Assembly: GCA_945885625.1 (NCBI GenBank)
Contig: CAMCYS010000001.1
Coordinates: forward strand, 124,001 to 188,000
DNA length: 64,000 nucleotides
Origin: Bifidobacterium breve
GTDB taxonomy: Bacteria > Actinomycetota > Actinomycetes > Nanopelagicales > Nanopelagicaceae
Direction of reading: 5' to 3'
Shown in pieces: positions 1-64,000 of the stretch. Under the pieces are notes generated by a model. It saw only the letters and a list, made by a program, of their open reading frames with translations, was not told the DNA's origin and searched no databases. The position numbers were made by a program, and so were the translations under genes. Positions within the stretch are counted from its first letter, which is position 1, and every line of letters begins with the position of its first letter.

Positions 1-558
1 TGGAAGACCGGCATCTTCGAATTTCTTAGCCCAGACAGGGTCTGATGCGATGAAGACCGGAAGTGCGTTAACAAAGGCACATCCAGCATCAATTGCGCAT
101 TGCGCGTAGTACTTGGCAGCTGTTTCAGAACCTACAGGTAGGTAACAAATTAGCACATCAACTTGTTCTTCCTTAAGGACTGCTACGACATCAACTGCTG
201 GCGCATCTGACTCTTGAATCGTTTCGCGGTAATACTTGCCAAGACCGTCGTTTGTAACGCCGCGAAGAACTGGGACACCAGTCTTAGCTACCTCACTAAA
301 TTTGATGGTGTTGTTCTCACTTGCCCAAATGGCATCAGCTAAATCTAGGCCGACTTTTTTAGCATCAACATCAAATGCTGCAACGAATTTAACGTTGCTG
401 ATGTGATAGTTGCCAATGGTTGCATGCATTAGGCCAGGAATTTCCTGATCAAGGGCTGCATCTTTGTAGTAGGTCACGCCTTGCACCAATGAGTTAGCGC
501 AGTTTCCTACACCTACGATTGCTACTCGGATATCGCCTTTACCGGTTGTGATATTCAC
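1..558 (-). CDS. ino1: Inositol-1-phosphate synthase, N-terminal part (runs off the window)
   Basis: Converts glucose-6-phosphate to myo-inositol-phosphate using NAD, the first committed step to phosphatidylinositol and mannosylated inositol lipids in actinobacteria. Only 186 N-terminal codons are inside the window. Residues 15-23 read VGVGNCANS, the glycine-rich nucleotide-binding motif of the actinobacterial family. The start is a GTG at 558 with a GAGG Shine-Dalgarno just upstream. The padR stop lies at 560, so the two genes are practically abutting and probably share one transcript. PimB', which uses the resulting lipid, is encoded near 10 kb. The C-terminal half lies outside the window. 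Confidence 0.93.
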
Positions 559-559
559 G

Positions 560-1090
560 TTATTTCCTCTCGGTTTTGATCATGTCTTCCAGCCAAACAA
601 TTTCTCGTTCTGCTGATTCAAGAGAGTGACGTCGCCACTCCTCTAGGTATTTATCGATTCCGATTGGCGACTTCTCTAGCTCGCCTCGCAAAATCTCGGC
701 CTTCTCTTTAAGACGTCGGTGACGTCCTTCCAAAATTCGAACTCGGTTAGTTGTTGAAGTTGGGCTAAAGAATGCGAAGCGAACTTCAAATCCTTCATCT
801 TCCCAAGTGTCCGGGCCAACGGTGTCGGTTAGCTTTTCAAAACGTTCTCGCCCTTTTTCAGTAAGCCCATAAACAATTCGCGAACGCCGTGGGGCTGCTG
901 CCTCGGTAGATTCCTCAATCAAACCGGCGAGCATCATTCGCTTTAATTGTGGGTAGAGCACTGAGAATGAGAGCGCCCGAAAGGGCCCATAGATCGCTGT
1001 TAGGCGCTTACGCAGTTCATAGCCATGCAGGCTGTTCTGCGAAAGAAGCCCGAGGAGGGCGAATTCGAGTGATTCACTACGTGAGCGCAC
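560..1090 (-). CDS. PadR-family transcriptional regulator, probably controlling ino1
   Basis: This 176-residue protein has an N-terminal PadR winged helix (roughly residues 8-85, with [20 protein letters not shown] and GLTEKGR) and a C-terminal helical dimerisation part ([11 protein letters not shown] near the end). The start is GTG at 1090, preceded by a strong GGGAGGGG ribosome-binding site. A PadR gene next to ino1 is a conserved actinobacterial arrangement that I recall from mycobacteria. Here padR lies directly upstream of ino1 on the same strand, so autoregulation would also control inositol synthesis. The upstream region holds an unusual array of four 13-bp-spaced repeats that is a good candidate operator. 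The ligand is unknown. Confidence 0.85.
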
Positions 1091-1112
1091 GACTTCCCCT
1101 CCCAGTTCAACT

Positions 1113-1159
1113 GATATATCTAATGTATATATCCATTTTATATATCTATGCGATATATC
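1113..1159 (-). promoter_or_regulatory. Four-copy 13-bp-period repeat array, candidate PadR operator
   Basis: On the minus strand the octamer GATATATC or GATATATA occurs four times, occupying 1159-1152, 1146-1139, 1133-1126 and 1120-1113. The starts are exactly 13 bp apart and the 5-bp spacers differ in sequence. A degenerate fifth copy (GATA...) may sit at 1165. The array lies 23 bp upstream of the padR GTG, where the promoter must be. Regulation by PadR is inference. Confidence 0.6.
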
Positions 1160-1263
1160 GATGCGATAGTTAAACCGATTTTACGCCTGAGCGCAACCTG
1201 AACACGCTCAATTTGGGGGTTTCGAGATTTCTGAGAGCTCGCCGTGTGACCCATGCGACTTAC

Positions 1264-1269
1264 TAGAAT
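1264..1269 (+). promoter_or_regulatory. -10 element of a leaderless promoter for the LysE exporter
   Basis: TAGAAT ends six bases before the ATG at 1276, and no Shine-Dalgarno is present. This spacing puts the transcription start on the start codon. Confidence 0.6.
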
Positions 1270-1275
1270 CACGTA

Positions 1276-1923
1276 ATGGTAATTCCATCGCGACTGACTG
1301 AATACATCATCGCCGCCATGATAATTATCCTGGCTCCAGGCCCCAGTGTCCTCTTTGTCATAGCACGAGCTATCGCATGGGGCCGCAAAGTTGCTGTTGT
1401 AACTGTGGCCGGGAACGTTACTGGTGCATTCGTTCTCTCGTCGTTAGTGGCATTCGGTTTAGGTCCAATTCTGCAGCGTTCTGATTTAGCATTCGCTGCT
1501 GTTCAATGGGGCGGCGGCCTATATCTGATCTACCTTGGCATTGATGCGATACGTAAGCGAAAGATGCACGCGGCAGATATGACTAATCAAGGTCCGATTG
1601 AACCTAGAGTTTTTCAATCTATTCGTGATGGCTTTATGGTCGGAGTCCTAAATCCTAAAGGTTTAGTTTTCTACGCAGCCGTCTTGCCACAATTTATAGA
1701 TCGCGATCGAGGCAACGTCACTGGGCAATTACTTTTTCTTGGCGCTTTGTTCTCAGTTCTTGCTTTCTTCAGCGATGGCAGCTGGGGCTTGCTCGCCGGA
1801 ACTGCACGTGCATGGTTAGCAGGGGACGCGAGTAGACTGGAAAAACTAAGAGCTACCGGAGGTTGTGTGATGATTCTTTTAGGTGCGTCGGTAATTCTTT
1901 CAACTGCAACTGGCCTCCTATGA
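1276..1923 (+). CDS. LysE/RhtB-family amino-acid exporter
   Basis: A 215-residue integral membrane protein of the LysE superfamily, which exports amino acids or related small molecules across the cytoplasmic membrane. The family signature is clear near the N-terminus (IIILAPGPSVLFVIARAIAWGRK, a hydrophobic helix followed by the conserved glycine-proline stretch), with further hydrophobic helices around residues 40-60, 70-90, 120-140, 150-175 and 190-213. Length is normal for the family. The stop overlaps the next start as ATGA at 1920-1923, so the downstream nuclease is translationally coupled. Substrate cannot be told from sequence. Confidence 0.85.
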   Translation: MVIPSRLTEYIIAAMIIILAPGPSVLFVIARAIAWGRKVAVVTVAGNVTGAFVLSSLVAFGLGPILQRSDLAFAAVQWGGGLYLIYLGIDAIRKRKMHAADMTNQGPIEPRVFQSIRDGFMVGVLNPKGLVFYAAVLPQFIDRDRGNVTGQLLFLGALFSVLAFFSDGSWGLLAGTARAWLAGDASRLEKLRATGGCVMILLGASVILSTATGLL

Positions 1924-2600
1924 TTAAGAAGCCGGCAAAACCAGCGCGCGACACAATCGCACCGAGTGATTTAACTTTTGGATTAAACACATGTAAGCGT
2001 TGTATCTGGATTAAGTATTGGTTCAAAGTAACGCTGCCTGGGCAATTCCCAATAGTTGGCACTTTATCTAAACTGCAAGAAGCTCAGTTCCGTGGCGCTA
2101 GTATGCCTGACCTTGACCCTTCACTGCGTCCGGGCAAGATAACTAAATGGGGCGAATGGGTTAAGAGTGATTACATCACCATCAACGGCGCCAAGACACC
2201 TTGGCGAATCCTTGGCATATATGATGTTTTGGCTGAAAATGAGGATGGAACGCTTGGTTTAATTGATTGTAAAGTTTCTGATTCAGAACGCGATAATGGT
2301 CAGTTTTATGCACCACAGCTAGAGTCATACGCATTCGCTTTAGAGAATCCAGCTGCCGGCAAAGCTCGCGAAGTAGCCACAATGGGTTTGTTGGTCTGGA
2401 AACCCGTATCGGTGCTTGGCGATAGCGCGAGTAATTATGGTTTCGGCGTTGAACAGAAGTACGTCGCGGTGCAGCGTGAACCAGAGACATTCTTTAAAGT
2501 AATCGAAGAATTAATTACGGTAATCGATGGCGATTTTCCGGATTCAGGTTCCGGTTGTGGTACCTGTAATTACTTAACGCAACGTTTAGGGCTGGAGTAA
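1920..2600 (+). CDS. Stand-alone Cas4/RecB-like PD-(D/E)XK nuclease with four cysteines
   Basis: The 226-residue protein shows the PD-(D/E)XK nuclease core: D102, then D116-C-K118, then the QxxxY motif at Q133-Y137. A CxxC pair near the N-terminus (C25, C28) and another at the C-terminus (C213, C216) match the four-cysteine layout that binds an iron-sulfur cluster in Cas4 and AddB-type nucleases. I chose the ATG at 1920, which overlaps the LysE stop as ATGA. The longer reading from 1863 only adds out-of-frame LysE sequence. No CRISPR or cas genes are nearby, so a repair role is more likely than CRISPR adaptation. It could also have degenerated into a DNA-binding protein, but the catalytic residues look intact. 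Confidence 0.7.
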   Translation: MIKKPAKPARDTIAPSDLTFGLNTCKRCIWIKYWFKVTLPGQFPIVGTLSKLQEAQFRGASMPDLDPSLRPGKITKWGEWVKSDYITINGAKTPWRILGIYDVLAENEDGTLGLIDCKVSDSERDNGQFYAPQLESYAFALENPAAGKAREVATMGLLVWKPVSVLGDSASNYGFGVEQKYVAVQREPETFFKVIEELITVIDGDFPDSGSGCGTCNYLTQRLGLE

Positions 2601-2603
2601 AAA

Positions 2604-3308
2604 CTACTCTTCTTCTTCGTCGTCGCCAGCCATTTGGGCTTTGCGCTTAGTTGCATAAATATCAACATACTCTTGGCCTGAAAGTTCTTGAATTTTTTTC
2701 ATAATTTGATCGGTGACTTCACGCAGATAATTTAGATCACTTGAGTCACCCTCGAAATACATTGGTTCACCAAAAATCATTTCAACGCGCATTACTTTGG
2801 GAATCACAGTACCGGTTGGTTGAATCTTTTCAGTGTTAAACATGGCGATCGGGATAATCGGAGCACCTGAGTCAATTGCCAGCCGCGCAATTCCGGTACG
2901 ACCTTTGTAGAGACGACCATCAGGTGAACGAGTTCCTTCAGGATATATTCCTAGACATTTTCCTTGCGCAAGAACACTCAAACCCGTTAGCAAAGCGGCT
3001 TCACTTCGGCGCCCACCAGATCTATCTACCGAAACCTGGCCAAGTGCGATAAAAGTTAACTTCTTAAGTAGCCCCTTTGGTCCTGGCGAGGTGAAGTACT
3101 CACTCTTGGCCAAGAAGGTCACTTTTCGCGGGACAACCAAGGGCATGAAGATCGAGTCGCTAAATGAGAGATGATTGGAAGCCATGATGACGGGGCCTTT
3201 AATCGGCACGTTCCGCAACCCTTTTACCTTAGGTCTAAATGCCAACATTAAAAAAGGAGTTAGGAAGGAGCGCAGCAGGCCATAAGGGAGATCATCAGCT
3301 TTTCCCAT
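2604..3308 (-). CDS. plsC: 1-acyl-sn-glycerol-3-phosphate acyltransferase (PlsC family)
   Basis: Transfers an acyl chain to lysophosphatidic acid to make phosphatidic acid at the inner face of the membrane. The protein is 234 residues long. Motif NHxxxxD is present as NHLSFSD near residue 46, and the substrate-binding EGTRS lies near 125. Length fits the family. The C-terminus is acidic (DDEEEE). The ATG at 3308 has an AAGGAG ribosome-binding site. It is convergent with the nuclease gene, separated by three bases. A second PlsC paralogue is at 54.5 kb, so the two may differ in substrate or in acyl position. Confidence 0.88.
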   Translation of the reverse strand: MGKADDLPYGLLRSFLTPFLMLAFRPKVKGLRNVPIKGPVIMASNHLSFSDSIFMPLVVPRKVTFLAKSEYFTSPGPKGLLKKLTFIALGQVSVDRSGGRRSEAALLTGLSVLAQGKCLGIYPEGTRSPDGRLYKGRTGIARLAIDSGAPIIPIAMFNTEKIQPTGTVIPKVMRVEMIFGEPMYFEGDSSDLNYLREVTDQIMKKIQELSGQEYVDIYATKRKAQMAGDDEEEE

Positions 3309-3396
3309 TCGGTAACTCCTTATTCTCGCTCGGGCGTGGATGGGTAATCCTACGCACTTCCCAATTTAACGCTAAATCCGTTCCTTTTCAGCGAAT

Positions 3397-3402
3397 TATT
3401 AT
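3397..3402 (+). promoter_or_regulatory. -10 element of a leaderless promoter for the unknown membrane protein
   Basis: TATTAT ends six bases before the ATG at 3409. There is no purine-rich ribosome-binding site. Confidence 0.6.
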
Positions 3403-3408
3403 GCGATT

Positions 3409-4017
3409 ATGTCACTCGTGAGCCAAGATTCAACTCCCCCAGATCTGATTCTTAAAGGAACTGGCGCAAGGGCTGAATCTGCTGTTCTGATCATCCTTGG
3501 CATCGACCAACCAGTTGAAGATGCCATTGATCTTTGCGCCAGTTTTCAAGGGCAAGGTCACACTGTAATTGTCACACATGCCAGTTCTGAAGATGATGAT
3601 TTCAAAGTTCCACTACTCATTAATGAGTACAAAATAATTGGCAGAAATATTCATGACTTAAGAAGTGAAGATGATTCGGATTTGGTAAATGCTGAGTTTG
3701 AGTCGATCGTATCTACTTTATCCCTTGATGAATCAAGCCAGACTACTTACCTTGATCAACTGGATGAGATTGAAGATTCCGAACGATTTATTGCTCCTAA
3801 TCCAGAATTGCCTAGAATAAAAGATAAGGTAAATCGAATTGCAGTTTTAGCCTTGATTGTGGGGCCCATTTGGATTGTTACGGCAGCAGTAATCGGCTTT
3901 GATCCATTTGGTCTTGAACCTTGGCCCGGACTATTAGCAACCACTGGTGGACTCGCTACGCTTTTGTATCGATGGAATCTAACTAGGGAAGAAGGCGAAG
4001 ATGGCGCGCACATCTAA
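3409..4017 (+). CDS. Unknown protein with acidic soluble part and two C-terminal membrane helices
   Basis: I do not recognise this 202-residue protein. Residues 1-135 are soluble and acidic. The first 60 residues have an alternating strand/helix look (SAVLIILGID, GHTVIVTHAS). Two hydrophobic segments follow near residues 143-163 (IAVLALIVGPIWIVTAAVIG) and 172-187, ending in a short charged tail. The stop overlaps the start of the next gene by 17 bases, so the two are probably co-translated. The promoter looks leaderless. A membrane-anchored accessory protein is possible but no function can be assigned. Confidence 0.75.
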   Translation: MSLVSQDSTPPDLILKGTGARAESAVLIILGIDQPVEDAIDLCASFQGQGHTVIVTHASSEDDDFKVPLLINEYKIIGRNIHDLRSEDDSDLVNAEFESIVSTLSLDESSQTTYLDQLDEIEDSERFIAPNPELPRIKDKVNRIAVLALIVGPIWIVTAAVIGFDPFGLEPWPGLLATTGGLATLLYRWNLTREEGEDGAHI

Positions 4018-5014
4018 CGCTGAATTCACCAAACCCGAGTTCAGATGGGGAATCATTGGAACTGGTGGAATTGCAAAGGCTTTTGCGCGCGATCTCTCCT
4101 ACTTCAATAGCCACATTGTCCAAGCAGTTGGTTCTCGTTCGTTAGAAAAAGCTAGCGACTTCGCACTTGAGTTCCCGGGCTGCACCTCATATGGAAGTTA
4201 CGAAGAATTAGTTGCCGATCCCATGATTGATGCCGTTTATGTCGCAACACCACACCCGCAACATGTGGCAAATACGATTTTGGCACTTAACGCTGGCAAA
4301 TCAGTTTTATGCGAGAAACCATTTGCCGTCAATGCGATTCAAGCCCAAGCCATGGTCACAGCCTCTCACGAAAATGGCGTTGCTCTCCTTGAAGCCATGT
4401 GGACTCGCTTCTTGCCACACATTGCTCAGTTGCGCGAACTCTTAAGTAGTGGCGTTATCGGAGAAGTGGTAAATGTTGAAGCTGATCACGGCCAATATTT
4501 AATTGATAGTGAAAATCCAAGATTGACAGAGCCATCTCTTGCCGGCGGCGCTCTACTTGATTTAGGAATTTATCCGGTTTCATTCGCTCATTTAGTTTTA
4601 GGCACACCTGCACGTATCACGGCAACTGGCATCCTTACCGAGAAAGGCGTTGATAGCCAGACTTCGGCAATCTTGGATTACGACAATGGAGCACAAGCAG
4701 TAATCACAACTACGTTAATTACTGGAACTCCTTGTAGAGCCACGATTGCAGGTACGTTAGGGCGAATCGAAATTGATCGCACTTTCTACAACCCAGCAAA
4801 TATGCGATTGATCTTGCGCGATGGCACAACGACGGAATATCCAAATACCTATAAGGGCCATGGGCTGCGCGAACAAGCTGCTGAACTAGAGCGAATGGTC
4901 CGCAATGGTGAAATTGAATCGCCTTTGCTAACTCATAAAATGACGATTGAAATCATGCACTCACTTGATGAGATAAGAAATCAGATTGGTTTGCGATACC
5001 CGTTCGAGAATTAG
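4001..5014 (+). CDS. Gfo/Idh/MocA-family NAD(P)-dependent oxidoreductase
   Basis: This 337-residue protein has an N-terminal Rossmann fold (WGIIGTGGIAKAFARDL at residues 13-29) and the family motif CEKPF near residue 105. The C-terminal half is the alpha/beta substrate and dimerisation domain. Enzymes of this family oxidise or reduce sugars, inositols or similar polyols, and the exact substrate is not predictable here. It overlaps the preceding gene by 17 bases. Its 3' end overlaps the convergent glucokinase gene by four bases. The nearby inositol and sugar-phosphate genes suggest, but do not prove, a role in carbohydrate metabolism. Confidence 0.88.
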   Translation: MARTSNAEFTKPEFRWGIIGTGGIAKAFARDLSYFNSHIVQAVGSRSLEKASDFALEFPGCTSYGSYEELVADPMIDAVYVATPHPQHVANTILALNAGKSVLCEKPFAVNAIQAQAMVTASHENGVALLEAMWTRFLPHIAQLRELLSSGVIGEVVNVEADHGQYLIDSENPRLTEPSLAGGALLDLGIYPVSFAHLVLGTPARITATGILTEKGVDSQTSAILDYDNGAQAVITTTLITGTPCRATIAGTLGRIEIDRTFYNPANMRLILRDGTTTEYPNTYKGHGLREQAAELERMVRNGEIESPLLTHKMTIEIMHSLDEIRNQIGLRYPFEN

Positions 5015-5955
5015 CTTCGAGCTAGATCAGCAACGCCCACCAAGCCAGCTTCATTTCCGAGTTCGGCAGCCACAATTTCTGGGTACGGATGTTTACCCGC
5101 AAATGGCATATAACGTTTCATGGCCTCGCGCGTTGGCGCTAACAAAATTTCGCCGGCATCTATAACTCCTCCACCGACTACAACGCAAGACGGATCAAGG
5201 AGAGCTGCCAGGGATGCAATACCAGCACCGAGATATTGCGCAGTTGTTTGAAAAGCAGCAAGAGCAACCGCATCTCCTTCGCGAGCAGCATCTGTAATTG
5301 CTTGCCCAGTCAAACCATCGATTGTGCCATCGCCGCGAGCCAGCAAATTACGGGCCAAATCTGGCGATGCACTGATTGCTTCGTGAGCATGGCGAAGGAG
5401 TGCGCTGCCTGATGCATACTGTTCAAAACAACCACGAGCACCGCACCCACATAAATGGCCTTCAGGTACAACACGCAAATGACCAAACTCGGCCGCGACC
5501 CCAAAAGCACCGCGGTAGAGCTCGTCATTAATCACGATGCCACCACCAACTCCGGTGCCGATAGTTAACATCATCATGTGTGCTTGATTACGACCAGCGC
5601 CAAATTTTGCTTCACCCCAAGCTGCCGCATTGGCATCATTCTCAATCACAACCGGCAAACCAATTAACTTAGTTAGCTCAAGATCGAGTTGAACGCCGTT
5701 CCAATCGGCAATGTTTGGGGTAGCTAACATAGTTTTGCGGTCTGATGAGACAAAACCCGCTGCCGAGACACCAACTGCGGTAATCGAATGTTCTCGCATC
5801 AATTCAAGAGCAACTGCGGCAATTGTTTTAGTTAGTTCACTGCCACCTTCGCGTGGCGTATCCCGCCTTGAAGTTGCTAAAACTTTTCCAGAAGCATCAA
5901 CAACGCCACCAAGAACTTTGGTGCCACCGACATCTACGCCAACAGTTAATGACAC
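5011..5955 (-). CDS. ROK-family glucokinase
   Basis: Phosphorylates glucose, or a related hexose, with ATP. The 314-residue protein begins with the phosphate-binding VGVDVGGTK. It carries ENDANAAAWGE (the catalytic Asp lies here) and TIGTGVGGGIV in the middle, then the ROK zinc-binding CGCGARGCFEQYASG. The GTG start at 5955 lies seven bases after the stop of the SRPBCC gene and has a GAAGG ribosome-binding site, so the two form an operon. Actinobacterial glucokinases of this type also take part in carbon-source signalling in Streptomyces. Whether that applies here is unknown. Confidence 0.88.
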   Translation of the reverse strand: MSLTVGVDVGGTKVLGGVVDASGKVLATSRRDTPREGGSELTKTIAAVALELMREHSITAVGVSAAGFVSSDRKTMLATPNIADWNGVQLDLELTKLIGLPVVIENDANAAAWGEAKFGAGRNQAHMMMLTIGTGVGGGIVINDELYRGAFGVAAEFGHLRVVPEGHLCGCGARGCFEQYASGSALLRHAHEAISASPDLARNLLARGDGTIDGLTGQAITDAAREGDAVALAAFQTTAQYLGAGIASLAALLDPSCVVVGGGVIDAGEILLAPTREAMKRYMPFAGKHPYPEIVAAELGNEAGLVGVADLARS

Positions 5956-5962
5956 TAAACCT

Positions 5963-6400
5963 TCATCCCTCTAAATGCGATTTCAATTGCTGCAAGGCTT
6001 GATCAATAGTGGCTTGCTCAGCCTTTTTGCGCATCATTGCTGGAATTGGCATTGATATTTCAACACCCATTTCATACGTGACCTGGGTGGTGTCCTCATC
6101 AATCTTCTTAATTGAGTAAGAACCTTCCATGCCAGTTAGCAAATCGGCATCATTGAAGGAAAATGAAAGTTTGTTGGGAGTTTCTGACCAGTCGTAGTCA
6201 AGGGTGACTTTATCTTTCATCATGCCCGCGTCAATTAGGAACTTACCTGTCGTTAAGCGACCTTGCTCATCGGTAGCCAGAACTTCGACTGATTTAATGG
6301 CGCTAGACCACTCGGGGTACTTGGCTACCTCAAAAAGGGCTGCCTGTACCTCACTGATTGGGGCATCTATGGTGATATTTCCGCTGCTTAATTCGCTCAT
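5963..6400 (-). CDS. SRPBCC-fold (polyketide cyclase/START-like) protein
   Basis: A small protein of about 145 residues with the SRPBCC pattern: ITIDAPISEVQAALFEV at the N-terminus, YPEWSSAIKSVEV, and a C-terminal amphipathic helix. Members bind hydrophobic ligands in a cavity. I prefer the ATG at 6400 because the domain starts right after it, but an in-frame ATG at 6424 is possible. Genes of this kind are often next to the long-chain acyl-CoA ligase in actinobacteria, as here, where they are divergent. A lipid-related ligand is a reasonable inference only. Confidence 0.8.
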   Translation of the reverse strand: MSELSSGNITIDAPISEVQAALFEVAKYPEWSSAIKSVEVLATDEQGRLTTGKFLIDAGMMKDKVTLDYDWSETPNKLSFSFNDADLLTGMEGSYSIKKIDEDTTQVTYEMGVEISMPIPAMMRKKAEQATIDQALQQLKSHLEG

Positions 6401-6438
6401 GGCGCAAAGGGTACCCCCTTCCATTTCTAATAGTTGCC

Positions 6439-6448
6439 ACGCTAGCGT
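6439..6448. promoter_or_regulatory. Palindromic -10 shared by two divergent genes
   Basis: ACGCTAGCGT is a perfect 10-bp palindrome, so TAGCGT reads on both strands. On the plus strand TAGCGT (6443-6448) ends six bases before the fadD ATG at 6455, the leaderless arrangement. On the minus strand the same hexamer (6444-6439) could start the SRPBCC mRNA with a short leader. Confidence 0.5.
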
Positions 6449-6454
6449 TATCCC

Positions 6455-8248
6455 ATGAACGAAATAACAATACCTGCCCTTGTCCCTTCGGCTACCGAAG
6501 GGAATCTCACCAACCTAGTCGCTGAGCGCGCCTGGTTTGAGCCAGAACGCATAATGCTCTCTCGCCCACTTGGCGAAGGATGGCAACCAGTAACTGCTCG
6601 CGAATTTGAAACTGAAGTTCGCACTGCCGCAAAAGGTTTGATTGCGGCTGGTATTCAAATTGGTGATCGTGTTGCGATCATGTCACGCACTCGCTACGAG
6701 TGGACGATTTTAGATTTCGCAATTTGGTATGCCGGTGGTGTAGTTGTACCGGTTTATGACACTTCATCAGCTGAGCAAATTGATTGGATTCTTAACGACT
6801 CTGGTGCTGTTGGCATCATTGTCGAAACACCAACTCTTCGCGAACTAGTTGAAACTGTTAGACCGTCTCATACCCAACATGTTTGGACAATGACCGATGG
6901 CGTCTTAGATATTCTGACTGCCTCAGGTGCCCACATTAGTGATGACGAAATTGATCGTCGACGCAATTCACTTGTGCCAGACACTTTGGCAACCTTGATT
7001 TACACATCTGGAACAACTGGAAAGCCAAAAGGCGTTTCGCTAACTCACGGCAACTTCCTGGCTGAGTGTGGCAACGTCGTAGAAGGTGCTAAAGATCTTT
7101 TCATGAAGCCAGATGGATCAACTTTGCTTTTCTTGCCTGTTGCGCACGTGTTCGGTCGCATGGTTCAGATCGGCGCAGTCAGAGCCGGTTTACACCTTGC
7201 TCACTGCAGCGATCCAGTTGGTCGACTATCGGCCGACTTGGCATCTTTCAAGCCAACTTTCGTGCTTGCTGTTCCACGCATCTTTGAAAAGATTTATAAC
7301 GGTGCTGAAGCAAAAGCAGATGCTGCCGGCAAAGGTGACATCTTCCGTAAAGCCGCAGCTGTGGCGATTGCATATAGCGAGGGCATAGATAGTGGAAAGA
7401 TCTCGCTATCACTTCGCCTAAAGCACAAACTCTTCGACAAACTGGTCTTTTCTAAAATTCGTACCGCAGTTGGTGGTCGCGTTGAAGCCGCAATTTCTGG
7501 CGGCGCTCCCCTAGGCGCACGATTGGGTCATTTCTATCGTGGTGCTGGAATAACCGTTCTGGAAGGTTATGGTTTAACTGAAACGACAGCGGGCGCGACC
7601 CTGAACTTAACTTCCGCGCTACGAGTTGGCTCAGTGGGCAAACCAATTCCGGGCACCTCAATCAAAATCGCAGAAGATGGCGAGGTTCTAATCCGCGGTC
7701 CAATTGTGATGCGTGGATATTGGCAGAACGATGCCGCCAATGCAGAAGTTTTTGATGCCGATCGATGGTTTAAGACCGGCGACCTGGGCAAACTAGATGA
7801 AGAGGGATTCCTCTTTATCGTGGGCCGTAAGAAAGAACTAATTGTTACCGCTGGCGGTAAGAACGTTGCCCCTGCTGTTCTAGAAGATCGCTTGCGCTCA
7901 CACCCACTGGTCAGTCAATGTGTCGTAGTTGGCGATGCCCGCCCATTTATTGGCGCCTTGATCACCATTGATCAAGATTCACTGAAATTGTGGATTGCTG
8001 CAAATAAAAAGGAAGGCGCTTCAATGGCAGATTTAGCAGTTGACTCGCAACTCTTAAGTGTTATCCAAACCGCAGTTGATGAAGCTAACAAAGCTGTAAG
8101 TAAAGCCGAGTCAATTCGTAAATTCAGAATTCTGACAACCGATTTCACAATCGCGGGTGGACAGTTAACTGCCAAGCTTTCAGTCAAGCGTCACGTGATC
8201 GCGCAAGAGTTCGCATCTGAAATAGAGGCGCTCTACGAAAAAGAATAA
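6455..8248 (+). CDS. fadD: Long-chain fatty-acid-CoA ligase (AMP-forming)
   Basis: Activates fatty acids to acyl-CoA in two steps through an acyl-adenylate. The 597-residue protein has the P-loop-like YTSGTTGKPKG near residues 183-193, EGYGLTET near 370, the ATP-ribose-binding TGDLG, and the C-terminal GRKKELIVTAGGKNVAP hinge, all typical of the FadD15 type. Its product feeds the thiolase/FadB pair at 15.3-18.6 kb or phospholipid synthesis. A TTG-initiated histidine kinase gene follows with no gap. Transcription looks leaderless. Confidence 0.92.
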   Translation: MNEITIPALVPSATEGNLTNLVAERAWFEPERIMLSRPLGEGWQPVTAREFETEVRTAAKGLIAAGIQIGDRVAIMSRTRYEWTILDFAIWYAGGVVVPVYDTSSAEQIDWILNDSGAVGIIVETPTLRELVETVRPSHTQHVWTMTDGVLDILTASGAHISDDEIDRRRNSLVPDTLATLIYTSGTTGKPKGVSLTHGNFLAECGNVVEGAKDLFMKPDGSTLLFLPVAHVFGRMVQIGAVRAGLHLAHCSDPVGRLSADLASFKPTFVLAVPRIFEKIYNGAEAKADAAGKGDIFRKAAAVAIAYSEGIDSGKISLSLRLKHKLFDKLVFSKIRTAVGGRVEAAISGGAPLGARLGHFYRGAGITVLEGYGLTETTAGATLNLTSALRVGSVGKPIPGTSIKIAEDGEVLIRGPIVMRGYWQNDAANAEVFDADRWFKTGDLGKLDEEGFLFIVGRKKELIVTAGGKNVAPAVLEDRLRSHPLVSQCVVVGDARPFIGALITIDQDSLKLWIAANKKEGASMADLAVDSQLLSVIQTAVDEANKAVSKAESIRKFRILTTDFTIAGGQLTAKLSVKRHVIAQEFASEIEALYEKE

Positions 8249-8794
8249 TTGAATGCCCGAGGCACCAACCAGATTGCGCGCCAAATCCACGATGGAATTG
8301 CGCAAGATCTGGTTGCTCTGGGGTACTCACTTGATCAATCTTTAGGAGCGCCTGAGTTACCAGCTTCAACTCGGGCTGAACTACGTACGCTTAGATTTGC
8401 GGTAACTGATCTAATTGAGAAAGTTCGACGCGAAATTCTAAATCTGCGAAACATTTCGCCTGATTTACGTGAGCTAGCTATCGCAATCTGCGGCGATCGT
8501 CTCGGAGTATTTGAGTTAGCGACCCCCATTGATCAATCACTTAACCCCATAGTTGTCGAACTGTTGCGCAATGCCGCCGAGCACTCTGGGGCTAGCGTGA
8601 TTAATCTGCGGAGTTATCAAGAGCAGGCTTCCACTGTTATCGAAATAAGCGATAACGGGATTGGTGGTGTTGAAATGAAAGCTGATCGATTTGGTCTAGT
8701 TGGTATTACCGAGGCTATAGCTGAGCTCTCTGGACGAATTGAATTTGTAAATCTCACGCCCGGTCTCGTGATTCGAGTTTCGATTCCAAGTTGA
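8249..8794 (+). CDS. Minimal histidine kinase lacking a sensor domain (NarL/DesK type)
   Basis: At 181 residues it holds only the catalytic core: a HisKA_3 dimerisation helix with the phospho-acceptor at H14 (RQIHDGIAQDLVALG), and a HATPase domain with ELLRNAAEHSGA (N box), DNGIGG and FGLVGI. No transmembrane, PAS or GAF region precedes it. The only in-frame start is TTG at 8249, directly after the fadD stop. It overlaps its response regulator by TTGA. Sensing must come from another protein or from a cytoplasmic signal. The position after fadD hints at a lipid-linked cue, as inference. Confidence 0.82.
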   Translation: MNARGTNQIARQIHDGIAQDLVALGYSLDQSLGAPELPASTRAELRTLRFAVTDLIEKVRREILNLRNISPDLRELAIAICGDRLGVFELATPIDQSLNPIVVELLRNAAEHSGASVINLRSYQEQASTVIEISDNGIGGVEMKADRFGLVGITEAIAELSGRIEFVNLTPGLVIRVSIPS

Positions 8795-9408
8795 ATCGCC
8801 GGGTTTTAATTGTTGATGATCATCCGATCGTTCGCGCTGGGCTAGAGCAAGCCCTACTTAAAGCAAATTTCACCATCTGCGCTATGGCCGCCAGTAAGAA
8901 TGAAGCGGTCGCGCAAATTGCACGAACGAATCCAAACCTGATCTTGCTTGACCTAAATCTTCCCGATGGCAGTGGCTTTGAAGTTGCCAACTGGGCTAGA
9001 GGAATATCCGATGAGATTGGCATCGTAATTCTCACTCTCAATGACGCCCCAGAAATATTGCTAGCAGCTCTCGCTGCCCAAGTAAGTGGATTTGTTTTAA
9101 AGAGTGCGCCAATTTCAGAGGTCATTGCAACGCTTGAACGCGCCCTGATCACTCCCCTTAGTTTCACGGCGGCTGGATTGCAGAGAGCGCTCAAAGCAAA
9201 GGAACGTTTGCCAAGTTTAAGTTCAAGGGAGTTAGAAGTTCTAAATGTTTTGGCTACCGGCAAAAGCACTAAAGAGATTGCTAGACAAATGTATTTAGGC
9301 GAACCAACTATCAAAACGCATTTAACGAATATCTATCGCAAACTTGAAGTGAATAATCGGATCTCAGCTGTTGCGGTTGCTCGTGAAAATTCTTGGTTAG
9401 GCGAGTAA
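8791..9408 (+). CDS. LuxR/NarL-type response regulator
   Basis: The 205-residue protein has a receiver domain (residues 1-120) with the acidic pocket D9-D10, phospho-acceptor D54 in LLDLNLPDG, and the conserved lysine in FVLKSA. A LuxR-type helix-turn-helix follows at about 143-200 (LSSRELEVLNVLATGKSTKEIA, IKTHLTNIYRKL). It starts at TTG 8791, overlapping the kinase stop, so the two proteins should be made in a fixed ratio. Its targets are unknown. The 3' end overlaps the convergent pimB gene by twelve bases. Confidence 0.9.
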   Translation: MNRRVLIVDDHPIVRAGLEQALLKANFTICAMAASKNEAVAQIARTNPNLILLDLNLPDGSGFEVANWARGISDEIGIVILTLNDAPEILLAALAAQVSGFVLKSAPISEVIATLERALITPLSFTAAGLQRALKAKERLPSLSSRELEVLNVLATGKSTKEIARQMYLGEPTIKTHLTNIYRKLEVNNRISAVAVARENSWLGE

Positions 9409-10533
9409 CGCAGCGTACTTACCTGCCCAAATTTCCCAGCGCCAATTCTCAATAATCCAAGCTCTGCCATTAGCGCCCATAACCGCGCAAAGTTCCGGGT
9501 TATTGAGTAACTCGATACAAGACTCGGCAATTTCAAAAGTATTTGTGCCGTCAACTACAACACCAGTCTCCCCGACTAGTACAGCATCTGGCGCACCGCC
9601 AGATTTTCCGCCGACTACCGGTAATCCGCAGGAACTAGCTTCGAGATAAACAATGCCAAGACCCTCTACTTCTAGACCAAAGAATCGTGAACGCGAAGGC
9701 ATAGCAAAGATATCCCCGAGACAGATGTAGTTAGGAAGGTCGGCATAGTTAATGCGCCCGATAAATGTTATGCAATCGGCAACTTCTAACTTAGCTGCTA
9801 ACTTTTCCAAGTACTTTTGATGCGGCCCGACTCCGACCAAAACCAAATGAACGCTAGGTGTTGCGGCTTTGATTTGCGGAAGTGCCAAGATCAGTTTGTC
9901 TTGGCCCTTGCGATGAACTAATCGTCCCACGCTAATTATCACCGATTTATCGGTTAGTCCTAATTGGGCCCGCAATTGACTAGAGTCAGTCGGAACGAAA
10001 TGATCTACATCTATGCCAGGTGCGATCTGAACCAACTTATTTGTATCACTCTTGCTTAGCGCTTTACTTATTTCGCCCTTGGTGTAATTACCTAAGTAGG
10101 TAATCGCATCAATTTCTTTGCTCATGTATCTAATGGCAAAAGAAAATGGCGGCACTTTTGCCCACCAAACTTCATGGCCATGAGTGAGGGCGACAATCTT
10201 TTGCGCACCCGCCTTACGCATTGCTCTCGCCATAACGCCTAACGGTGCAGCGGCCCCAAAGGCCACTCTAGATAGCTTGCGTTCTCTAATAATTCGCTGA
10301 CAAATTTTTAGCACTCGCGGCGTTGGCAAAAGTATCTGGCTTCGGTCACGAATGACTTCAACGCCGTATTCCTGTAACCAATTAGCATCAAATTCCGACG
10401 TATTTGATTGAGCGCTTGTGTAGACAATAACCGAACCTTTCGGTAAGCGTTCAATTAGGCCATGCACAAAAGTTTCAATTCCACCGGCTCTAGGGCCAAA
10501 GTCATTGGTGATAAAAAGTGTGGTCGCCGCCAT
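9397..10533 (-). CDS. pimB: Phosphatidylinositol mannosyltransferase PimB' (GT4)
   Basis: Transfers mannose from GDP-mannose to phosphatidylinositol monomannoside, on the cytoplasmic side of the membrane. The 378-residue protein has the N-terminal acceptor-binding GPRAGGIETFVHGL near residue 14, a GT-B fold with VGRLVHRKGQDKL in the middle, and the donor site FFGLEVEGLGIVYLEASSCGLPVV with the family E(x7)E motif. I chose the ATG at 10533. A GTG at 10536 overlapping the NlpC gene stop (TAGTG) is equally possible. It sits directly downstream of the cell-wall hydrolase. With ino1 and pgsA in the window it supports mannosylated inositol lipids in the envelope. Confidence 0.88.
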   Translation of the reverse strand: MAATTLFITNDFGPRAGGIETFVHGLIERLPKGSVIVYTSAQSNTSEFDANWLQEYGVEVIRDRSQILLPTPRVLKICQRIIRERKLSRVAFGAAAPLGVMARAMRKAGAQKIVALTHGHEVWWAKVPPFSFAIRYMSKEIDAITYLGNYTKGEISKALSKSDTNKLVQIAPGIDVDHFVPTDSSQLRAQLGLTDKSVIISVGRLVHRKGQDKLILALPQIKAATPSVHLVLVGVGPHQKYLEKLAAKLEVADCITFIGRINYADLPNYICLGDIFAMPSRSRFFGLEVEGLGIVYLEASSCGLPVVGGKSGGAPDAVLVGETGVVVDGTNTFEIAESCIELLNNPELCAVMGANGRAWIIENWRWEIWAGKYAALLA

Positions 10534-10535
10534 CA

Positions 10536-11567
10536 CTAGAACCGACGAACGGCAACTAGCTTCTTACGACCCATCGCTGTGGCCGCGTTAGATTCCACTC
10601 GCACTCGAGCTCCCGGACGGGGTGCGTGAACCATTTTGCCGCCACCTAAATAAATGGAGACGTGTGAAATACGTTGGCCAGGGAAAGCATAGAAGAGCAA
10701 ATCTCCTGCTCTGGCCGAGCTGTAAGAAACTCTTTTGCCATATTGCGCCTGAGCTGCCGAATAGTGCGGCAAGGAGACGCCAGCTCCTCGATAGGCGCGC
10801 ATTGTTAGCCCTGAACAGTCCCAAATAGTCGTACCGGCACCACCAAAGACATATCGGTCACCGATTTGCGCAAGAGCATATTTAATTGCAATTCCGGCAC
10901 GGCCAGAAATTTTTCCTGTGCTACTTGCGTATGCCTTGGAGGATGCTTGATAAGCATCATCCTCGGCTGCTGCAAGGGCGGCCAACCTGGCTCGATCTGA
11001 TTTCTTCAATTTCGCCAAAATTTTCTCGGCGCTAACTAGCTTTGCTTTCGCTTGGGCTGACTTCTGCGCGAATCTCTTCTCGGCAGCTTTTACTAAAGCC
11101 AGCTTGTCATTAACGGTCAAAGTCGTTGCTTTGAGCCGTTGTTCCGCCGCTTCAAACTTTCGCAACTGAGAGCTCTTAGCTCGAGTAATTGATTCCAGTG
11201 AACCAGCCGAACTTAGATAAAGTTCTGGGTTTGCTGAGAAGAGAAGCTCTAAACCTTGACTTAAACCCCCAGCTTTATACTGCTCAATGGCAATTGTGTT
11301 TAACGATTTCTTTAGCGCATCAACAGTTTCACCTTGTGCTGCTGCCTCTTGCTTAATTCCGTTAAGTGTTTTGGTCAAAGTTGCTAATTGGACTTTCGCT
11401 CCCTGCGCGCCTTCGGCCGCAGATGCAGCATCTTCTTGTAGTTGGCGAACTTGGGCCTGAATTTGGGCCAAGGTAGGAGCCGCGTTAGCAACCGATGGAA
11501 ATAGCCCAACGGTAATAGCTATAGCTGCGCTAACTGCGAGCGCGCTTCGTATCCAGGTGCTAGACAT
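10536..11567 (-). CDS. Secreted NlpC/P60 peptidoglycan endopeptidase with coiled-coil N-terminus
   Basis: The 343-residue protein starts with a signal peptide (positive WIR, hydrophobic core to about residue 24, likely cleavage after A29 in ANA). A long helical coiled-coil region follows at about 35-205. The catalytic domain has Cys251 in DCSG, His302 in ISHVSIY and His314, the usual NlpC/P60 triad. It cuts stem peptides during cell separation, as RipA-type enzymes do. The coiled coil probably binds FtsEX or keeps the enzyme inactive, by analogy. The leader contains two hairpins. An in-frame TAGCCT lies seven bases before the ATG. Confidence 0.88.
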   Translation of the reverse strand: MSSTWIRSALAVSAAIAITVGLFPSVANAAPTLAQIQAQVRQLQEDAASAAEGAQGAKVQLATLTKTLNGIKQEAAAQGETVDALKKSLNTIAIEQYKAGGLSQGLELLFSANPELYLSSAGSLESITRAKSSQLRKFEAAEQRLKATTLTVNDKLALVKAAEKRFAQKSAQAKAKLVSAEKILAKLKKSDRARLAALAAAEDDAYQASSKAYASSTGKISGRAGIAIKYALAQIGDRYVFGGAGTTIWDCSGLTMRAYRGAGVSLPHYSAAQAQYGKRVSYSSARAGDLLFYAFPGQRISHVSIYLGGGKMVHAPRPGARVRVESNAATAMGRKKLVAVRRF

Positions 11568-11574
11568 AGAGAAG

Positions 11575-11580
11575 AGGCTA
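11575..11580 (-). promoter_or_regulatory. Candidate -10 element before the NlpC/P60 gene
   Basis: TAGCCT on the minus strand ends seven bases before the ATG at 11567. A leaderless start is possible, but the hairpins just upstream would then be outside the mRNA. Confidence 0.4.
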
Positions 11581-11613
11581 TCGGTGGGTAGATACGTCGC
11601 TCAACCTCAAACC

Positions 11614-11653
11614 GCGCCTTAGGCGCAGAATTCCACTAGAAATCAGTGAATTC
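11614..11653. other. Two adjacent hairpins between the Cys-rich gene and the NlpC/P60 gene
   Basis: The first is GCGCC-TTA-GGCGC at 11614-11626. The second pairs GAATTCCACT (11628-11637, one bulged C) with AGTGAATTC (11645-11653) around a 7-base loop. No T-tract follows on either strand, so they are not simple terminators. Read on the minus strand they follow the small-gene stop and precede the hydrolase start. I looked for a c-di-AMP riboswitch signature, common before such genes, and did not find one. Confidence 0.45.
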
Positions 11654-11671
11654 TCAGGAAAATTTGGCTGA

Positions 11672-11845
11672 TCACGCGAGAAATCTTAGCGGCGGCACAA
11701 TCCCTCGAGATGAGAGAAGTACAAGAGCATCAGCAGTTTGATTACTTAAATCAACGCAGTCTTCAGATTTGTTTAGAAAGAATGAAACTACACAATCTTT
11801 ACAAGCCAAATCTCGTAGGGAACAAGAGTCGCAGTCAATGATCAT
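11672..11845 (-). CDS. 57-residue Cys-rich small protein (missed by length cut-offs)
   Basis: Minus-strand ATG at 11845 to TGA at 11672 encodes 57 residues. The N-terminus reads MIIDCDSC and then LACKDCVV, two CxxC-like pairs (C5/C8 and C15/C18), with a further C30. The C-terminus ends in GIVPPLRFLA. I recall similar short proteins (DCDTC...ACxDCVV...VPPLR) beside NlpC/P60 genes in Streptomyces and relatives, which supports a real gene, though I cannot check it here. A TACTCT hexamer seven bases before the ATG suggests a leaderless mRNA. The four cysteines could bind zinc or an iron-sulfur cluster. Function unknown. It fills what would otherwise be a 390-bp gap. Confidence 0.72.
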   Translation of the reverse strand: MIIDCDSCSLRDLACKDCVVSFFLNKSEDCVDLSNQTADALVLLSSRGIVPPLRFLA

Positions 11846-11852
11846 GCTTTAA

Positions 11853-11858
11853 AGAGTA
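11853..11858 (-). promoter_or_regulatory. Candidate -10 element of the Cys-rich small gene
   Basis: TACTCT on the minus strand ends seven bases before the ATG at 11845. There is no ribosome-binding site. It is divergent from the RibD-like gene promoter about 90 bp away. Confidence 0.4.
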
Positions 11859-11948
11859 AAGGCCACCACTGACATCGCCCTTTAGTTGACTTTAAAAATT
11901 GAGTCCAGACACTGAAAAAATCTGCGCGATAAATCAAGGCCAACCCTC

Positions 11949-11954
11949 TACCTT
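11949..11954 (+). promoter_or_regulatory. -10 element of a leaderless promoter for the RibD-like gene
   Basis: TACCTT ends six bases before the GTG at 11961. The sequence between is pyrimidine-rich, with no ribosome-binding site. Confidence 0.5.
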
Positions 11955-11960
11955 TTCTCC

Positions 11961-12452
11961 GTGCCTGTTATCGCCTCACTAGTCGTTGGTTCCGATGGAT
12001 CTACCAGCAAAGCAGGCCGCTCAGCTGGCGTATCCAGTGCCGCAGATCGTCGAGCTTTCTTGGCTCGTCGACGTAATGCAGATGCGCTACTAATCGGTGG
12101 CAATACTGCTCGCAATGAGCCTTACCAAAAAACGCCAGTTCCAGTTGTGATCGTCTCTAAATCAATGCTAAATCCACTTTCGAATAACCGGCTGGCCCAT
12201 TGGTGGAATTGCGACCCAGTTGAGGCGTTATCACGCGCCCAGCGGTTATTTGGCGAGACCATTGTGGTCGAATCGGGAATTTCGATAATCGAGGAATTGA
12301 TCACAGCAAAGAAGATAGATCGCCTTGAGTTAAGTGTCACTTCAGTTACTGGTGGCGAAGACCAAGTTGATTACCAAAAATTGTTAAAAAAATTTACGAA
12401 CGTAACGCAGCGAGTAGAAGATGAAACAACTTTTTACACAGCAAGTAATTAG
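11961..12452 (+). CDS. RibD C-terminal-like (dihydrofolate-reductase fold) reductase
   Basis: This 163-residue protein resembles the short pyrimidine-reductase family (RibD C-terminal domain, DHFR-like fold): a start with SLVVGSDGSTS, then RRNADALLIGGNTARNEPY, the conserved NADPH-side motif, and later VVESGISIIEELI. It is shorter than classical RibD C-terminal enzymes (about 210-230 residues), so the substrate may differ. Possible roles are riboflavin synthesis or reduction of a related pterin or pyrimidine. It is convergent with the EamA gene, separated by three bases. Confidence 0.75.
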   Translation: MPVIASLVVGSDGSTSKAGRSAGVSSAADRRAFLARRRNADALLIGGNTARNEPYQKTPVPVVIVSKSMLNPLSNNRLAHWWNCDPVEALSRAQRLFGETIVVESGISIIEELITAKKIDRLELSVTSVTGGEDQVDYQKLLKKFTNVTQRVEDETTFYTASN

Positions 12453-12455
12453 TTT

Positions 12456-13307
12456 TTAAAACGCCGAAAGAATTGCAACTCCGGCGACAGCTAGAAAAAC
12501 TCCGACGTATTGAACTTTATGTAGTCGCTCATGCAAAAACTTGAAGGCAAGCAAAACGGTGAATACTGGATATAGTGAGCCGAGAACCATCACCAGAGAA
12601 ACTAGCCCTTCTTGGGTCGCTAGGCCCAAAGTGAAATTGGCGAGAAAGTCAGCAACACCAATAAAAATCAATGAGGGCGCATCGGCACGACTGAAACCGC
12701 CTGTTGTACGAAATTTGATTGCGAGAAAAATAGTAAATAACGCAGTTGTAGCTCGCATAGTAACCATGGTCATCAGTGCACTTGAATCAGAGCCAATACC
12801 TATCAGGGTTAGTGCAGTACCAAAACCAAAGGCTGCTCCAAATGCTAAGGCAACTGGTTTTAATGGAAACCCTTGCGAAATCTCAGGGCCACTTGCGCAA
12901 AAAGCTCCAGCCAGTGCGATAACAACACCAATCCAACGTCCACGTGAAAGTTGTTCACCGCCGATTACTGCAAACATAACTGGGACAACGGCGCCAAGCG
13001 AGCTAATTGGTGAGACAACGCCCATGCGACCAGTACTAAGGCCAACATATAAACAGATCAACCCAGTGTAACCAAGTACGCCAGCAAATACGCCTGGCCA
13101 GAAAAATCCAGAGAAAAAACCATCGTTTCCGAAAGCGACAGCGTCGCGCTCGCCAGTAGCGAAAATTAAGAAAATTCCAAAGGCCAAACCAATTAACTGG
13201 GTCATTCCGAGTACAGCTAAAGCTTTGTACTTCTTGCTCATTCGCCCTGCTTGAAAATCAGCGCTACCCCAAAGGGCGCTAGACAAGAGTGCTAGTGCGA
13301 AAGCCAT
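12456..13307 (-). CDS. EamA/DMT-family transporter
   Basis: A 283-residue membrane protein with about ten hydrophobic helices arranged as two EamA repeats (residues 1-135 and 145-283). Motifs include LSSALWGSADFQAGRMSKK at the N-terminus and LGSLYPVFTVLLAFKFLHERLHKVQYVGVFLAVAGV at the C-terminus. Such proteins export or import small metabolites. No substrate can be inferred. It has its own leaderless promoter, divergent from DUF3000. Confidence 0.85.
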   Translation of the reverse strand: MAFALALLSSALWGSADFQAGRMSKKYKALAVLGMTQLIGLAFGIFLIFATGERDAVAFGNDGFFSGFFWPGVFAGVLGYTGLICLYVGLSTGRMGVVSPISSLGAVVPVMFAVIGGEQLSRGRWIGVVIALAGAFCASGPEISQGFPLKPVALAFGAAFGFGTALTLIGIGSDSSALMTMVTMRATTALFTIFLAIKFRTTGGFSRADAPSLIFIGVADFLANFTLGLATQEGLVSLVMVLGSLYPVFTVLLAFKFLHERLHKVQYVGVFLAVAGVAILSAF

Positions 13308-13313
13308 TTGCGT

Positions 13314-13319
13314 AGGCTA
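13314..13319 (-). promoter_or_regulatory. -10 element of a leaderless promoter for the EamA transporter
   Basis: TAGCCT on the minus strand ends six bases before the ATG at 13307. It is back to back with the DUF3000 promoter. Confidence 0.55.
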
Positions 13320-13355
13320 CCGCCCTGCCTCCCCTGAATTCGCTACCACCATCTT

Positions 13356-13361
13356 TAGACT
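13356..13361 (+). promoter_or_regulatory. -10 element of a leaderless promoter for DUF3000
   Basis: TAGACT ends six bases before the GTG at 13368. No ribosome-binding site is present. Confidence 0.6.
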
Positions 13362-13367
13362 TAGGTA

Positions 13368-13955
13368 GTGGATGCCGCAGCCTTTGATCGTTTGACTGAT
13401 CAACTTCGGACTGTAGAAACCCGTTCAGAAATTATTCTCGAAGAGGTCCCAGCGCCCCAAAAGCTGGCCAAATACTCCTTCGCTTTTTCAGCCGATGTTA
13501 GTAATGGGCTAACTGGCGATGCTGAAGATGGCGTTGGCTCCGGCCGTTTTGTCTTACTTCACGAACCAGGTGGGCAAGAAACTTGGGAATCAGATTTTCG
13601 TTGTGTAACTTTTATGAGCGCCGATGTTGAAGCCGATATGCATGAAGATCCGATGCTGGCCGAAGTTGGCTGGTCTTGGTTTCTAGACTCTCTATCCGAT
13701 GCTGGCTGTGAATACAGCGCGCCAAGTGGAACAGTCACTCGCGTGACTAGCGCTTCATTTGGGAAATTAACCGGCCGCAATAATGAAGCTGAAATCGAGA
13801 TCCGCGCATCTTGGTCACCAATAATTAAATCTGCCGATGAATTATTTAGTCATGTAACTGCTTGGTGCGATCTGCTAGCCACGGTGGCTGGATTGCCACC
13901 AATTCCAGATGGGGTGTCAGTAATTTCCCCGTCGCGTAAACGACGCACAAGTTAA
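13368..13955 (+). CDS. DUF3000 family protein
   Basis: This 195-residue soluble protein matches the actinobacterial DUF3000 family: FDRLTDQLRTVETRSEIILEEVPAPQKLAKYSFAFSADV at the start, DPMLAEVGWSWFLDSL in the middle, and a C-terminus ending before VSPSRKRRTS. The family has no known function. It is almost always followed by an RNase D-like gene, as here nine bases downstream, which hints at a shared RNA-related role. GTG start with leaderless promoter. Confidence 0.85.
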   Translation: MDAAAFDRLTDQLRTVETRSEIILEEVPAPQKLAKYSFAFSADVSNGLTGDAEDGVGSGRFVLLHEPGGQETWESDFRCVTFMSADVEADMHEDPMLAEVGWSWFLDSLSDAGCEYSAPSGTVTRVTSASFGKLTGRNNEAEIEIRASWSPIIKSADELFSHVTAWCDLLATVAGLPPIPDGVSVISPSRKRRTS

Positions 13956-13964
13956 CTTAACTAG

Positions 13965-15230
13965 ATGACCGAAGATGAAGTAAAAAAAGCCACGCCGTTA
14001 CTGGTACCCGCTGCCGGAACGCCTGCTGTAATTGAAACTGAAGCTGCTTTTAGATCTGCCTTAGCCATACTGGCAGAAGGATCTGGGCCATTTGCAGTCG
14101 ATGCCGAACGTGCCTCTGGATATAAATACAGTTCTCGTGCCTACCTTATTCAGATTAAACGCTCCGGGGGTGGGCTGCATTTAATTGATCCGATTCCATT
14201 TGGACCTGGTCATCACTTCTTTCTTGAATTAAACGAATTACTCAACACTGACGAAGTTATTTTGCATGCCAGCACACAAGATTTACCTTGTTTGCGGGAA
14301 CTTGGAATCAATCCGAAAGTATTGTTTGATACTGAACTTGGCGGGCGCATTGCTGGTTTGCCACGAGTTGGTCTCGGGCCACTTCTTGAAGCACACCTTG
14401 GCGTGTTGCTTGCTAAAGAACATTCCGCAGTTGATTGGTCGGTACGCCCACTTCCGCTTGATTGGCTAAATTACGCGGCTCTAGATGTCGAATTATTGAT
14501 TGAACTACGAAATATAATTGCGCAATTGCTTGAAGAAGCGAAGAAATTGCCATGGGCAGAAGCAGAGTTCGCCGCAATACTGGCTGCTCCACCTAGCCCG
14601 CCGCGAGTCGATCCATGGCGGCGGACTTCAGGAATGCACAAAATTAGAAAACGAAACCAACTAGCCATAATTCGTGAGCTTTGGAATGTCAGAAATCAGA
14701 TTGCTGAATCACTCGATGTTTCACCAGGCAAATTATTAAATGACAGTGCAATTGTTGAACTTGCCATGAACCCGCCAACTAATAAACGTGAGTTCGATAA
14801 AGTTTTGCGGCCTATTGGTTTGCGTCCCCGCTGGAAAGAGAATTTGAATATCTGGTTGGCTGCAATTGCCTCAGCAGTTGCGCTTCCGGAAAGTGATTAT
14901 CCAGAGATGCGTGCTGCCGGTGATTCAATGCCACCAACTAAAATTTGGAAGGAACGTTTTCCAGAGAAGTACGCACCATTTACGCATGCTCGGGCGGCAG
15001 TTGAACTGCGAGCTGCCGAATTAAACATTCCAGTGGAGAATTTGATTTCACCTGATGTGATAAGAAAATTGGTTTGGAAACTCTCAACCGATGTAGCCAG
15101 AGATGCCCTCGAACTTGGAGCTCGCCCTTGGCAGGTCGCCGAGATCGCCGAATTAGTCAGCGCTGCCTTGCTAGAACGTGAACCTTTACTATTTCCTGAG
15201 GCCCCAGAGGCGGCTACTGAGCCAGAATGA
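13965..15230 (+). CDS. rnd: RNase D-like 3'-5' exonuclease with HRDC domain
   Basis: The 421-residue protein has a DEDD exonuclease domain in residues 30-190: FAVDAERASG (ExoI, D and E), LHASTQDLPCL (ExoII) and YAALDVELL (ExoIII with Tyr/Asp). An HRDC domain follows at about 225-310 (LAIIRELWNVRNQIAESLDVSPGKLLND). It trims the 3' ends of structured RNAs such as tRNA precursors. The length is typical of actinobacterial members, which carry a C-terminal extension. It forms an operon with DUF3000. Confidence 0.9.
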   Translation: MTEDEVKKATPLLVPAAGTPAVIETEAAFRSALAILAEGSGPFAVDAERASGYKYSSRAYLIQIKRSGGGLHLIDPIPFGPGHHFFLELNELLNTDEVILHASTQDLPCLRELGINPKVLFDTELGGRIAGLPRVGLGPLLEAHLGVLLAKEHSAVDWSVRPLPLDWLNYAALDVELLIELRNIIAQLLEEAKKLPWAEAEFAAILAAPPSPPRVDPWRRTSGMHKIRKRNQLAIIRELWNVRNQIAESLDVSPGKLLNDSAIVELAMNPPTNKREFDKVLRPIGLRPRWKENLNIWLAAIASAVALPESDYPEMRAAGDSMPPTKIWKERFPEKYAPFTHARAAVELRAAELNIPVENLISPDVIRKLVWKLSTDVARDALELGARPWQVAEIAELVSAALLEREPLLFPEAPEAATEPE

Positions 15231-15280
15231 TCTATTTTCTTTGTAGCGCAAGTAACTAGCGGCGTAGTTGCTGCTTAACC

Positions 15281-15294
15281 TTACTGACCAGTAA
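15281..15294. promoter_or_regulatory. Palindromic operator candidate upstream of fadAB
   Basis: TTACTG-AC-CAGTAA is a perfect inverted repeat of 6-bp arms. A second imperfect dyad, GGTAA-CAC-TTACC, lies at 15300-15312, close to the thiolase start at 15327. TetR-type regulators of fatty-acid degradation in actinobacteria and Thermus bind TTAC...GTAA-type sites, as I recall, and this site sits exactly where a fad repressor would act. The regulator is not identified in the window. Confidence 0.5.
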
Positions 15295-15326
15295 CCTTTG
15301 GTAACACTTACCGAAGGGCTCCCGCA

Positions 15327-16514
15327 ATGTCGCGCTCAGTTGTCATAGTTGATGCAGTTCGAACTCCATTTGGAAAAGCTGGCAGTTTGTATGCCGGCAC
15401 TCGCGCCGACGATTTAATTGTTCGCGCTATCCGTGGCTTACTAGAGCGCAATCCAAAACTTGATCCAAAGACAATCGATGATGTTGCCATTGCTGCTGCA
15501 ACCCAAAGCGGTGATCAAGGTATGAACATTGGTCGTAGTGCGGCTCTGCTATCCGGGCTACCGAATAGCGTTCCTGGTTATTCAATCGATCGTTGGTGCG
15601 CGGGTGCGCTAACTGCTGTTACAACTGTTGCTGGCTCAATTGCTATGGGCGCTTACGATGTTGCAATTGCGGGCGGAGTTGAACATATGGGTAACCACCC
15701 AATGGGCGAAGGCGTAGATCCAAATCCTCGCTACTTAGCTGAGAAAATTGTTTCAACTGATGCGCTAGCAATGGGAAATACTGCCGAGAATTTGCATGAC
15801 CGCTTCCCCACTATCACCAAGGAACGCGCTGATCGCTACGCACTGAACTCGCAATTGAAAACTGCTGCCGCTTATGAAGCAGGCATCATCCAGAAAGATT
15901 TAATTCCGACTGCTGCGCGTAATCCAGAATTGGGTTGGAGCGTTGCAACTGTTGATGAGCCACCACGTCCGGGCACAACAATGGAAGCACTTGCTGCTTT
16001 GAAAACGCCATTTCGTCCAGGCGGTCGCGTAACTCCTGGAAATGCTGCTGGTTTAAATGATGGCGCAACTGCCGCCCTCGTTATGGCTGAAGATAAGGCA
16101 ATCGAACTTGGCTTAACCATCAAAGCCCGCATGGTCACTTTCGCCTTCGCTGGCGTCGAGCCAGAAATTATGGGCTACGGACCAGTCCCTTCAACAATTA
16201 AGGCGCTAGCAAAAGCCGGACTCTCGATTGAAGATATTGGTTTATTCGAAATTAACGAAGCCTTCGCGGTTCAAGTTCTTAGCTTCCTTGAGCACTTCGG
16301 AATCGCAGATGATGACCCTCGCGTTAATCCAGTTGGAGGCGCAATTGCAGTTGGTCACCCACTTGCTTCCTCTGGCGTTCGATTAATTCTTAACTTGGCA
16401 CGTGGCTTTGAAGCCCACCCAGAGGTGCGTTATGGCATCACCACAATGTGTATTGGTTTAGGTATGGGCGGCACCATCATTTGGGAAAACCCAAACTTCA
16501 AGGGAGGTAAATAA
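15327..16514 (+). CDS. fadA: Acetyl-CoA C-acyltransferase (thiolase, FadA)
   Basis: Last step of beta-oxidation: cleaves 3-ketoacyl-CoA with CoA into acetyl-CoA and a shortened acyl-CoA. The 395-residue protein has catalytic Cys91 (DRWCAGALTAV), the NEAF motif near 311, the general-base histidine in GGAIAVGHPLASSG and the C-terminal CIGLGMGG. The ATG at 15327 is preceded by GAAGGG. FadB follows two bases after its stop, giving a two-gene trifunctional-type complex. Confidence 0.93.
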   Translation: MSRSVVIVDAVRTPFGKAGSLYAGTRADDLIVRAIRGLLERNPKLDPKTIDDVAIAAATQSGDQGMNIGRSAALLSGLPNSVPGYSIDRWCAGALTAVTTVAGSIAMGAYDVAIAGGVEHMGNHPMGEGVDPNPRYLAEKIVSTDALAMGNTAENLHDRFPTITKERADRYALNSQLKTAAAYEAGIIQKDLIPTAARNPELGWSVATVDEPPRPGTTMEALAALKTPFRPGGRVTPGNAAGLNDGATAALVMAEDKAIELGLTIKARMVTFAFAGVEPEIMGYGPVPSTIKALAKAGLSIEDIGLFEINEAFAVQVLSFLEHFGIADDDPRVNPVGGAIAVGHPLASSGVRLILNLARGFEAHPEVRYGITTMCIGLGMGGTIIWENPNFKGGK

Positions 16515-16516
16515 GA

Positions 16517-18625
16517 ATGGCTACTGAAATCATTATGCCTGAAGGTGCTCCTGAAGAAGTAATCACCAACGCTCTCGTTCGTGAAATTGATTTAACGCCA
16601 TTTGGCGCCAACGGAAAATTGGCGCTAATCACACTTGATAACGGGCATGATCACAATCGCCCGAATACCTTCGGTCCTAAATCACTTATGGCCCTGGATG
16701 CCGCTATTACCGATGCTGCAAGCCGTGACGTCGTTGCGGTAGCAATAACTGGTAAACCTTTTATCTTTGCTGCGGGTGCTGATCTATCCGCACTTTCATT
16801 TTTAACGCAGCGCGAACAATCTGTGGCCATAGGAAAGTTAGGCCACGATGTTTTCCGTCGCCTCGGAGCACTTGGAAAACCAACTTTTGCCTTCATCAAT
16901 GGTTTAGCACTTGGTGGCGGCCTTGAAGTTGGCCTGCATTGTAATTACCGTACGTTGGCTTCAACTGCGTTAACTGGATTACCTGAAGTTTTCCTTGGCT
17001 TGGTTCCAGGTTGGGGCGGTGCCACAATTTTACCTAAGTTAATTGGGCCAGAACGCGCAGTTCAAGTAATAATGTTAAACGCTCTTGCGAATAACACCAT
17101 GCTTAAATCAAAAGATGCGCTAAAGCTCGGCGTGGTTGACGCGGTTTACGAGCCAGCAGATTTCCTTGAGAAGTCTGTGCAGTTCGCAGCAGGCGTTGTA
17201 GCTGGTACTACCAAGATTGAACGTGCTGATTACAGTAACGATCCAGCTTGGGAAAGTGCTCTTGCCACTGGCAAAGCCGCCGCGCTTAAGAAATATGGCG
17301 GTGCCGAAATTGATGCGCCAAACGCCGCCCTTAAATTGATTGCTGCTGCAAAAAGTAATTCACTCGGCGAAGGTTTCGATGCTGAAGATCAAGCACTTGC
17401 TGATCTGACTATGGCCGATCCACTTCGTGCTTCGCTTTACGCTTTTAATTTAATTCAGAAGAAGCGCAAGAAAGTTGAAGGCGCGCCAAAGCCAGTGCTG
17501 GGTCGCAAAGTGGCTCGCGTAGGCGTAGTTGGGGCCGGTTTGATGGCCTCACAATTAGCCCTGCTATTACTACGTAATTTGAAGACCCCAATTGTGATGA
17601 CTGATATTGATCAAGAACGTGCCGATAAGGGTGTGGCTTGGGTTCGTAATGAGCTAGCTAAGTTAGTTGAAAAGAAGCGCATGAGCGAAGAAGCAGCTCG
17701 TCGTTTGAGCTTGCTAATTAGCGGCTCAGCAGATCAACATGTATTTGCTGGCTGTGATTTTGTGATTGAAGCAATCTTTGAAGAGCTCGCCCTTAAACAA
17801 GATCTATTTAAGAAGCTAGAGAACATTGTTTCACCAGAATGTGTTATTGCCACAAATACTTCGTCACTTTCAGTTGAAGCAATGTCTGAGGGCATGAAGA
17901 ATCCTGAGCGGGTAATTGGTTTCCACTTCTTTAATCCAGTTGCAATCATGCCGCTGCTTGAAGTTGCTCGTACCTCAAAGACTGATGATGCAACTACAGC
18001 AACAGCTGTAAATATTGGCAAGGAACTTAAGAAGACCATGGTGATTACTAAAGATGCACCTGGCTTTGTGGTTAACCGTTTGCTAACACGTTTCATGGGA
18101 GAAATTACCGACGCGATGGATGAAGGAACCCCAGCAGAGGTTGCAGATAACGCACTTCGTAGCGTTGGTTTCCCAATGTCACCATTCGAGCTGGTTGGCT
18201 TAGTTGGCCCAGGTGTTGCGCTACACGTGGCTGAGACTCTAAATAAGAATCTTGGTCCGCGTTACCGCATCTCCCCTACGATGCAGCGACTAGTAAAAGA
18301 GGGTGTTCGCACTTTCTACATCAAAGATGACAGCGGCAAGCTAGTTCCTAACCCAGCTGCAGTTGCACTCATGGAAAAGGGTGATAAACCATCTACTGGC
18401 GAAGAAGTTCGCTTGCGCGCGCTAAAGGCCTTGGCTGAGGAAGCTCGCATGATGCTTGATGAAGGCGTAGTAAGCACTCCGGCAGAAATAGATATCTGCA
18501 TGTTACTTGGTGCTGGTTGGCCAATGCTGCTCGGGGGAATTTTGCCTTACCTAGATCGCGAAGGAATTAGCGAAGCCGTCTCGGGTCAGCGTTTTCATCC
18601 AGCGGGCGTTGCATCTCTGTCCTAG
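16517..18625 (+). CDS. fadB: Fatty-acid oxidation complex alpha subunit (hydratase and 3-hydroxyacyl-CoA dehydrogenase)
   Basis: A 702-residue two-domain protein. The N-terminal crotonase domain (residues 20-250) hydrates enoyl-CoA, with oxyanion-hole glycines in AAGADLS and [15 protein letters not shown]. The dehydrogenase part begins at about 330 with a Rossmann fold ([14 protein letters not shown]) and includes HFFNPV and [11 protein letters not shown], then the C-terminal domain. GGAGG-type ribosome-binding site. Its last 59 bases overlap the 3' end of the convergent dxs gene, which is unusually long for such an overlap. Confidence 0.93.
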
Positions 18626-20522
18626 CTACTTCTGGCATAGGCGTTAGGAAGCCATCTTTAAGCGAAGCGCTCCATTCGACAATGCTTAAAGAGATCTGTT
18701 GAGCAGTTATGCCTAACTCGCTCAAGATTTGTCCGCGCTTAGCATGTTCTAAAAAGGTTAATGGCGCACCAATTGAATGAATTGGTACTTGCAGGCCAGC
18801 ATCGCGGAACATTTCGCTAATGGTGCTAGCTATTCCACCATGGCGAATTCCATCTTCTAGTACAACCACACTCTTGTAGCGAGTTGCCATGGTTACTAAT
18901 GATTGTGGCAACGGCTTAACCCAACGTGGATCAATTACAGTTACGCCGACTCCTTCGCGGTAAGCCTGTGAGGCAGCTTCAACTGCCATTGCTGCCATTG
19001 CGCCAACGCTAACCAAAAGCACATCGGCGCTCTCGCCGCGATAAAGCACATCAATACCGTCCCGACGCTCAAATGCTGGAATGTCAGCAATCACTTCACC
19101 CTTTGGAAATCGCAACATTGATGGCGCATCAGTAATCTGAATTGATTCAGCTAATACTTCGCGTAATCGAGCACCATCGCGCGGGGCTGCAACATGCATC
19201 GTTGGAATAATTCCGGTTAGAGCGAGATCCCAAATACCATTGTGTGAAGCGCCATCATCGCCAGTTATGCCAGCTCGATCTAGAACGAAAGTAACCCCAG
19301 CCTTATGCAGCGCAACATCTAATAAAACTTGATCGAATGCACGATTTAGAAATGTTGAGTACACCGCAACTACTGGGTGCATGCCGGCAAAAGCTAGGCC
19401 AGCTGCACTAGTTACTGCATGCTGTTCGGCGATACCTACGTCAATGGTGCGATCTGGAAACTTATCAGCAAACTTATCTAGGCCAGTTGGCCCCAGCATC
19501 GCAGCAGTTATGGCAACTAAATCTTTATGTGCCTCGCCTTGTTTAACTAACTCATCGGCAAAGACGCTAGTCCAGGTAGTGACACCTTTTGCCAGCGGTA
19601 ATCCAGTTTCTGGGTCGACGATGCCCACGGCATGAAACTTCTCAGCCTCATCTTCAAGAGCGGGAGCGTAACCACGACCCTTCTCAGTAATTGCATGGAG
19701 AATTACAGGCGCACCAAAAGCCTTAGCCCTTAACAGTGCCTTTTCCATAGCTGCAATATCGTGGCCATCAACTGGCCCCATGTATTTAAGACCCAAATCT
19801 TCAAACATTCCTTGTGGCGCAATAATGTCTTTGATGCCTTTTTTCATACCATGCAAAGTGTCATAAATTGGCCCACCAACTACTGGCGTACGCTGCAGCA
19901 CATCTTTGCCCCAGTCGAGGAATTTCTCATAGCCACGAGTGACTCGCAAAGTTGAAAGATAAGTTGCCATGCCACCGATAGTTGGTGAGTAACTGCGTTC
20001 ATTATCGTTAACCACAATTACTAAATTACGAGACTCAGCAGTTGCAATGTTATTTAACGCTTCCCACGACATGCCACCAGTTAGCGCGCCATCGCCGACG
20101 ACTACAACAACATGGCGATCGTTTTGGCCAGTTAGCGAGAAGCCACGGGAAATTCCATCGCCCCAGGAAAGCGCAGTTGAAGCATGTGAGTTTTCAATAA
20201 CATCATGTTCGCTCTCGGCGCGACTTGGGTAACCTGATAGTCCGCTCTTTTGACGCAAGCGATCAAAACCCTCGCTGCGGCCAGTTAAAATCTTATGCAC
20301 ATAACTTTGATGGCCAGTATCAAATAAAACTACATCTTTCGGCGAATCAAAAGTGCGATGGATGGCAATTGTTAGCTCAACTACCCCGAGGTTTGGCCCT
20401 AAGTGCCCACCAGTCTTAGTGACCTTATCAATTAAGAAGGTGCGAATCTCAGCTGCCAAGGCGCTCAATTCGGCAGGCGAGAGGGCAGCTAAATCTTTGG
20501 GAGATTTAATCTGCTCAATCAT
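18567..20522 (-). CDS. dxs: 1-deoxy-D-xylulose-5-phosphate synthase
   Basis: First step of the MEP isoprenoid pathway: condenses pyruvate and glyceraldehyde-3-phosphate using thiamine diphosphate. The protein is 651 residues long. The TPP site is visible as [17 protein letters not shown] near residue 145 (GDG...NN), and the transketolase-type pyrimidine domain [15 protein letters not shown] lies near 360. RWVKPLP falls in the C-terminal domain. The ATG start has a leaderless-type promoter. The C-terminus extends 59 bp into fadB on the other strand. TPP itself needs ThiL, encoded at 51.2 kb. Confidence 0.94.
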
Positions 20523-20528
20523 GGCTAC

Positions 20529-20534
20529 AGTCTA
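20529..20534 (-). promoter_or_regulatory. -10 element of a leaderless promoter for dxs
   Basis: TAGACT on the minus strand ends six bases before the ATG at 20522. There is no ribosome-binding site. Confidence 0.6.
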
Positions 20535-20568
20535 AGGTTTCCAAGCTCAATTGTCCTGCGATTGACTA

Positions 20569-23229
20569 CTAGCTCGCTAGTAATGAACGCAGTACATATT
20601 GCATGATGCCGCCGTGTCGGTAGTAATCAGCTTCACCTGGCGTATCGATACGCAATTTAGCCTGGAAGGTTTTATCGCCCGCCTTAACGGTTAACTCCTT
20701 CGGTGATGGGCCGCTATTTAACGCATCGATTCCAGTAATTTCAAAAGTTTCCTCGCCAGTTAAACCAAGAGTTGCGGCAGTTTGACCGTCAAGGAATTGC
20801 AATGGAAGAACGCCCATACCGATTAAGTTCGAACGGTGAATACGTTCAAATGATTCAGCGATAACTGCGCGAACCCCAAGAAGCGCTGTGCCTTTTGCCG
20901 CCCAGTCACGTGATGAACCAGAGCCATACTCTTTACCAGCCAGAATAACTAACGGAATGCCAGCTGCTTGATAGGCCATCGAAGCATCGTAAATTGTTGA
21001 TTGCACGCCGCCATCGAGGAAGTTGCGAGTGAATCCACCTTCGACGCCATCGAGCAACATATTCTTTAAACGAATGTTGGCAAAGGTTCCGCGAATCATT
21101 ACTTCGTGATTACCACGGCGAGAACCATACGAGTTAAAATCAACTCGTTCGATTCCGTGCTCAGCTAAATATTTTCCAGCTGGTGAATCAGCTTTGATAT
21201 TTCCTGCTGGAGAAATGTGATCAGTAGTAACGGAGTCACCCAAGATCGCCATAACTCGAGCGCCAGAGATATTAGTTACTGGTTTTGGTTGCGCTGGCAT
21301 GCCATCGAAATATGGTGCCTTGCGGACATAAGTTGAATTTATATCCCATTCAAAGGTCTTTCCAGTTGGCGTGGCCAGGGACTTCCAGCGATGATCGCCT
21401 TCAAAGACACTGGCGTAATCCTTCTTAAACATCTCAGATGAAATAGAAGCTTCGACAACAGCGGCGATCTCTTCTTGAGATGGCCAGATATCACGTAAGA
21501 AAACATCGTTACCGGCTTGATCTTTGCCTAGCGAATCCTTCTCGAAATCATGATTCATGGTTCCTGCGATGGCGTAGGCAACTACTAACGGAGGTGAAGC
21601 TAAGTAGTTCATCTTCACATCAGGGCTAATGCGACCTTCAAAGTTTCGGTTTCCAGAGAGCACGGCGGTAACGGCTAGATCGTGCTCGTTAACTGCTTTA
21701 CTGATTTCAACTGGAAGCGGCCCAGAGTTACCGATACAGGTTACGCAGCCATAACCAACTAGATGGAAACCTAGATCTTCCATGTATTTGGTAAGGCCAG
21801 CTTTGTCATAGTAATCAGTTACTACCTTTGAGCCTGGTGCTAACGTGGTTTTAACCCATGGCTTTGACTTCAAGCCTTTCTCCACTGCCTTCTTAGCTAA
21901 CAATGCTGCACCAATCATGACCGATGGATTAGAAGTGTTAGTACAAGAGGTAATTGAAGCGATCACGACATCGCCATTTGTAATCTTGGTATCTGTTGCA
22001 CCAACTTTGACTGCTATCGGGTTCGTACTTGTTTTATCACTTAAATAGCCCGGTAGTGCCTTAGCAAGTGCTGCCTTTGAATCACTTAGGGCAATGCGAT
22101 CTTGTGGGCGCTTCGGGCCAGCAATCGAAGGCACGACAGTAGATAGATCTAACTCGATATGTTCAGAGAATCGAGGAGCCGCAGATGGGTCATGCCACAA
22201 ACCTTGCTTCTTCGCATAACTTTCAACCAAAGCGATTTGATCATCACTACGACCAGTGAGGCGCAAGTATTTTAAAGTCTCATCATCGATTGGGAAGATC
22301 GCAACTGTTGAACCATATTCTGGACTCATATTGCCGATAGTCGCGCGGTTAGCCATTGGTACTGCGACAACGCCTGGACCATAGAACTCAACAAACTTTC
22401 CTACTACCCCATGCTTACGCAAGATTTCGGTAATGGTTAGCGCTAAGTCTGTGGCTGTTGTACCAACTGGCAGCGAACCATTTAATTTAAATCCGACTAC
22501 GCGTGGAATCAACATTGAAACTGGTTGGCCCAAGAGCGCTGCTTCGGCTTCGATTCCGCCAACGCCCCAACCTAGAACACCTAAACCATTAACCATGGTT
22601 GTGTGAGAGTCAGTACCAACTACCGTATCTGGATAGGCACGAAGTACGCCCTCAACTTTGCGAGTCATTACTACGCGAGCTAGGAATTCAATATTTACTT
22701 GGTGCACAATTCCAGTTCCAGGTGGCACAACTTTAAACTCGTCAAAAGCGCCTTGGCCCCAACGCAAGAAACGATAACGCTCTTGGTTGCGTTGGTATTC
22801 AATGTCAGTATTCTGGGTAAAGGAATCTTTAGTTCCAAATAAATCAGCAATTACCGAGTGGTCAATAACTAACTCAGCGGGTGCCAGTGGATTTACTTTT
22901 GCTGGGTCGCCACCTAATTCGACGATCGCTTCGCGCATTGTTGCTAAGTCCACAATGCACGGAACGCCAGTGAAGTCCTGCATTACAACGCGGGCTGGCG
23001 TGAATTGAATTTCAGTATCTGGCTCAACCGCAGGATCCCAGTTGGCTAATGACTTAATCTGTTCAGCTGTGATATTTGCGCCATCTTCAGTGCGCAGCAA
23101 GTTTTCGAGCAATACCTTTAAGCTAAATGGCAGCGATGCTGCTTCAGGTAACTTCGTAATGTCGAAGATCTGATAGCTCTGGCCGGCTACTTCGAGTGAA
23201 GTCTGGGCCTGGAAGGAATTCTTGCTCAC
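20569..23229 (-). CDS. acnA: Aconitate hydratase A
   Basis: TCA-cycle enzyme that interconverts citrate and isocitrate with a [4Fe-4S] cluster. At 886 residues it is normal for AcnA/IRP type. The cluster cysteines are in [13 protein letters not shown] and [15 protein letters not shown], and the swivel domain has [12 protein letters not shown] near residue 770. The GTG start at 23229 follows an AGGAGG ribosome-binding site, and a 26-bp palindrome begins 14 bp further up. It follows the TRAM methyltransferase gene on the same strand, with a 41-bp gap, but probably has its own control. Confidence 0.95.
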
Positions 23230-23243
23230 TTGCGCCTCCTAAA

Positions 23244-23269
23244 AAAGTATCTTGATGTCGAGATACTTT
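23244..23269. promoter_or_regulatory. 26-bp near-perfect palindrome between the methyltransferase gene and acnA
   Basis: Arms AAAGTATCTTGA (23244-23255) and TCGAGATACTTT (23258-23269) are inverted repeats with one mismatch, separated by TG. It lies between the methyltransferase stop (23271) and the acnA ribosome-binding site. On the minus strand the second arm runs into TTTTTT, so it might also act as a terminator hairpin. The symmetry and short spacer favour an operator for an acnA regulator. Confidence 0.6.
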
Positions 23270-23270
23270 C

Positions 23271-24473
23271 CTAATCTATCGCAGAGCGGGTAAACAACGC
23301 AACCATCTCGATGTGGTGAGTCATTGGAAATAAATCAAATGCGCGCACTTTAGTTAATTTCCAACCAAGATCGTTAGCAAAAGCACAGTCGCGTGCCAGC
23401 GCTGCTGGGTCGCACGCAACATAAACAATTCGCTTTGGATCTAGCGCCGAGATCTGCTGCAGAACTAATTGTCCGGCACCATCTCGGGGTGGATCAAGAA
23501 TTACTACATCGGCAGATCCAATTCTGGGCATTATTTTTGCCACATCACCAAGATAAATATTTACATTCGGAACATTTTCAAAATTGATTTTCGCATCGCC
23601 AACTGCACTCGAGCTAGCTTCAACTAAATGAACTCGACCAGTTTCACCTACTGCCGATAAAGCTGCTGCAGTAAATAAACCAACCCCCCCATAGAGATCT
23701 AATACTTGATCACCACTTTGTAATTCGGCATACTGCATAACAGCTTCCGTCAACACAGCAGGGGCTGATTTATGGCTCTGCCAAAACGATGAGTGGCTTA
23801 CCTGGAATTTATTCTCACCCACTGATTCGATCAGTTTTTTCGGGCCTTCGAAAACTTCGCTACCTGCAACTATTCGATCACCAGATTTATTGGTACTAAT
23901 TTCCAACTTTGTATTTGGTTGCCACGTGCGCGATGTAATCTCGCTTAACTTTAATTCCGGCACACAAGTTATACAGTTATCGATTTGAATTGAATTATGG
24001 CTACGTGACCCAAAGAAGCCCGCTTTGCCAGAACCATCGATATTTAGAATTGCTCGAGTTCGCCAATACAGCGGATCAGAAACTTCTTCGACGACTACCT
24101 TTAAATCCATTTTTGCTATCCGAGCGAATTGCTCGGTAATTACCTCGCTCTTTAATTCACGTTGACGCGCAATTGCAATATGTTGGAAATCGCACCCACC
24201 ACAACCGAGTCGATGAGCGTAACTACAAGGGGCTTTAACTCGATCGGGCGAGGGTTCAATTACCTCTAGAACATCGCCACGATTAAATGACTTGCCGGTG
24301 CTAGTGACTTCAATAATTACCTGCTCGCCTGGAATTCCGTGGCGAACGAAGAAGACTGCGCCCTCATGTCGAGCGATGAAATGGCCACCATGAGCCACTT
24401 TCTCAATTGTGGCAGTGAACTTTTCACCCACTCTAAACGCTCTCTTTTTTGGCTCAGTGCGCTCAGTTTCCAT
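23271..24473 (-). CDS. TRAM-domain class I RNA m5U methyltransferase (RumA/TrmA-like)
   Basis: Methylates uridine C5 in rRNA or tRNA using SAM. The 400-residue protein starts with a TRAM RNA-binding domain (residues 15-75). A cysteine cluster for an iron-sulfur centre (CSYAHRLGCGGC) follows near 80. The SAM-binding LDLYGGVGLFT lies near 260, VILDPPRDG near 325, and the catalytic cysteine is in YVACDPAALARD near 355. Shorter than E. coli RlmD, as usual in actinobacteria. It is the last surviving gene of the usual methyltransferase-permease-ceoBC cluster on this side, divergent from ceoB. Confidence 0.85.
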   Translation of the reverse strand: METERTEPKKRAFRVGEKFTATIEKVAHGGHFIARHEGAVFFVRHGIPGEQVIIEVTSTGKSFNRGDVLEVIEPSPDRVKAPCSYAHRLGCGGCDFQHIAIARQRELKSEVITEQFARIAKMDLKVVVEEVSDPLYWRTRAILNIDGSGKAGFFGSRSHNSIQIDNCITCVPELKLSEITSRTWQPNTKLEISTNKSGDRIVAGSEVFEGPKKLIESVGENKFQVSHSSFWQSHKSAPAVLTEAVMQYAELQSGDQVLDLYGGVGLFTAAALSAVGETGRVHLVEASSSAVGDAKINFENVPNVNIYLGDVAKIMPRIGSADVVILDPPRDGAGQLVLQQISALDPKRIVYVACDPAALARDCAFANDLGWKLTKVRAFDLFPMTHHIEMVALFTRSAID

Positions 24474-24494
24474 AATTGATAAGCCTAAGGGTGA

Positions 24495-24500
24495 TAGGTT
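24495..24500 (+). promoter_or_regulatory. Candidate -10 element of the first TrkA-type gene
   Basis: TAGGTT ends seven bases before the GTG at 24508. No Shine-Dalgarno is present, so a near-leaderless start is likely. Confidence 0.45.
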
Positions 24501-24507
24501 GATCCTT

Positions 24508-25170
24508 GTGCATGTAGTAATTATGGGTTGCGGTCGAGTCGGATCTTCCTTAGCAGCCGAACTTGAGGCCGCTGGCCATTCTGTTGCAATAATTGATCAA
24601 TCTCGCGAGGCTTTTCGCAGACTGGGCCCTGACTTTAAGGGTCGTACCGTCACCGGCGTTGGTTTTGATCGCGACACTTTGGTTGAAGCTGGAATTGAAA
24701 CCGCGTCCGCTTTCGCCGCAGTAAGTAATGGCGACAACTCAAACATTATTGCCGCTCGGGTAGCTCGCGAAGTTTTCGGAGTTTCCAATGTGGTTGCTCG
24801 AATCTACGATTCTGGTCGCGCTGAAATTTACCAACGTCTAGGAATTCCAACAGTTGCCACCGTACTTTGGGCAACAGACCAGATATCTCGTCGCTTAATG
24901 CCCGAAGGAACTCGTTCGGAATGGCGCGATGCAACTGGCACCATTAGTTTGAGTGAGGTGCATCCAGCTGCTGATTGGTATGGCGCACCTGTTCTACATA
25001 TTGAAAACGCCACGCCTGCTCGAGTTGCTTTCATTACTCGCTTAGGCGAAGGCTTGATTCCTGATGAGCACACAGTTCTGCAAGAAGGCGATTTAGTTCA
25101 TGTAATTGTCGAAGAAGGCAAACTCGCAGCCGTCGAAGCTGCTCTGGCTAAATCCCCCGAGGAGTCATAA
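24508..25170 (+). CDS. TrkA-type NAD-binding regulator of ion transport (first of pair, CeoB-like)
   Basis: A 220-residue protein: Rossmann RCK N-terminal domain (IMGCGRVGSSLAAELEAAGHSVAIID, residues 5-30) and a TrkA-C-like domain at about 140-215. In actinobacteria this pair gates potassium or amino-acid transporters. I chose the GTG at 24508 because the RCK fold starts immediately after it. The longer ATG reading from 24409 runs antisense to the methyltransferase gene. The next gene starts after one base. The permease gene usually found beside this pair is absent. Confidence 0.82.
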   Translation: MHVVIMGCGRVGSSLAAELEAAGHSVAIIDQSREAFRRLGPDFKGRTVTGVGFDRDTLVEAGIETASAFAAVSNGDNSNIIAARVAREVFGVSNVVARIYDSGRAEIYQRLGIPTVATVLWATDQISRRLMPEGTRSEWRDATGTISLSEVHPAADWYGAPVLHIENATPARVAFITRLGEGLIPDEHTVLQEGDLVHVIVEEGKLAAVEAALAKSPEES

Positions 25171-25171
25171 C

Positions 25172-25831
25172 GTGAGAATCGCAATCGCCGGAGCCGGCAA
25201 TGTGGGACGCGCTATTGCGCGAGAACTCCTTGATAATGGCCACCAAGTACTTTTGATTGATCGTGATCCAAAGTCACTCAAGATGGATAGCGTGCCAGAT
25301 GCCGAATGGCTACTAGCCGATGCCTGTGAAATTACCTCTCTTGATAAAGCAAAATTAGATACCTGCCAAGTATTGGTTGCAGCAACTGGTGATGACAAAG
25401 TTAATTTAGTAGCTTCCCTATTGGGCAAGACTGAATATGGTGTGCCTCGCGTAGTTGCTCGTATTAATCACCCAAAGAATGAATGGATGTTTGACTCATC
25501 TTGGGGTGTAGATGTCGCCGTGTCGACACCAAGAATTATCTCAGCTCTAGTTGAAGAAGCCGTAACTGTTGGCGATGTAGTTCGCTTATTCTCGTTCCGA
25601 CAAGGTCAAGCTAGTTTGGTTGAGTTAACACTTCCTGATAACTCATCTTGTTTAGGTCTGACTGTTGAAGAAATTGCTTTGCCCGAGAATTCAGCGCTGG
25701 CTGCAATTGTTCGCGATGGTCGAGTTATTACTCCAAAGCTACATGAAGTATTTACTGCTGGAGATGAACTGCTATTTGTCGCAACAGCTGAAGCAGAAGA
25801 CTTGCTCAAGCAATGTTTTATCGCTAACTAA
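25172..25831 (+). CDS. TrkA-type NAD-binding regulator of ion transport (second of pair, CeoC-like)
   Basis: A 219-residue paralogue of the preceding gene, with an RCK Rossmann fold (IAIAGAGNVGRAIARELLDNGHQVLLID, residues 3-31), acidic NAD-binding Asp after strand 2, and a C-terminal TrkA-C domain (GDELLFVATAEAEDLL). GTG at 25172 follows GAGGAG. The pair likely assembles as a hetero-octameric ring on an ion channel, by family knowledge. The stop overlaps the convergent DUF3159 gene by four bases. Confidence 0.82.
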   Translation: MRIAIAGAGNVGRAIARELLDNGHQVLLIDRDPKSLKMDSVPDAEWLLADACEITSLDKAKLDTCQVLVAATGDDKVNLVASLLGKTEYGVPRVVARINHPKNEWMFDSSWGVDVAVSTPRIISALVEEAVTVGDVVRLFSFRQGQASLVELTLPDNSSCLGLTVEEIALPENSALAAIVRDGRVITPKLHEVFTAGDELLFVATAEAEDLLKQCFIAN

Positions 25832-26445
25832 TCTTTACTCTTCTCGGGCGGAATTGCGGCTGGCACTTTTTTAATTATTAGCCAAGATCCCCAAGCTACC
25901 GCTGCAAAAAGTGGATACCCCATGGCAAGCCGCGCGGTACCAAGAGCGTTTAAATTCCCCGTTTTATAAAGTGGGTATTGCACAATTAACCGAGAAAGAA
26001 ATAGTCCAACCCAGAGCCAGCTCGCTTTTACATAGGCACGTTTACGCTCGGCAACTTTACGCCAATGTAAATTTTCACCCAAAATCGGGCCGAGAACTAG
26101 CCCTAAAATCGGAAAGCCAATTAAGTTAGCGATTAAGTAGACAGAGCCGTAAACAATATTGATGATCAAACCCGGCAAATAGTAATCAACCGCTGAGCCG
26201 GTCTTGCGGGCCAAAAACGCACAGAAAACGACGCCGATCAATCCCGTGACCACATGTTGCAGGGTGTCTTTCTTAGCTAACCGCAGGATTGCTAGGACTA
26301 GTGCGGTGACAATGGCGGCAGTGGCGGCGTTCTGCAGATCTTTAGTGAAATTAAAAGCAACTAGGAATACCAAGGAAGGCAGGCCGGAATCTAATAAACC
26401 TTTCTTGCCGCCGAGTGCGTCAATTACTTTCTTTTGATCACTCAT
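25828..26445 (-). CDS. DUF3159 integral membrane protein
   Basis: This 205-residue membrane protein has about five hydrophobic helices (residues 22-60, 65-75, 88-115, 140-160, 175-195). Motifs such as SGLPSLVFLVAFNFT and LVLGPILGENLHWRK are typical of the actinobacterial DUF3159 family. No function is known. It lies in the conserved dut neighbourhood, immediately downstream of dut with a two-base gap. Confidence 0.83.
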   Translation of the reverse strand: MSDQKKVIDALGGKKGLLDSGLPSLVFLVAFNFTKDLQNAATAAIVTALVLAILRLAKKDTLQHVVTGLIGVVFCAFLARKTGSAVDYYLPGLIINIVYGSVYLIANLIGFPILGLVLGPILGENLHWRKVAERKRAYVKASWLWVGLFLSRLIVQYPLYKTGNLNALGTARLAMGYPLFAAVAWGSWLIIKKVPAAIPPEKSKD

Positions 26446-26447
26446 AA

Positions 26448-26891
26448 CTAAGCCAATCCAGTCGAGCCGAAGCCACCATCAGAGCGACCTGAGCCAGGCA
26501 GTTCTTCGACTTCTACAAAATCAGCATGCTCAACTTTTTGAAAAACTAATTGTGCAATTCGATCTCCCCTTTTAAATGAGATAGTTTCGCGCGGATCAAG
26601 ATTAATCAGAATGACCTGTAATTCGCCGCGAAAACCAGCATCAATAGTGCCTGGGGTATTAACCATTGAAACCCCGTGCTTAATTGCCAGGCCAGATCGC
26701 GGATGAGCGAAAGCGGCGTAGCCATTAGGCAGTGCGATTGCGATTCCGGTTGGGGCAAGAGCGCGCTCACCTGGTTCTAAAGTTAAATCAATTCGAGTCA
26801 CGATATCGGCGCCAGCATCGCCACCTTTGGAATATTTAGGTAGCGGCACACCCGGATCGAGGCGCTTGATTAATACTTGCAGATCACTCAT
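26448..26891 (-). CDS. dut: Deoxyuridine 5'-triphosphate nucleotidohydrolase
   Basis: Hydrolyses dUTP to dUMP and pyrophosphate, keeping uracil out of DNA and feeding thymidylate synthesis. The 147-residue protein shows all five motifs: AGADIVT, PRSGLA, NTPGTIDAGFRGEL, GDRIAQLVF and the C-terminal GRSDGGFGSTG arm. It overlaps the thioesterase stop by four bases. Gene order thioesterase-dut-DUF3159 is conserved. No uracil-DNA glycosylase gene is seen near thiL, where related genomes often carry it. Confidence 0.94.
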   Translation of the reverse strand: MSDLQVLIKRLDPGVPLPKYSKGGDAGADIVTRIDLTLEPGERALAPTGIAIALPNGYAAFAHPRSGLAIKHGVSMVNTPGTIDAGFRGELQVILINLDPRETISFKRGDRIAQLVFQKVEHADFVEVEELPGSGRSDGGFGSTGLA

Positions 26892-27472
26892 GGATTAATT
26901 TCAAACTCTGGATCAACGAAGGCCAAAAGTTCAGGGTTCTTTGCAACTTCCTTTAGAAAACCTTCTGGCGCCTTAGTTAAGAAGTGCGACATCGGCACAA
27001 TTACAAATAAGGCAGCTGCACGAACAGCAATCTCGCCATCGTGCGAACCAATCCGGCCAACAGCCGCTGAATAAACTTTGCGGTTTACTTGGCCAGTAAT
27101 TTCAGCGGTAATAAAAAGAGTCGTTCCAAGCGGAACTGGCCGAATAAAATCAGTCTCTAAGCGAGCAGTTACAGCCGGTGAACGTAACAACCACATCAAC
27201 TTCCCGAGCGCTTCATCGAAAGCTAATGAGAGCAACCCACCATGCGCAAGACCCGGAGCTCCTTGATGATTTTCAGTTACTGTAAATTCTGCTGTAATCG
27301 TTGCACCCTCGCCTACATGAGCAACTAGATGAAGACCCGTAGGGTGTAGCTCGCCGCAACCAAAACAATGACCGTAATGAGATGGGACTTTCGTACCAGT
27401 CTCAGGGGCAAGTGGGTGACGCTCAGGAATTACAGCTCCTGCAGGTGGTGTGGTGCTGGGAACGCGACTCAT
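26888..27472 (-). CDS. PaaI-like hotdog-fold thioesterase
   Basis: The 194-residue protein has a hotdog domain at about residues 60-170: GAPGLAHGGLLSLAFDEALG (the HGG motif) and TARLETDFIRPVPLGTTLFITAEI. A short N-terminal segment carries YGHCFGCGELHPTGL. Members hydrolyse acyl-CoA thioesters. The substrate is unknown, but the fold and motif are clear. It overlaps dut. Confidence 0.8.
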   Translation of the reverse strand: MSRVPSTTPPAGAVIPERHPLAPETGTKVPSHYGHCFGCGELHPTGLHLVAHVGEGATITAEFTVTENHQGAPGLAHGGLLSLAFDEALGKLMWLLRSPAVTARLETDFIRPVPLGTTLFITAEITGQVNRKVYSAAVGRIGSHDGEIAVRAAALFVIVPMSHFLTKAPEGFLKEVAKNPELLAFVDPEFEINP

Positions 27473-27478
27473 GTCATA

Positions 27479-27484
27479 AGGCTA
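27479..27484 (-). promoter_or_regulatory. -10 element of a leaderless promoter for the thioesterase-dut operon
   Basis: TAGCCT on the minus strand ends six bases before the ATG at 27472. It is back to back with the DUF3093 promoter. Confidence 0.6.
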
Positions 27485-27501
27485 CTTTATTTATTTCACG
27501 A

Positions 27502-27507
27502 TAGCGT
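27502..27507 (+). promoter_or_regulatory. -10 element of a leaderless promoter for DUF3093
   Basis: TAGCGT ends six bases before the ATG at 27514. There is no ribosome-binding site. Confidence 0.6.
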
Positions 27508-27513
27508 GGTCTT

Positions 27514-27948
27514 ATGAGATTTAGAGAAGTGATTCGCACTCCATTTTGGCTCATTGCCTTTATCTATTTTCTCTTTTTATCCTTGGTCATCGCCGTATGG
27601 GCGGCAATTGGAAATCAACCCGCACTAATTACCTGGGTGGCTAGTACTTTTCTCCTTCTTTTGATTGTGCAGAAAAGCGCTCTCACAATAACAGTCGACG
27701 AAAGTGAATTGCGCGCAGGCCCCGCTCATATTGAACTCAAATATATAGGTCAGGCAACATCGCTCGATAGCAAGGAAATGGGCCAGCTTCGCACTCGCGA
27801 TGCCGACCCAGCTTCTTTTTTAATCTTTAGATTTTGGCGATCAACTGGTGTGAAAGTTGAACTCAACGATCCCCGCGATCAAACACCGTATTGGTTGATA
27901 ACCTCAAAGCGAAATACCGAACTTGCCGAAATTCTTAACGGCAAATAG
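27514..27948 (+). CDS. DUF3093 membrane protein
   Basis: A 144-residue protein with two N-terminal membrane helices (residues 12-33 and 36-55) and a soluble C-terminal part containing ELRAGPAHIELKYIGQA and PYWLITSKRNTELAEIL, typical of DUF3093. No function is known. It is convergent with DUF4193, the two stop codons being directly adjacent (27946-27951). Confidence 0.8.
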   Translation: MRFREVIRTPFWLIAFIYFLFLSLVIAVWAAIGNQPALITWVASTFLLLLIVQKSALTITVDESELRAGPAHIELKYIGQATSLDSKEMGQLRTRDADPASFLIFRFWRSTGVKVELNDPRDQTPYWLITSKRNTELAEILNGK

Positions 27949-28245
27949 TTAGGAGCATTCCTTACAAACTGCGGTTGCGCCTTCGCCTTTTGCCAACTGA
28001 GTGCTGTGATGCACCAAGAAACAACGCGAACAAGTGAATTCATCAACTTGCTTAGGTACTACGCGAACTGAAAGTTCTTCACCAGATAAATCAGCACCTG
28101 GTAGCTCAAGACTTTCAGCAGCTTCGGCTTCATCGACATCAATCTGACCGGATTGAGCATCGACGCGTTGCGCCTTTAACTCCTCAAGCGATTCTTCATG
28201 TAACTCTTCATCGGTTTTTCTGGGGGTGTCATAATCGGTTGCCAT
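27949..28245 (-). CDS. DUF4193 zinc-ribbon-like protein
   Basis: This 98-residue acidic protein starts at ATG 28245 (MATDYDTPRK, the usual family start), preceded by AAGGTGAG. An upstream ATG at 28254 adds only three residues. Two CxxC pairs at the C-terminus (FTCSRCFLVHHSTQ and AVCKECS) suggest a zinc ribbon. Function unknown. Highly conserved in actinobacteria. The upstream region holds two tandem hairpins that may be alternative structures. Confidence 0.82.
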   Translation of the reverse strand: MATDYDTPRKTDEELHEESLEELKAQRVDAQSGQIDVDEAEAAESLELPGADLSGEELSVRVVPKQVDEFTCSRCFLVHHSTQLAKGEGATAVCKECS

Positions 28246-28276
28246 TGCTCTCACCTTCTCTCTAAGCTAAGTCGAA

Positions 28277-28315
28277 GCCAGATTTCGCTGGCAAGCGCTG
28301 CTGGAAATACCCAGC
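28277..28315 (-). other. Tandem hairpins in the DUF4193 leader, possibly switching
   Basis: Two perfect 5-bp-stem, 6-base-loop hairpins lie 32-70 bp before the DUF4193 start: GCCAG/CTGGC (28277-28292) and GCTGG/CCAGC (28300-28315). On the minus strand a CCAGC also lies inside the downstream hairpin, so the first arm could pair with it instead, making the two structures mutually exclusive. No T-tract terminator follows. Confidence 0.4.
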
Positions 28316-28406
28316 GGGCGCATAGTGGCGCATTACTGCCTGGTTTAACTAATTGAACCCTCGGCGTGTCGTAAATATTCCCGTCACATGAGTGCTATCT
28401 GAGTAT

Positions 28407-29873
28407 TTAACGAACGATCTCTTCGATCTCTTTAGCTAATCCCCCATCGACGCGTGCATGCAGTGAGGTTCCTTCGGGCAAATACTCTTCGCGCAAAATC
28501 TCGCCTCGTTCGTGAATGGCGCTGACCAAATCGCCCCGGTCATAAGGGATCACAGTATTAATTTCAATTTTTGGCCTTGGCAACGAAATTTCAATTGCGT
28601 GAAGTAGGCCTTCAATCCCAAAGCCGGTGCGAACTGAGAAGGCATAACTATTTGGCTCAGCACGCAGGATCTGCATCACCATATCGGGGTCGGCAATATC
28701 AACTTTGTTGATCGCAATAATCTCTGGAATCTCAGCGCCACCGATTTCAGTGATTACTTCACGAACTGCCCTAATCTGCTCGAACGGATCAGAGTGTGAA
28801 CCATCGACAACATGGACAATCAAATCTGCGCCCGATACTTCTTCGAGCGTCGATTTAAAGGCATCAATCAATTGATGTGGCAAGTGTCGAACAAAACCAA
28901 CTGTGTCAGAGAGCGTGTAAATACGACCATCTTCAGTTTGAGATTTACGTACCGTTGGATCAAGAGTTGCGAAAAGTGCGTTCTCGACTAGAACTCCAGC
29001 ATTGGTCAGCTTATTCAATAGTGATGACTTGCCCGCATTGGTATAGCCAGCGATAGCAACTGCTGGAATGTTATTGCGACGACGTTCTTGTCTCTTCGTA
29101 TCGCGCGCTACTTTCATCTCGGCGATCTCGCGACGAAGCTTTGCCATCTTGTCGCGGATTCGGCGACGATCGGTTTCAATTTTAGTTTCACCTGGGCCAC
29201 GCCCGCCAATACCGGCACCACCAGCGGCACGACCACCAACCTGGCGCGAGAGAGATTCACCCCAACCACGCAATCGCGGCAATAGATAAGAAATCTGAGC
29301 GAGTTCTACTTGCGCCTTACCCTCTTTGCTTTTGGCATGCTGAGCAAAAATATCAAGAATCAAAGCGGTGCGATCAATTACCTTAACTTTAACTTTCTCT
29401 TCTAATTGGCGAAGTTGCGAAGGGGAAAGTTCGCCGTCGCAAATAACCGTATCTGCCCCGGTAGCCACTACTACTTGTCTGAGTTCAACCACTTTTCCGG
29501 AACCAATGTAAGTCGCTGGATCTGGTTTATCGCGGCGTTGAATTAGACCTTCCATTACTTCTGAACCTGCGGTTTCGGCGAGTGCTTTTAATTCGGCGAG
29601 AGAATTCTCAGCCATCGTTGAATTGCCTTCAGTCCAGACGCCAACTAAAACAACTTTTTCTAGTTGTAACTCACGGTACTCAGCTTCGGAAATATCTTGT
29701 AGCTGAGTTGAGAAACCTTTAACGCGACGCAGCGCATTACGTTCAACCAAATCAGGCTGAATGCTTTCGGCGTAATCATCGCTATCAGCAGCATCGAATT
29801 CAGCTGCTACTCGCGCGCTTTCGGCAAGTAGTGCCTCAAAATCATCGATACTCTCTGGTTGATCACTCACCAT
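28407..29873 (-). CDS. hflX: Ribosome-associated GTPase HflX
   Basis: The 488-residue GTPase has an N-terminal nucleotide-binding subdomain and a glycine-rich linker, including GGRAAGGAGIGGRGPGE. The C-terminal G domain follows: G1 GYTNAGKSS, G3 DTVGF, G4 NKVD. HflX rescues stalled or heat-stressed 70S ribosomes. I chose the ATG at 29873 (MVSDQPES). A TTG at 29897 in the same frame is weaker. It is downstream of dapF, with 72 bp between. Confidence 0.92.
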   Translation of the reverse strand: MVSDQPESIDDFEALLAESARVAAEFDAADSDDYAESIQPDLVERNALRRVKGFSTQLQDISEAEYRELQLEKVVLVGVWTEGNSTMAENSLAELKALAETAGSEVMEGLIQRRDKPDPATYIGSGKVVELRQVVVATGADTVICDGELSPSQLRQLEEKVKVKVIDRTALILDIFAQHAKSKEGKAQVELAQISYLLPRLRGWGESLSRQVGGRAAGGAGIGGRGPGETKIETDRRRIRDKMAKLRREIAEMKVARDTKRQERRRNNIPAVAIAGYTNAGKSSLLNKLTNAGVLVENALFATLDPTVRKSQTEDGRIYTLSDTVGFVRHLPHQLIDAFKSTLEEVSGADLIVHVVDGSHSDPFEQIRAVREVITEIGGAEIPEIIAINKVDIADPDMVMQILRAEPNSYAFSVRTGFGIEGLLHAIEISLPRPKIEINTVIPYDRGDLVSAIHERGEILREEYLPEGTSLHARVDGGLAKEIEEIVR

Positions 29874-29945
29874 TAAACAATAGAGTAATGAGGGCAAAAC
29901 TGCCTATTCTGTGGGCTGGCGATCAAAAAGAAGTGACTCATTATC

Positions 29946-30746
29946 TTAATCAGCTACTAAATACTTACTGATGTCGTGATCTGCAATTAATACCGCTGGC
30001 CCAATAAGAGTTGCATTGCTATGCCCATCGATATCAACCTCTAACCGACCACCAGGTGGATTAACGATCCATCTAGCAGGTAGCTTCGCCTTAGTATGAA
30101 GTGTTGCAGCTAGTGCAACTGCGCATACACCGGTACCACAAGATCTAGTTTCGCGACTACCTCGTTCATAGACACGCATCTTTACTTCGCGCTCTCCAGT
30201 GATCTCAACGAATTCGACATTAACCCCTTCTGGATAAGCGCCTTTAGGGCGGACAACTGGCGCATCAGCGAGTGCGCCAACTTCACTCAAATTTTCTACG
30301 AAAACTACGGCATGCGGATTTCCAACGCTGATGTGATAACCGTTCCAAACTTTGCCATTTGTGGCCGCGGAAATCTCTTCATCTTCATCGGTTACTTGCC
30401 CCATATTTACCGAGATATCACCAGTTGCCGGGACGCGCAGATGCTTAACGCCATCTCGGGTATCAATGGCGAAAATTCCTTCAGGTTGATGGCCGCGTTC
30501 AACTAAATACTTAGCCGTTACCCGAATTCCATTTCCGCACATTTCGGCAAGCGAGCCATCAGCATTGCGGTAATCCATAAACCAGCGTTCATTCCTCTTG
30601 CCAATTCGAATAAAGCCATCGGCACCTATTCCAGTTTCACGATTACAAATTGCAGCAGTCTGCGCTGTAGTAATTGAAACCTCATTTTCGGGGTCAAAAA
30701 CTAGAACAAAGTCATTCTCGGTGCCGTGCCCATAGGTTGCAATCAT
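29946..30746 (-). CDS. dapF: Diaminopimelate epimerase
   Basis: Converts LL- to meso-diaminopimelate for lysine and peptidoglycan synthesis. The 266-residue protein carries the two catalytic cysteines, in AEMCGNGIR (near residue 70) and SRETRSCGTGVCAVALA (near 205), and the N-terminal GTENDFVL motif. It sits seven bases downstream of miaA in a miaB-miaA-dapF-hflX run, the common actinobacterial order. Confidence 0.94.
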   Translation of the reverse strand: MIATYGHGTENDFVLVFDPENEVSITTAQTAAICNRETGIGADGFIRIGKRNERWFMDYRNADGSLAEMCGNGIRVTAKYLVERGHQPEGIFAIDTRDGVKHLRVPATGDISVNMGQVTDEDEEISAATNGKVWNGYHISVGNPHAVVFVENLSEVGALADAPVVRPKGAYPEGVNVEFVEITGEREVKMRVYERGSRETRSCGTGVCAVALAATLHTKAKLPARWIVNPPGGRLEVDIDGHSNATLIGPAVLIADHDISKYLVAD

Positions 30747-30753
30747 TGTTTAA

Positions 30754-31650
30754 CTATTCTATTTCCTGCAAGATTATTTCTAGCCGAGGCTGGATCGGGG
30801 AAATCCATTTAATTCGAGCATCCCGCGAGAACCAAGTTTCTTGCCGTCTGGCGTACTGCCTGGTTGCCCGCTTAGTTTCTTCAATCGCACCATCAAGGGT
30901 TAAGTCACCTCGACGCATTGCGATCACTTGGGCATAGCCGAGTGCTAACTGGGCCGTACGTGCCGAAGTTATTCCAGCTGCAATGCAGCGATCAACTTCG
31001 GCGACTAAGCCAGCGTCATACATACGATCAACACGATCACTAATTCGCTGACCGAGAGACTCCCGATCCATGACTAGACCGAATTGCCGAGCAGCTGGAT
31101 AAAGTTCGGAATCTTTGCGAGGCAAGTTCGCCGTAAATGGTTTTCCGGTAATTTCAATAACTTCAAGTGCTCGAACTATGCGGCGAGTATTTGCGCGATC
31201 AATCGCAAGTGCAGCTGCAGGATCAAGTTTTTCTAGTCGTTCAAATAAAACATGTGCACCTAGTTCGGCAGCCTCTTTCTCTAACGCCTCCCGAACTGCT
31301 GGATCGGTATCTGGAAAATTCAATTCATCCAGAATGGCTTTGATATAGAGCCCAGTACCACCAACTATTACAACTGATTTACCGCGATTATGAATCTCGG
31401 CAATCTTTGCCCTAGCTTGACTCTGATACCAAGCCACATTGGCATCTTCGGTTACTTCAAGAACATCGAGCAGATGATGCGGAATCCCCTGACGTTCTTC
31501 AATGTTTAACTTAGCGGTGCCAATATCCATACCTTGGTAGAGTTGCATTGAGTCTGAATTAATTATCTCAGCATCAATTTTCTGAGCAAGAGAAACTGCT
31601 AGATCACTTTTGCCGGTAGCTGTTGCGCCACAAATAACAATTAACTTCAT
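30754..31650 (-). CDS. miaA: tRNA dimethylallyltransferase
   Basis: Adds a dimethylallyl group to A37 of tRNAs reading UNN codons. The 298-residue protein has the P-loop [11 protein letters not shown] (residues 8-18), the DSMQLY motif, [10 protein letters not shown] near 100 and a C-terminal tRNA-binding part with [10 protein letters not shown]. It overlaps miaB, whose product methylthiolates the same base, by four bases. Confidence 0.94.
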
Positions 31651-33041
31651 GCGCGAATAACCGGGATACCTAACATGGTGCCTTTGGCTTCGCGCTTAGC
31701 TCTGCGTTCTACCTTGCCGCCGTTGCCAATTAGATAGTGTGACGAACTCTCGGTGATATCGACGGTAATTAAATCACCGGGCAAGGGCTGCTCAACCATA
31801 GAATTGAAGTGAACTAATCTAAAGTCTTCGCTTCGCCCAGTCATGCGATCGTTATCGCCATTGCGGCGACCAGATACTTCAGCCACTAAAACTTTCATGG
31901 TGCGGCCAATCGCTTCAGAATTTACTGATGCTGAGATTGCCTCTTGATGCGCGTGTAAGCGGGTATATCGCTCGCCCACAACTTCAGCGGGAACTTGATT
32001 CGGCATTACCGCAGCCGGAGTTCCTGGTCGAATTGAATATTGATAGGTGTAGGCAGCAGAGAATCTGGCTTGGGTACATAGATCTAAGGTGGCTTGGAAA
32101 TCTTCTTCAGTCTCTCCTGGAAAGCCCACAATTATGTCGGTTGTTACTTGTGAATCAGGCATGGCTTTACGCACTCGATCGAGAATTCCTAGATAACGAT
32201 CAGTTCGATAGGACCGACGCATCTCTTGCAGAATTCGGTTTGACCCTGACTGCAGCGGCATATGTAGATGTGGCATAACATTTGGCGTACTGGCCATTGC
32301 TTCAATTACATCATCGGTGAAATCTCTTGGGTGTGGTGACATAAATCGAACTCGCTCTAGCCCGGCTATCTTGCCGCACTCTTTAAGTAAATTAGCAAAG
32401 GCGGCACGATCGCCAAATTCAACTCCGTAAGCGTTTACATTCTGCCCAAGTAAAGTAATTTCAATAACGCCTGAATCAACTAGGGTATTTATCTCCCGCA
32501 AAATATCGCTGGCTGGTCGATCTTTTTCGATTCCGCGCAGCGTAGGCACAATGCAGAAAGTGCAGGTGTTATTACAGCCCACTGAAACTGAAACCCAAGC
32601 CGTAAAGTCACTGAAGCGCTTAGCGGGCAGCGTTGAGGGGAAATGCTCTAGCGCTTCGAGAATTTCGATCTGGGACTCTTCTTCAATACGTGCACGCTCT
32701 AGTAAAACTGGCAGCGAACCAACATTATGGGTTCCGAAAACTACATCAACATATGGTGCTTTCTTAAGGATTATGGCTTGATCTTTCTGAGCCAAGCAGC
32801 CACCAACTGCAATCTGCATAGTTGGGTTAGCCTTCTTAACCGGCGCTAGGAAACTTAAATTTCCGTAGAGCTTGTTATCAGCATTTTCGCGAACTGCGCA
32901 GGTATTAAAGACCACTAAGTCAGCTTGCTTGCCCTGCTCGACCGGCACATAGCCATCGGCTTCAAGTAGCCCAGCAATCCGTTCAGAATCGTGCACATTC
33001 ATCTGACAGCCGTAAGTCTCGACCAGATATGTGCGCGTCAT
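31647..33041 (-). CDS. miaB: tRNA-2-methylthio-N6-dimethylallyladenosine synthase
   Basis: Radical-SAM methylthiotransferase acting on A37 after MiaA. The 464-residue protein has an N-terminal UPF0004 domain ([13 protein letters not shown], cysteines for the auxiliary cluster, plus NTCAVRENA and GGCLAQ), the radical-[14 protein letters not shown] near residue 155, and a C-terminal TRAM domain. Overlaps the amidotransferase gene upstream by four bases and miaA downstream by four. RimO, a paralogue, is at the end of the window. Confidence 0.95.
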
Positions 33042-33790
33042 ACCCCGAAGCGTAATGGCAGCGGCAAAATCTCGGTATTCAGGCTCCTGCGATCAATGAT
33101 AAGGACTTGATGGTTGGCCAAAACAGACCAATCATCGTGGCCCCAACCAGTAGATGAGATCACCACGCCGCTTTCGTCGCTGCGAAAGCGCAGTTCATAA
33201 TGCGACTCAACAGTCCATTCGCTCTGTTCATCAACATTGAATTCGCAGGCTGCGATCAAATAATCCGGGGTTAAGAGCATGCAGTTGATACTTGAGAAAT
33301 CACAATTGTCGCTGATCTTGGTAACAGCGCTACGAAACCCATCAACTAAACCATGCCGCTTAATTTCGCTAAGAATCGCATAGAAATATCGCTCGCTATC
33401 GGTGCTGCCTTGTGCCCGATTAGCAAACTCAGGATCAATAAATGCTTCAACTGATGCAGCCGGGCGAATCGTGCCGTTATGCATAAAGCTATAGGTGCCA
33501 TCTACAAAAGGATGGTTGTTCTTGATATCAATCGATAAACCTTTAGAGGCAAGCCGAAGATGTAGCAGCCCTGAGTCAGCTGCGCGATCTTTCACGCTCT
33601 CAAAAGTAGAACTTGCAACAGCGCGCTCTAAATCAACAGTGCGAGTTATCTCACCACTTCTAGCAACTGAGGTAATGCCCCAACCATCTTTATGTTCATC
33701 TGACATCGCGACAAAGTTTTCAAAGCCTTCGCCTACGATCTCAGCAAAGGTAGTTTCAGAACTTGCGGCATACGCTAACAGTCGGCACAT
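33038..33790 (-). CDS. Class II glutamine amidotransferase
   Basis: A 250-residue protein beginning MCRLLAYAA, so the catalytic cysteine is Cys2 after removal of Met. HNGTIRP and [10 protein letters not shown] follow in the Ntn-hydrolase pattern. Resembles the EgtC/YafJ group. Partner and substrate are unknown, and no ergothioneine genes are nearby. It overlaps miaB by four bases, so it is translated with the tRNA-modification genes. The ATG is 20 bases downstream of the desaturase stop. Confidence 0.85.
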
Positions 33791-33810
33791 AATTGCCGAC
33801 TTTACCCGCT

Positions 33811-34785
33811 TTACTTGGCTTTAGTTAGCCGAATCGGTTCTTGACCACGTGCAATCAAGCGCTCGAAGTGAGCTTCTCGCTTTTCATTAAAGCGATCAGA
33901 GTCGGCAGTCGCCGCTGCCAGGAATTCGCTTAGTTCGTTACGAGCCGCTTGGCCGTCACCCGAAAGATCCTCGCGGCCAAAAACATTCCAGGCGCGCAAC
34001 ACTGGCGCAATTACATCTTCCAAATGTTGTTGCATGTCATAGATGCCAGCCAAGGCAATTCCGACAGATTTACGAGCGAAACCTGGCATGCCAGCACCGG
34101 GCATATCAAAATTAGTTACCACATCAGTAATTGCTCGCATTGCTGCATTTGGCTCTAAGTCAAGGGCAGCACCAAGAAGATTGCGATAAAAAATCATATG
34201 TAAGTTTTCATCTAGAGCAACGCGCTGCAGCATGCCTTCGCAGATTGGGTCATCAGAAATTAGACCAGTATTGCGATGCGAGATTCTGGTGGCTAACTCT
34301 TGGAAAGAAACATAAGCAACCGTGTGCAACATGTCATTCTCATATGGCTTTTGGTAGCCAACTGACATATGCGCCATACGTAGATCTTCCAGCTCATATG
34401 GATCAACGCCTCGGGTTGCCATTAAGTAATCGCGCATAACGATGCCATGACGGTTTTCTTCAGCCGTCCAACGTTCGATCCAGGTACCCCACGCGCCATC
34501 ACGACCCATGGCAATTGCAATTTCGGTGTGATAGCTAGGCAAGTTATCTTCGGTCAATAGATTCAAAACCAATGAATCTTGCGCAATTGGTGAGAGCTTC
34601 GAATCTTTTGCTTCCCAAGCATCGCCATTTAAGGGACCGGCAAAGTTGCGGCCTTCCGACCATGGGACATAGTCGTGTGGGTACCACTCTTTTTGAATCT
34701 TTAAATGTCGATCAAGTTCTTCTGCCACAACTGGTTCGAGATCACGAATTAGCCGCATCTGAATTGCTGGGTCAAGACTCGTCAT
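33811..34785 (-). CDS. Acyl-ACP desaturase (ferritin-like di-iron, DesA type)
   Basis: Introduces a cis double bond into acyl-ACP using a di-iron centre and O2. The 324-residue protein has the two iron-binding motifs EENRH (E110-R-H113) and DENLH (near residue 200), with Glu79 in TEDNLPSYH. Similar to mycobacterial DesA1/DesA2 and Streptomyces acyl-ACP desaturases. It lies immediately downstream of trmD, where rplS usually is, and has its own leaderless promoter. Confidence 0.9.
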   Translation of the reverse strand: MTSLDPAIQMRLIRDLEPVVAEELDRHLKIQKEWYPHDYVPWSEGRNFAGPLNGDAWEAKDSKLSPIAQDSLVLNLLTEDNLPSYHTEIAIAMGRDGAWGTWIERWTAEENRHGIVMRDYLMATRGVDPYELEDLRMAHMSVGYQKPYENDMLHTVAYVSFQELATRISHRNTGLISDDPICEGMLQRVALDENLHMIFYRNLLGAALDLEPNAAMRAITDVVTNFDMPGAGMPGFARKSVGIALAGIYDMQQHLEDVIAPVLRAWNVFGREDLSGDGQAARNELSEFLAAATADSDRFNEKREAHFERLIARGQEPIRLTKAK

Positions 34786-34791
34786 ACGACA

Positions 34792-34797
34792 ACGTTA
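34792..34797 (-). promoter_or_regulatory. -10 element of a leaderless promoter for the acyl-ACP desaturase
   Basis: TAACGT on the minus strand ends six bases before the ATG at 34785. No ribosome-binding site is visible. Confidence 0.55.
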
Positions 34798-34845
34798 CGT
34801 TGCTTAAAACTTACTCGCGAGTTAGAAAGCGAAGTGTTGAGTGAA

Positions 34846-35529
34846 TTAGAGATTATCTTGAGCGCGCTTGTGTGCTGCCTCACTGCGCCACTTGGCAATT
34901 GCTGCGTGGTTACCTGAGAGCAATACATCGGGTACTTCAAGGTCGCGCCAATTAGCTGGCTTAGTAAATGATGGATATTCCACAAATCCCTCAGACATAT
35001 GAGATTCCTCAACGATTGATTCGGGGTTACCTAAAACCCCAGGGATTAAGCGGGTTACCGCTTCAATAATCACCATTGAAGCAACTTCACCACCACCGAG
35101 TACGTAGTCACCAATGGAAATTTCATGAACTCGGATACCGCGATCGCTATAGGCAGAAGTTGAATAGTGTTGGCGGACCCGATCATCAATGCCTTCGTAA
35201 CGACCGCAGGCAAAAAGTAGATGTGAGCGAGTAGAAAGTTCTTCGGCTAATCGTTGGTTAAATCGTTTACCACCCGGGGTGAGAATAATTAGATCGCACC
35301 CATCGGTGATCAAACTATCTAGCGCATCACCCCAAATTTGCGCTTTCATAACCATTCCGGCACCACCGCCGTAAGGGGTGTCATCAACGCTATGGTGATT
35401 GTCGCTGGTATGTGAACGTAGATCATGTACGTTGATTTCGACTAAGCCTTTTTCTTGGGCTTTACCTAAAAGTGAGAGTTCAAGTGGCGCTAAATATTCT
35501 GGAAAAATTGAGATGACATCAACTTTCAT
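34846..35529 (-). CDS. trmD: tRNA (guanine-N1)-methyltransferase
   Basis: Makes m1G37 in tRNAs that would otherwise shift frame. The 227-residue SPOUT enzyme shows the knot motifs FACGRYEGIDDRV (near 112) and ISIGDYVLGGGEVASM (near 140), and the N-terminal VDVISIFPEYL. Overlaps rimM by four bases. Normally rplS follows trmD, but here it does not. Confidence 0.95.
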   Translation of the reverse strand: MKVDVISIFPEYLAPLELSLLGKAQEKGLVEINVHDLRSHTSDNHHSVDDTPYGGGAGMVMKAQIWGDALDSLITDGCDLIILTPGGKRFNQRLAEELSTRSHLLFACGRYEGIDDRVRQHYSTSAYSDRGIRVHEISIGDYVLGGGEVASMVIIEAVTRLIPGVLGNPESIVEESHMSEGFVEYPSFTKPANWRDLEVPDVLLSGNHAAIAKWRSEAAHKRAQDNL

Positions 35530-36029
35530 TTCATCTCCCCCGAAATAATTGGTGGGATAACCACCACGATCTTGGCCTTGATATCAACAGTTGGAACTAG
35601 TTGGCGAACAAAAGGAACTAAGACTTCGCCGTGTTCGGTTTTTATTGCCAGCACATCTTGGCCAGGAAGGTTTAGCACGTCGCTTACTTCACCAAACTTG
35701 CTGCCATCTTGTAGATTTGCGACGCAGCCAATTAACTGCAGCACGTGATAATCATCGTCATCTTCGCCAGGTGCATCAATATCAACATCGGCATATAGCA
35801 AGGTGTCTCGAAGTGCCTCTATGCCATTGCGATCTGAAATTCCCTCAAACCCCAGCAAGAGAATGCCATTGTGCACTCGCACCGAATCAACTGTTAGTGA
35901 CTTGCCGCTATCTGTCTCAACCACTGCGCCCATTGCAAAACGGGTTGCCGCATCATCGGTACGAACTTCGATTGTGGCTTCGCCCAGAATTCCGTGCGCC
36001 TTACCTATCCGGCCCACGAGTAAACGCAC
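35526..36029 (-). CDS. rimM: 16S rRNA processing protein RimM
   Basis: Assists maturation of the 30S subunit head and binds ribosomal protein S19. The 167-residue protein has an N-terminal RimM barrel (VGRIGKAHGILGEATIEVRTDD) and a C-terminal PRC-barrel (HVLQLIGCVANLQDGSKFGEVSDVLNLPGQDVLAIKT). It lies between khpA and trmD, the usual place. Confidence 0.94.
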   Translation of the reverse strand: MRLLVGRIGKAHGILGEATIEVRTDDAATRFAMGAVVETDSGKSLTVDSVRVHNGILLLGFEGISDRNGIEALRDTLLYADVDIDAPGEDDDDYHVLQLIGCVANLQDGSKFGEVSDVLNLPGQDVLAIKTEHGEVLVPFVRQLVPTVDIKAKIVVVIPPIISGEMK

Positions 36030-36051
36030 GGTTAGCGGCTTAAATTAAGGG

Positions 36052-36291
36052 TTAACGAACCTCGTCAGCTTCAACCAGATCAACACGAATTGTGCGACCT
36101 GCGAGCGCGCTGACGACGGTACGAAGCGCCTTTGCGGTACGGCCATTGCGACCAATTACCTTGCCGATATCTTCGGGATTAACTCGAACCTCAAGTGTGG
36201 TTCCACGTCGGTGAGTTTTTTCCTTAACGACTACATCTTCGGGTGAATCAACGATTCCCTTAACTAAATGTTCTAGGGCTTCATCAATCAT
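36052..36291 (-). CDS. khpA: KH-domain RNA-binding protein (KhpA/YlqC)
   Basis: A 79-residue single KH domain, with the RNA-binding GxxG loop in IGRNGRTAKALR. Partner of a larger KH protein in other Gram-positives; it binds RNA and influences cell division genes. It starts two bases after the rpsP stop, in an rpsP-khpA-rimM-trmD operon. Confidence 0.93.
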   Translation of the reverse strand: MIDEALEHLVKGIVDSPEDVVVKEKTHRRGTTLEVRVNPEDIGKVIGRNGRTAKALRTVVSALAGRTIRVDLVEADEVR

Positions 36292-36293
36292 TT

Positions 36294-36845
36294 TTATTCA
36301 GCAGCCGCTTCTGTAGTTTCAGACACAACTTCTGTTGTTGTAACTTCCTCTGGAACCTCGGACACAGCAATCTCTGCTACTGGCTCGGACACCTCGGACA
36401 CAGCATTATCCTCTGTTGATTCGGACACGACCGGGTTTGCTTTTGCAGCAAGCTTCTCTTGCGCCTTCTTCTTTAAAGTTGTGGCGCCTTCCTTTGGTTC
36501 ATCCATAGCTTGCTTAACAGCGGCTTCGTAAGCAACGCTCTTAGCTGGCTTAGGGGCTGCAACGCGAAGTGTTCCTTCGGTTCCTGGAAGTCCCTTGTGC
36601 TTCTGCCAATCGCCAGTCACCTTTAGAAGCGCTTCAACTGCAGCTGATGGCTGTGCGCCAACACCTAACCAGTAAAGAGCGCGCTCTGAGTTAACCTGAA
36701 TTAAAGATGGTTCTTGTCCTGGGACGTAGCGACCAATTTCTTCGATTGAAAGACCATTGCGAGCTTTACGAGCATCTGTGACAACGATACGGAAAAATGG
36801 GGTACGGATTTTGCCCATGCGCATTAAACGAATTTTTGTAGCCAA
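36294..36845 (-). CDS. rpsP: Ribosomal protein S16 with long Ala/Glu/Val-rich C-terminal tail
   Basis: The first 90 or so residues form the S16 fold ([38 protein letters not shown]). The protein is 183 residues long, about twice the usual bacterial length, because of a charged tail: a Lys/Glu part, then a low-complexity VSEV/TTE part from about 130. Two exact 15-bp direct repeats 36 bp apart underlie the tail. Some actinobacteria also have S16 extensions. ATG preceded by a plausible ribosome-binding site (AGGAG). Confidence 0.92.
36355..36405. repeat. 15-bp direct repeats in the rpsP tail
   Basis: The 15-mer ACCTCGGACACAGCA occurs at 36355-36369 and at 36391-36405, a 36-bp (12-codon) period. 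It encodes AVSEV-type repeats in the S16 tail, as if the tail had grown by duplication. Confidence 0.7.
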
Positions 36846-36949
36846 GTAAGTATTACTCCTGTAAATGTATGTCGTACCTAATTTCGCTTCAGCGGGGTGC
36901 GAAGCTAATTAAGAACGCGCTTTGGACTTAAGTAGTTCCAGGGATAGAG

Positions 36950-36966
36950 GGCCCTGTCACAGGGGG
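36950..36966. other. Hairpin in the ffh-rpsP intergenic region
   Basis: CCCTG-TCA-CAGGG forms a strong short stem in the 166-bp gap before rpsP. A second stem, TTCGC/GCGAA, lies nearer to rpsP. On the minus strand neither has a T-tract. A structured leader for ribosomal-protein feedback is possible but unproven. Confidence 0.35.
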
Positions 36967-37011
36967 CTAATCTTGCCAGTTTCAGGCTCAGATACGAAAT
37001 CGAGCGGGAGT

Positions 37012-38469
37012 TTAGCCCTGCTCCTCCGCTGCGCGTTTAGCCGGATTACCCGAGCGGGATTTCTTCTTAGGCGGCTGATTGCCCTTCTTTGGCGCGCTCA
37101 TACCCGGTATCGCAGCTCCTGGCGGCAAGCCCATTCCGGCGGGCATGCCCGCAGGAACTTTGCCATTACGCATCTGCTTCATCATTTTCTGAGCCTGAGT
37201 AAATCGCTCAACCAATGAATTCACTTCAGAAACTTGGCGGCCACTGCCAGCTGCAATTCGAGCACGGCGTGAACCATTTAGAACTTTGGGATCTCGGCGC
37301 TCTGTTGGTGTCATCGATTGCACGATTGCTTTGGTACGAATGATCTCGGACTCATCGAAGTTTTCAATCTGCTTCTTCATCGCGCCCGCGCCAGGCAACA
37401 TGCCCAAGATTTTGCCCATTGAACCCATTTTCGACATGGCAGCAATTTGTTCAAGGAAGTCTTCTAAGGTGAAGTCATCGCCACGAGCAAACTTTTCTTC
37501 CATCTTCGCAGCGCCTTCGCCACTGAATGCTTTCTTAGCTTGCTCGGCCAACGTTGCCACATCGCCCATGCCCAAGATTCGCGAGGCCATGCGATCCGGA
37601 TGGAATAAATCAAAGTCCGCTAATTTTTCACCGGTAGACGCAAACATAATTGGCTTTCCAGTTTGCGTAACGATTGAGAGTGCAGCACCGCCTCGAGCAT
37701 CACCATCTAACTTAGTTAGCACGACTCCATCAAAACCAACCCCATCTTGGAATGCTTGCGCAGTGCGCACAGCATCTTGGCCGGTCATGGCATCTACCAC
37801 AAAGAGAATTTCATCGGGTGAAATCGCATCGCGAATATTTTTTGCTTCCTGCATTAGCTCTACATCAACACCCAAGCGACCAGCAGTGTCAACAATTACG
37901 ATGTTATGTAATTTGGCTTTTGCAAAAGCAATACCTGCGCGAGCAACTTCAACTGGATTGCCAACTCCATTACCAGGCTCCGGTGCGAATACTGGAATCC
38001 CGGCGTTCTGTCCCACAACTTGTAATTGAGTTACCGCGTTAGGACGCTGTAGATCGGAGGCAACTAAAATCGGGGTATCGCCAAGGTCGGCAAAATATTT
38101 CGCGAGTTTTCCGGCCAGAGTTGTTTTACCAGCACCTTGCAAACCAGCCAACATGATTACCGTTGGCGCTACTTTTGCTAAACGGACGCGACGAGCTTGG
38201 CTACCCAGTAAGTCAACGAGGGCTTGATTAACAATTTCAAAAATCACTTGGGCTTGATTGGCGCCCGCTTGTAGATCAATTAAAGCTGCTTTGGCTTCAA
38301 CTTCAATCTTGCTAACGAAATCTTCAACTACAGATAAGGCTACGTCAGCATCTAGTAAAGCTTGTCGAATCTCTTGGCAAACATTTGCGACGTCGGAGGT
38401 CGATAACTTCCCCCGAGATCTTAGCGATGCGAATGCATTGCTAAACCGATTACCAAGAGACTCGAACAT
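37012..38469 (-). CDS. ffh: Signal recognition particle protein Ffh
   Basis: GTPase that, with the SRP RNA, targets ribosomes making membrane proteins to FtsY. The 485-residue protein has the N domain (residues 1-90) and a G domain with GLQGAGKTTLAGKLA, DTAGRLGVD and TKLDGDARGGAA. The methionine-rich M domain follows (MLPGAGAMKKQ, RRARIAAGSGRQVSEVN). It lies downstream of glnK, where glnD is missing. ATG with leaderless-type promoter. Confidence 0.95.
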   Translation of the reverse strand: MFESLGNRFSNAFASLRSRGKLSTSDVANVCQEIRQALLDADVALSVVEDFVSKIEVEAKAALIDLQAGANQAQVIFEIVNQALVDLLGSQARRVRLAKVAPTVIMLAGLQGAGKTTLAGKLAKYFADLGDTPILVASDLQRPNAVTQLQVVGQNAGIPVFAPEPGNGVGNPVEVARAGIAFAKAKLHNIVIVDTAGRLGVDVELMQEAKNIRDAISPDEILFVVDAMTGQDAVRTAQAFQDGVGFDGVVLTKLDGDARGGAALSIVTQTGKPIMFASTGEKLADFDLFHPDRMASRILGMGDVATLAEQAKKAFSGEGAAKMEEKFARGDDFTLEDFLEQIAAMSKMGSMGKILGMLPGAGAMKKQIENFDESEIIRTKAIVQSMTPTERRDPKVLNGSRRARIAAGSGRQVSEVNSLVERFTQAQKMMKQMRNGKVPAGMPAGMGLPPGAAIPGMSAPKKGNQPPKKKSRSGNPAKRAAEEQG

Positions 38470-38475
38470 AGCCTC

Positions 38476-38481
38476 ATCCTA
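38476..38481 (-). promoter_or_regulatory. -10 element of a leaderless promoter for ffh
   Basis: TAGGAT on the minus strand ends six bases before the ATG at 38469. GAGG also lies in the spacer, but it would sit too close to serve as a ribosome-binding site. Confidence 0.5.
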
Positions 38482-38516
38482 CTAATTGCGACCCCACTAG
38501 CTAAATCATCTAGCGG

Positions 38517-40147
<1,631 letters not shown>

Positions 40148-40213
40148 GAATAATCACTTTCTAAGAGTTTCGCGATTCTCGCCTTTGAGATGGCGGTAAT
40201 CTCTCTTATCTGG

Positions 40214-40240
40214 ATTACAGGAATTCACCCGAAATGTTAC
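40214..40240 (-). promoter_or_regulatory. Weak GlnR-like box upstream of amt
   Basis: On the minus strand: GTAAC (40240-40236), six bases, GGTGA, six bases, GTAAT (40218-40214). Actinobacterial GlnR sites follow GTnAC-6-GaAAC. The first half fits well and the others only partly. Confidence 0.3.
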
Positions 40241-40260
40241 GTGGGCGTTAAAAGATCAGC

Positions 40261-41106
40261 TTATTGAGCATCCAAAATGCCAGTTATGTAAACTTCTGGG
40301 TCAAAGGGGGTCAGGTCGCCTATGGCCTCCCCCGTGCCTATCCATTTAATTGGTAGATCAAGTTCATGCTCAATCGCAAGGGCAATACCGCCTCGAGCGC
40401 TGCCATCTAACTTAGTCAAGACGATTCCAGTAACTTTGACTGCCTCAGAAAATAACTTAGCTTGGCTTAAGCCATTCTGGCCAGTCGTTGCATCTACAAC
40501 TAATAAAACTTCATTTACTGGTGTAACTTTTTCAATCACTCGTTTGATTTTGCCAAGTTCAGCCATCAAATCTGACTTATTCTGCAATCTACCTGCTGTA
40601 TCAATTACTAAATATTGATAGCCATCAGTAATTGCTTTTGTGGCACTATCGAATGCAACAGCTGCTGGTTCGCCATTTGGTTTTCCAGTAATGACATTTA
40701 GCCCTATGCGATTTGCCCAAGTTTGTAATTGTTCAACCGCTGCTGCGCGAAAAGTATCGGCAGCGCCTAACAAAACTCGGTTGCCAGCGTTTGAAATATT
40801 TGCTGCAAGCTTGGCCACAGATGTGGTCTTACCAGTGCCGTTAACACCAATTACTAAGATCGTTGTTAAACCAGTCTCTGAAAGCGCCAGGGTGCGGGGC
40901 TTCGAAGTAAGTAACGTAGTTAACGCTTCACGAATTGCTTCAATCGGTTCTTCGGATTTACTTTTCTTAGCAGTTGCCACAATCACATCGGTTAAGGAAG
41001 CACCAAGATCTGATGAAATCAATTCGCTATAAAGTTCATCCCAATCGGCAGCCGATACCGCAGACGTTCGGGTGACTTTGGATAGAAACTTCTTAAAAAA
41101 TCCCAT
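40261..41106 (-). CDS. ftsY: SRP receptor FtsY, short form
   Basis: Docks the SRP-ribosome complex at the membrane. At 281 residues it is shorter than most actinobacterial FtsY (often around 400) because the acidic A domain is missing. A basic amphipathic N-terminus (MGFFKKFLSKVTR) is followed by the NG domain: GVNGTGKTTSVAKL, DTAGRLQNK and TKLDGSARGG, ending in PFDPEVYITGIL. The amphipathic helix probably does the membrane binding. Located downstream of smc with 26 bp between. Confidence 0.93.
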   Translation of the reverse strand: MGFFKKFLSKVTRTSAVSAADWDELYSELISSDLGASLTDVIVATAKKSKSEEPIEAIREALTTLLTSKPRTLALSETGLTTILVIGVNGTGKTTSVAKLAANISNAGNRVLLGAADTFRAAAVEQLQTWANRIGLNVITGKPNGEPAAVAFDSATKAITDGYQYLVIDTAGRLQNKSDLMAELGKIKRVIEKVTPVNEVLLVVDATTGQNGLSQAKLFSEAVKVTGIVLTKLDGSARGGIALAIEHELDLPIKWIGTGEAIGDLTPFDPEVYITGILDAQ

Positions 41107-41132
41107 GGCTAACGTCGCCTAAACATCTCTAC

Positions 41133-44100
41133 TTATTCGTTATTTGATTCGCGTAGACGTTGCGAGATGACCTCAGTTACACCGTCACCACGCATGGTCA
41201 CGCCATAAAGAGCATCAGCAATTTCCATTGTGCGCTTTTGGTGAGTAATGATTATTAGCTGCGATGTTTCGCGCAGTTCTTCAAGCACGCCCAATAAACG
41301 CCCTAAGTTGGCATCATCTAGGGCTGCTTCGACTTCATCCAGCACATAAAACGGACTTGGGCGTGCCTTAAAGATCGCAATTAACATGGCTACTGCAGTT
41401 AAGGACTTTTCGCCACCAGAGAGCAGAGAAAGACGCTTGATGCGTTTTCCGGGTGGTCGAGCTTCAACATCGACGCCACTATTTAATAAGTCATCTGGGT
41501 TTGTCAGGATCAAGCGACCATCGCCACCTGGGAATAGTCGAGCGAAGATTGTCTCAAAGTGTTCGGCAGTAGCTTCGAAAGCTTCCATGAAGATCTGCTG
41601 GACTCGATCATCAACTTCTTTGACAATATCCAAGAGATCTCTGCGAGTGTTCTTCAAGTCTTCGAGTTGCTCAGCTAAGAATTTCAAGCGCTCTTCAAGT
41701 GAGGTGTACTCCTCTAGCGCTAGCGGATTGATCTTGCCGAGCAATGTGAGAGAACGTTCTGTTGCGGCCAACCGCTTCTCTTGTTGGTCACGACGATATG
41801 GAATTAGTTCGGTGGTTATGATTTCGCCAGCTTCATTTTCAATAAAGGTTGGCACATCATTATCTGGCCCATATTCATTAACCAACGTCTCGGTATCAAT
41901 GCCCAGTTCTTCAACTGCCTTCGATTCAAGTTGCTCAATACGCATACGTTGCTCAGCGCGGGCAATCTCATCTTTATGAACACTAGAGGTAAGGACTTCT
42001 AGTTCGGCCGTTAGTTCGCGGTTGCGTGCTCGCGCAGATAGCGTTTCGCCTTCGCGGATCGAACGCGCTTCTTCTAGCGCAGCGCGCTGCGTGGCAGCCT
42101 TAGCAATTGATCGTTCAATATGAATTAAAGCTTCATAAGCGGCTTCGGCAATAGCTTGTGAGATTACAGCGCCTCGCGCACGTGCCCCACGGCGAGAGAT
42201 CGCACGTTCTGATGCTTCGCGCTCAGTGATGGCGGCTTCTTCAAGTGCCTTGATGCGAGCTGCCAACGAATCTAAACGTTCCTCACTTGTTCGAACCGCA
42301 AGACGTGCTTCAACTTCGGCTGTTCGAAAACCAGAGACGTTCTCGCGCAACGCATCTGCTTGAGCATGATCTGGATTAGCAATTTCGCCAGATTGAGTTA
42401 ATTGGCTTTGCGCTGACTGAAGTTCGCGCTCATCACGGCTCTTTGCAGTTGTAGTCTCAGCAATTGCCGAATTCAATCGCTCGACCTCAGCTGTTGCTGA
42501 CTTCATGTGCTGGCCAGCCACTGCCAGTTGCTCAGTAATTGCCGCAATTCGAGCATCTGATTCATTTAACTTTGAAAGTGCTACATCGAAGGCGGATTGC
42601 TTACTTTCGATCTCCTGTGCTGCTGAACTGATCGCAAACTTAAGTCGGTCGCATTCATTCGTAATGATCTGCAGTTCACTGCGCAGCTTCTCAATTAGAG
42701 CTTTAACCTCAATGAGTGAATTGGTGTTTTTGGAACCACCGCGAGCGCGGGACTTAGTAAAGAAATCGCCATCGCGAGTTACTACGGTTAGCTCTGGGTG
42801 GTTACGCAAAATATCGGCAGCTTCGGCTGCCGTTTCGCTAACAACTGTCTTTCCAAGTAGATCTGAAATTAAGTCAGAAACTGAATTGGAGCGAATATGT
42901 GCGGTGATCGACGTTAAGCCGCCAGCTAATGCAACCGAGTTAGCGCCTTGGTTGTGATGTACCAAAACATCTGCTTGGCCGAGATCTTCGCTGCGCAGAG
43001 TGCTTAGCGCAGTTATTGCCGCGGAAATATCTTGCACCACAATGGCATCTGCTAACTGGCCAAGAGCGGCGGCTACAGCATTTTCCCAACCCGCATCAAT
43101 TTCAATTAATGAGGCAAGCGAGCCAAGAGTGGCAAGGCCACGAGGTTCGCGTAGCAGGGCAGCGGCGCCATTTCGGGATTGCGCAGAAAGTTCTAAGGCC
43201 TCTAGTTTTGATTCAAGGGCGTTACGAGAGCGGTCAGCAATGCGTTCAGCATCAACTAGCTTCTGATGTTCATCGCGCGAGGTAGCAAGGGCTGACTTAG
43301 CACTTTCAAATGCGGCATCCAGACCAAGTTCGCCCGAATCAGCACTCGCAATTTCTAATTCATGTGTGGCATATTCACGTTGTGCAAGATCACGTCGATT
43401 AGCGGCTTCATCGCGCGCTTTGGTTAAGCGAGCAATTTCTTCGGAGATGGCATCAAGCCGCGCTGCTAATGACTTGATGTGTCCTTCTTGACGAGCAGTG
43501 CCTTCGCGTTGATCAGCGATTGCCCGAAGCGCTGCAGCAATTCGATTCTCTTCGGCTACTAGGGCCGCTTCGGCAGCTGATAGCGCTTGTGATGCTTGGG
43601 CTAAATTATTGCGAGACAGTTGTACGACTGTTTGAAGTTGAGACTCTTCGCCACGCAGATTCTGTGCCTCTGCTTCAAGCGCTTCGGGGTCACGGCCAGC
43701 GGTGCGTGCTTCTTCAGCTTCTTCAGCTAAGAAGCGAGAGCGTTCTTGTGCCAGGCTCTGGGTTCCGCGAAACTTCTCGCGCAACGAATTTAATTGGTAG
43801 AAAGTCTCTTGGGCTTGCACTAAGCGCGGACTATCGACTGCTGCGTCTGAATCTAGCGCTTCTTCGCGACGACGAACCCCATCGAGTTCAGCTTCAACCA
43901 GTGAACGTTTTTCGCGTAGAGCGGTTTCGTCAGCAACTTCTGCCGTAAGAGTTTTTGAAAGTGCGATGTAATCATCGGCTAGCAAACGTAACTTGGCATC
44001 GCGCAGATCAGCTTGAATAGTTGCTGCTTTCTTGGCAACTTCTGCTTGGCGGCCTAGTGGTTTTAGTTGGCGCCGAAGTTCAACAGTTAGATCTTGCACC

Positions 44101-44669
44101 CGTGCCATATTGGTCTGCATTGAATCTAACTTGCGCAGCGCTTTCTCTTTGCGCTTGCGATGTTTAAGTACTCCGGCCGCTTCTTCAATAAAGCCACGAC
44201 GTTCTTCAGGAGTAGCCATCAGGATTGCATCGAGTTGGCCTTGACCAACAATGACGTGCATTTCGCGACCGATGCCCGAGTCGCTGAGCAACTCTTGAAT
44301 ATCTAATAAACGCGAAGCTTCACCGTTGATTTGATATTCACTTTGACCGCTACGAAAGAGAATTCTAGAAATAGTAACTTCGGCATAATCAATCGGTAAT
44401 GCGCCATCTGAATTATCAATAGTTACGGAGACTTCAGCGCGTCCAAGCGGTGAGCGACCGCTGGTGCCAGCGAAGATAACATCTTCCATTTTGCCGCCGC
44501 GCAGAGACTTTGCGCCTTGCTCGCCCATAACCCAAGTGAGGGCATCGACCACATTGGACTTTCCTGAGCCATTCGGACCCACCACGCAGGTGATGCCTGG
44601 CTCGAGGCGCAGGGTCGTCGATGACGCAAAGGACTTAAAGCCCTTGAGCGTAATGCTCTTCAAATACAC
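41133..44669 (-). CDS. smc: Chromosome segregation protein SMC
   Basis: A 1178-residue condensin ATPase. Head N-terminus has Walker A GPNGSGKSNVVDAL; the C-terminal head has the signature LSGGEKSLTAVAMLIAIFKA and Walker B YVLDEVEAALDD. A hinge near residues 490-640 (LGSLASLIEIDAGWENAVAAALG) is flanked by long coiled coils. Full length. GTG start with a leaderless-type promoter inside the mutM-smc gap. No scpA or scpB is in the window. Confidence 0.95.
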   Translation of the reverse strand: MYLKSITLKGFKSFASSTTLRLEPGITCVVGPNGSGKSNVVDALTWVMGEQGAKSLRGGKMEDVIFAGTSGRSPLGRAEVSVTIDNSDGALPIDYAEVTISRILFRSGQSEYQINGEASRLLDIQELLSDSGIGREMHVIVGQGQLDAILMATPEERRGFIEEAAGVLKHRKRKEKALRKLDSMQTNMARVQDLTVELRRQLKPLGRQAEVAKKAATIQADLRDAKLRLLADDYIALSKTLTAEVADETALREKRSLVEAELDGVRRREEALDSDAAVDSPRLVQAQETFYQLNSLREKFRGTQSLAQERSRFLAEEAEEARTAGRDPEALEAEAQNLRGEESQLQTVVQLSRNNLAQASQALSAAEAALVAEENRIAAALRAIADQREGTARQEGHIKSLAARLDAISEEIARLTKARDEAANRRDLAQREYATHELEIASADSGELGLDAAFESAKSALATSRDEHQKLVDAERIADRSRNALESKLEALELSAQSRNGAAALLREPRGLATLGSLASLIEIDAGWENAVAAALGQLADAIVVQDISAAITALSTLRSEDLGQADVLVHHNQGANSVALAGGLTSITAHIRSNSVSDLISDLLGKTVVSETAAEAADILRNHPELTVVTRDGDFFTKSRARGGSKNTNSLIEVKALIEKLRSELQIITNECDRLKFAISSAAQEIESKQSAFDVALSKLNESDARIAAITEQLAVAGQHMKSATAEVERLNSAIAETTTAKSRDERELQSAQSQLTQSGEIANPDHAQADALRENVSGFRTAEVEARLAVRTSEERLDSLAARIKALEEAAITEREASERAISRRGARARGAVISQAIAEAAYEALIHIERSIAKAATQRAALEEARSIREGETLSARARNRELTAELEVLTSSVHKDEIARAEQRMRIEQLESKAVEELGIDTETLVNEYGPDNDVPTFIENEAGEIITTELIPYRRDQQEKRLAATERSLTLLGKINPLALEEYTSLEERLKFLAEQLEDLKNTRRDLLDIVKEVDDRVQQIFMEAFEATAEHFETIFARLFPGGDGRLILTNPDDLLNSGVDVEARPPGKRIKRLSLLSGGEKSLTAVAMLIAIFKARPSPFYVLDEVEAALDDANLGRLLGVLEELRETSQLIIITHQKRTMEIADALYGVTMRGDGVTEVISQRLRESNNE

Positions 44670-44675
44670 GCGGCA

Positions 44676-44681
44676 AACCTA
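44676..44681 (-). promoter_or_regulatory. -10 element of a leaderless promoter for smc
   Basis: TAGGTT on the minus strand ends six bases before the GTG at 44669. It lets smc be expressed independently of rnc-mutM. Confidence 0.5.
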
Positions 44682-44695
44682 CCTTGCCACAGGCT

Positions 44696-45529
44696 CTACT
44701 TCTGACAGTACGGGCAGAAATGAGAGGAACGATTTGCAAAAGAGATTCTCTTTATCAATCGAGAACATCTCGAACATGGTTCACCTTCACAACCATAAAC
44801 CTCTAGTTGAACCTCAAAGTAACCACTCTCGCCATTTACATTTATATATAGATCATCAAATGAGGTGCCGCCAGATTCCAAAGCGCGAGCCATGATTTCG
44901 CGAGCGCTATCAATTAATAAGTTAATTTTCTTGGCTGAAAGATCGCTACAGATGCGTTCTGGGTGAATTTTCGCCGCCCAAAGTGATTCATCGGCATAAA
45001 TGTTTCCAATTCCGCTCAAAATTTGCTGATCTAAAATTGCACTTTTTATTTTGCTCTTGCGAGTACGCAGATTTGTTACCACGGCAGCTTGATCAAATTT
45101 GGAGTCAAATAAATCTGGTGCGATGTGAGCGGCCATCGATGGAATTCCATCGGTTAAGTTATCGACAGCCAGCCAGCCGAAAGTACGTTGGTCGATAAAA
45201 CGAAGTTCCCGGTTTTTCGCCATTCCGCCGGCCAAGGTAAATCTTGCTCGCACATGACGTTCATCAACTTTGCCGATTGGCTGAACTAAGAATTGACCGC
45301 TCATTCCAAGGTGTGCCATGAGAACTTGCGGGCGATCTAACTCAAACCATAAGAACTTACCACGACGTTTTATGCCAGTGACTTTGGCGCCTTCCAGGGA
45401 TGTGATTGGCGCCCAAGAATCGGCACGTTCTACGCGTGGATGCAACTTTTGAATATTTCTTAACTTTTTGCCGATTACCCAACGCTCTAAACCGCGTCGG
45501 ACTGTTTCAACTTCGGGGAGTTCCGGCAT
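44696..45529 (-). CDS. mutM: Formamidopyrimidine-DNA glycosylase
   Basis: Removes 8-oxoguanine and FapyG from DNA. The 277-residue protein has the N-terminal catalytic proline in PELPEVETVRRGL, the conserved HLGMSGQF near residue 73, the helix-two-turn-helix near 170-220, and a C-terminal zinc finger (GCEGEPCSRC and SSHFCPYCQK). Overlaps rnc by 23 bases, so is translationally coupled. Confidence 0.94.
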   Translation of the reverse strand: MPELPEVETVRRGLERWVIGKKLRNIQKLHPRVERADSWAPITSLEGAKVTGIKRRGKFLWFELDRPQVLMAHLGMSGQFLVQPIGKVDERHVRARFTLAGGMAKNRELRFIDQRTFGWLAVDNLTDGIPSMAAHIAPDLFDSKFDQAAVVTNLRTRKSKIKSAILDQQILSGIGNIYADESLWAAKIHPERICSDLSAKKINLLIDSAREIMARALESGGTSFDDLYINVNGESGYFEVQLEVYGCEGEPCSRCSRLIKRISFANRSSHFCPYCQK

Positions 45530-46226
45530 CTTTTAAAAAGTTTTCGGCTTTAAGTAACTCATAAGCACCGCGTGCAGCATATTGTTCAGCTTCGCGCTTG
45601 CTCTTGCCTTCACCTTGACCAACTACTACCCCACCAAGTGCTACCACTGCTATGAAACTCTTGTCGTGGTCTGGACCATCTTCGGTTACTGAATACTCAG
45701 GAACCCCTTTGCCGTTAGCGGCAGCAAATTCTTGTAGTGCGGTTTTGCCATCAAGGCCGGCGCCTTTAGCAATAGCGTTTTCCAATGTGTCAGCAATCAG
45801 CGAGCGAACTAGTTCTGTACTCTTTTCAAAACCTAAATCTAGATAGACGGCACCAATTAACGCCTCTAAGGCATCTGCTAAAAGTGAATTCTTGTCACGC
45901 CCACCAGTGGTTTCTTCACCACGGCCTAAGCGAATGTACTTTCCTAATTGCAGGGTACGAGCGATGTCGGCAAGTGCGCGCATATTTACGATACCCGAAC
46001 GTAATGGCGATAAACGTGATTCGTCTAGATCGGGATACTTTAAATAAAGTTCTTCGGTAACGATTAGTCCGAGCACTGAATCGCCCAAGAATTCGAGGCG
46101 TTCATTTGTTTCTTTCGCACCGTTTTCATAAGCAAAAGAGCGATGCGTAAACGCTAATTCAAGCAGAACTGGATCTACTTCAAATCCGATCTGCTTAGTT
46201 AGCGCTGAATACAGATCAGACCTCAA
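45507..46226 (-). CDS. rnc: Ribonuclease III
   Basis: Cuts double-stranded RNA, chiefly rRNA precursors. The 239-residue protein has the signature NERLEFLGDSVLGL near residue 42, a second catalytic Glu in ADALEALIGAVYLD, and a C-terminal dsRNA-binding domain (KTALQEFAAANGKGVPEYSVTEDGP). TTG start at 46226, which overlaps rpmF by eleven bases. No better in-frame start exists. Confidence 0.93.
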   Translation of the reverse strand: MRSDLYSALTKQIGFEVDPVLLELAFTHRSFAYENGAKETNERLEFLGDSVLGLIVTEELYLKYPDLDESRLSPLRSGIVNMRALADIARTLQLGKYIRLGRGEETTGGRDKNSLLADALEALIGAVYLDLGFEKSTELVRSLIADTLENAIAKGAGLDGKTALQEFAAANGKGVPEYSVTEDGPDHDKSFIAVVALGGVVVGQGEGKSKREAEQYAARGAYELLKAENFLKDAGTPRS

Positions 46227-46389
46227 GTACCTGACGACGGTTATATGTACCGCAAGTTGGGCATGCTGTGTGCTGAAGCTTTGGCTGTTGGCACTGTGGG
46301 CACGCCGCTAGCGCAGCTGCTGTTGTTTTCCACATGCTTCGACGTGAACGCGTCTTTGAACGCGACATCTTTCGCTTTGGTACTGGCAC
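46216..46389 (-). CDS. rpmF: Ribosomal protein L32 (zinc-binding form)
   Basis: Minus-strand GTG at 46389 to TGA at 46216 encodes 57 residues starting MPVPKRKMSRSKTRSRR, the universal L32 start, with the zinc ribbon CPQC and CPTC further on. GAAGGAAG serves as ribosome-binding site. The stop lies within the rnc start region. The yceD-rpmF-rnc order is typical of actinobacteria. It is too short for usual length cut-offs. Confidence 0.95.
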   Translation of the reverse strand: MPVPKRKMSRSKTRSRRSMWKTTAAALAACPQCQQPKLQHTACPTCGTYNRRQVLEV

Positions 46390-46462
46390 GATGCACTTCC
46401 TTCACAAAATCAATATCTATAGAACCGCACCTGGATGGGCGCGGTAGGTGGGCAAGTATTCC

Positions 46463-47041
46463 CTATTTAGGCTCAATCGGGAAATCCAGCCCGCCCAGGG
46501 CCTTCCAGCGCGGATCAATGGCTTCGTGGGCGTGATCCTCTGGCAGCGTCGCCCACTTCTCCCCGCATTCAGGGCAGAGGCCCAAGCATTCGAGATCGCA
46601 AAGTGGGTTAACTGGCAAGGCCAGAACTAAGGCATCACGAATCGGAGTCTCTAGATTCAGTATGTCGCCTTCCATCATGAACTCTTCATCAAGATCTAAA
46701 TCTTCGTCATCATCGCGCTTTTTCTTGCGTCCACCACGATCGTTAGTCGGTTCGTATCGATAGAGCTCCTGCATAGTGCGATTTAACTCAATTTCAATTG
46801 GATCTAAGCAGCGAATACATTCACCTTTGGCAACTGCATAAATCTGTCCAGTGGCAAGAATTCCTTCAGTGACTGACTCAAGACGCAAATCAACTTCAAT
46901 TACTTCGCCGACTGGAACTGCCATTAATTCAACGCCAACGCGCTCAAGAATTTCTAGATCAAGTGTGTATTCTTTCATTTCGCCAGCACGTCGCGGCAGC
47001 TCATAAGTGTTTAACTCATAAACGCGTTCTGGACGTGACAT
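46463..47041 (-). CDS. yceD: YceD/DUF177 family protein
   Basis: This 192-residue acidic protein contains the conserved CIRCLDPIEIELNRTMQELY and LCDLECLGLCPECGE motifs with the CxxC pairs of DUF177, thought to help 23S rRNA processing. A highly charged stretch (KKKRDDDEDLDLDEE) links the two parts. It is between the sepIVA-like gene and rpmF, a conserved location. Confidence 0.88.
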   Translation of the reverse strand: MSRPERVYELNTYELPRRAGEMKEYTLDLEILERVGVELMAVPVGEVIEVDLRLESVTEGILATGQIYAVAKGECIRCLDPIEIELNRTMQELYRYEPTNDRGGRKKKRDDDEDLDLDEEFMMEGDILNLETPIRDALVLALPVNPLCDLECLGLCPECGEKWATLPEDHAHEAIDPRWKALGGLDFPIEPK

Positions 47042-47062
47042 GACTTCGTTAATCGGCCTTGA

Positions 47063-47545
47063 TTATTTGTCGTCAGCAAGTTGTGAAAGTACATCACGTT
47101 CATCGGCGCCAGCAAGTTTTTCACGACCACGAGCCACAGCATCCATGGTCTTATTCAAAATAACTTCAAGCGTTGCAAGTCGAGAGTCAATATATTTCTC
47201 AACTTCGGCTCGTTCATCTTCAGCAGCTTCGCGACCTTGTGCCAAAATCCGCTTCGATTCCTCGCGCGCTGCTTTCACAATTGCTGTTTGCTCAATCATC
47301 TGTGCCACTTCTTCGCGAGCGCTAACAATTAGCGATTCAGCATTTTGGTGACCTTCTTCAATGATCTGATCTCGTTGAGCGATTATTTGCTGCGCATATT
47401 CTAAATCTTTAGGCAAGCCATCCTTGATTAAATCAAGTAATTCAAGAAACTCGCCACGATGAAGTACAAAGGAGGCAGATAGCGGAACTCCGCGAGCATC
47501 TTCGACTTGTTGGATTGCAGCATTTAAATTCTCTAGAGACTCCAT
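47063..47545 (-). CDS. DivIVA/SepIVA-like coiled-coil protein
   Basis: A 160-residue mostly helical protein with an N-terminal segment ending in ASFVLHRGEFLELLDLIKDGLPKDLEYAQQII and then a long coiled coil (residues 50-145) rich in Glu, Ala and Arg. In mycobacteria the gene in this position (next to yceD and rnc) is SepIVA, involved in septation and membrane-associated wall synthesis. I infer the same role from position and form. Confidence 0.8.
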   Translation of the reverse strand: MESLENLNAAIQQVEDARGVPLSASFVLHRGEFLELLDLIKDGLPKDLEYAQQIIAQRDQIIEEGHQNAESLIVSAREEVAQMIEQTAIVKAAREESKRILAQGREAAEDERAEVEKYIDSRLATLEVILNKTMDAVARGREKLAGADERDVLSQLADDK

Positions 47546-47547
47546 AG

Positions 47548-48027
47548 TTACTTTCCTACTTTCCGGGCTTTTAAGGCCGCAATCACAGCTGGTGGCACCA
47601 TGCTCGAAACATCTCCCTCGTAATGAGCTAATTCTCTTATTAACGATGATGATAAGAATGAATGAGCCGGCGACGTTGCCATAAACATTGACTCGACGCC
47701 AGATCCTTGAAGATTAACTTGAGCCATTTGTAACTCATAATCAAAATCAGACATTGCACGTAAGCCCTTGATAATCACATCAATATTATTTGCTTTGCAG
47801 TAATCGCCCAGTAAGCCTTTCCAGGAATCTACCTTCACATTTCCAAACTTGGCTGTTGTTTCAGCAATCATATTCATACGCTCTTCAACTGAGAAATAGC
47901 CTTCTTTGGAGCGATTATTTCCAACTGCAACAATAACTTCATCAAATTGTGAACTGGCACGTCCGATAATATCGAGATGCCCATACGTGATGGGATCAAA
48001 TGATCCGGGGCAGATAGCACGTTTCAT
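47548..48027 (-). CDS. coaD: Phosphopantetheine adenylyltransferase
   Basis: Penultimate step in coenzyme A synthesis. The 159-residue protein has PGSFDPITYGHLDII (residues 7-21), GLRAMSDFDYELQMA and SFLSSSLIREL, all family motifs. TAGCGT seven bases before the ATG suggests a near-leaderless promoter. The next gene follows after three bases. Confidence 0.95.
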   Translation of the reverse strand: MKRAICPGSFDPITYGHLDIIGRASSQFDEVIVAVGNNRSKEGYFSVEERMNMIAETTAKFGNVKVDSWKGLLGDYCKANNIDVIIKGLRAMSDFDYELQMAQVNLQGSGVESMFMATSPAHSFLSSSLIRELAHYEGDVSSMVPPAVIAALKARKVGK

Positions 48028-48034
48028 AAGGTAA

Positions 48035-48040
48035 ACGCTA
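48035..48040 (-). promoter_or_regulatory. Candidate -10 element of coaD
   Basis: TAGCGT on the minus strand ends seven bases before the ATG at 48027. No Shine-Dalgarno is present. Confidence 0.45.
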
Positions 48041-48078
48041 GCAAGGTATTGCTAAGTAAGCCATTTCCCAGCGTAGAT

Positions 48079-48645
48079 TTAGGCGTGATTTAAATAGTAA
48101 ATCGTGGCTTGGCCGTAATTCTTACTTCTTGCCAGTTCAAATCCGCTCGGCCAGATTGGCTCTTTTGATCGACTAGTTCGCTCAATCGCAATTAGTGCAT
48201 CTTCACTTAAAAAATCTCCCAGATGTAAATTGATTAGCACTTCTTCTAGATCACTATTTGAATAATCATATGGCGGGTCAATATAAACAATTTCATATTT
48301 AATTTTTGCCGGTGCTTTCACAAACGCTTCAGCGTTCATGGCAAATAGCTGAAACTTTCCCGCTGGCTTTGCGGCAGCCACGATTTCAATATTCGCATTT
48401 ATTGTTCGTTGCGCGCCAAAGTCTTTTTCGACTGCGTGCACTATTGATGCGCCTCGCGATTGTGCCTCTAGGCCAATTGCGCCACTGCCCGCAAATAGAT
48501 CCAGAAAATTCAGCCCCACAAATTCACCAAACTCAGAAGTAAGAGATGAAAAAATTGCTTCGCGAGCCCGGTCCGAAGTTGGTCGCGTCGCATCTGCAAC
48601 ACTTGCTAATGGTCGCCCTTTGGCAACGCCGGCAATAATTCGCAT
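48079..48645 (-). CDS. rsmD: 16S rRNA (guanine966-N2)-methyltransferase
   Basis: Methylates G966 of 16S rRNA. The 188-residue protein shows the typical start RIIAGVAKGRPLASV, PTSDRAREAIFSSL, SAM-binding DLFAGSGAIGLEA and the catalytic DPPYDY near residue 125. It is six bases downstream of recG. Confidence 0.92.
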   Translation of the reverse strand: MRIIAGVAKGRPLASVADATRPTSDRAREAIFSSLTSEFGEFVGLNFLDLFAGSGAIGLEAQSRGASIVHAVEKDFGAQRTINANIEIVAAAKPAGKFQLFAMNAEAFVKAPAKIKYEIVYIDPPYDYSNSDLEEVLINLHLGDFLSEDALIAIERTSRSKEPIWPSGFELARSKNYGQATIYYLNHA

Positions 48646-48651
48646 GACTAA

Positions 48652-50823
48652 CTATCCCCGATCAATGAATTCACTAGCAGTATCTGATTCTAATTGAGCG
48701 AGTGCTTTAGCTAATTCACTTTCATAGCTCAAAGCTGGGTCTTGTTCAATTAGAGCGGCTGCTTCGTCGCGGGCACTTTCAATCATCGCTTCATCGCGGA
48801 GAACTCTAAGCAACCGCAACTTTGATTTTGCGCCAGATTGTGAAGCTCCCATTACATCGCCTTCGCGACGTTGTTCAAGATCGATACGTGAGAGCTCGAA
48901 ACCATCTTGTGTCGCTGCAACTGCTTCTAAACGCACACGTGCTGGAGTTTCTGGTTCAGCACCAGTTACCAATAGACATAAACCCGGTGCGCTTCCGCGG
49001 CCGATGCGACCACGTAATTGATGTAATTGCGAAACACCAAATCGATCAGCATCCATAATCACCATGATCGTGGCATTTGGTACATCCACGCCCACTTCTA
49101 TCACCGTTGTTGAAACCAAGACATCTATCTCACCGGCTGCAAAAGCTTTCATAGTGGCATCTTTGAGTTCACTGCTTTGACGACCATGTAACGGGGCTAA
49201 TTTCAGACCTTTGAGAGCGCCAGCATGAAGCTCGGGTGCTAACTCTTCAACGCTAGCCATGCTCTTGCTCTCTTCACCATATAGAAAATCAAGGTCTGCA
49301 TCCTCTGGCGTGCCCGCACTAATTCGGGGAGCAACTATGTAAGCCTGGTGACCGTTCGCTACATCTTCTTTGATGCGAGACCAAGCGCGCTCTAAGTGTG
49401 TTGGTTTCTCTAGAACTGGAATCACGTGAGTCGATATTGGTGATCTACCCAAAGGTAATTCGCGCAGCGTGGAAACATCTAAGTCGCCGAAGACAGTCAT
49501 CGCCACTGTTCGCGGAATTGGAGTTGCCGTCATGACCAAAAGGTGTGGCGGCAGTTTAGCTTTTGTCTTGAGAGCATCGCGTTGCTCAACACCAAAACGA
49601 TGTTGCTCATCCACCACAATTAAACCAAGATCGTTGAACTGAACTGTCTTACTTAACAGGGCATGTGTGCCAATAACTATGCCGGCCTCACCTGATGATG
49701 CAAGTGCCAGTGCATCTTTGCGCGCTGTGGCACTCTGCGAGCCAGTTATTAAAGTTATTTGCGTGGCATTTTCGGCGCTTCCTAATTGGCCGCCAAGAGC
49801 TAACGGGCCTAATAACTTTTCAATTGTTCTCAAATGTTGTGCCGCTAATACTTCAGTTGGCGCGAGTAGGGCTGCTTGTCCCCCGCTATCAACTACTGCG
49901 AGCATGGCTCTTAGCGCGACAATGGTTTTACCTGAGCCAACTTCACCCTGAAGTAATCGATGCATTGGATGATCAGCAGCTAAGTCTGCTTCAATCTCTT
50001 TGGCAACTGCCAACTGCCCACCAGTTAATTTGAATGGCAGCGACTTATCGAAAACTTCAAGTAGGCCACCGCTACGAATTGGTCGCGCAGTTGCAGTAAG
50101 TGCTCGAGCAGCTGCACGTCGTTTAACCAGTAATAACTGCAGCAAGAATGCTTCATCAAAAGTTAAGCGTTCGCGCGCTAAATCAGCAAGATCTAAGTCA
50201 GTTGGCTTGTGCAGGTTTATTAGCGCTTCGCGCAGCGTTGGATAACCCATACGTTCGCGCAGGTAGTTAGGTAATGGATCTGGTACTTCATCAAGTGAAT
50301 CGATAGCCAACTCAATGCACTTAGCAATTTTCCAGGAAGGTAACTTCGCAGTCGCCGAGTAAATAGGCAGAAACTTTCCCGCGAATTGCGCAACTGCATC
50401 ATCAACATCGCTGCCATCTGGCACCATCTCGTAATCCGGATGCGTTAGCTGGCGCTTGCCGTTGAAAATACCGATCTTGCCGGCAAATAAACCTTGTCGA
50501 CCTGGTTTTAACTCTTTCTCTCGCCATGCTTGATTAAAGAAAGTTAGCGATAGTTTGGCGCTGCCATCGGTAACAATTACTTCAAGAATCCCACCTTTGC
50601 GTCCTCGCATTGGCCGATTGCTGGCCGATAAAACTTCAGCCAAAATCGTGACTTCATCGCCCTCGCCTAATAGTGCGATATCGGTTAGTTCCCCGCGGAC
50701 CACATAGCGGCGCGGATAGTGCCTCAATAGCTCATCGATACTTACGATTCCAAAATTATCGGTCAGGACTTTTGCGGTGCGATCACCGATCACATCTCGC
50801 GCTTTGTTCTCTAGTCCGGCCAC
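48652..50823 (-). CDS. recG: ATP-dependent DNA helicase RecG
   Basis: Remodels stalled replication forks and branched DNA. About 723 residues: wedge/OB domain in the N-terminal third (RHYPRRYV), Walker A GEVGSGKT near 310, DEQHRFG (motif II) and MTATPIPRT, then the C-terminal helicase lobe (QLRGRIGRG). I chose the GTG at 50823, since the known N-terminus starts close to it and GAGAAT lies six bases upstream. A TTG at 50925 would add 34 poorly conserved residues. Divergent from rpmB. Confidence 0.9.
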   Translation of the reverse strand: MAGLENKARDVIGDRTAKVLTDNFGIVSIDELLRHYPRRYVVRGELTDIALLGEGDEVTILAEVLSASNRPMRGRKGGILEVIVTDGSAKLSLTFFNQAWREKELKPGRQGLFAGKIGIFNGKRQLTHPDYEMVPDGSDVDDAVAQFAGKFLPIYSATAKLPSWKIAKCIELAIDSLDEVPDPLPNYLRERMGYPTLREALINLHKPTDLDLADLARERLTFDEAFLLQLLLVKRRAAARALTATARPIRSGGLLEVFDKSLPFKLTGGQLAVAKEIEADLAADHPMHRLLQGEVGSGKTIVALRAMLAVVDSGGQAALLAPTEVLAAQHLRTIEKLLGPLALGGQLGSAENATQITLITGSQSATARKDALALASSGEAGIVIGTHALLSKTVQFNDLGLIVVDEQHRFGVEQRDALKTKAKLPPHLLVMTATPIPRTVAMTVFGDLDVSTLRELPLGRSPISTHVIPVLEKPTHLERAWSRIKEDVANGHQAYIVAPRISAGTPEDADLDFLYGEESKSMASVEELAPELHAGALKGLKLAPLHGRQSSELKDATMKAFAAGEIDVLVSTTVIEVGVDVPNATIMVIMDADRFGVSQLHQLRGRIGRGSAPGLCLLVTGAEPETPARVRLEAVAATQDGFELSRIDLEQRREGDVMGASQSGAKSKLRLLRVLRDEAMIESARDEAAALIEQDPALSYESELAKALAQLESDTASEFIDRG

Positions 50824-50977
50824 GGCCGTATTCTCTCGCTTTTTCGCCGTGACTAGCCTGTTCTGAGCGTGATTCGCCTTTAGAGGGGGTGGCAAGGTAA
50901 CCTTTGCTCCTGCCTGAAGTAGCAAAGCTGCCTTGGCGCATTACTTTCAATTTAATTAGTTAATAAGGAGCACGACG

Positions 50978-51163
50978 ATGGCATCAAACTGCGACATCTG
51001 TGGCAAAGGCCCCAGCTTTGGAAACAAAGTGTCTCACTCACAGGTAAAGACTCGTCGTCGCTGGAATCCAAATATCCAACGCGTGCGCACCCTTGTTGCT
51101 GGTGCAACTAAGCGTCAGAACGTTTGTACTTCTTGCCTAAAGGCCGGCAAAGTAACTCGCTAA
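50978..51163 (+). CDS. rpmB: Ribosomal protein L28 (zinc-binding form)
   Basis: A 61-residue L28 with an N-terminal CDIC and C-terminal CTSC pair, the zinc-containing version. Strong AAGGAG ribosome-binding site. Its transcript probably ends at a hairpin inside the convergent thiL gene at 51191-51213. A weak TTTGCT/AGCAAA hairpin lies upstream at 50903-50926. Confidence 0.95.
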   Translation: MASNCDICGKGPSFGNKVSHSQVKTRRRWNPNIQRVRTLVAGATKRQNVCTSCLKAGKVTR

Positions 51164-51178
51164 CGCGTACTTAACTTT

Positions 51179-52099
51179 TTACTCGAAATGGCGCCAGGTA
51201 TCTGGCGCTTTTTCATTTCCCAGAAGATTTAAACCACTGCCCGCACTTACGCTGCCGATCTGCAATCCCGGTAAATCTTGCCCAGTTGCTAAAAATACAT
51301 GGTCTTCGCCGCCGCCCAAAATTAAGTCGGTGATAGAAATGTTTAGTTCTTCACTTAAAGTACGCAGTTCTGCGAAATCAGCTGATGCTTGAAACAAATC
51401 GAAATCAAGATTGAATTTTACCTTTGAGGCTACTGCCATTTGTTCTGCTTGCGTCATAAGTGAATCACTGACATCACACATGGCAGTAGCTTTAGCTAGA
51501 TTCGCAGCGTATGCGTAATTAAGTGATGGGGCCCGAAACGCGGCAACTGCGCGCTTGGCTGCCTTGGTTTCAATCGGCAAACTTTTTTCCAAAATTGCTA
51601 AACCTGCGCGTGACCAACCTGGCAAATTAGAAATGTATATCTGGTTACCAACTTGTGCTCCGCTACGCAATATTGCGGTTTCAACCTCACCAAGTGCGGT
51701 AATCGCAATTGTTACGGCAGCGCCTTTAGCGAGATCTCCCCCAACCACAGCTGCGCCGACCAAGTTTGCTTCGAAGGCAATTCCCTTAGCTAAGTTCTTA
51801 ATCCATTCCAGATCTTCACTTCCGGTCAGTGATACTGCCACTACTAAGAAGGTTGGCTTGGCACCCATGCTAAAGAGATCGGCCAAGTTGGCCGCGGTAA
51901 CTTTGCGACCAATCTCAAATGCACTCGACCATTCCTGTCGAAAATGAACCCCTTCGACCGCCATATCTGTTGTGATAACCGTACGATTGGAAGTTCGAAC
52001 AACGGCCGCGTCATCGCCAATACCTACTTCGAGATTTGGATTACTGCTTGCGAAAACTTGCGCCAACAGCGCTATTACTTCGCTTTCGGTAAATGCCAT
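51179..52099 (-). CDS. thiL: Thiamine-monophosphate kinase
   Basis: Phosphorylates thiamine monophosphate to thiamine diphosphate, the cofactor needed by Dxs. The 306-residue protein shows the PurM-like fold: GIGDDAAVV near residue 26, TTDMAVEGVHFR, ANLADLFSMGAKP, VVGGDLAKG and SDSLMTQA. ATG start with leaderless-type promoter. Its last codons contain the rpmB terminator on the other strand. Confidence 0.93.
   Translation of the reverse strand: MAFTESEVIALLAQVFASSNPNLEVGIGDDAAVVRTSNRTVITTDMAVEGVHFRQEWSSAFEIGRKVTAANLADLFSMGAKPTFLVVAVSLTGSEDLEWIKNLAKGIAFEANLVGAAVVGGDLAKGAAVTIAITALGEVETAILRSGAQVGNQIYISNLPGWSRAGLAILEKSLPIETKAAKRAVAAFRAPSLNYAYAANLAKATAMCDVSDSLMTQAEQMAVASKVKFNLDFDLFQASADFAELRTLSEELNISITDLILGGGEDHVFLATGQDLPGLQIGSVSAGSGLNLLGNEKAPDTWRHFE
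51191..51213 (+). terminator. rpmB terminator embedded in the thiL 3' end
   Basis: GCGCCAG (51191-51197), loop GTAT, CTGGCGC (51202-51208), then TTTTT. A perfect 7-bp stem and T-run on the plus strand, inside the last codons of the convergent thiL. Confidence 0.75.
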
Positions 52100-52105
52100 G
52101 CGGTG

Positions 52106-52111
52106 ATTCTA
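52106..52111 (-). promoter_or_regulatory. -10 element of a leaderless promoter for thiL
   Basis: TAGAAT on the minus strand ends six bases before the ATG at 52099. No ribosome-binding site is seen. Confidence 0.6.
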
Positions 52112-52193
52112 TTCCCCTGCCGATATCCACTAGAGAATTAACGCCCCTATGCGCTACCTTTACCACTTATCGGAACGCAAGAAGGAGACCAAA

Positions 52194-52430
52194 ATGTCAG
52201 TACAGGCATACATCTTGATTCAGACCGAAGTAGGCAAAGCAGACAGTGTTGCTAAATCTGTTTCGGCGATCGCTGGCGTAACTCTGGCTGAAGGCGTAAC
52301 TGGTCCTTACGATGTCATCATGCGCGCTGAAGCGCCAAGCATGGAAGATTTTGGTCGCATGATTCTTTCCAAAGTTCAAGGCGTGGCAGGTATCACTCGC
52401 ACGCTGACTTGCCCTGTTACTTCTTATTAA
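52194..52430 (+). CDS. Lrp/AsnC ligand-binding domain protein without DNA-binding domain
   Basis: The 78-residue protein is only the RAM (AsnC ligand-binding) domain: QAYILIQTEVGKADSVAKSVSAIAGV, GPYDVIMRAEA and GRMILSKVQGVAGITRTLTCPV. There is no helix-turn-helix. I chose the ATG at 52194, with GAAGGAGA just upstream. Such proteins may sense amino acids or regulate by oligomerising with full Lrp proteins. Its direct role is unknown. It is convergent with ddl. Confidence 0.85.
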   Translation: MSVQAYILIQTEVGKADSVAKSVSAIAGVTLAEGVTGPYDVIMRAEAPSMEDFGRMILSKVQGVAGITRTLTCPVTSY

Positions 52431-52441
52431 ATCGAATCTGC

Positions 52442-53512
52442 CTAATTACCAAGAACGCCATTTGTGCGGCGCTTTGCTGTGTCAATTAAAGCCTGCACAA
52501 TCTGCTCGTAACTCTTCCCGGTAGCTGCCCACATCTTAGGAAAAACTGATGTCGCGGTAAATCCAGGCATAGTGTTAATTTCATTAATCACAATTTCGCC
52601 ATCATTGGTAAAGAAGAAATCCACTCTAGCTAATCCGCTACAGCCTAGTGATTTAAATGCATCAAGAGATGCGGCGCGAATAGCATCGCTCGCGCTAGCT
52701 GGAATATCAGCTGGAATCACTATGTCGGTAGCGCCATCTAAATACTTTGCTTCAAAATTGTAGAACTCAAACTTCGAATCAATCTTAATTTGGCCAACTT
52801 GCGATGCTTGCGCAGTTCCATCAACTTCCAAAACAGCACATTCAATTTCTAGCCCAACCACTGCGCTTTCAACCATGGCTTTCGGATCAAATCTATGCGC
52901 CTCTGCAATCGCGCTTGCTAATCGATCAGCACTTTTGACTTTTGTGGTGCCTCGGCTTGAACCACCACGCGCAGGTTTAACAAAAAGCGGATAACCCAGG
53001 GCATCAGCTTTTTTCTGAATATCTAATTTATTTGAACTCCATTGCGTTGCGGTAACAGTAAAGCCATCTACAACTTTTAGTCCGTGGCTGGCAAAAATCG
53101 GTTTAGCAAAAGATTTATCCATGGCAACGGCTGAAGCCAGTACCCCGCTTCCGACATAAGGCAGATCAGCAATCTCAAAGAAGCCTTGGATAGAACCATC
53201 TTCCCCATATGGCCCATGAAGAGTTGGGAAAATCAGATCAACGCTAAGAGATTTACCGCCAACGCTAAACCCAGCCACATCTGCGACAACGGCTGGCGCA
53301 TCATTTGGAACTTCAGGCAGCTTTCCATCGACGATGCTTAACTGATGAGTTTCTGGAACCAGTACCCAGTTGCCACTCTTCGTAATGCCTAACGGCACAA
53401 CTTCATACTTACTGCGGTCAATAGCACTTAAAACTCCCCCGGCAGATAGACAGGAGATCTCATGCTCAGAACTTCGGCCACCAAAGACAATAGCTATCTT
53501 CTCTTTACTCAT
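52442..53512 (-). CDS. ddl: D-alanine--D-alanine ligase
   Basis: Makes the D-Ala-D-Ala dipeptide for peptidoglycan. The 356-residue ATP-grasp protein has GGRSSEHEIS (residues 11-20), LHGPYGEDGSIQG near 115, KPARGGSSRG near 180 and the C-terminal NEINTMPGFT. Overlaps gpsA by four bases, so the two are co-translated. Confidence 0.94.
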   Translation of the reverse strand: MSKEKIAIVFGGRSSEHEISCLSAGGVLSAIDRSKYEVVPLGITKSGNWVLVPETHQLSIVDGKLPEVPNDAPAVVADVAGFSVGGKSLSVDLIFPTLHGPYGEDGSIQGFFEIADLPYVGSGVLASAVAMDKSFAKPIFASHGLKVVDGFTVTATQWSSNKLDIQKKADALGYPLFVKPARGGSSRGTTKVKSADRLASAIAEAHRFDPKAMVESAVVGLEIECAVLEVDGTAQASQVGQIKIDSKFEFYNFEAKYLDGATDIVIPADIPASASDAIRAASLDAFKSLGCSGLARVDFFFTNDGEIVINEINTMPGFTATSVFPKMWAATGKSYEQIVQALIDTAKRRTNGVLGN

Positions 53513-54510
53513 TTAATGAAGTTTTCTGACTCGGTGCTTATCTTCATCAAGCGATCTAGCGCCTGTTGTGGAGTTAATAGGCCTTTAATCAAATCGGCTA
53601 CTGCTTCAATGATTGGAACTTCAACGCCTACCCGGTGTGCGACTTCAATTACCGCGCTCGCAGAAGCAACACCTTCAACCGTGCGAGAAAAATGCTGGCG
53701 GGCATTTTCATAACTACCGCCACGACCAATTGCTTCGCCAAAGGTGCGATTTCGTGAAAGTGGTGAACCACAAGTTGCAACTAAGTCACCCATTCCCGCT
53801 AAACCAGCTGCAGTTAGCGGGTCAGAGCCATGCGCAGCACATAGACGAGCAACCTCATTTAGGCCTCGGGTAATGATCATGGCTTGGGTATTTTCACCAA
53901 GATCTAGCCCAATTGCGATACCAACTGCTAAGGCAATTACATTTTTTACCGCACCCGCTAACTCGCAACCCATCACATCGGTTGAGGTATAGACCCGATA
54001 GTACTTGGCCTTAAATATCTCTTGAAGCTCTTTTGCTAAATCAAGTGATTGCGAGGCAACCACCGCTGCTGCCGGTTGTCGCAAGATCAGCTCATCAGCC
54101 AAGTTAGGTCCGGTAATAACTGCAATTTTGCGATTAGGCAAGATCTCTTCGATAATCTCACTCATGCGCATCTGAGTTGAAATTTCAATACCTTTTAAAG
54201 TACTTATAATTATTTCATCGCCTTTAAACAAGGGCTTTAGCTCGGTTAATTTCTCACGCAAACTCTGGGCTGGAATCGCCAACACAATATATTTTGAGTG
54301 GGCAAATGCTTCGTTGATGTCGCTAGTTGCCTTAAGTGACTCTGGCAAAACTTGGCCACCCAAATATTTGGTATTCGTGTGCACAGTATTGATCTCGGCG
54401 ACAACTTCTTCGCGACGCCCCCAAAGTAAAACGTCATTAGCGCCGTCAGCTAACACCTGGGCCATCGTGCTTCCCCATGCGCCTGCACCAAGAACGGTTA
54501 TCTTCGCCAT
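53509..54510 (-). CDS. gpsA: Glycerol-3-phosphate dehydrogenase [NAD(P)+]
   Basis: Makes glycerol-3-phosphate for phospholipids. The 333-residue protein has the Rossmann VLGAGAWGSTMAQVLA (residues 5-20), the catalytic lysine region GAVKNVIALAVGI near 195, and GLAGMGDLVATC near 245. It overlaps the stop of the downstream-facing plsC gene by one base, so plsC, gpsA and ddl form one operon joining lipid and wall synthesis. Confidence 0.94.
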   Translation of the reverse strand: MAKITVLGAGAWGSTMAQVLADGANDVLLWGRREEVVAEINTVHTNTKYLGGQVLPESLKATSDINEAFAHSKYIVLAIPAQSLREKLTELKPLFKGDEIIISTLKGIEISTQMRMSEIIEEILPNRKIAVITGPNLADELILRQPAAAVVASQSLDLAKELQEIFKAKYYRVYTSTDVMGCELAGAVKNVIALAVGIAIGLDLGENTQAMIITRGLNEVARLCAAHGSDPLTAAGLAGMGDLVATCGSPLSRNRTFGEAIGRGGSYENARQHFSRTVEGVASASAVIEVAHRVGVEVPIIEAVADLIKGLLTPQQALDRLMKISTESENFIK

Positions 54511-55292
54511 TACTTACTCTTCTTGTAGTTTCCGGTGCGTGGCAGCGTCGAGTTGTGTGGATCAAAAATTTCGATCGGACGTTTTTCACCGCGGAGCTCT
54601 TCTAGAATCGAAGTAATAGCCGCCATTGCATATGCAGTTGCTTCAGCCATCGCTTCGGGGTCTCCTTCTTTGCCATACCACTTACTAAAATCTAGTGGTG
54701 CGCCAGCCTTTACCTGCAACTTTGTGCGTGGAAAAATTTTAATTTTCTTGCTGTAGGCCGGCAGTACTTCTTGCGCCCCCCATTGGGCTACGGGGATTAC
54801 CGGTACTTTGGTCATAACCGCTAATCGAGCTAAACCAGTCTTGGCAACCATCGGCCAATAATTAGGATCACGGGTAAGTGTGCCTTCGGGATAAACACCG
54901 AGCATATGACCTGCCTTTAAGAATGCTCGGGCATGAACTAGCGCTGCCCCTGCATCTTTAGTTTCGCGCTCAACTGGCACTTGGCCGGCTTTACGTAAAA
55001 CAAAACCAACGATCGGAACTCTAAAGACAGATGCTTTACCTAGGAATCTTGGCGCGCGACCGTTTTTATAGAGGAAGTGTGCAAAAACTAAGGGGTCGAA
55101 ATACGAGATGTGATTGCAGCAAACGATCACCGGACCAGTTTTGGGAATATTGTGCGCGCCTTGCCAATTGTGTTTTGAAATCAAATTCATAAGCGGAATT
55201 ACCAGGCGACTTGCAATTGCAAAAGATGCGTTATTCCCAAGTAGATTACCTTTTGGAGGCGCGTAAGAAATATTTAGTGGCGCACTATCCAT
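54510..55292 (-). CDS. plsC: 1-acyl-sn-glycerol-3-phosphate acyltransferase (second PlsC)
   Basis: The 260-residue protein has NHISYFD (acyltransferase HxxxxD motif, near residue 58), VYPEGTLTRDP near 135 and a C-terminal extension. It is clearly distinct in sequence from the PlsC at 2.6 kb. It opens the operon plsC-gpsA-ddl, with a leaderless-type promoter. Together with gpsA it makes phosphatidic acid. Confidence 0.88.
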   Translation of the reverse strand: MDSAPLNISYAPPKGNLLGNNASFAIASRLVIPLMNLISKHNWQGAHNIPKTGPVIVCCNHISYFDPLVFAHFLYKNGRAPRFLGKASVFRVPIVGFVLRKAGQVPVERETKDAGAALVHARAFLKAGHMLGVYPEGTLTRDPNYWPMVAKTGLARLAVMTKVPVIPVAQWGAQEVLPAYSKKIKIFPRTKLQVKAGAPLDFSKWYGKEGDPEAMAEATAYAMAAITSILEELRGEKRPIEIFDPHNSTLPRTGNYKKSK

Positions 55293-55298
55293 AGAGTT

Positions 55299-55304
55299 AT
55301 CTTA
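55299..55304 (-). promoter_or_regulatory. -10 element of a leaderless promoter for plsC-gpsA-ddl
   Basis: TAAGAT on the minus strand ends six bases before the ATG at 55292. It lies 15 bp past the hup terminator. Confidence 0.55.
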
Positions 55305-55318
55305 GTTTAAAAGAGAAT

Positions 55319-55350
55319 AAAAAACGGGGCTACCTCGAAAGGCAGCCCCG
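55319..55350 (-). terminator. Strong intrinsic terminator of hup
   Basis: On the minus strand CGGGGCTGCC (55350-55341), loop TTTCGA, GGTAGCCCCG (55334-55325) and then TTTTTT. The stem is 10 bp with one G-T pair. It follows the hup stop by 16 bases. Confidence 0.9.
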
Positions 55351-55366
55351 CTAATTTATTTCTAAA

Positions 55367-55834
55367 TTACTTCTTCTTCTTCTTTGCTGCTGGCTTCTTC
55401 TTTGCAGGTGCCTTCTTGGCAACCTTCTTCTTAGCTGCTGGCTTCTTAGCTGCAGCCTTCTTCTTTGCAGGTGCCTTCTTAACAGCCTTCTTTGCTGCTG
55501 GCTTAGCAACTGGCTTTGCTACAACTACGACTGGCTTTGGAGCTGGTCCTAGCTTGCGCTCGCCTGAGATTGCATCCTTAAGACCCTTTGCAGGTAAGAA
55601 GCGAGGCTTCTTCATTGCTTTGATCTTGATTGTCTCGCCAGTAAATGGGTTACGACCCATACGTGCCTTGCGATCAACCTTCTTGAACTTGCCGAAGTCA
55701 TTGATCATGACATCTTCGCCAGCAACCATGTTGCGAACGATTGTGTCAAAAATAATGTCTACTGCGTGTGAAGCTTCTTTCTTGCTGCCGTTGAAGTGTG
55801 GGGCCAACGCGGCAATGAATTGTGCCTTATTCAT
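55367..55834 (-). CDS. hup: HU-type nucleoid protein with Lys/Ala-rich histone-like tail
   Basis: The 155-residue protein begins with the HU fold (MNKAQFIAALAPHFNGSKKEASHAVDII, DFGKF, GRNPFTGETIKI) over about 95 residues. A 60-residue tail of KKAA, PAKK and KKKK repeats follows, as in mycobacterial HupB. It packs and bends DNA, and the tail binds more tightly. ATG preceded by AAGGGG, with a TAGCGT -10 (55857-55852) giving an 11-base leader. It lies between leuD and the plsC operon. Confidence 0.93.
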   Translation of the reverse strand: MNKAQFIAALAPHFNGSKKEASHAVDIIFDTIVRNMVAGEDVMINDFGKFKKVDRKARMGRNPFTGETIKIKAMKKPRFLPAKGLKDAISGERKLGPAPKPVVVVAKPVAKPAAKKAVKKAPAKKKAAAKKPAAKKKVAKKAPAKKKPAAKKKKK

Positions 55835-55851
55835 TTAAAATCCCCTTATTT

Positions 55852-55857
55852 ACGCTA
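55852..55857 (-). promoter_or_regulatory. -10 element of hup
   Basis: TAGCGT on the minus strand at 55857-55852. With the usual spacing the transcript would start near 55845, giving a short leader containing the AAGGGG ribosome-binding site. Confidence 0.45.
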
Positions 55858-55934
55858 AAAGTTAAGCAATTGCCTAACGCACTCGCAAAGTTACGCAGAA
55901 CAATGGGGTGAGTCCAACATCAATGAGGCGTGTC

Positions 55935-56014
55935 GCGAAAATAATTTCGCTAATAAAGGGCGAAAAACCCATTAATTATGCGTAAAAAACTCTGTATTAG
56001 AACTTTAGAGTTTT
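55935..56014. terminator. Two hairpins between leuD and hup
   Basis: GCGAAA-ATAA-TTTCGC is perfect at 55935-55950. AAAACTCT (55986-55993) pairs with AGAGTTTT (56007-56014) across a 13-base loop, and on the minus strand the T-run extends to six, a weak terminator for the leuCD transcript. The whole 238-bp gap holds no gene. Confidence 0.4.
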
Positions 56015-56072
56015 GAAAGATCTCGCTCACCCGCAGCGATTTGAGCGTTAAAACCAGCGTAATTAGCCCCTT

Positions 56073-56672
56073 TTAGGCGCGAATTGGCAAAGTCTTTGGT
56101 TTGTGAGCAGAACGCTTAGCCTCAAAAGCATCGATGGAATCGCTATTTTCCAGCGTTAAACCGATGTCATCGAGACCCTCCATTAAGCGCCAGCGCACAT
56201 AATCATCGATCTCAAATGCGATGCTTTGATCAGCGTAGGACACCGTCTTGGCCGCTAAGTTAACTGTGATTGCCAAGGCTGGATTAGCCTCGATTGCCAC
56301 CCAAAGATCTTCTACTTCGCTCTGGCTAAGCAGAATTGTCAACAGGCCACCTTTTTGTGAGTTACCTCGGAAAATATCGGCAAAGCGTGAAGAGATAACA
56401 ACTTTAAAGCCATAGTTCTGCAGTGCCCACACGGCATGCTCGCGAGATGAACCAGTACCGAAGTCAGCACCAGCGACTAAAACGGTGCCGTTCTTAAACT
56501 CTGGTTGATTCAATACAAAATCAGGATCACTGCGCCAAGCGGCAAATAGACCATCTTCGAAACCACTACGAGTAACCCGCTTTAAGTAAACGGCCGGAAT
56601 GATTTGATCGGTATCAACATTGCTGCGACGTAGTGGAACACCGGTTCCAACGTGAGTTACAAATTTTTCCAC
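56073..56672 (-). CDS. leuD: 3-isopropylmalate dehydratase small subunit
   Basis: Forms the swivel part of isopropylmalate isomerase with LeuC, in leucine synthesis. The 199-residue protein has [16 protein letters not shown] and the [17 protein letters not shown] motif near residue 70. It is twelve bases downstream of leuC. Confidence 0.94.
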
Positions 56673-56683
56673 AGTATTTCTCC

Positions 56684-58075
56684 TTACAGATCCGCAGGCG
56701 ATGAAAGAGTTCCGCGAAGTGCGGTAGCTGCTGCAACTAATGGACTAACCAAGTGAGTACGACCACCCTTGCCTTGGCGGCCTTCAAAGTTACGGTTTGA
56801 AGTAGATGCTGAACGCTCTTCAGGTTTTAATTGATCTGGATTCATGCCCAGACACATAGAGCAACCAGCGTTACGCCATTCAGCTCCGGAGTCAATAAAG
56901 ACTTTATCTAGCCCTTCAGCTTCTGCTTGCAGACGCACGCGCGCACTTCCTGGCACAACAAGCATACGAAGTGAAGTTGAAATCTTTTTACCTTTGAGAA
57001 TTTCAGCAGCTGCACGCAGATCTTCAATGCGACCATTAGTGCAAGAGCCCAAGAAAACCGTATCGATAGCCACGCTCTTCATTGGTTGACCTGCCGTTAA
57101 ACCCATATAAACCAGGGCTCGTTCTGCTGCTCCACGTTCTTCAGCATCTGCAATCTCAGCTGGGTTTGGAACGCTGCCATTTAGGAAGATTCCTTGACCC
57201 GGGTTAGTTCCCCAAGTTACAAATGGTTCCAGCTCATCTGCATCTAGATCAACTTCAACATCGTACTTAGCATCAGCATCGGTATATAGAGTTTTCCAAT
57301 ACGAAACCGCGGCATCAAAATCTTCAGGCGCATGTGGTTTGCCCTTGATATATGCAAAAGTTGTTTCATCTGGTGCGATCAGCCCAGCACGAGCACCAGC
57401 TTCGATCGACATATTACAAACGGTCATGCGAGCTTCCATTGAAAGTTCACGGATAGCTTGGCCGCGATATTCAATTACATAACCTTGACCGCCACCGGTA
57501 CCGATCTTGGCGATGATGGCCAAGATGATGTCTTTGCTGGTTACGCCAGGCTTTAACTTCCCGTTGACATTAATCGCCATGGTCTTAGGACGCTGTAATG
57601 GCAAAGTTTGGGTAGCAAGTACATGTTCTACTTCGCTGGTACCAATTCCGAAAGCAAGTGCGCCAAAAGCACCATGCGTTGAAGTATGTGAATCACCGCA
57701 AACAATAGTTAACCCAGGTTGAGTTAAACCTAATTGTGGGCCAACCACGTGCACAATTCCTTGTTCGGCATCGCCCAACGAGTGAATGCGAACGCCAAAT
57801 TCAGCGCAGTTAGCTCGCAAGGTATCAACTTGTAGCTTTGATACTGGGTCAGCAATCGGCAAATTAATGTTTTGAGTCGGAACGTTATGGTCCTCAGTTG
57901 CGATAGTTAGATCAGGTCGGCGAACTTTGCGATTGCTTAAACGCAAACCATCGAAAGCCTGTGGGCTAGTTACCTCATGAATTAAATGTAGGTCGATATA
58001 GATCAGGTCGGGCTCGCCCTCTTTCGCGCGCACCACATGTTCTTGCCAGATCTTCTCGGCTAGCGTCTTTCCCAT
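56684..58075 (-). CDS. leuC: 3-isopropylmalate dehydratase large subunit
   Basis: Carries the [4Fe-4S] cluster of isopropylmalate isomerase, the second leucine-specific step. The 463-residue protein has [34 protein letters not shown] and two cluster cysteine sites, FLGSCTNGR and [10 protein letters not shown] chose the ATG at 58075, preceded by AGGAG. The longer ORF start at 58111 lies in the promoter region. Divergent from the IclR gene across a 60-bp region with a palindrome. Confidence 0.95.
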
Positions 58076-58102
58076 AACAACTCCTAAATATCCTAAAAAC
58101 TG

Positions 58103-58123
58103 GCATCTCATCAGATGGGATGC
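58103..58123. promoter_or_regulatory. 21-bp palindrome between leuC and the IclR regulator
   Basis: Arms GCATCTCATC (58103-58112) and GATGGGATGC (58114-58123) are inverted repeats with one mismatch around a single A. It abuts the -10 TAATAT (58124-58129) of the IclR gene, so a bound protein would block it and could also control leuC. The probable binder is the IclR protein itself. Confidence 0.6.
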
Positions 58124-58129
58124 TAATAT
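58124..58129 (+). promoter_or_regulatory. -10 element of a leaderless promoter for the IclR regulator
   Basis: TAATAT ends six bases before the GTG at 58136, with no ribosome-binding site. It touches the operator palindrome. Confidence 0.6.
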
Positions 58130-58135
58130 CAGTTC

Positions 58136-58855
58136 GTGGACAAGAAGAATAGCGGAGTCGGCGTCTTAGATAAAGCCGTAGGAATTATGGCTTGCCTAGA
58201 ATCTGGCCCGCATTCACTAGCTGAACTTGTCGCAGCAACAGGAATCGCGCGCCCTACGGCGCACCGTTTAGCGGTAGCCCTTGAGCACCACCGCTTAGTA
58301 ACTCGAGATTTAACTGGTCGCTTTATTTTGGGGCCACGGAGTGCCGAATTAGCGGCCGCAGCCGGCGAAGATCGCCTTTTGGCTGCTGCTGCCCCAGCGC
58401 TTGCCGCCCTGCGAGATGCAACCGGAGAAAGTGCGCAGCTTTATCGCCGCCAAGGCGATGTGCGCATCTGTGTTGCTGTTGCTGAACGTTTATCTGGTTT
58501 GCGTGATTCAGTGCCAGTTGGTTCGAACTTAACTATGCAGGCAGGTTCTGCTGCTCAAATTTTATTAGCTTGGGAAGATTCTGAACGCATTAGTCGTGGT
58601 TTAAAGGGTGCTCGCTTTACTGCAGCGCACTTATCAGCAGATCGACGTCGTGGTTGGGCGCAATCGGTTGGTGAACGCGAAGTTGGCGTGGCATCTGTTT
58701 CAGCCCCAGTACGTGGACCAAATGGAAAAGTTATTGCTGCGGTAAGTATCAGTGGACCTATTGAACGCCTTGGTCGTCAACCTGGCCGCGTTCATGCTGC
58801 TGCTGTTGTTGCTACTGCCGCTCGATTAACTGAGCACCTTGAAAAAAGCAATTAA
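58136..58855 (+). CDS. ndgR: IclR-family regulator (NdgR/LtbR type)
   Basis: The 239-residue protein has an N-terminal winged helix ([39 protein letters not shown]) and an effector domain from about 80. Orthologues (NdgR in Streptomyces, LtbR in Corynebacterium) sit divergent to leuCD and control branched-chain amino-acid synthesis. The palindrome between the two genes is the likely site. Its stop overlaps the recX gene by four bases, convergently. Confidence 0.88.
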
Positions 58856-59352
58856 TATTTAACTTCAATACCTAGTTCGCGCAAAACTCGCCCAATAACT
58901 CCAAAACTAAAACCTTTACGTTGCAGCAAACTTTGGATTCGGCGTACTTGAACATCTGGCGCTTGCCGTGACATCGTGTTGTATTTCTTCATCGCAAGTT
59001 CAAAAGCCATTTGGTATTCAGCTTCATCATCGATTTCATCGAGAGCGTTATCGATTGAATTTTGATCAACCCCACGAGTGCGAAGTTCGCCGGCAATAAT
59101 TCGCTTTGATAACTTCTTGGAATTATGTCGAGATTGGGTCCAAGCGCGAGCAAATTCCTCATCGTTTATGAGGCCGGCTTCTTGTAAGCGAAAGATAGTT
59201 GCCGCAGCTACCTCATCTTCAATTCCGCGCTTTTTAAGGTGAGCCACGAGCTCGCCCTTACTCTTTGCCCGAGCAACTAACGCATTGAGCGCAATTGTGT
59301 AGGCAACAGAGTAAGGGTCGGCCTCGTGATCAACTTTTACATAGTCGAGCAT
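58852..59352 (-). CDS. recX: Regulatory protein RecX
   Basis: Binds RecA filaments and limits their activity. The 166-residue helical protein has the tandem three-helix repeats of the family: LNALVARAKSKGELVAHLKKRGIE, NDEEFARAWTQSRHNSKKLSKRIIAGELRTRGVD and RRIQSLLQRKGFSFGVIGRVLREL. It follows recA by 18 bases and is probably co-transcribed. Confidence 0.92.
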   Translation of the reverse strand: MLDYVKVDHEADPYSVAYTIALNALVARAKSKGELVAHLKKRGIEDEVAAATIFRLQEAGLINDEEFARAWTQSRHNSKKLSKRIIAGELRTRGVDQNSIDNALDEIDDEAEYQMAFELAMKKYNTMSRQAPDVQVRRIQSLLQRKGFSFGVIGRVLRELGIEVKY

Positions 59353-59370
59353 TGGGAAGTTGGTTATCCC

Positions 59371-60456
59371 TTAGAAATCAACGTCGGCGGCAGCTTCATC
59401 GATCGCAGCTACTAGCTCTGGATCAACTTCAACTGGCACAAAGTGTGCGCGAATCTTGCTTTCGATTTCATTAGCCAGATCAGGATTATCAAGTAAGAAA
59501 GTACGGGCATTCTCTTTACCTTGACCAAGTTGATCTGCTTCGTAGGTATACCAAGCGCCGGCTTTCTTAACCACGCCAATTTCAACACCCATGTCGATGA
59601 GTGAACCTTCGCGTGAAATACCAGTGCCATAAATAATGTCGAACTCGGCTTGCTTAAATGGTGGTGCCATCTTGTTCTTAACGACCTTAACGCGAGTACG
59701 GTTACCGACTGCATCTTGGCCATCTTTAAGAGTTTCAATGCGACGGATATCTAAGCGAACTGATGCGTAGAACTTAAGCGCCTTGCCACCAGTTGTGGTT
59801 TCAGGTGAACCGAAGAAGACACCAATCTTTTCGCGCAACTGGTTAATAAAGATTGCAGTTGTCTTTGATTGATGTAATGCGCCAGTAATTTTACGAAGTG
59901 CTTGCGACATCAAACGAGCTTGAAGACCCATGTGTGAATCGCCCATCTCGCCTTCGATTTCTGCGCGAGGAACCAGGGCCGCAACTGAGTCAACCACAAC
60001 TAGATCAAGTGCACCTGAGCGAATTAACATATCCATGATCTCAAGTGCTTGCTCGCCAGTATCTGGTTGTGAAACAAGGAGCGCATCAATATCAACGCCA
60101 AGCTTCTTGGCATACTCAGAATCAAATGCGTGTTCAGCATCGATGAAGGCACAAATTCCACCAGCTTTTTGAGCATTAGCAATTGCGTGCAGAGTAAGAG
60201 TTGTCTTACCGGAAGATTCAGGGCCGTAGATTTCTACGATACGACCGCGTGGCAAACCACCGATACCGAGTGCGATATCAAGTGCGATGGAACCAGTTGG
60301 AATTACTTCGATGACCTGCGCTTGGCGCTCGGACATCTTCATGACAGCACCTTTACCAAACTGACGTTCAATCTGAGCGAGGGCGGTGTCGAGCGCTTTG
60401 GAGCGATCGCTATTAGCTTTATCGACTGCTTTTTCAGCAGGAGTTTCTTTAGCCAC
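59371..60456 (-). CDS. recA: Recombinase RecA
   Basis: Strand-exchange protein and SOS co-protease. The 361-residue protein has Walker [10 protein letters not shown] (residues 78-86), the L1/L2 loops and [17 protein letters not shown], and normal length. GTG start preceded by GAAAGGAAAG. Two LexA-like boxes overlap two candidate -10 elements upstream, so it appears to be SOS-induced from two promoters. No intein is present. Confidence 0.97.
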
Positions 60457-60473
60457 TTACTTTCCTTTCGGTT

Positions 60474-60485
60474 GAACGCTAGTTC
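60474..60485. promoter_or_regulatory. Proximal LexA-like box on recA promoter P2
   Basis: GAAC-GCTA-GTTC, half-sites of the actinobacterial SOS box (TCGAAC-N4-GTTCGA) without the outer bases. On the minus strand it covers a -10 TAGCGT (60481-60476), which would give a 13-base leader with the GAAAGG ribosome-binding site. Confidence 0.5.
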
Positions 60486-60546
60486 TTTATTACTAGACGT
60501 TGAGGTCTGTCCCAGAAGGTACGGAGACCCACTGACGGCCACAGAA

Positions 60547-60559
60547 CGCCTATAAGGCG
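60547..60559. other. Palindrome in the recA leader
   Basis: CGCC-TATAA-GGCG is a perfect dyad between the two recA promoters. It does not match the ClgR box as I recall it (CGC-N5-GCG). It could be a hairpin in the longer transcript. Confidence 0.4.
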
Positions 60560-60600
60560 CTTGTGTGCGGAGAGTGGAACCGCTCTGGCTGTGCAGGGAA

Positions 60601-60623
60601 ATAATATCCGAACATCTGTTCGA
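60601..60623. promoter_or_regulatory. Distal SOS box and recA promoter P1
   Basis: CGAAC-ATCT-GTTCG (60609-60622) with A at 60623 matches eleven of twelve positions of TCGAAC-N4-GTTCGA. On the minus strand a -10 TATTAT (60606-60601) follows two bases later. A transcript from here would have a leader of about 135 bases. Confidence 0.7.
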
Positions 60624-60692
60624 AAGATACTTTAATGGGCTGACATTGGCCTTCGCGTGTCGCAGGGTTTACGCGGCCGGCAGAGCGCCAAA

Positions 60693-60890
60693 TTACTGCT
60701 GCTTAGCTGTTTCTTTAGGGTGAGCGCGGCAGAGCGCTTTCCAGATCTCGTGGGGCTCATAGCCATCTCGCAGAGCCTCATCGACTGAGCGTGAACCTAG
60801 TTCAGAGATCGCTATATCTTTACTAAAAGATGGTGCCCACTCGGTGCCAAAGGAGAGTTCAATTCGCTCGCGCAAGTCAGAGATGCGCAT
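60693..60890 (-). CDS. DUF3046 family protein
   Basis: The 65-residue protein has the typical MRISDLRERIELSFG and GYEPHEIWKALCRAHPKE. Found beside recA across actinobacteria; function unknown. Starts one base after the stop of the TetR gene. It is followed by the recA promoter region. Confidence 0.9.
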   Translation of the reverse strand: MRISDLRERIELSFGTEWAPSFSKDIAISELGSRSVDEALRDGYEPHEIWKALCRAHPKETAKQQ

Positions 60891-60891
60891 T

Positions 60892-61428
60892 TTAAAAGAG
60901 CGTGCGCTCGACTAACAAGGCAGCTTCATCGGCTGATTGTTGAGGGGTAATCGGTGCCAGAACTTGCGACTTAAGCCAAGCCACGGCCAACGAAGTACAG
61001 ATCTCGAGTTTGGTGACTTCCAGAATAGCGGTGTGAAATTCAAGCCAGAGCGGATGCTGACTATCGGTTAGCGCAAATGCCAATGCAGTTGGATCGCTTA
61101 ATCGCATCATTGCTAGCGCTTCCGAACCAGAAATTTCTAACGAGAGTTTTTCAAGTACTGCAGCCGGCGTGCCAATTGATTGTATCAATTCACGTAGCCG
61201 TTGTAATTCACTGGTTAGGAGCGCTAAAACTACGGCACCTTTATCACGGTAATGGTTATATAAAGTTGCCCGCGAAACTTGTGACTCGACCGAAATATCA
61301 ATCATGGTTGTTGCAGTTAAACCTTTTTGCGCAATTAAAGTTTTAAGGGTTTCTAAAATCGCTGATTCAGTACGACTATGAATTGCGCCCTGTCGTTGAT
61401 ATTTAGGGGCGTTACTAAGCGGCGTCAA
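60892..61428 (-). CDS. TetR-family transcriptional regulator
   Basis: The 178-residue protein has the N-terminal helix-turn-helix of TetR proteins ([53 protein letters not shown]) and a helical ligand domain. The only in-frame start is TTG at 61428, overlapping the clgR stop by 14 bases. Its target and ligand are unknown. Usually no TetR lies between clgR and DUF3046 as far as I recall. Confidence 0.82.
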
Positions 61429-61684
61429 CGACGGTCAACTTGATAGCTTCGCGTGATGAGATATCGCGGGAAACATCGGAGATAACACTCGAAAGAGTTA
61501 GGCCAAGTGCGGTGCAGATTGCATTTAGAAGTTCTGATGACGCTTCTTTCTGACCACGTTCAACTTCAGATAAGTAACCAAGTGAAACTCGAGCATCGCG
61601 AGCAACATCGCGAAGAGTGCGACCCTGCATTGTGCGAGCAGCACGAAGGGATTGACCAACGCTGGTACGTAGTAGAACGACCAT
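61415..61684 (-). CDS. clgR: ClgR-like XRE-family regulator of proteolysis genes
   Basis: The 89-residue protein has a Cro/CI-type helix-turn-helix ([57 protein letters not shown]). I chose the ATG at 61684, with AAAGGGG 7 bases upstream; the longer ORF start at 61777 is antisense or non-coding sequence. In actinobacteria ClgR, located beside cinA and pgsA, activates clp and other protease genes. No Ala-Ala tail beyond VVDAA, which itself could be a degradation tag. Confidence 0.87.
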
Positions 61685-61706
61685 GTGATACCCCTTTCGC
61701 TTTCGT

Positions 61707-62186
61707 TTACAGTGTCTTAAGGATACGGGCAAATGCCGCAATCGCACCCGCAATTGTTGCGTTTCGAACAATTTCACGCGTACCCGATAGTTCTAACTGC
61801 AGAGTTTGCGAAATTGGGCCTTCGATAGCAACCCATACCGTGCCAGCGGGAACGCCATCTGCTGGGCCAGGACCGGCCACTCCAGTGGTTGAAATCGACC
61901 AAGTTGAGCCCATTAACTCCTGTACCCCAGCGGCCATTGAAACCGCTACTTCCTCGCTTACAGTGCCCATTTCGGAAATCAACTCAAGTGGGACTTTCAG
62001 AACTGAATTTTTTATCTCTACTTGATAGGCAGTTACCGAGCCGCGAAAAATTTGTGATGAACCAGGCAGCGAAGTCAGAGCTTGTGCCAATCCCCCACCA
62101 GTTAGTGATTCGGCAACGCAAATGGTCTCACCGCGTTGGGTAAGAATTTCCAAAATATCAGCAAGGCCCGCGAATTCTTCTTTCAC
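61707..62186 (-). CDS. cinA: CinA C-terminal-domain protein (nicotinamide-nucleotide amidase)
   Basis: This 159-residue protein covers only the C-terminal CinA domain ([52 protein letters not shown]), which deamidates nicotinamide mononucleotide to recycle NAD. The GTG at 62186 overlaps the pgsA stop as GTGA. The longer ORF from 62435 is an out-of-frame reading of pgsA. Confidence 0.92.
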
Positions 62187-62716
62187 TTTAGCGCCGATCG
62201 CACATAGTAAATGCCGGTTCCAATTGTTAGGGCGATCGCGATATACATAAAGCCATCGCGGAACCAGTAGAGCGACGAGGAAAGCGGCATGACATAGAAG
62301 CCAACACCGAAACCTTGGAACATCGCTTTTAGTTTTCCGCCCCGGTTTGCTGGGATCACGCCTCGCTTGATCACGGCTAATCGGAAAAAAGTAATAAAGA
62401 GTTCGCGAGCAAGAATTACGATGGTGATCCACCAAGGCATTCGATCTAAAATCGAGAGCGAAATCATCGCTGTGGCAATCATCGCCTTATCGGCAACTGG
62501 ATCTAGGAACTTACCCAGTTCAGTCACTGAGTTACGACTACGCGCTAACTTGCCATCTAACACATCGGTCATGCCAATTAGAAAGAAGATGACCCAAGCA
62601 ATCCATTGCCAAGTTGGATCATCGCCACCATTTTTAAAGATCGCATAAGCCCCAAGCGGCAAGAATGCGATACGCGCAATAGTTAGCGAGTTAGGCAGAT
62701 TCAATTCTTTCACCAT
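62183..62716 (-). CDS. pgsA: CDP-diacylglycerol-glycerol-3-phosphate 3-phosphatidyltransferase
   Basis: Makes phosphatidylglycerol phosphate, the first step to phosphatidylglycerol and cardiolipin. About 177 residues with four or five membrane helices. The CDP-alcohol motif is DVLDGKLARSRNSVTELGKFLDPVADK near residue 60. I chose the ATG at 62716. A TTG at 62728 overlapping rimO is also possible. CDP-alcohol enzymes for inositol lipid use the same motif, but the gene position beside cinA and rimO fits pgsA. Confidence 0.88.
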   Translation of the reverse strand: MVKELNLPNSLTIARIAFLPLGAYAIFKNGGDDPTWQWIAWVIFFLIGMTDVLDGKLARSRNSVTELGKFLDPVADKAMIATAMISLSILDRMPWWITIVILARELFITFFRLAVIKRGVIPANRGGKLKAMFQGFGVGFYVMPLSSSLYWFRDGFMYIAIALTIGTGIYYVRSALK

Positions 62717-62720
62717 CTGA

Positions 62721-64000
62721 TTAACCAATGGCCTGTGCGACTAGATCAGCGCCTAATGAATCAACCACCACGCCCTTAACATATTGGCCGACTTTAAATG
62801 AGGTTCCAATAAATGAAGTCGTGCCATCGACGTCGGGGCCTTGATGATCTGCGCGACCTTCTTGTAGTTCGGCATCTTCAATCAATACGGTGACTTCTTC
62901 GCCAATGCGCGCAGCTGCCCGATCAGATACCCAGTTATCAGCTAGAGATGAAAGAGTTTCAACGCGTTCTTTGATTATTTCTTCGGGCAACTTATCTGCC
63001 AAATTAAGGGCTTCGGTATTGTCTTCATCGCTATATCCGAAAACACCAATGGCATCGAGCTTGGCTTTACTTAAGAACTCAACTAACTCATTGAAATCCG
63101 CGTCAGTTTCACCAGGAAAGCCCACAATAAAGTTGGAACGAATTCCGGCAGTTGGTGAAAGCGCACGAATTTGGGAAATCAAATGTAAGAATTTTTCGTT
63201 ATCTCCGAAGCGACGCATACGACGAAGAACGGTGGCGCTACTGTGCTGGAAACTTAAATCGAAGTAATGCGAAACTTTATCGGTAGCGATCATGGCTTGT
63301 AGCAATGATGGGCGCATCTCAGCAGGCTGCAGGTAAGACAAGCGAACCCGTTGTACTCCGGGAATTGCGACCAGCTCTGGTAACACTTTTTCCATCAAAG
63401 TTAAATCACCCAGATCTTTGCCGTAAGAAGTCGTATTTTCACTGACTAAGAAAAGTTCGGTTGCGCCACTTTCAGCTAACCAATGGCCCTCATCGATAAC
63501 TTCAGTTGGGCGACGTGAAACAAATGCGCCGCGGAAATATGGAATTGCGCAGAAAGAACAGCGACGATCACAACCAGTTGCAATCTTTAGTGGTGCCCAA
63601 GGGGTATCGGTTAATCGTTTGCGTGGTGCAATCTCTAAAGTCTCATCACGTTGCGCAGCACGGTCAACTGGTGAAATTGGTAGCAACGCACGACGATCGC
63701 GTGGAGTGTGCGAAGTATGAGAATTGCCAGCCACGATGGATTGCAGGCGAGCTGAAATATCTTGATAGTCATCAAAACCTAAAATGGCATCAGCTTCAGG
63801 TAGCGCTGCAGCAAGTTCGGCGCCATATCGCTCGGCCATACATCCAACGGCAACTACAGCGCGAGTGACTCCGTGACCTTTAAGTGAATTGGCCTCAAGC
63901 AAGGCATCAACTGAATCTTTTTTTGCCGATTCAATAAAGCCACAGGTATTTACGAGAGCGACTTCAGCAGATTCCACATCATCGACTAGGGTCCAGCCAT
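62721..64000 (-). CDS. rimO: Ribosomal protein S12 methylthiotransferase RimO (5' end outside the window)
   Basis: Radical-SAM enzyme that methylthiolates Asp89 of S12. The frame is open to the right edge (reading [21 protein letters not shown] before the stated ATG), so the true start lies beyond position 64000. The UPF0004 cysteines ([14 protein letters not shown]), the radical-[18 protein letters not shown] and a C-terminal TRAM domain are visible. It is followed by pgsA with an overlap or short gap. Paralogue of MiaB at 31.6 kb. Confidence 0.95.

Follow-up and report, generated by a model that had tools for sequence, protein, structure and literature searches.

In the portions of the literature available to us, the operator given for the PadR family is ATGT-N8-ACAT, the two elements being 10 bp apart in lmrCD (PMC5428041, PMC3506622), and for the PadR-type regulator LmrR, loading of two dimers on a single operator has been reported (2:1), with QacR and DtxR cited alongside it (PMC5428041). 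The described protein of most relevance here is NapM of M. tuberculosis, which is Rv0047c (PMC10501769) and is represented by entry 8JXK (PMC13340245). According to the same partial texts, loss of NapM in M. smegmatis led to a rise in ino1; 1,512 genes changed in that study, so direct action on ino1 is not established (PMC13340245). Under zinc excess, MSMEG_6903 (padR) and MSMEG_6904 (ino1) were found to fall together, by -5.50 and -4.58 fold (PMC7174638), and zinc, directly or not, is on that basis a candidate signal for padR-ino1. The LacI-type regulator IpsA also regulates ino1, and the authors of that work suspected that the PadR is involved as well; the inositol synthesis in question feeds phosphatidylinositol lipids and mycothiol (PMC3899939). 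In a redox network, Rv0047c is additionally reported to have many targets, with the highest out-degree (PMC10501769).

Regions bound by NapM are the subject of a study (Sarkar 2021) that PMC10312376 cites. Term searches of the available text of PMC13340245 and PMC6377630 found no operator for NapM. Our wider literature search for an operator of NapM or its orthologues, which was mostly at the level of listings, found none, and the motif described below may already be in print. Searches for PadR regulators with tandem direct repeats returned no papers, and searches with the octamer strings themselves returned noise.

The window, by which we mean the whole 64-kb stretch of DNA that was analyzed, carries near its start a padR gene and an ino1-type gene on the minus strand, and a repeat array in the 185-nt intergenic region upstream of padR. 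The parts of this locus, in window coordinates, are:

1 to 558, minus strand: ino1-type gene, running past the window edge and beginning one base after the padR stop
560 to 1090, minus strand: padR, 176 aa, assigned as the NapM/Rv0047c orthologue; PF03551
1096 to 1103, minus strand: Shine-Dalgarno-like GGGAGGGG, preceding the padR GTG, by direct reading
1113 to 1120, minus strand: accessory half-site D, GATATATC, the terminal copy
1126 to 1133, minus strand: accessory half-site C, GATATATA, one 13-bp step past B
1139 to 1146, minus strand: half-site B, GATATATA, right half of the conserved operator
1143 to 1155, minus strand: operator core TATC-GCATA-GATA, matching the conserved TATC-N5-GATA
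1152 to 1159, minus strand: half-site A, GATATATC, palindromic, left half of the conserved operator (operator in 144/144 order regions)
1165 to 1172, minus strand: degenerate upstream half-site, TAACTATC, one 13-bp step upstream of A, overlapping the predicted -10
1167 to 1172, minus strand: predicted -10, TAACTA, weak by consensus, from conserved columns
1191 to 1196, minus strand: predicted -35, TTGCGC, from a conserved TTG block ~36 bp upstream of the operator
1276 to 1923, plus strand: LysE-family gene, divergent, sharing its intergenic region with padR

The regulator carries a PadR domain (PF03551, 57.9 bits against a cut-off of 27, E 1e-15), and residues 8-175 of its 176 aligned with 8jxk (E 1.4e-44). 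Near full-length similarity and an adjacent ino1-type gene, the two features by which membership in the NapM orthologue group was judged, were both present, and at the sequence level the protein is orthologous to NapM of mycobacteria (Rv0047c; MSMEG_6903). The name ino1-type comes from the label in an earlier reading of the window made from its letters (the sequence-only reading) and from synteny with Rv0046c-Rv0047c; a Pfam search with the fragment at 1..558 gave no match. Close relatives among the named records include some labelled Candidatus Planktophila or Nanopelagicaceae/Nanopelagicales, which makes a freshwater actinobacterium of this kind the probable source of the window.

Read on the minus strand from 1172 to 1113, the region upstream of padR is TAACTATC-GCATC-GATATATC-GCATA-GATATATA-AAATG-GATATATA-CATTA-GATATATC. 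Direct reading of the pattern thus places four GATATATM octamers in 1113-1159, at a step of exactly 13 bp. The sequence-only reading had given their starts as 1159, 1146, 1133 and 1120 and had described variable spacers; all four octamers were found at those places, and the three 5-bp spacers between them (GCATA, AAATG and CATTA, in order) do differ around a constant step. Both end copies are perfect palindromes and can be read on either strand, a point absent from that reading. Half-sites B and C finish in TATA and not TATC, so that neither the B-C nor the C-D pair matches the conserved core in both of its halves. The end of the array lies 22 bp upstream of the padR GTG.

An array of this kind could in principle be a product of chance in AT-rich sequence, as the array is 79% A+T compared with 52% for the window. 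Six octamers occur in the 64-kb window and 9/100 shuffles reached as many, so their number alone is within chance. What argues against this origin is the spacing: four copies at one period (any 8-mer, with ≤1 mismatch to the first copy, at periods of 9-20) were seen in 0/3000 dinucleotide shuffles of the 185-nt intergenic region and in 0/3000 shuffles of its AT-rich 75 nt. Together with conservation of the operator in upstream regions across the order and class (below), these shuffles led us to reject chance or low complexity, the probability of which we place close to nil, and they uphold the earlier claim that the array is not random AT-rich sequence. Only one other place in the window passed the four-copy test, at 55397-55450 (CTTCTTTG, period 15).

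To examine relatives of the locus, we used two sets of upstream regions. In the order of the window genome, padR was found in 218/296 genomes and upstream DNA was read for 144 of the 218. TATC-N5-GATA occurred ≤300 nt from the padR start in all 144 of these regions compared with 30/2880 dinucleotide shuffles. The order consensus of the operator was GATATATC-GAATC-GATATAT, in which the columns are partly selected as the operator was placed in each region by best score, with the shuffle controls scored identically. Pairs of GATATATC-like octamers (≤1 mismatch) were spaced by 13 bp in 79/144 regions, by 12 bp in 1 and by 14 bp in 2. Other peaks of pair spacing, at 25 bp (34), 26 bp (13) and 38 bp (19), reflect a site at -25 and third copies, both considered below.

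The class set comprised 99 regions from outside the order: 35 of 80 named loci, 24 further loci and 40 that were fetched. The remaining 45 named loci (67-84% identical) are closely related to the order set and were excluded; the named records that were kept include Streptomyces, Nocardioides, Cellulomonas and Sanguibacter. GATRTATC-N5-GATAYATC at a score of at least 13/16 was found in 97/99 class regions against 2/1980 mononucleotide shuffles, and exact TATC-N5-GATA likewise in 97/99 against 6/1980 dinucleotide shuffles, counts that are non-independent, with some close kin and with L243 and L337 apparently from the same genome. Two loci, L242 and L243, are labelled Candidatus Nanopelagicales though ~49% identical, and "outside the order" follows the grouping used for this genome set. 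The full 21-bp score also reached at least 13/16 in 79/80 named loci, which overlap both the order and class sets. The two class exceptions to the 21-bp operator were G053 (score 9) and G039 (score 12). The G039 protein is nearly identical to 8jxk, and its upstream region keeps TATCG-N3-CGATA, a form present in 6/6 upstream regions fetched from family f4 (G039 and five others), which we took as the mycobacterial family based on two of its six proteins having been matched to 8jxk. A trend was seen between the recognition helix and the outer operator bases, SFSV with A in 39/45 and SYGS/SYGT with G in 17/33, and it is confounded by kinship.

Overall, an inverted repeat stands upstream of the regulator's own gene in 144/144 order and 97/99 class regions, and these comparisons make a strong case for assigning TATC-N5-GATA to padR upstream regions as an operator. 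The comparison with related genomes that had been proposed for this array therefore shows the repeat kept and its 13-bp spacing mostly kept (144 order and 99 class regions). The array is very probably bound by PadR itself. Some other regulator might bind it, for instance a regulator of the divergent LysE-family gene (1276), which uses the same intergenic region. We regard this as quite improbable given that the operator precedes padR in nearly all regions examined, at varied distances from the start codon, the padR side being the one surveyed.

The order alignment also showed conservation outside the operator, with a block of TTG at about -36 and T-A--T between about -13 and -9 of the operator start (-13 T in 129/144, -12 A in 107/144 and -9 T in 123/144). 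From these columns the padR promoter can be provisionally placed, such that the operator would start about at the transcription start. A generic sigma-70 scan called neither the padR -10 nor the -35. The array had been said to sit over the probable padR promoter, and the conserved promoter-like columns support that position, for a promoter that is itself predicted. The degenerate half-site on the predicted -10, TAACTATC, forms TATC-GCATC-GATA with half-site A, and the two together are a 3-mismatch match to the full pattern (contig C1 125152-125172, which is 1152-1172 of the window). A further GATATATC-like half-site was seen at -25, between the promoter boxes, in 53/144 order genomes of eight genera. 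In this window the -25 half-site is degenerate (GTAAAATC, 3 mismatches), and part of genus g34 has a second TATC-N5-GATA at that position.

With the repeats mostly downstream of the predicted start, and with end copies able to pair, we also considered whether they might act as structure in the RNA leader. The fold z-score was -0.64 and 44/200 shuffles folded as well, and there was no Rfam match at the gathering score. RNA structure or a known RNA family is thus unsupported, and we judge this role for the repeats highly unlikely.

The number of half-sites varies among relatives. Counted at exact 13-bp steps with ≤2 mismatches per half-site, the chains in the 144 order genomes contained one half-site in 17, two in 105, three in 15, four in 5 and five in 2. 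The array had been contrasted, as a four-copy array, with the single inverted repeat usual for PadR. The extra copies are borne out, with at least three half-sites in 22/144 genomes, and the idea of an alternative to the inverted repeat is not, as A and B together are a TATC-N5-GATA inverted repeat. By sequence comparison, C and D are lineage-specific accessory half-sites beside the class-conserved A+B operator. All eight genomes with a PadR at least 98% identical have at least three copies, four in the window genome (G000) and G218 and three in the other six closest genomes. The segment TAACTATCGCATCGATATATCG is identical in 8/8 of the closest genomes, the spacers further down vary, and the terminal copy (the equivalent of D) is kept in 8/8, with its last base different in two. 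Constant half-sites and phase with varying spacers would be expected under selection on the half-sites and their phase but not on the spacers.

Most extra copies lie in 13-bp phase. In the order, accessory half-sites occurred at +26 in 21/144 regions (reached in 0/500 shuffles) and at +39 in 6/117 (5/500), and there was no excess at +52 (1/55; 282/500 shuffles reach it). A competing peak at +25 (14/144) indicates that the step following B can differ from 13. In the class, the counts at +26, +39 and +52 were 19/82, 7/79 and 4/69, and 0, 0 and 1 of 500 shuffles reached them; the neighbors of +26 were nearly empty, with +25 in 1/82 and +27 in 1/81. The denominators at +26, +39 and +52 shrink with short leaders. 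Extra half-sites in a fixed phase, by which a multi-dimer operator might be recognized, were found as the +26 and +39 peaks, with the minority +25 peak in the order, and on these counts 13 bp is the usual step, although a minority of order regions have a 12-bp step. A +26 copy is seen in five genera of the order and nine families of the class, as well as in named records of Streptomyces, Nocardioidaceae and Propionibacteriales. Arrays of GATACATC-like half-sites at 13-bp steps were also observed before orthologous padR genes in L271 (Streptomyces zagrosensis), L325 (G339), L315 (G324) and L313 (G322).

These data bear on whether only A and B matter, with C and D retained as neutral products of slippage or of AT-rich drift in the 5' leader. 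In favor of this, most order genomes have two half-sites (105/144), and C and D both lack part of the core. However, +26 copies recur across these genera, families and named records and exceed 500/500 shuffles in both sets, spacers change while half-sites stay, and the terminal copy persists in every close relative. We consider neutrality of C and D unlikely, though it is the most serious of the alternatives.

We think it probable that the array serves as the operator through which the padR(napM)-ino1 operon is autoregulated, lengthened by 13-bp units for tighter or cooperative binding. A PadR dimer would recognize the inverted repeat TATC-N5-GATA formed by A and B; bound there, from about the transcription start and directly downstream of the -10, it would block the promoter. 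Autorepression would lower inositol-phosphate synthesis too, because padR and ino1 appear to form a single operon. The M. smegmatis data cited above, on ino1 after loss of NapM and on the joint fall under zinc excess, agree with this reading. In this lineage the site would have grown by whole 13-bp units, namely C, D and the degenerate unit on the -10. Added PadR subunits would bind beside the first, covering the region from the promoter to the ribosome-binding site, and the extra units would make repression of padR and ino1 tighter or sharper.

By arithmetic, assuming 10.5 bp per turn, 13 bp is ~1.24 turns, so that each half-site is turned by about a quarter of the helix relative to its neighbor, and every second one (26 bp) is on a nearly opposite face; dimers on the array might lie side by side or overlap. 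The extra copies are better read as direct-order single half-sites than as full inverted repeats because B and C end in TATA, and that such half-sites would add contacts is the weakest step of the explanation. Nor are extra copies required, since chains of two half-sites are the norm (105/144, with 17 more having one octamer). Cooperative protein binding had been suggested for the array. A protein-binding array is supported by conservation of the operator before padR, and its cooperativity is plausible.

The genome of the window (1,442,484 bases; completeness 90.75%) was scanned for operator patterns. The two-copy pattern in its exact form occurred only at the array, as three overlapping matches, and its reversed control had 0. 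For the full 21-bp pattern the array was the best place in the assembly, with 1-2 mismatches, and the next sites had 3. For the 15-bp core, a site at 270428 had 1 mismatch and the array 2, with 7 matches compared with 5 for the reversed control, so the core is near background. Neither the 270428 site, at the ends of two convergent open frames, nor a site at 9537, inside a long open frame, looks promoter-like. Further matches were to the core at C10, C17 and C23 and to the full pattern at 117494 and 384629. PadR may have targets beyond padR-ino1 in this genome, and the many targets reported for Rv0047c in the text available to us (PMC10501769) count against a purely local autoregulator.

Absence of the genes gave another view of the operator. 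Among 20 order genomes picked by padR presence or absence, an ino1 match was found in 10/10 with padR and 0/10 without it. The ten genomes in which both padR and ino1 were unmatched (G184, G185, G186, G189, G001, G002, G200, G254, G258 and G260) belong to the window's genus, and four of them are single-contig at 99% completeness. This suggests that padR and ino1 were lost together, as an inositol-synthesis cassette, within one genus. An exact operator match was absent from all ten padR-less genomes, with single-mismatch matches in G185 and G254. In the padR-bearing ten, of which six are listed, the operator was exact in G188, G190, G219 and G266, had 1 mismatch in G183 and had 2 mismatches in G014, at padR. 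As a control for the operator, the padR-less genomes are suggestive.

A broader and decidedly speculative hypothesis, which we hold to be doubtful as it stands, is that PadR proteins of the NapM type act as sequence-specific autorepressors, nucleating on TATC-N5-GATA and then spreading sideways along half-sites phased at 13 bp. Copy number would then be an evolving dial on the shut-off of inositol synthesis, and the nucleoid-protein behavior reported for mycobacterial NapM would be the non-specific tail of this spreading. The autoregulatory reading itself proposes a concrete class-wide DNA target for NapM, a protein described, in the portions of the literature available, mainly as a general nucleoid protein. 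It ties that target to inositol synthesis and through it to phosphatidylinositol lipids and mycothiol (PMC3899939, in part). Operators of 2 to 5 copies, as they occur naturally, would also allow the effect of copy number on repression to be measured.

Compared with described PadR-family operators (LmrR, Bacillus cereus PadR), the site here is alike in being an inverted repeat at the regulator's own promoter, and its class form, GATGTATC-N5-GATACATC, likewise contains ATGT and ACAT. The distance between these elements is 11 bp in the class form, in contrast to 8 in the canonical operator and 10 in lmrCD (in the available part of PMC5428041), and the ATGT-N8-ACAT spacing was accordingly not found, with ATAT in place of ATGT/ACAT in this window. 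The most constant part here is instead the inner TATC/GATA, and the window has extra 13-bp units. With NapM (Rv0047c/MSMEG_6903) the locus shares an orthologous protein, the padR-ino1 gene order and, in 6/6 f4 regions, TATCG-N3-CGATA. NapM is described in the available literature as a nucleoid-associated protein or DnaA antagonist (PMC13340245, PMC6377630). With LmrR, QacR and DtxR the likeness lies in more than one dimer per operator, within the PadR family in the case of LmrR (PMC5428041, in part), dimer loading on the window array being our proposal. The LmrR type has one site with two dimers, whereas here whole 13-bp half-site units have been added.
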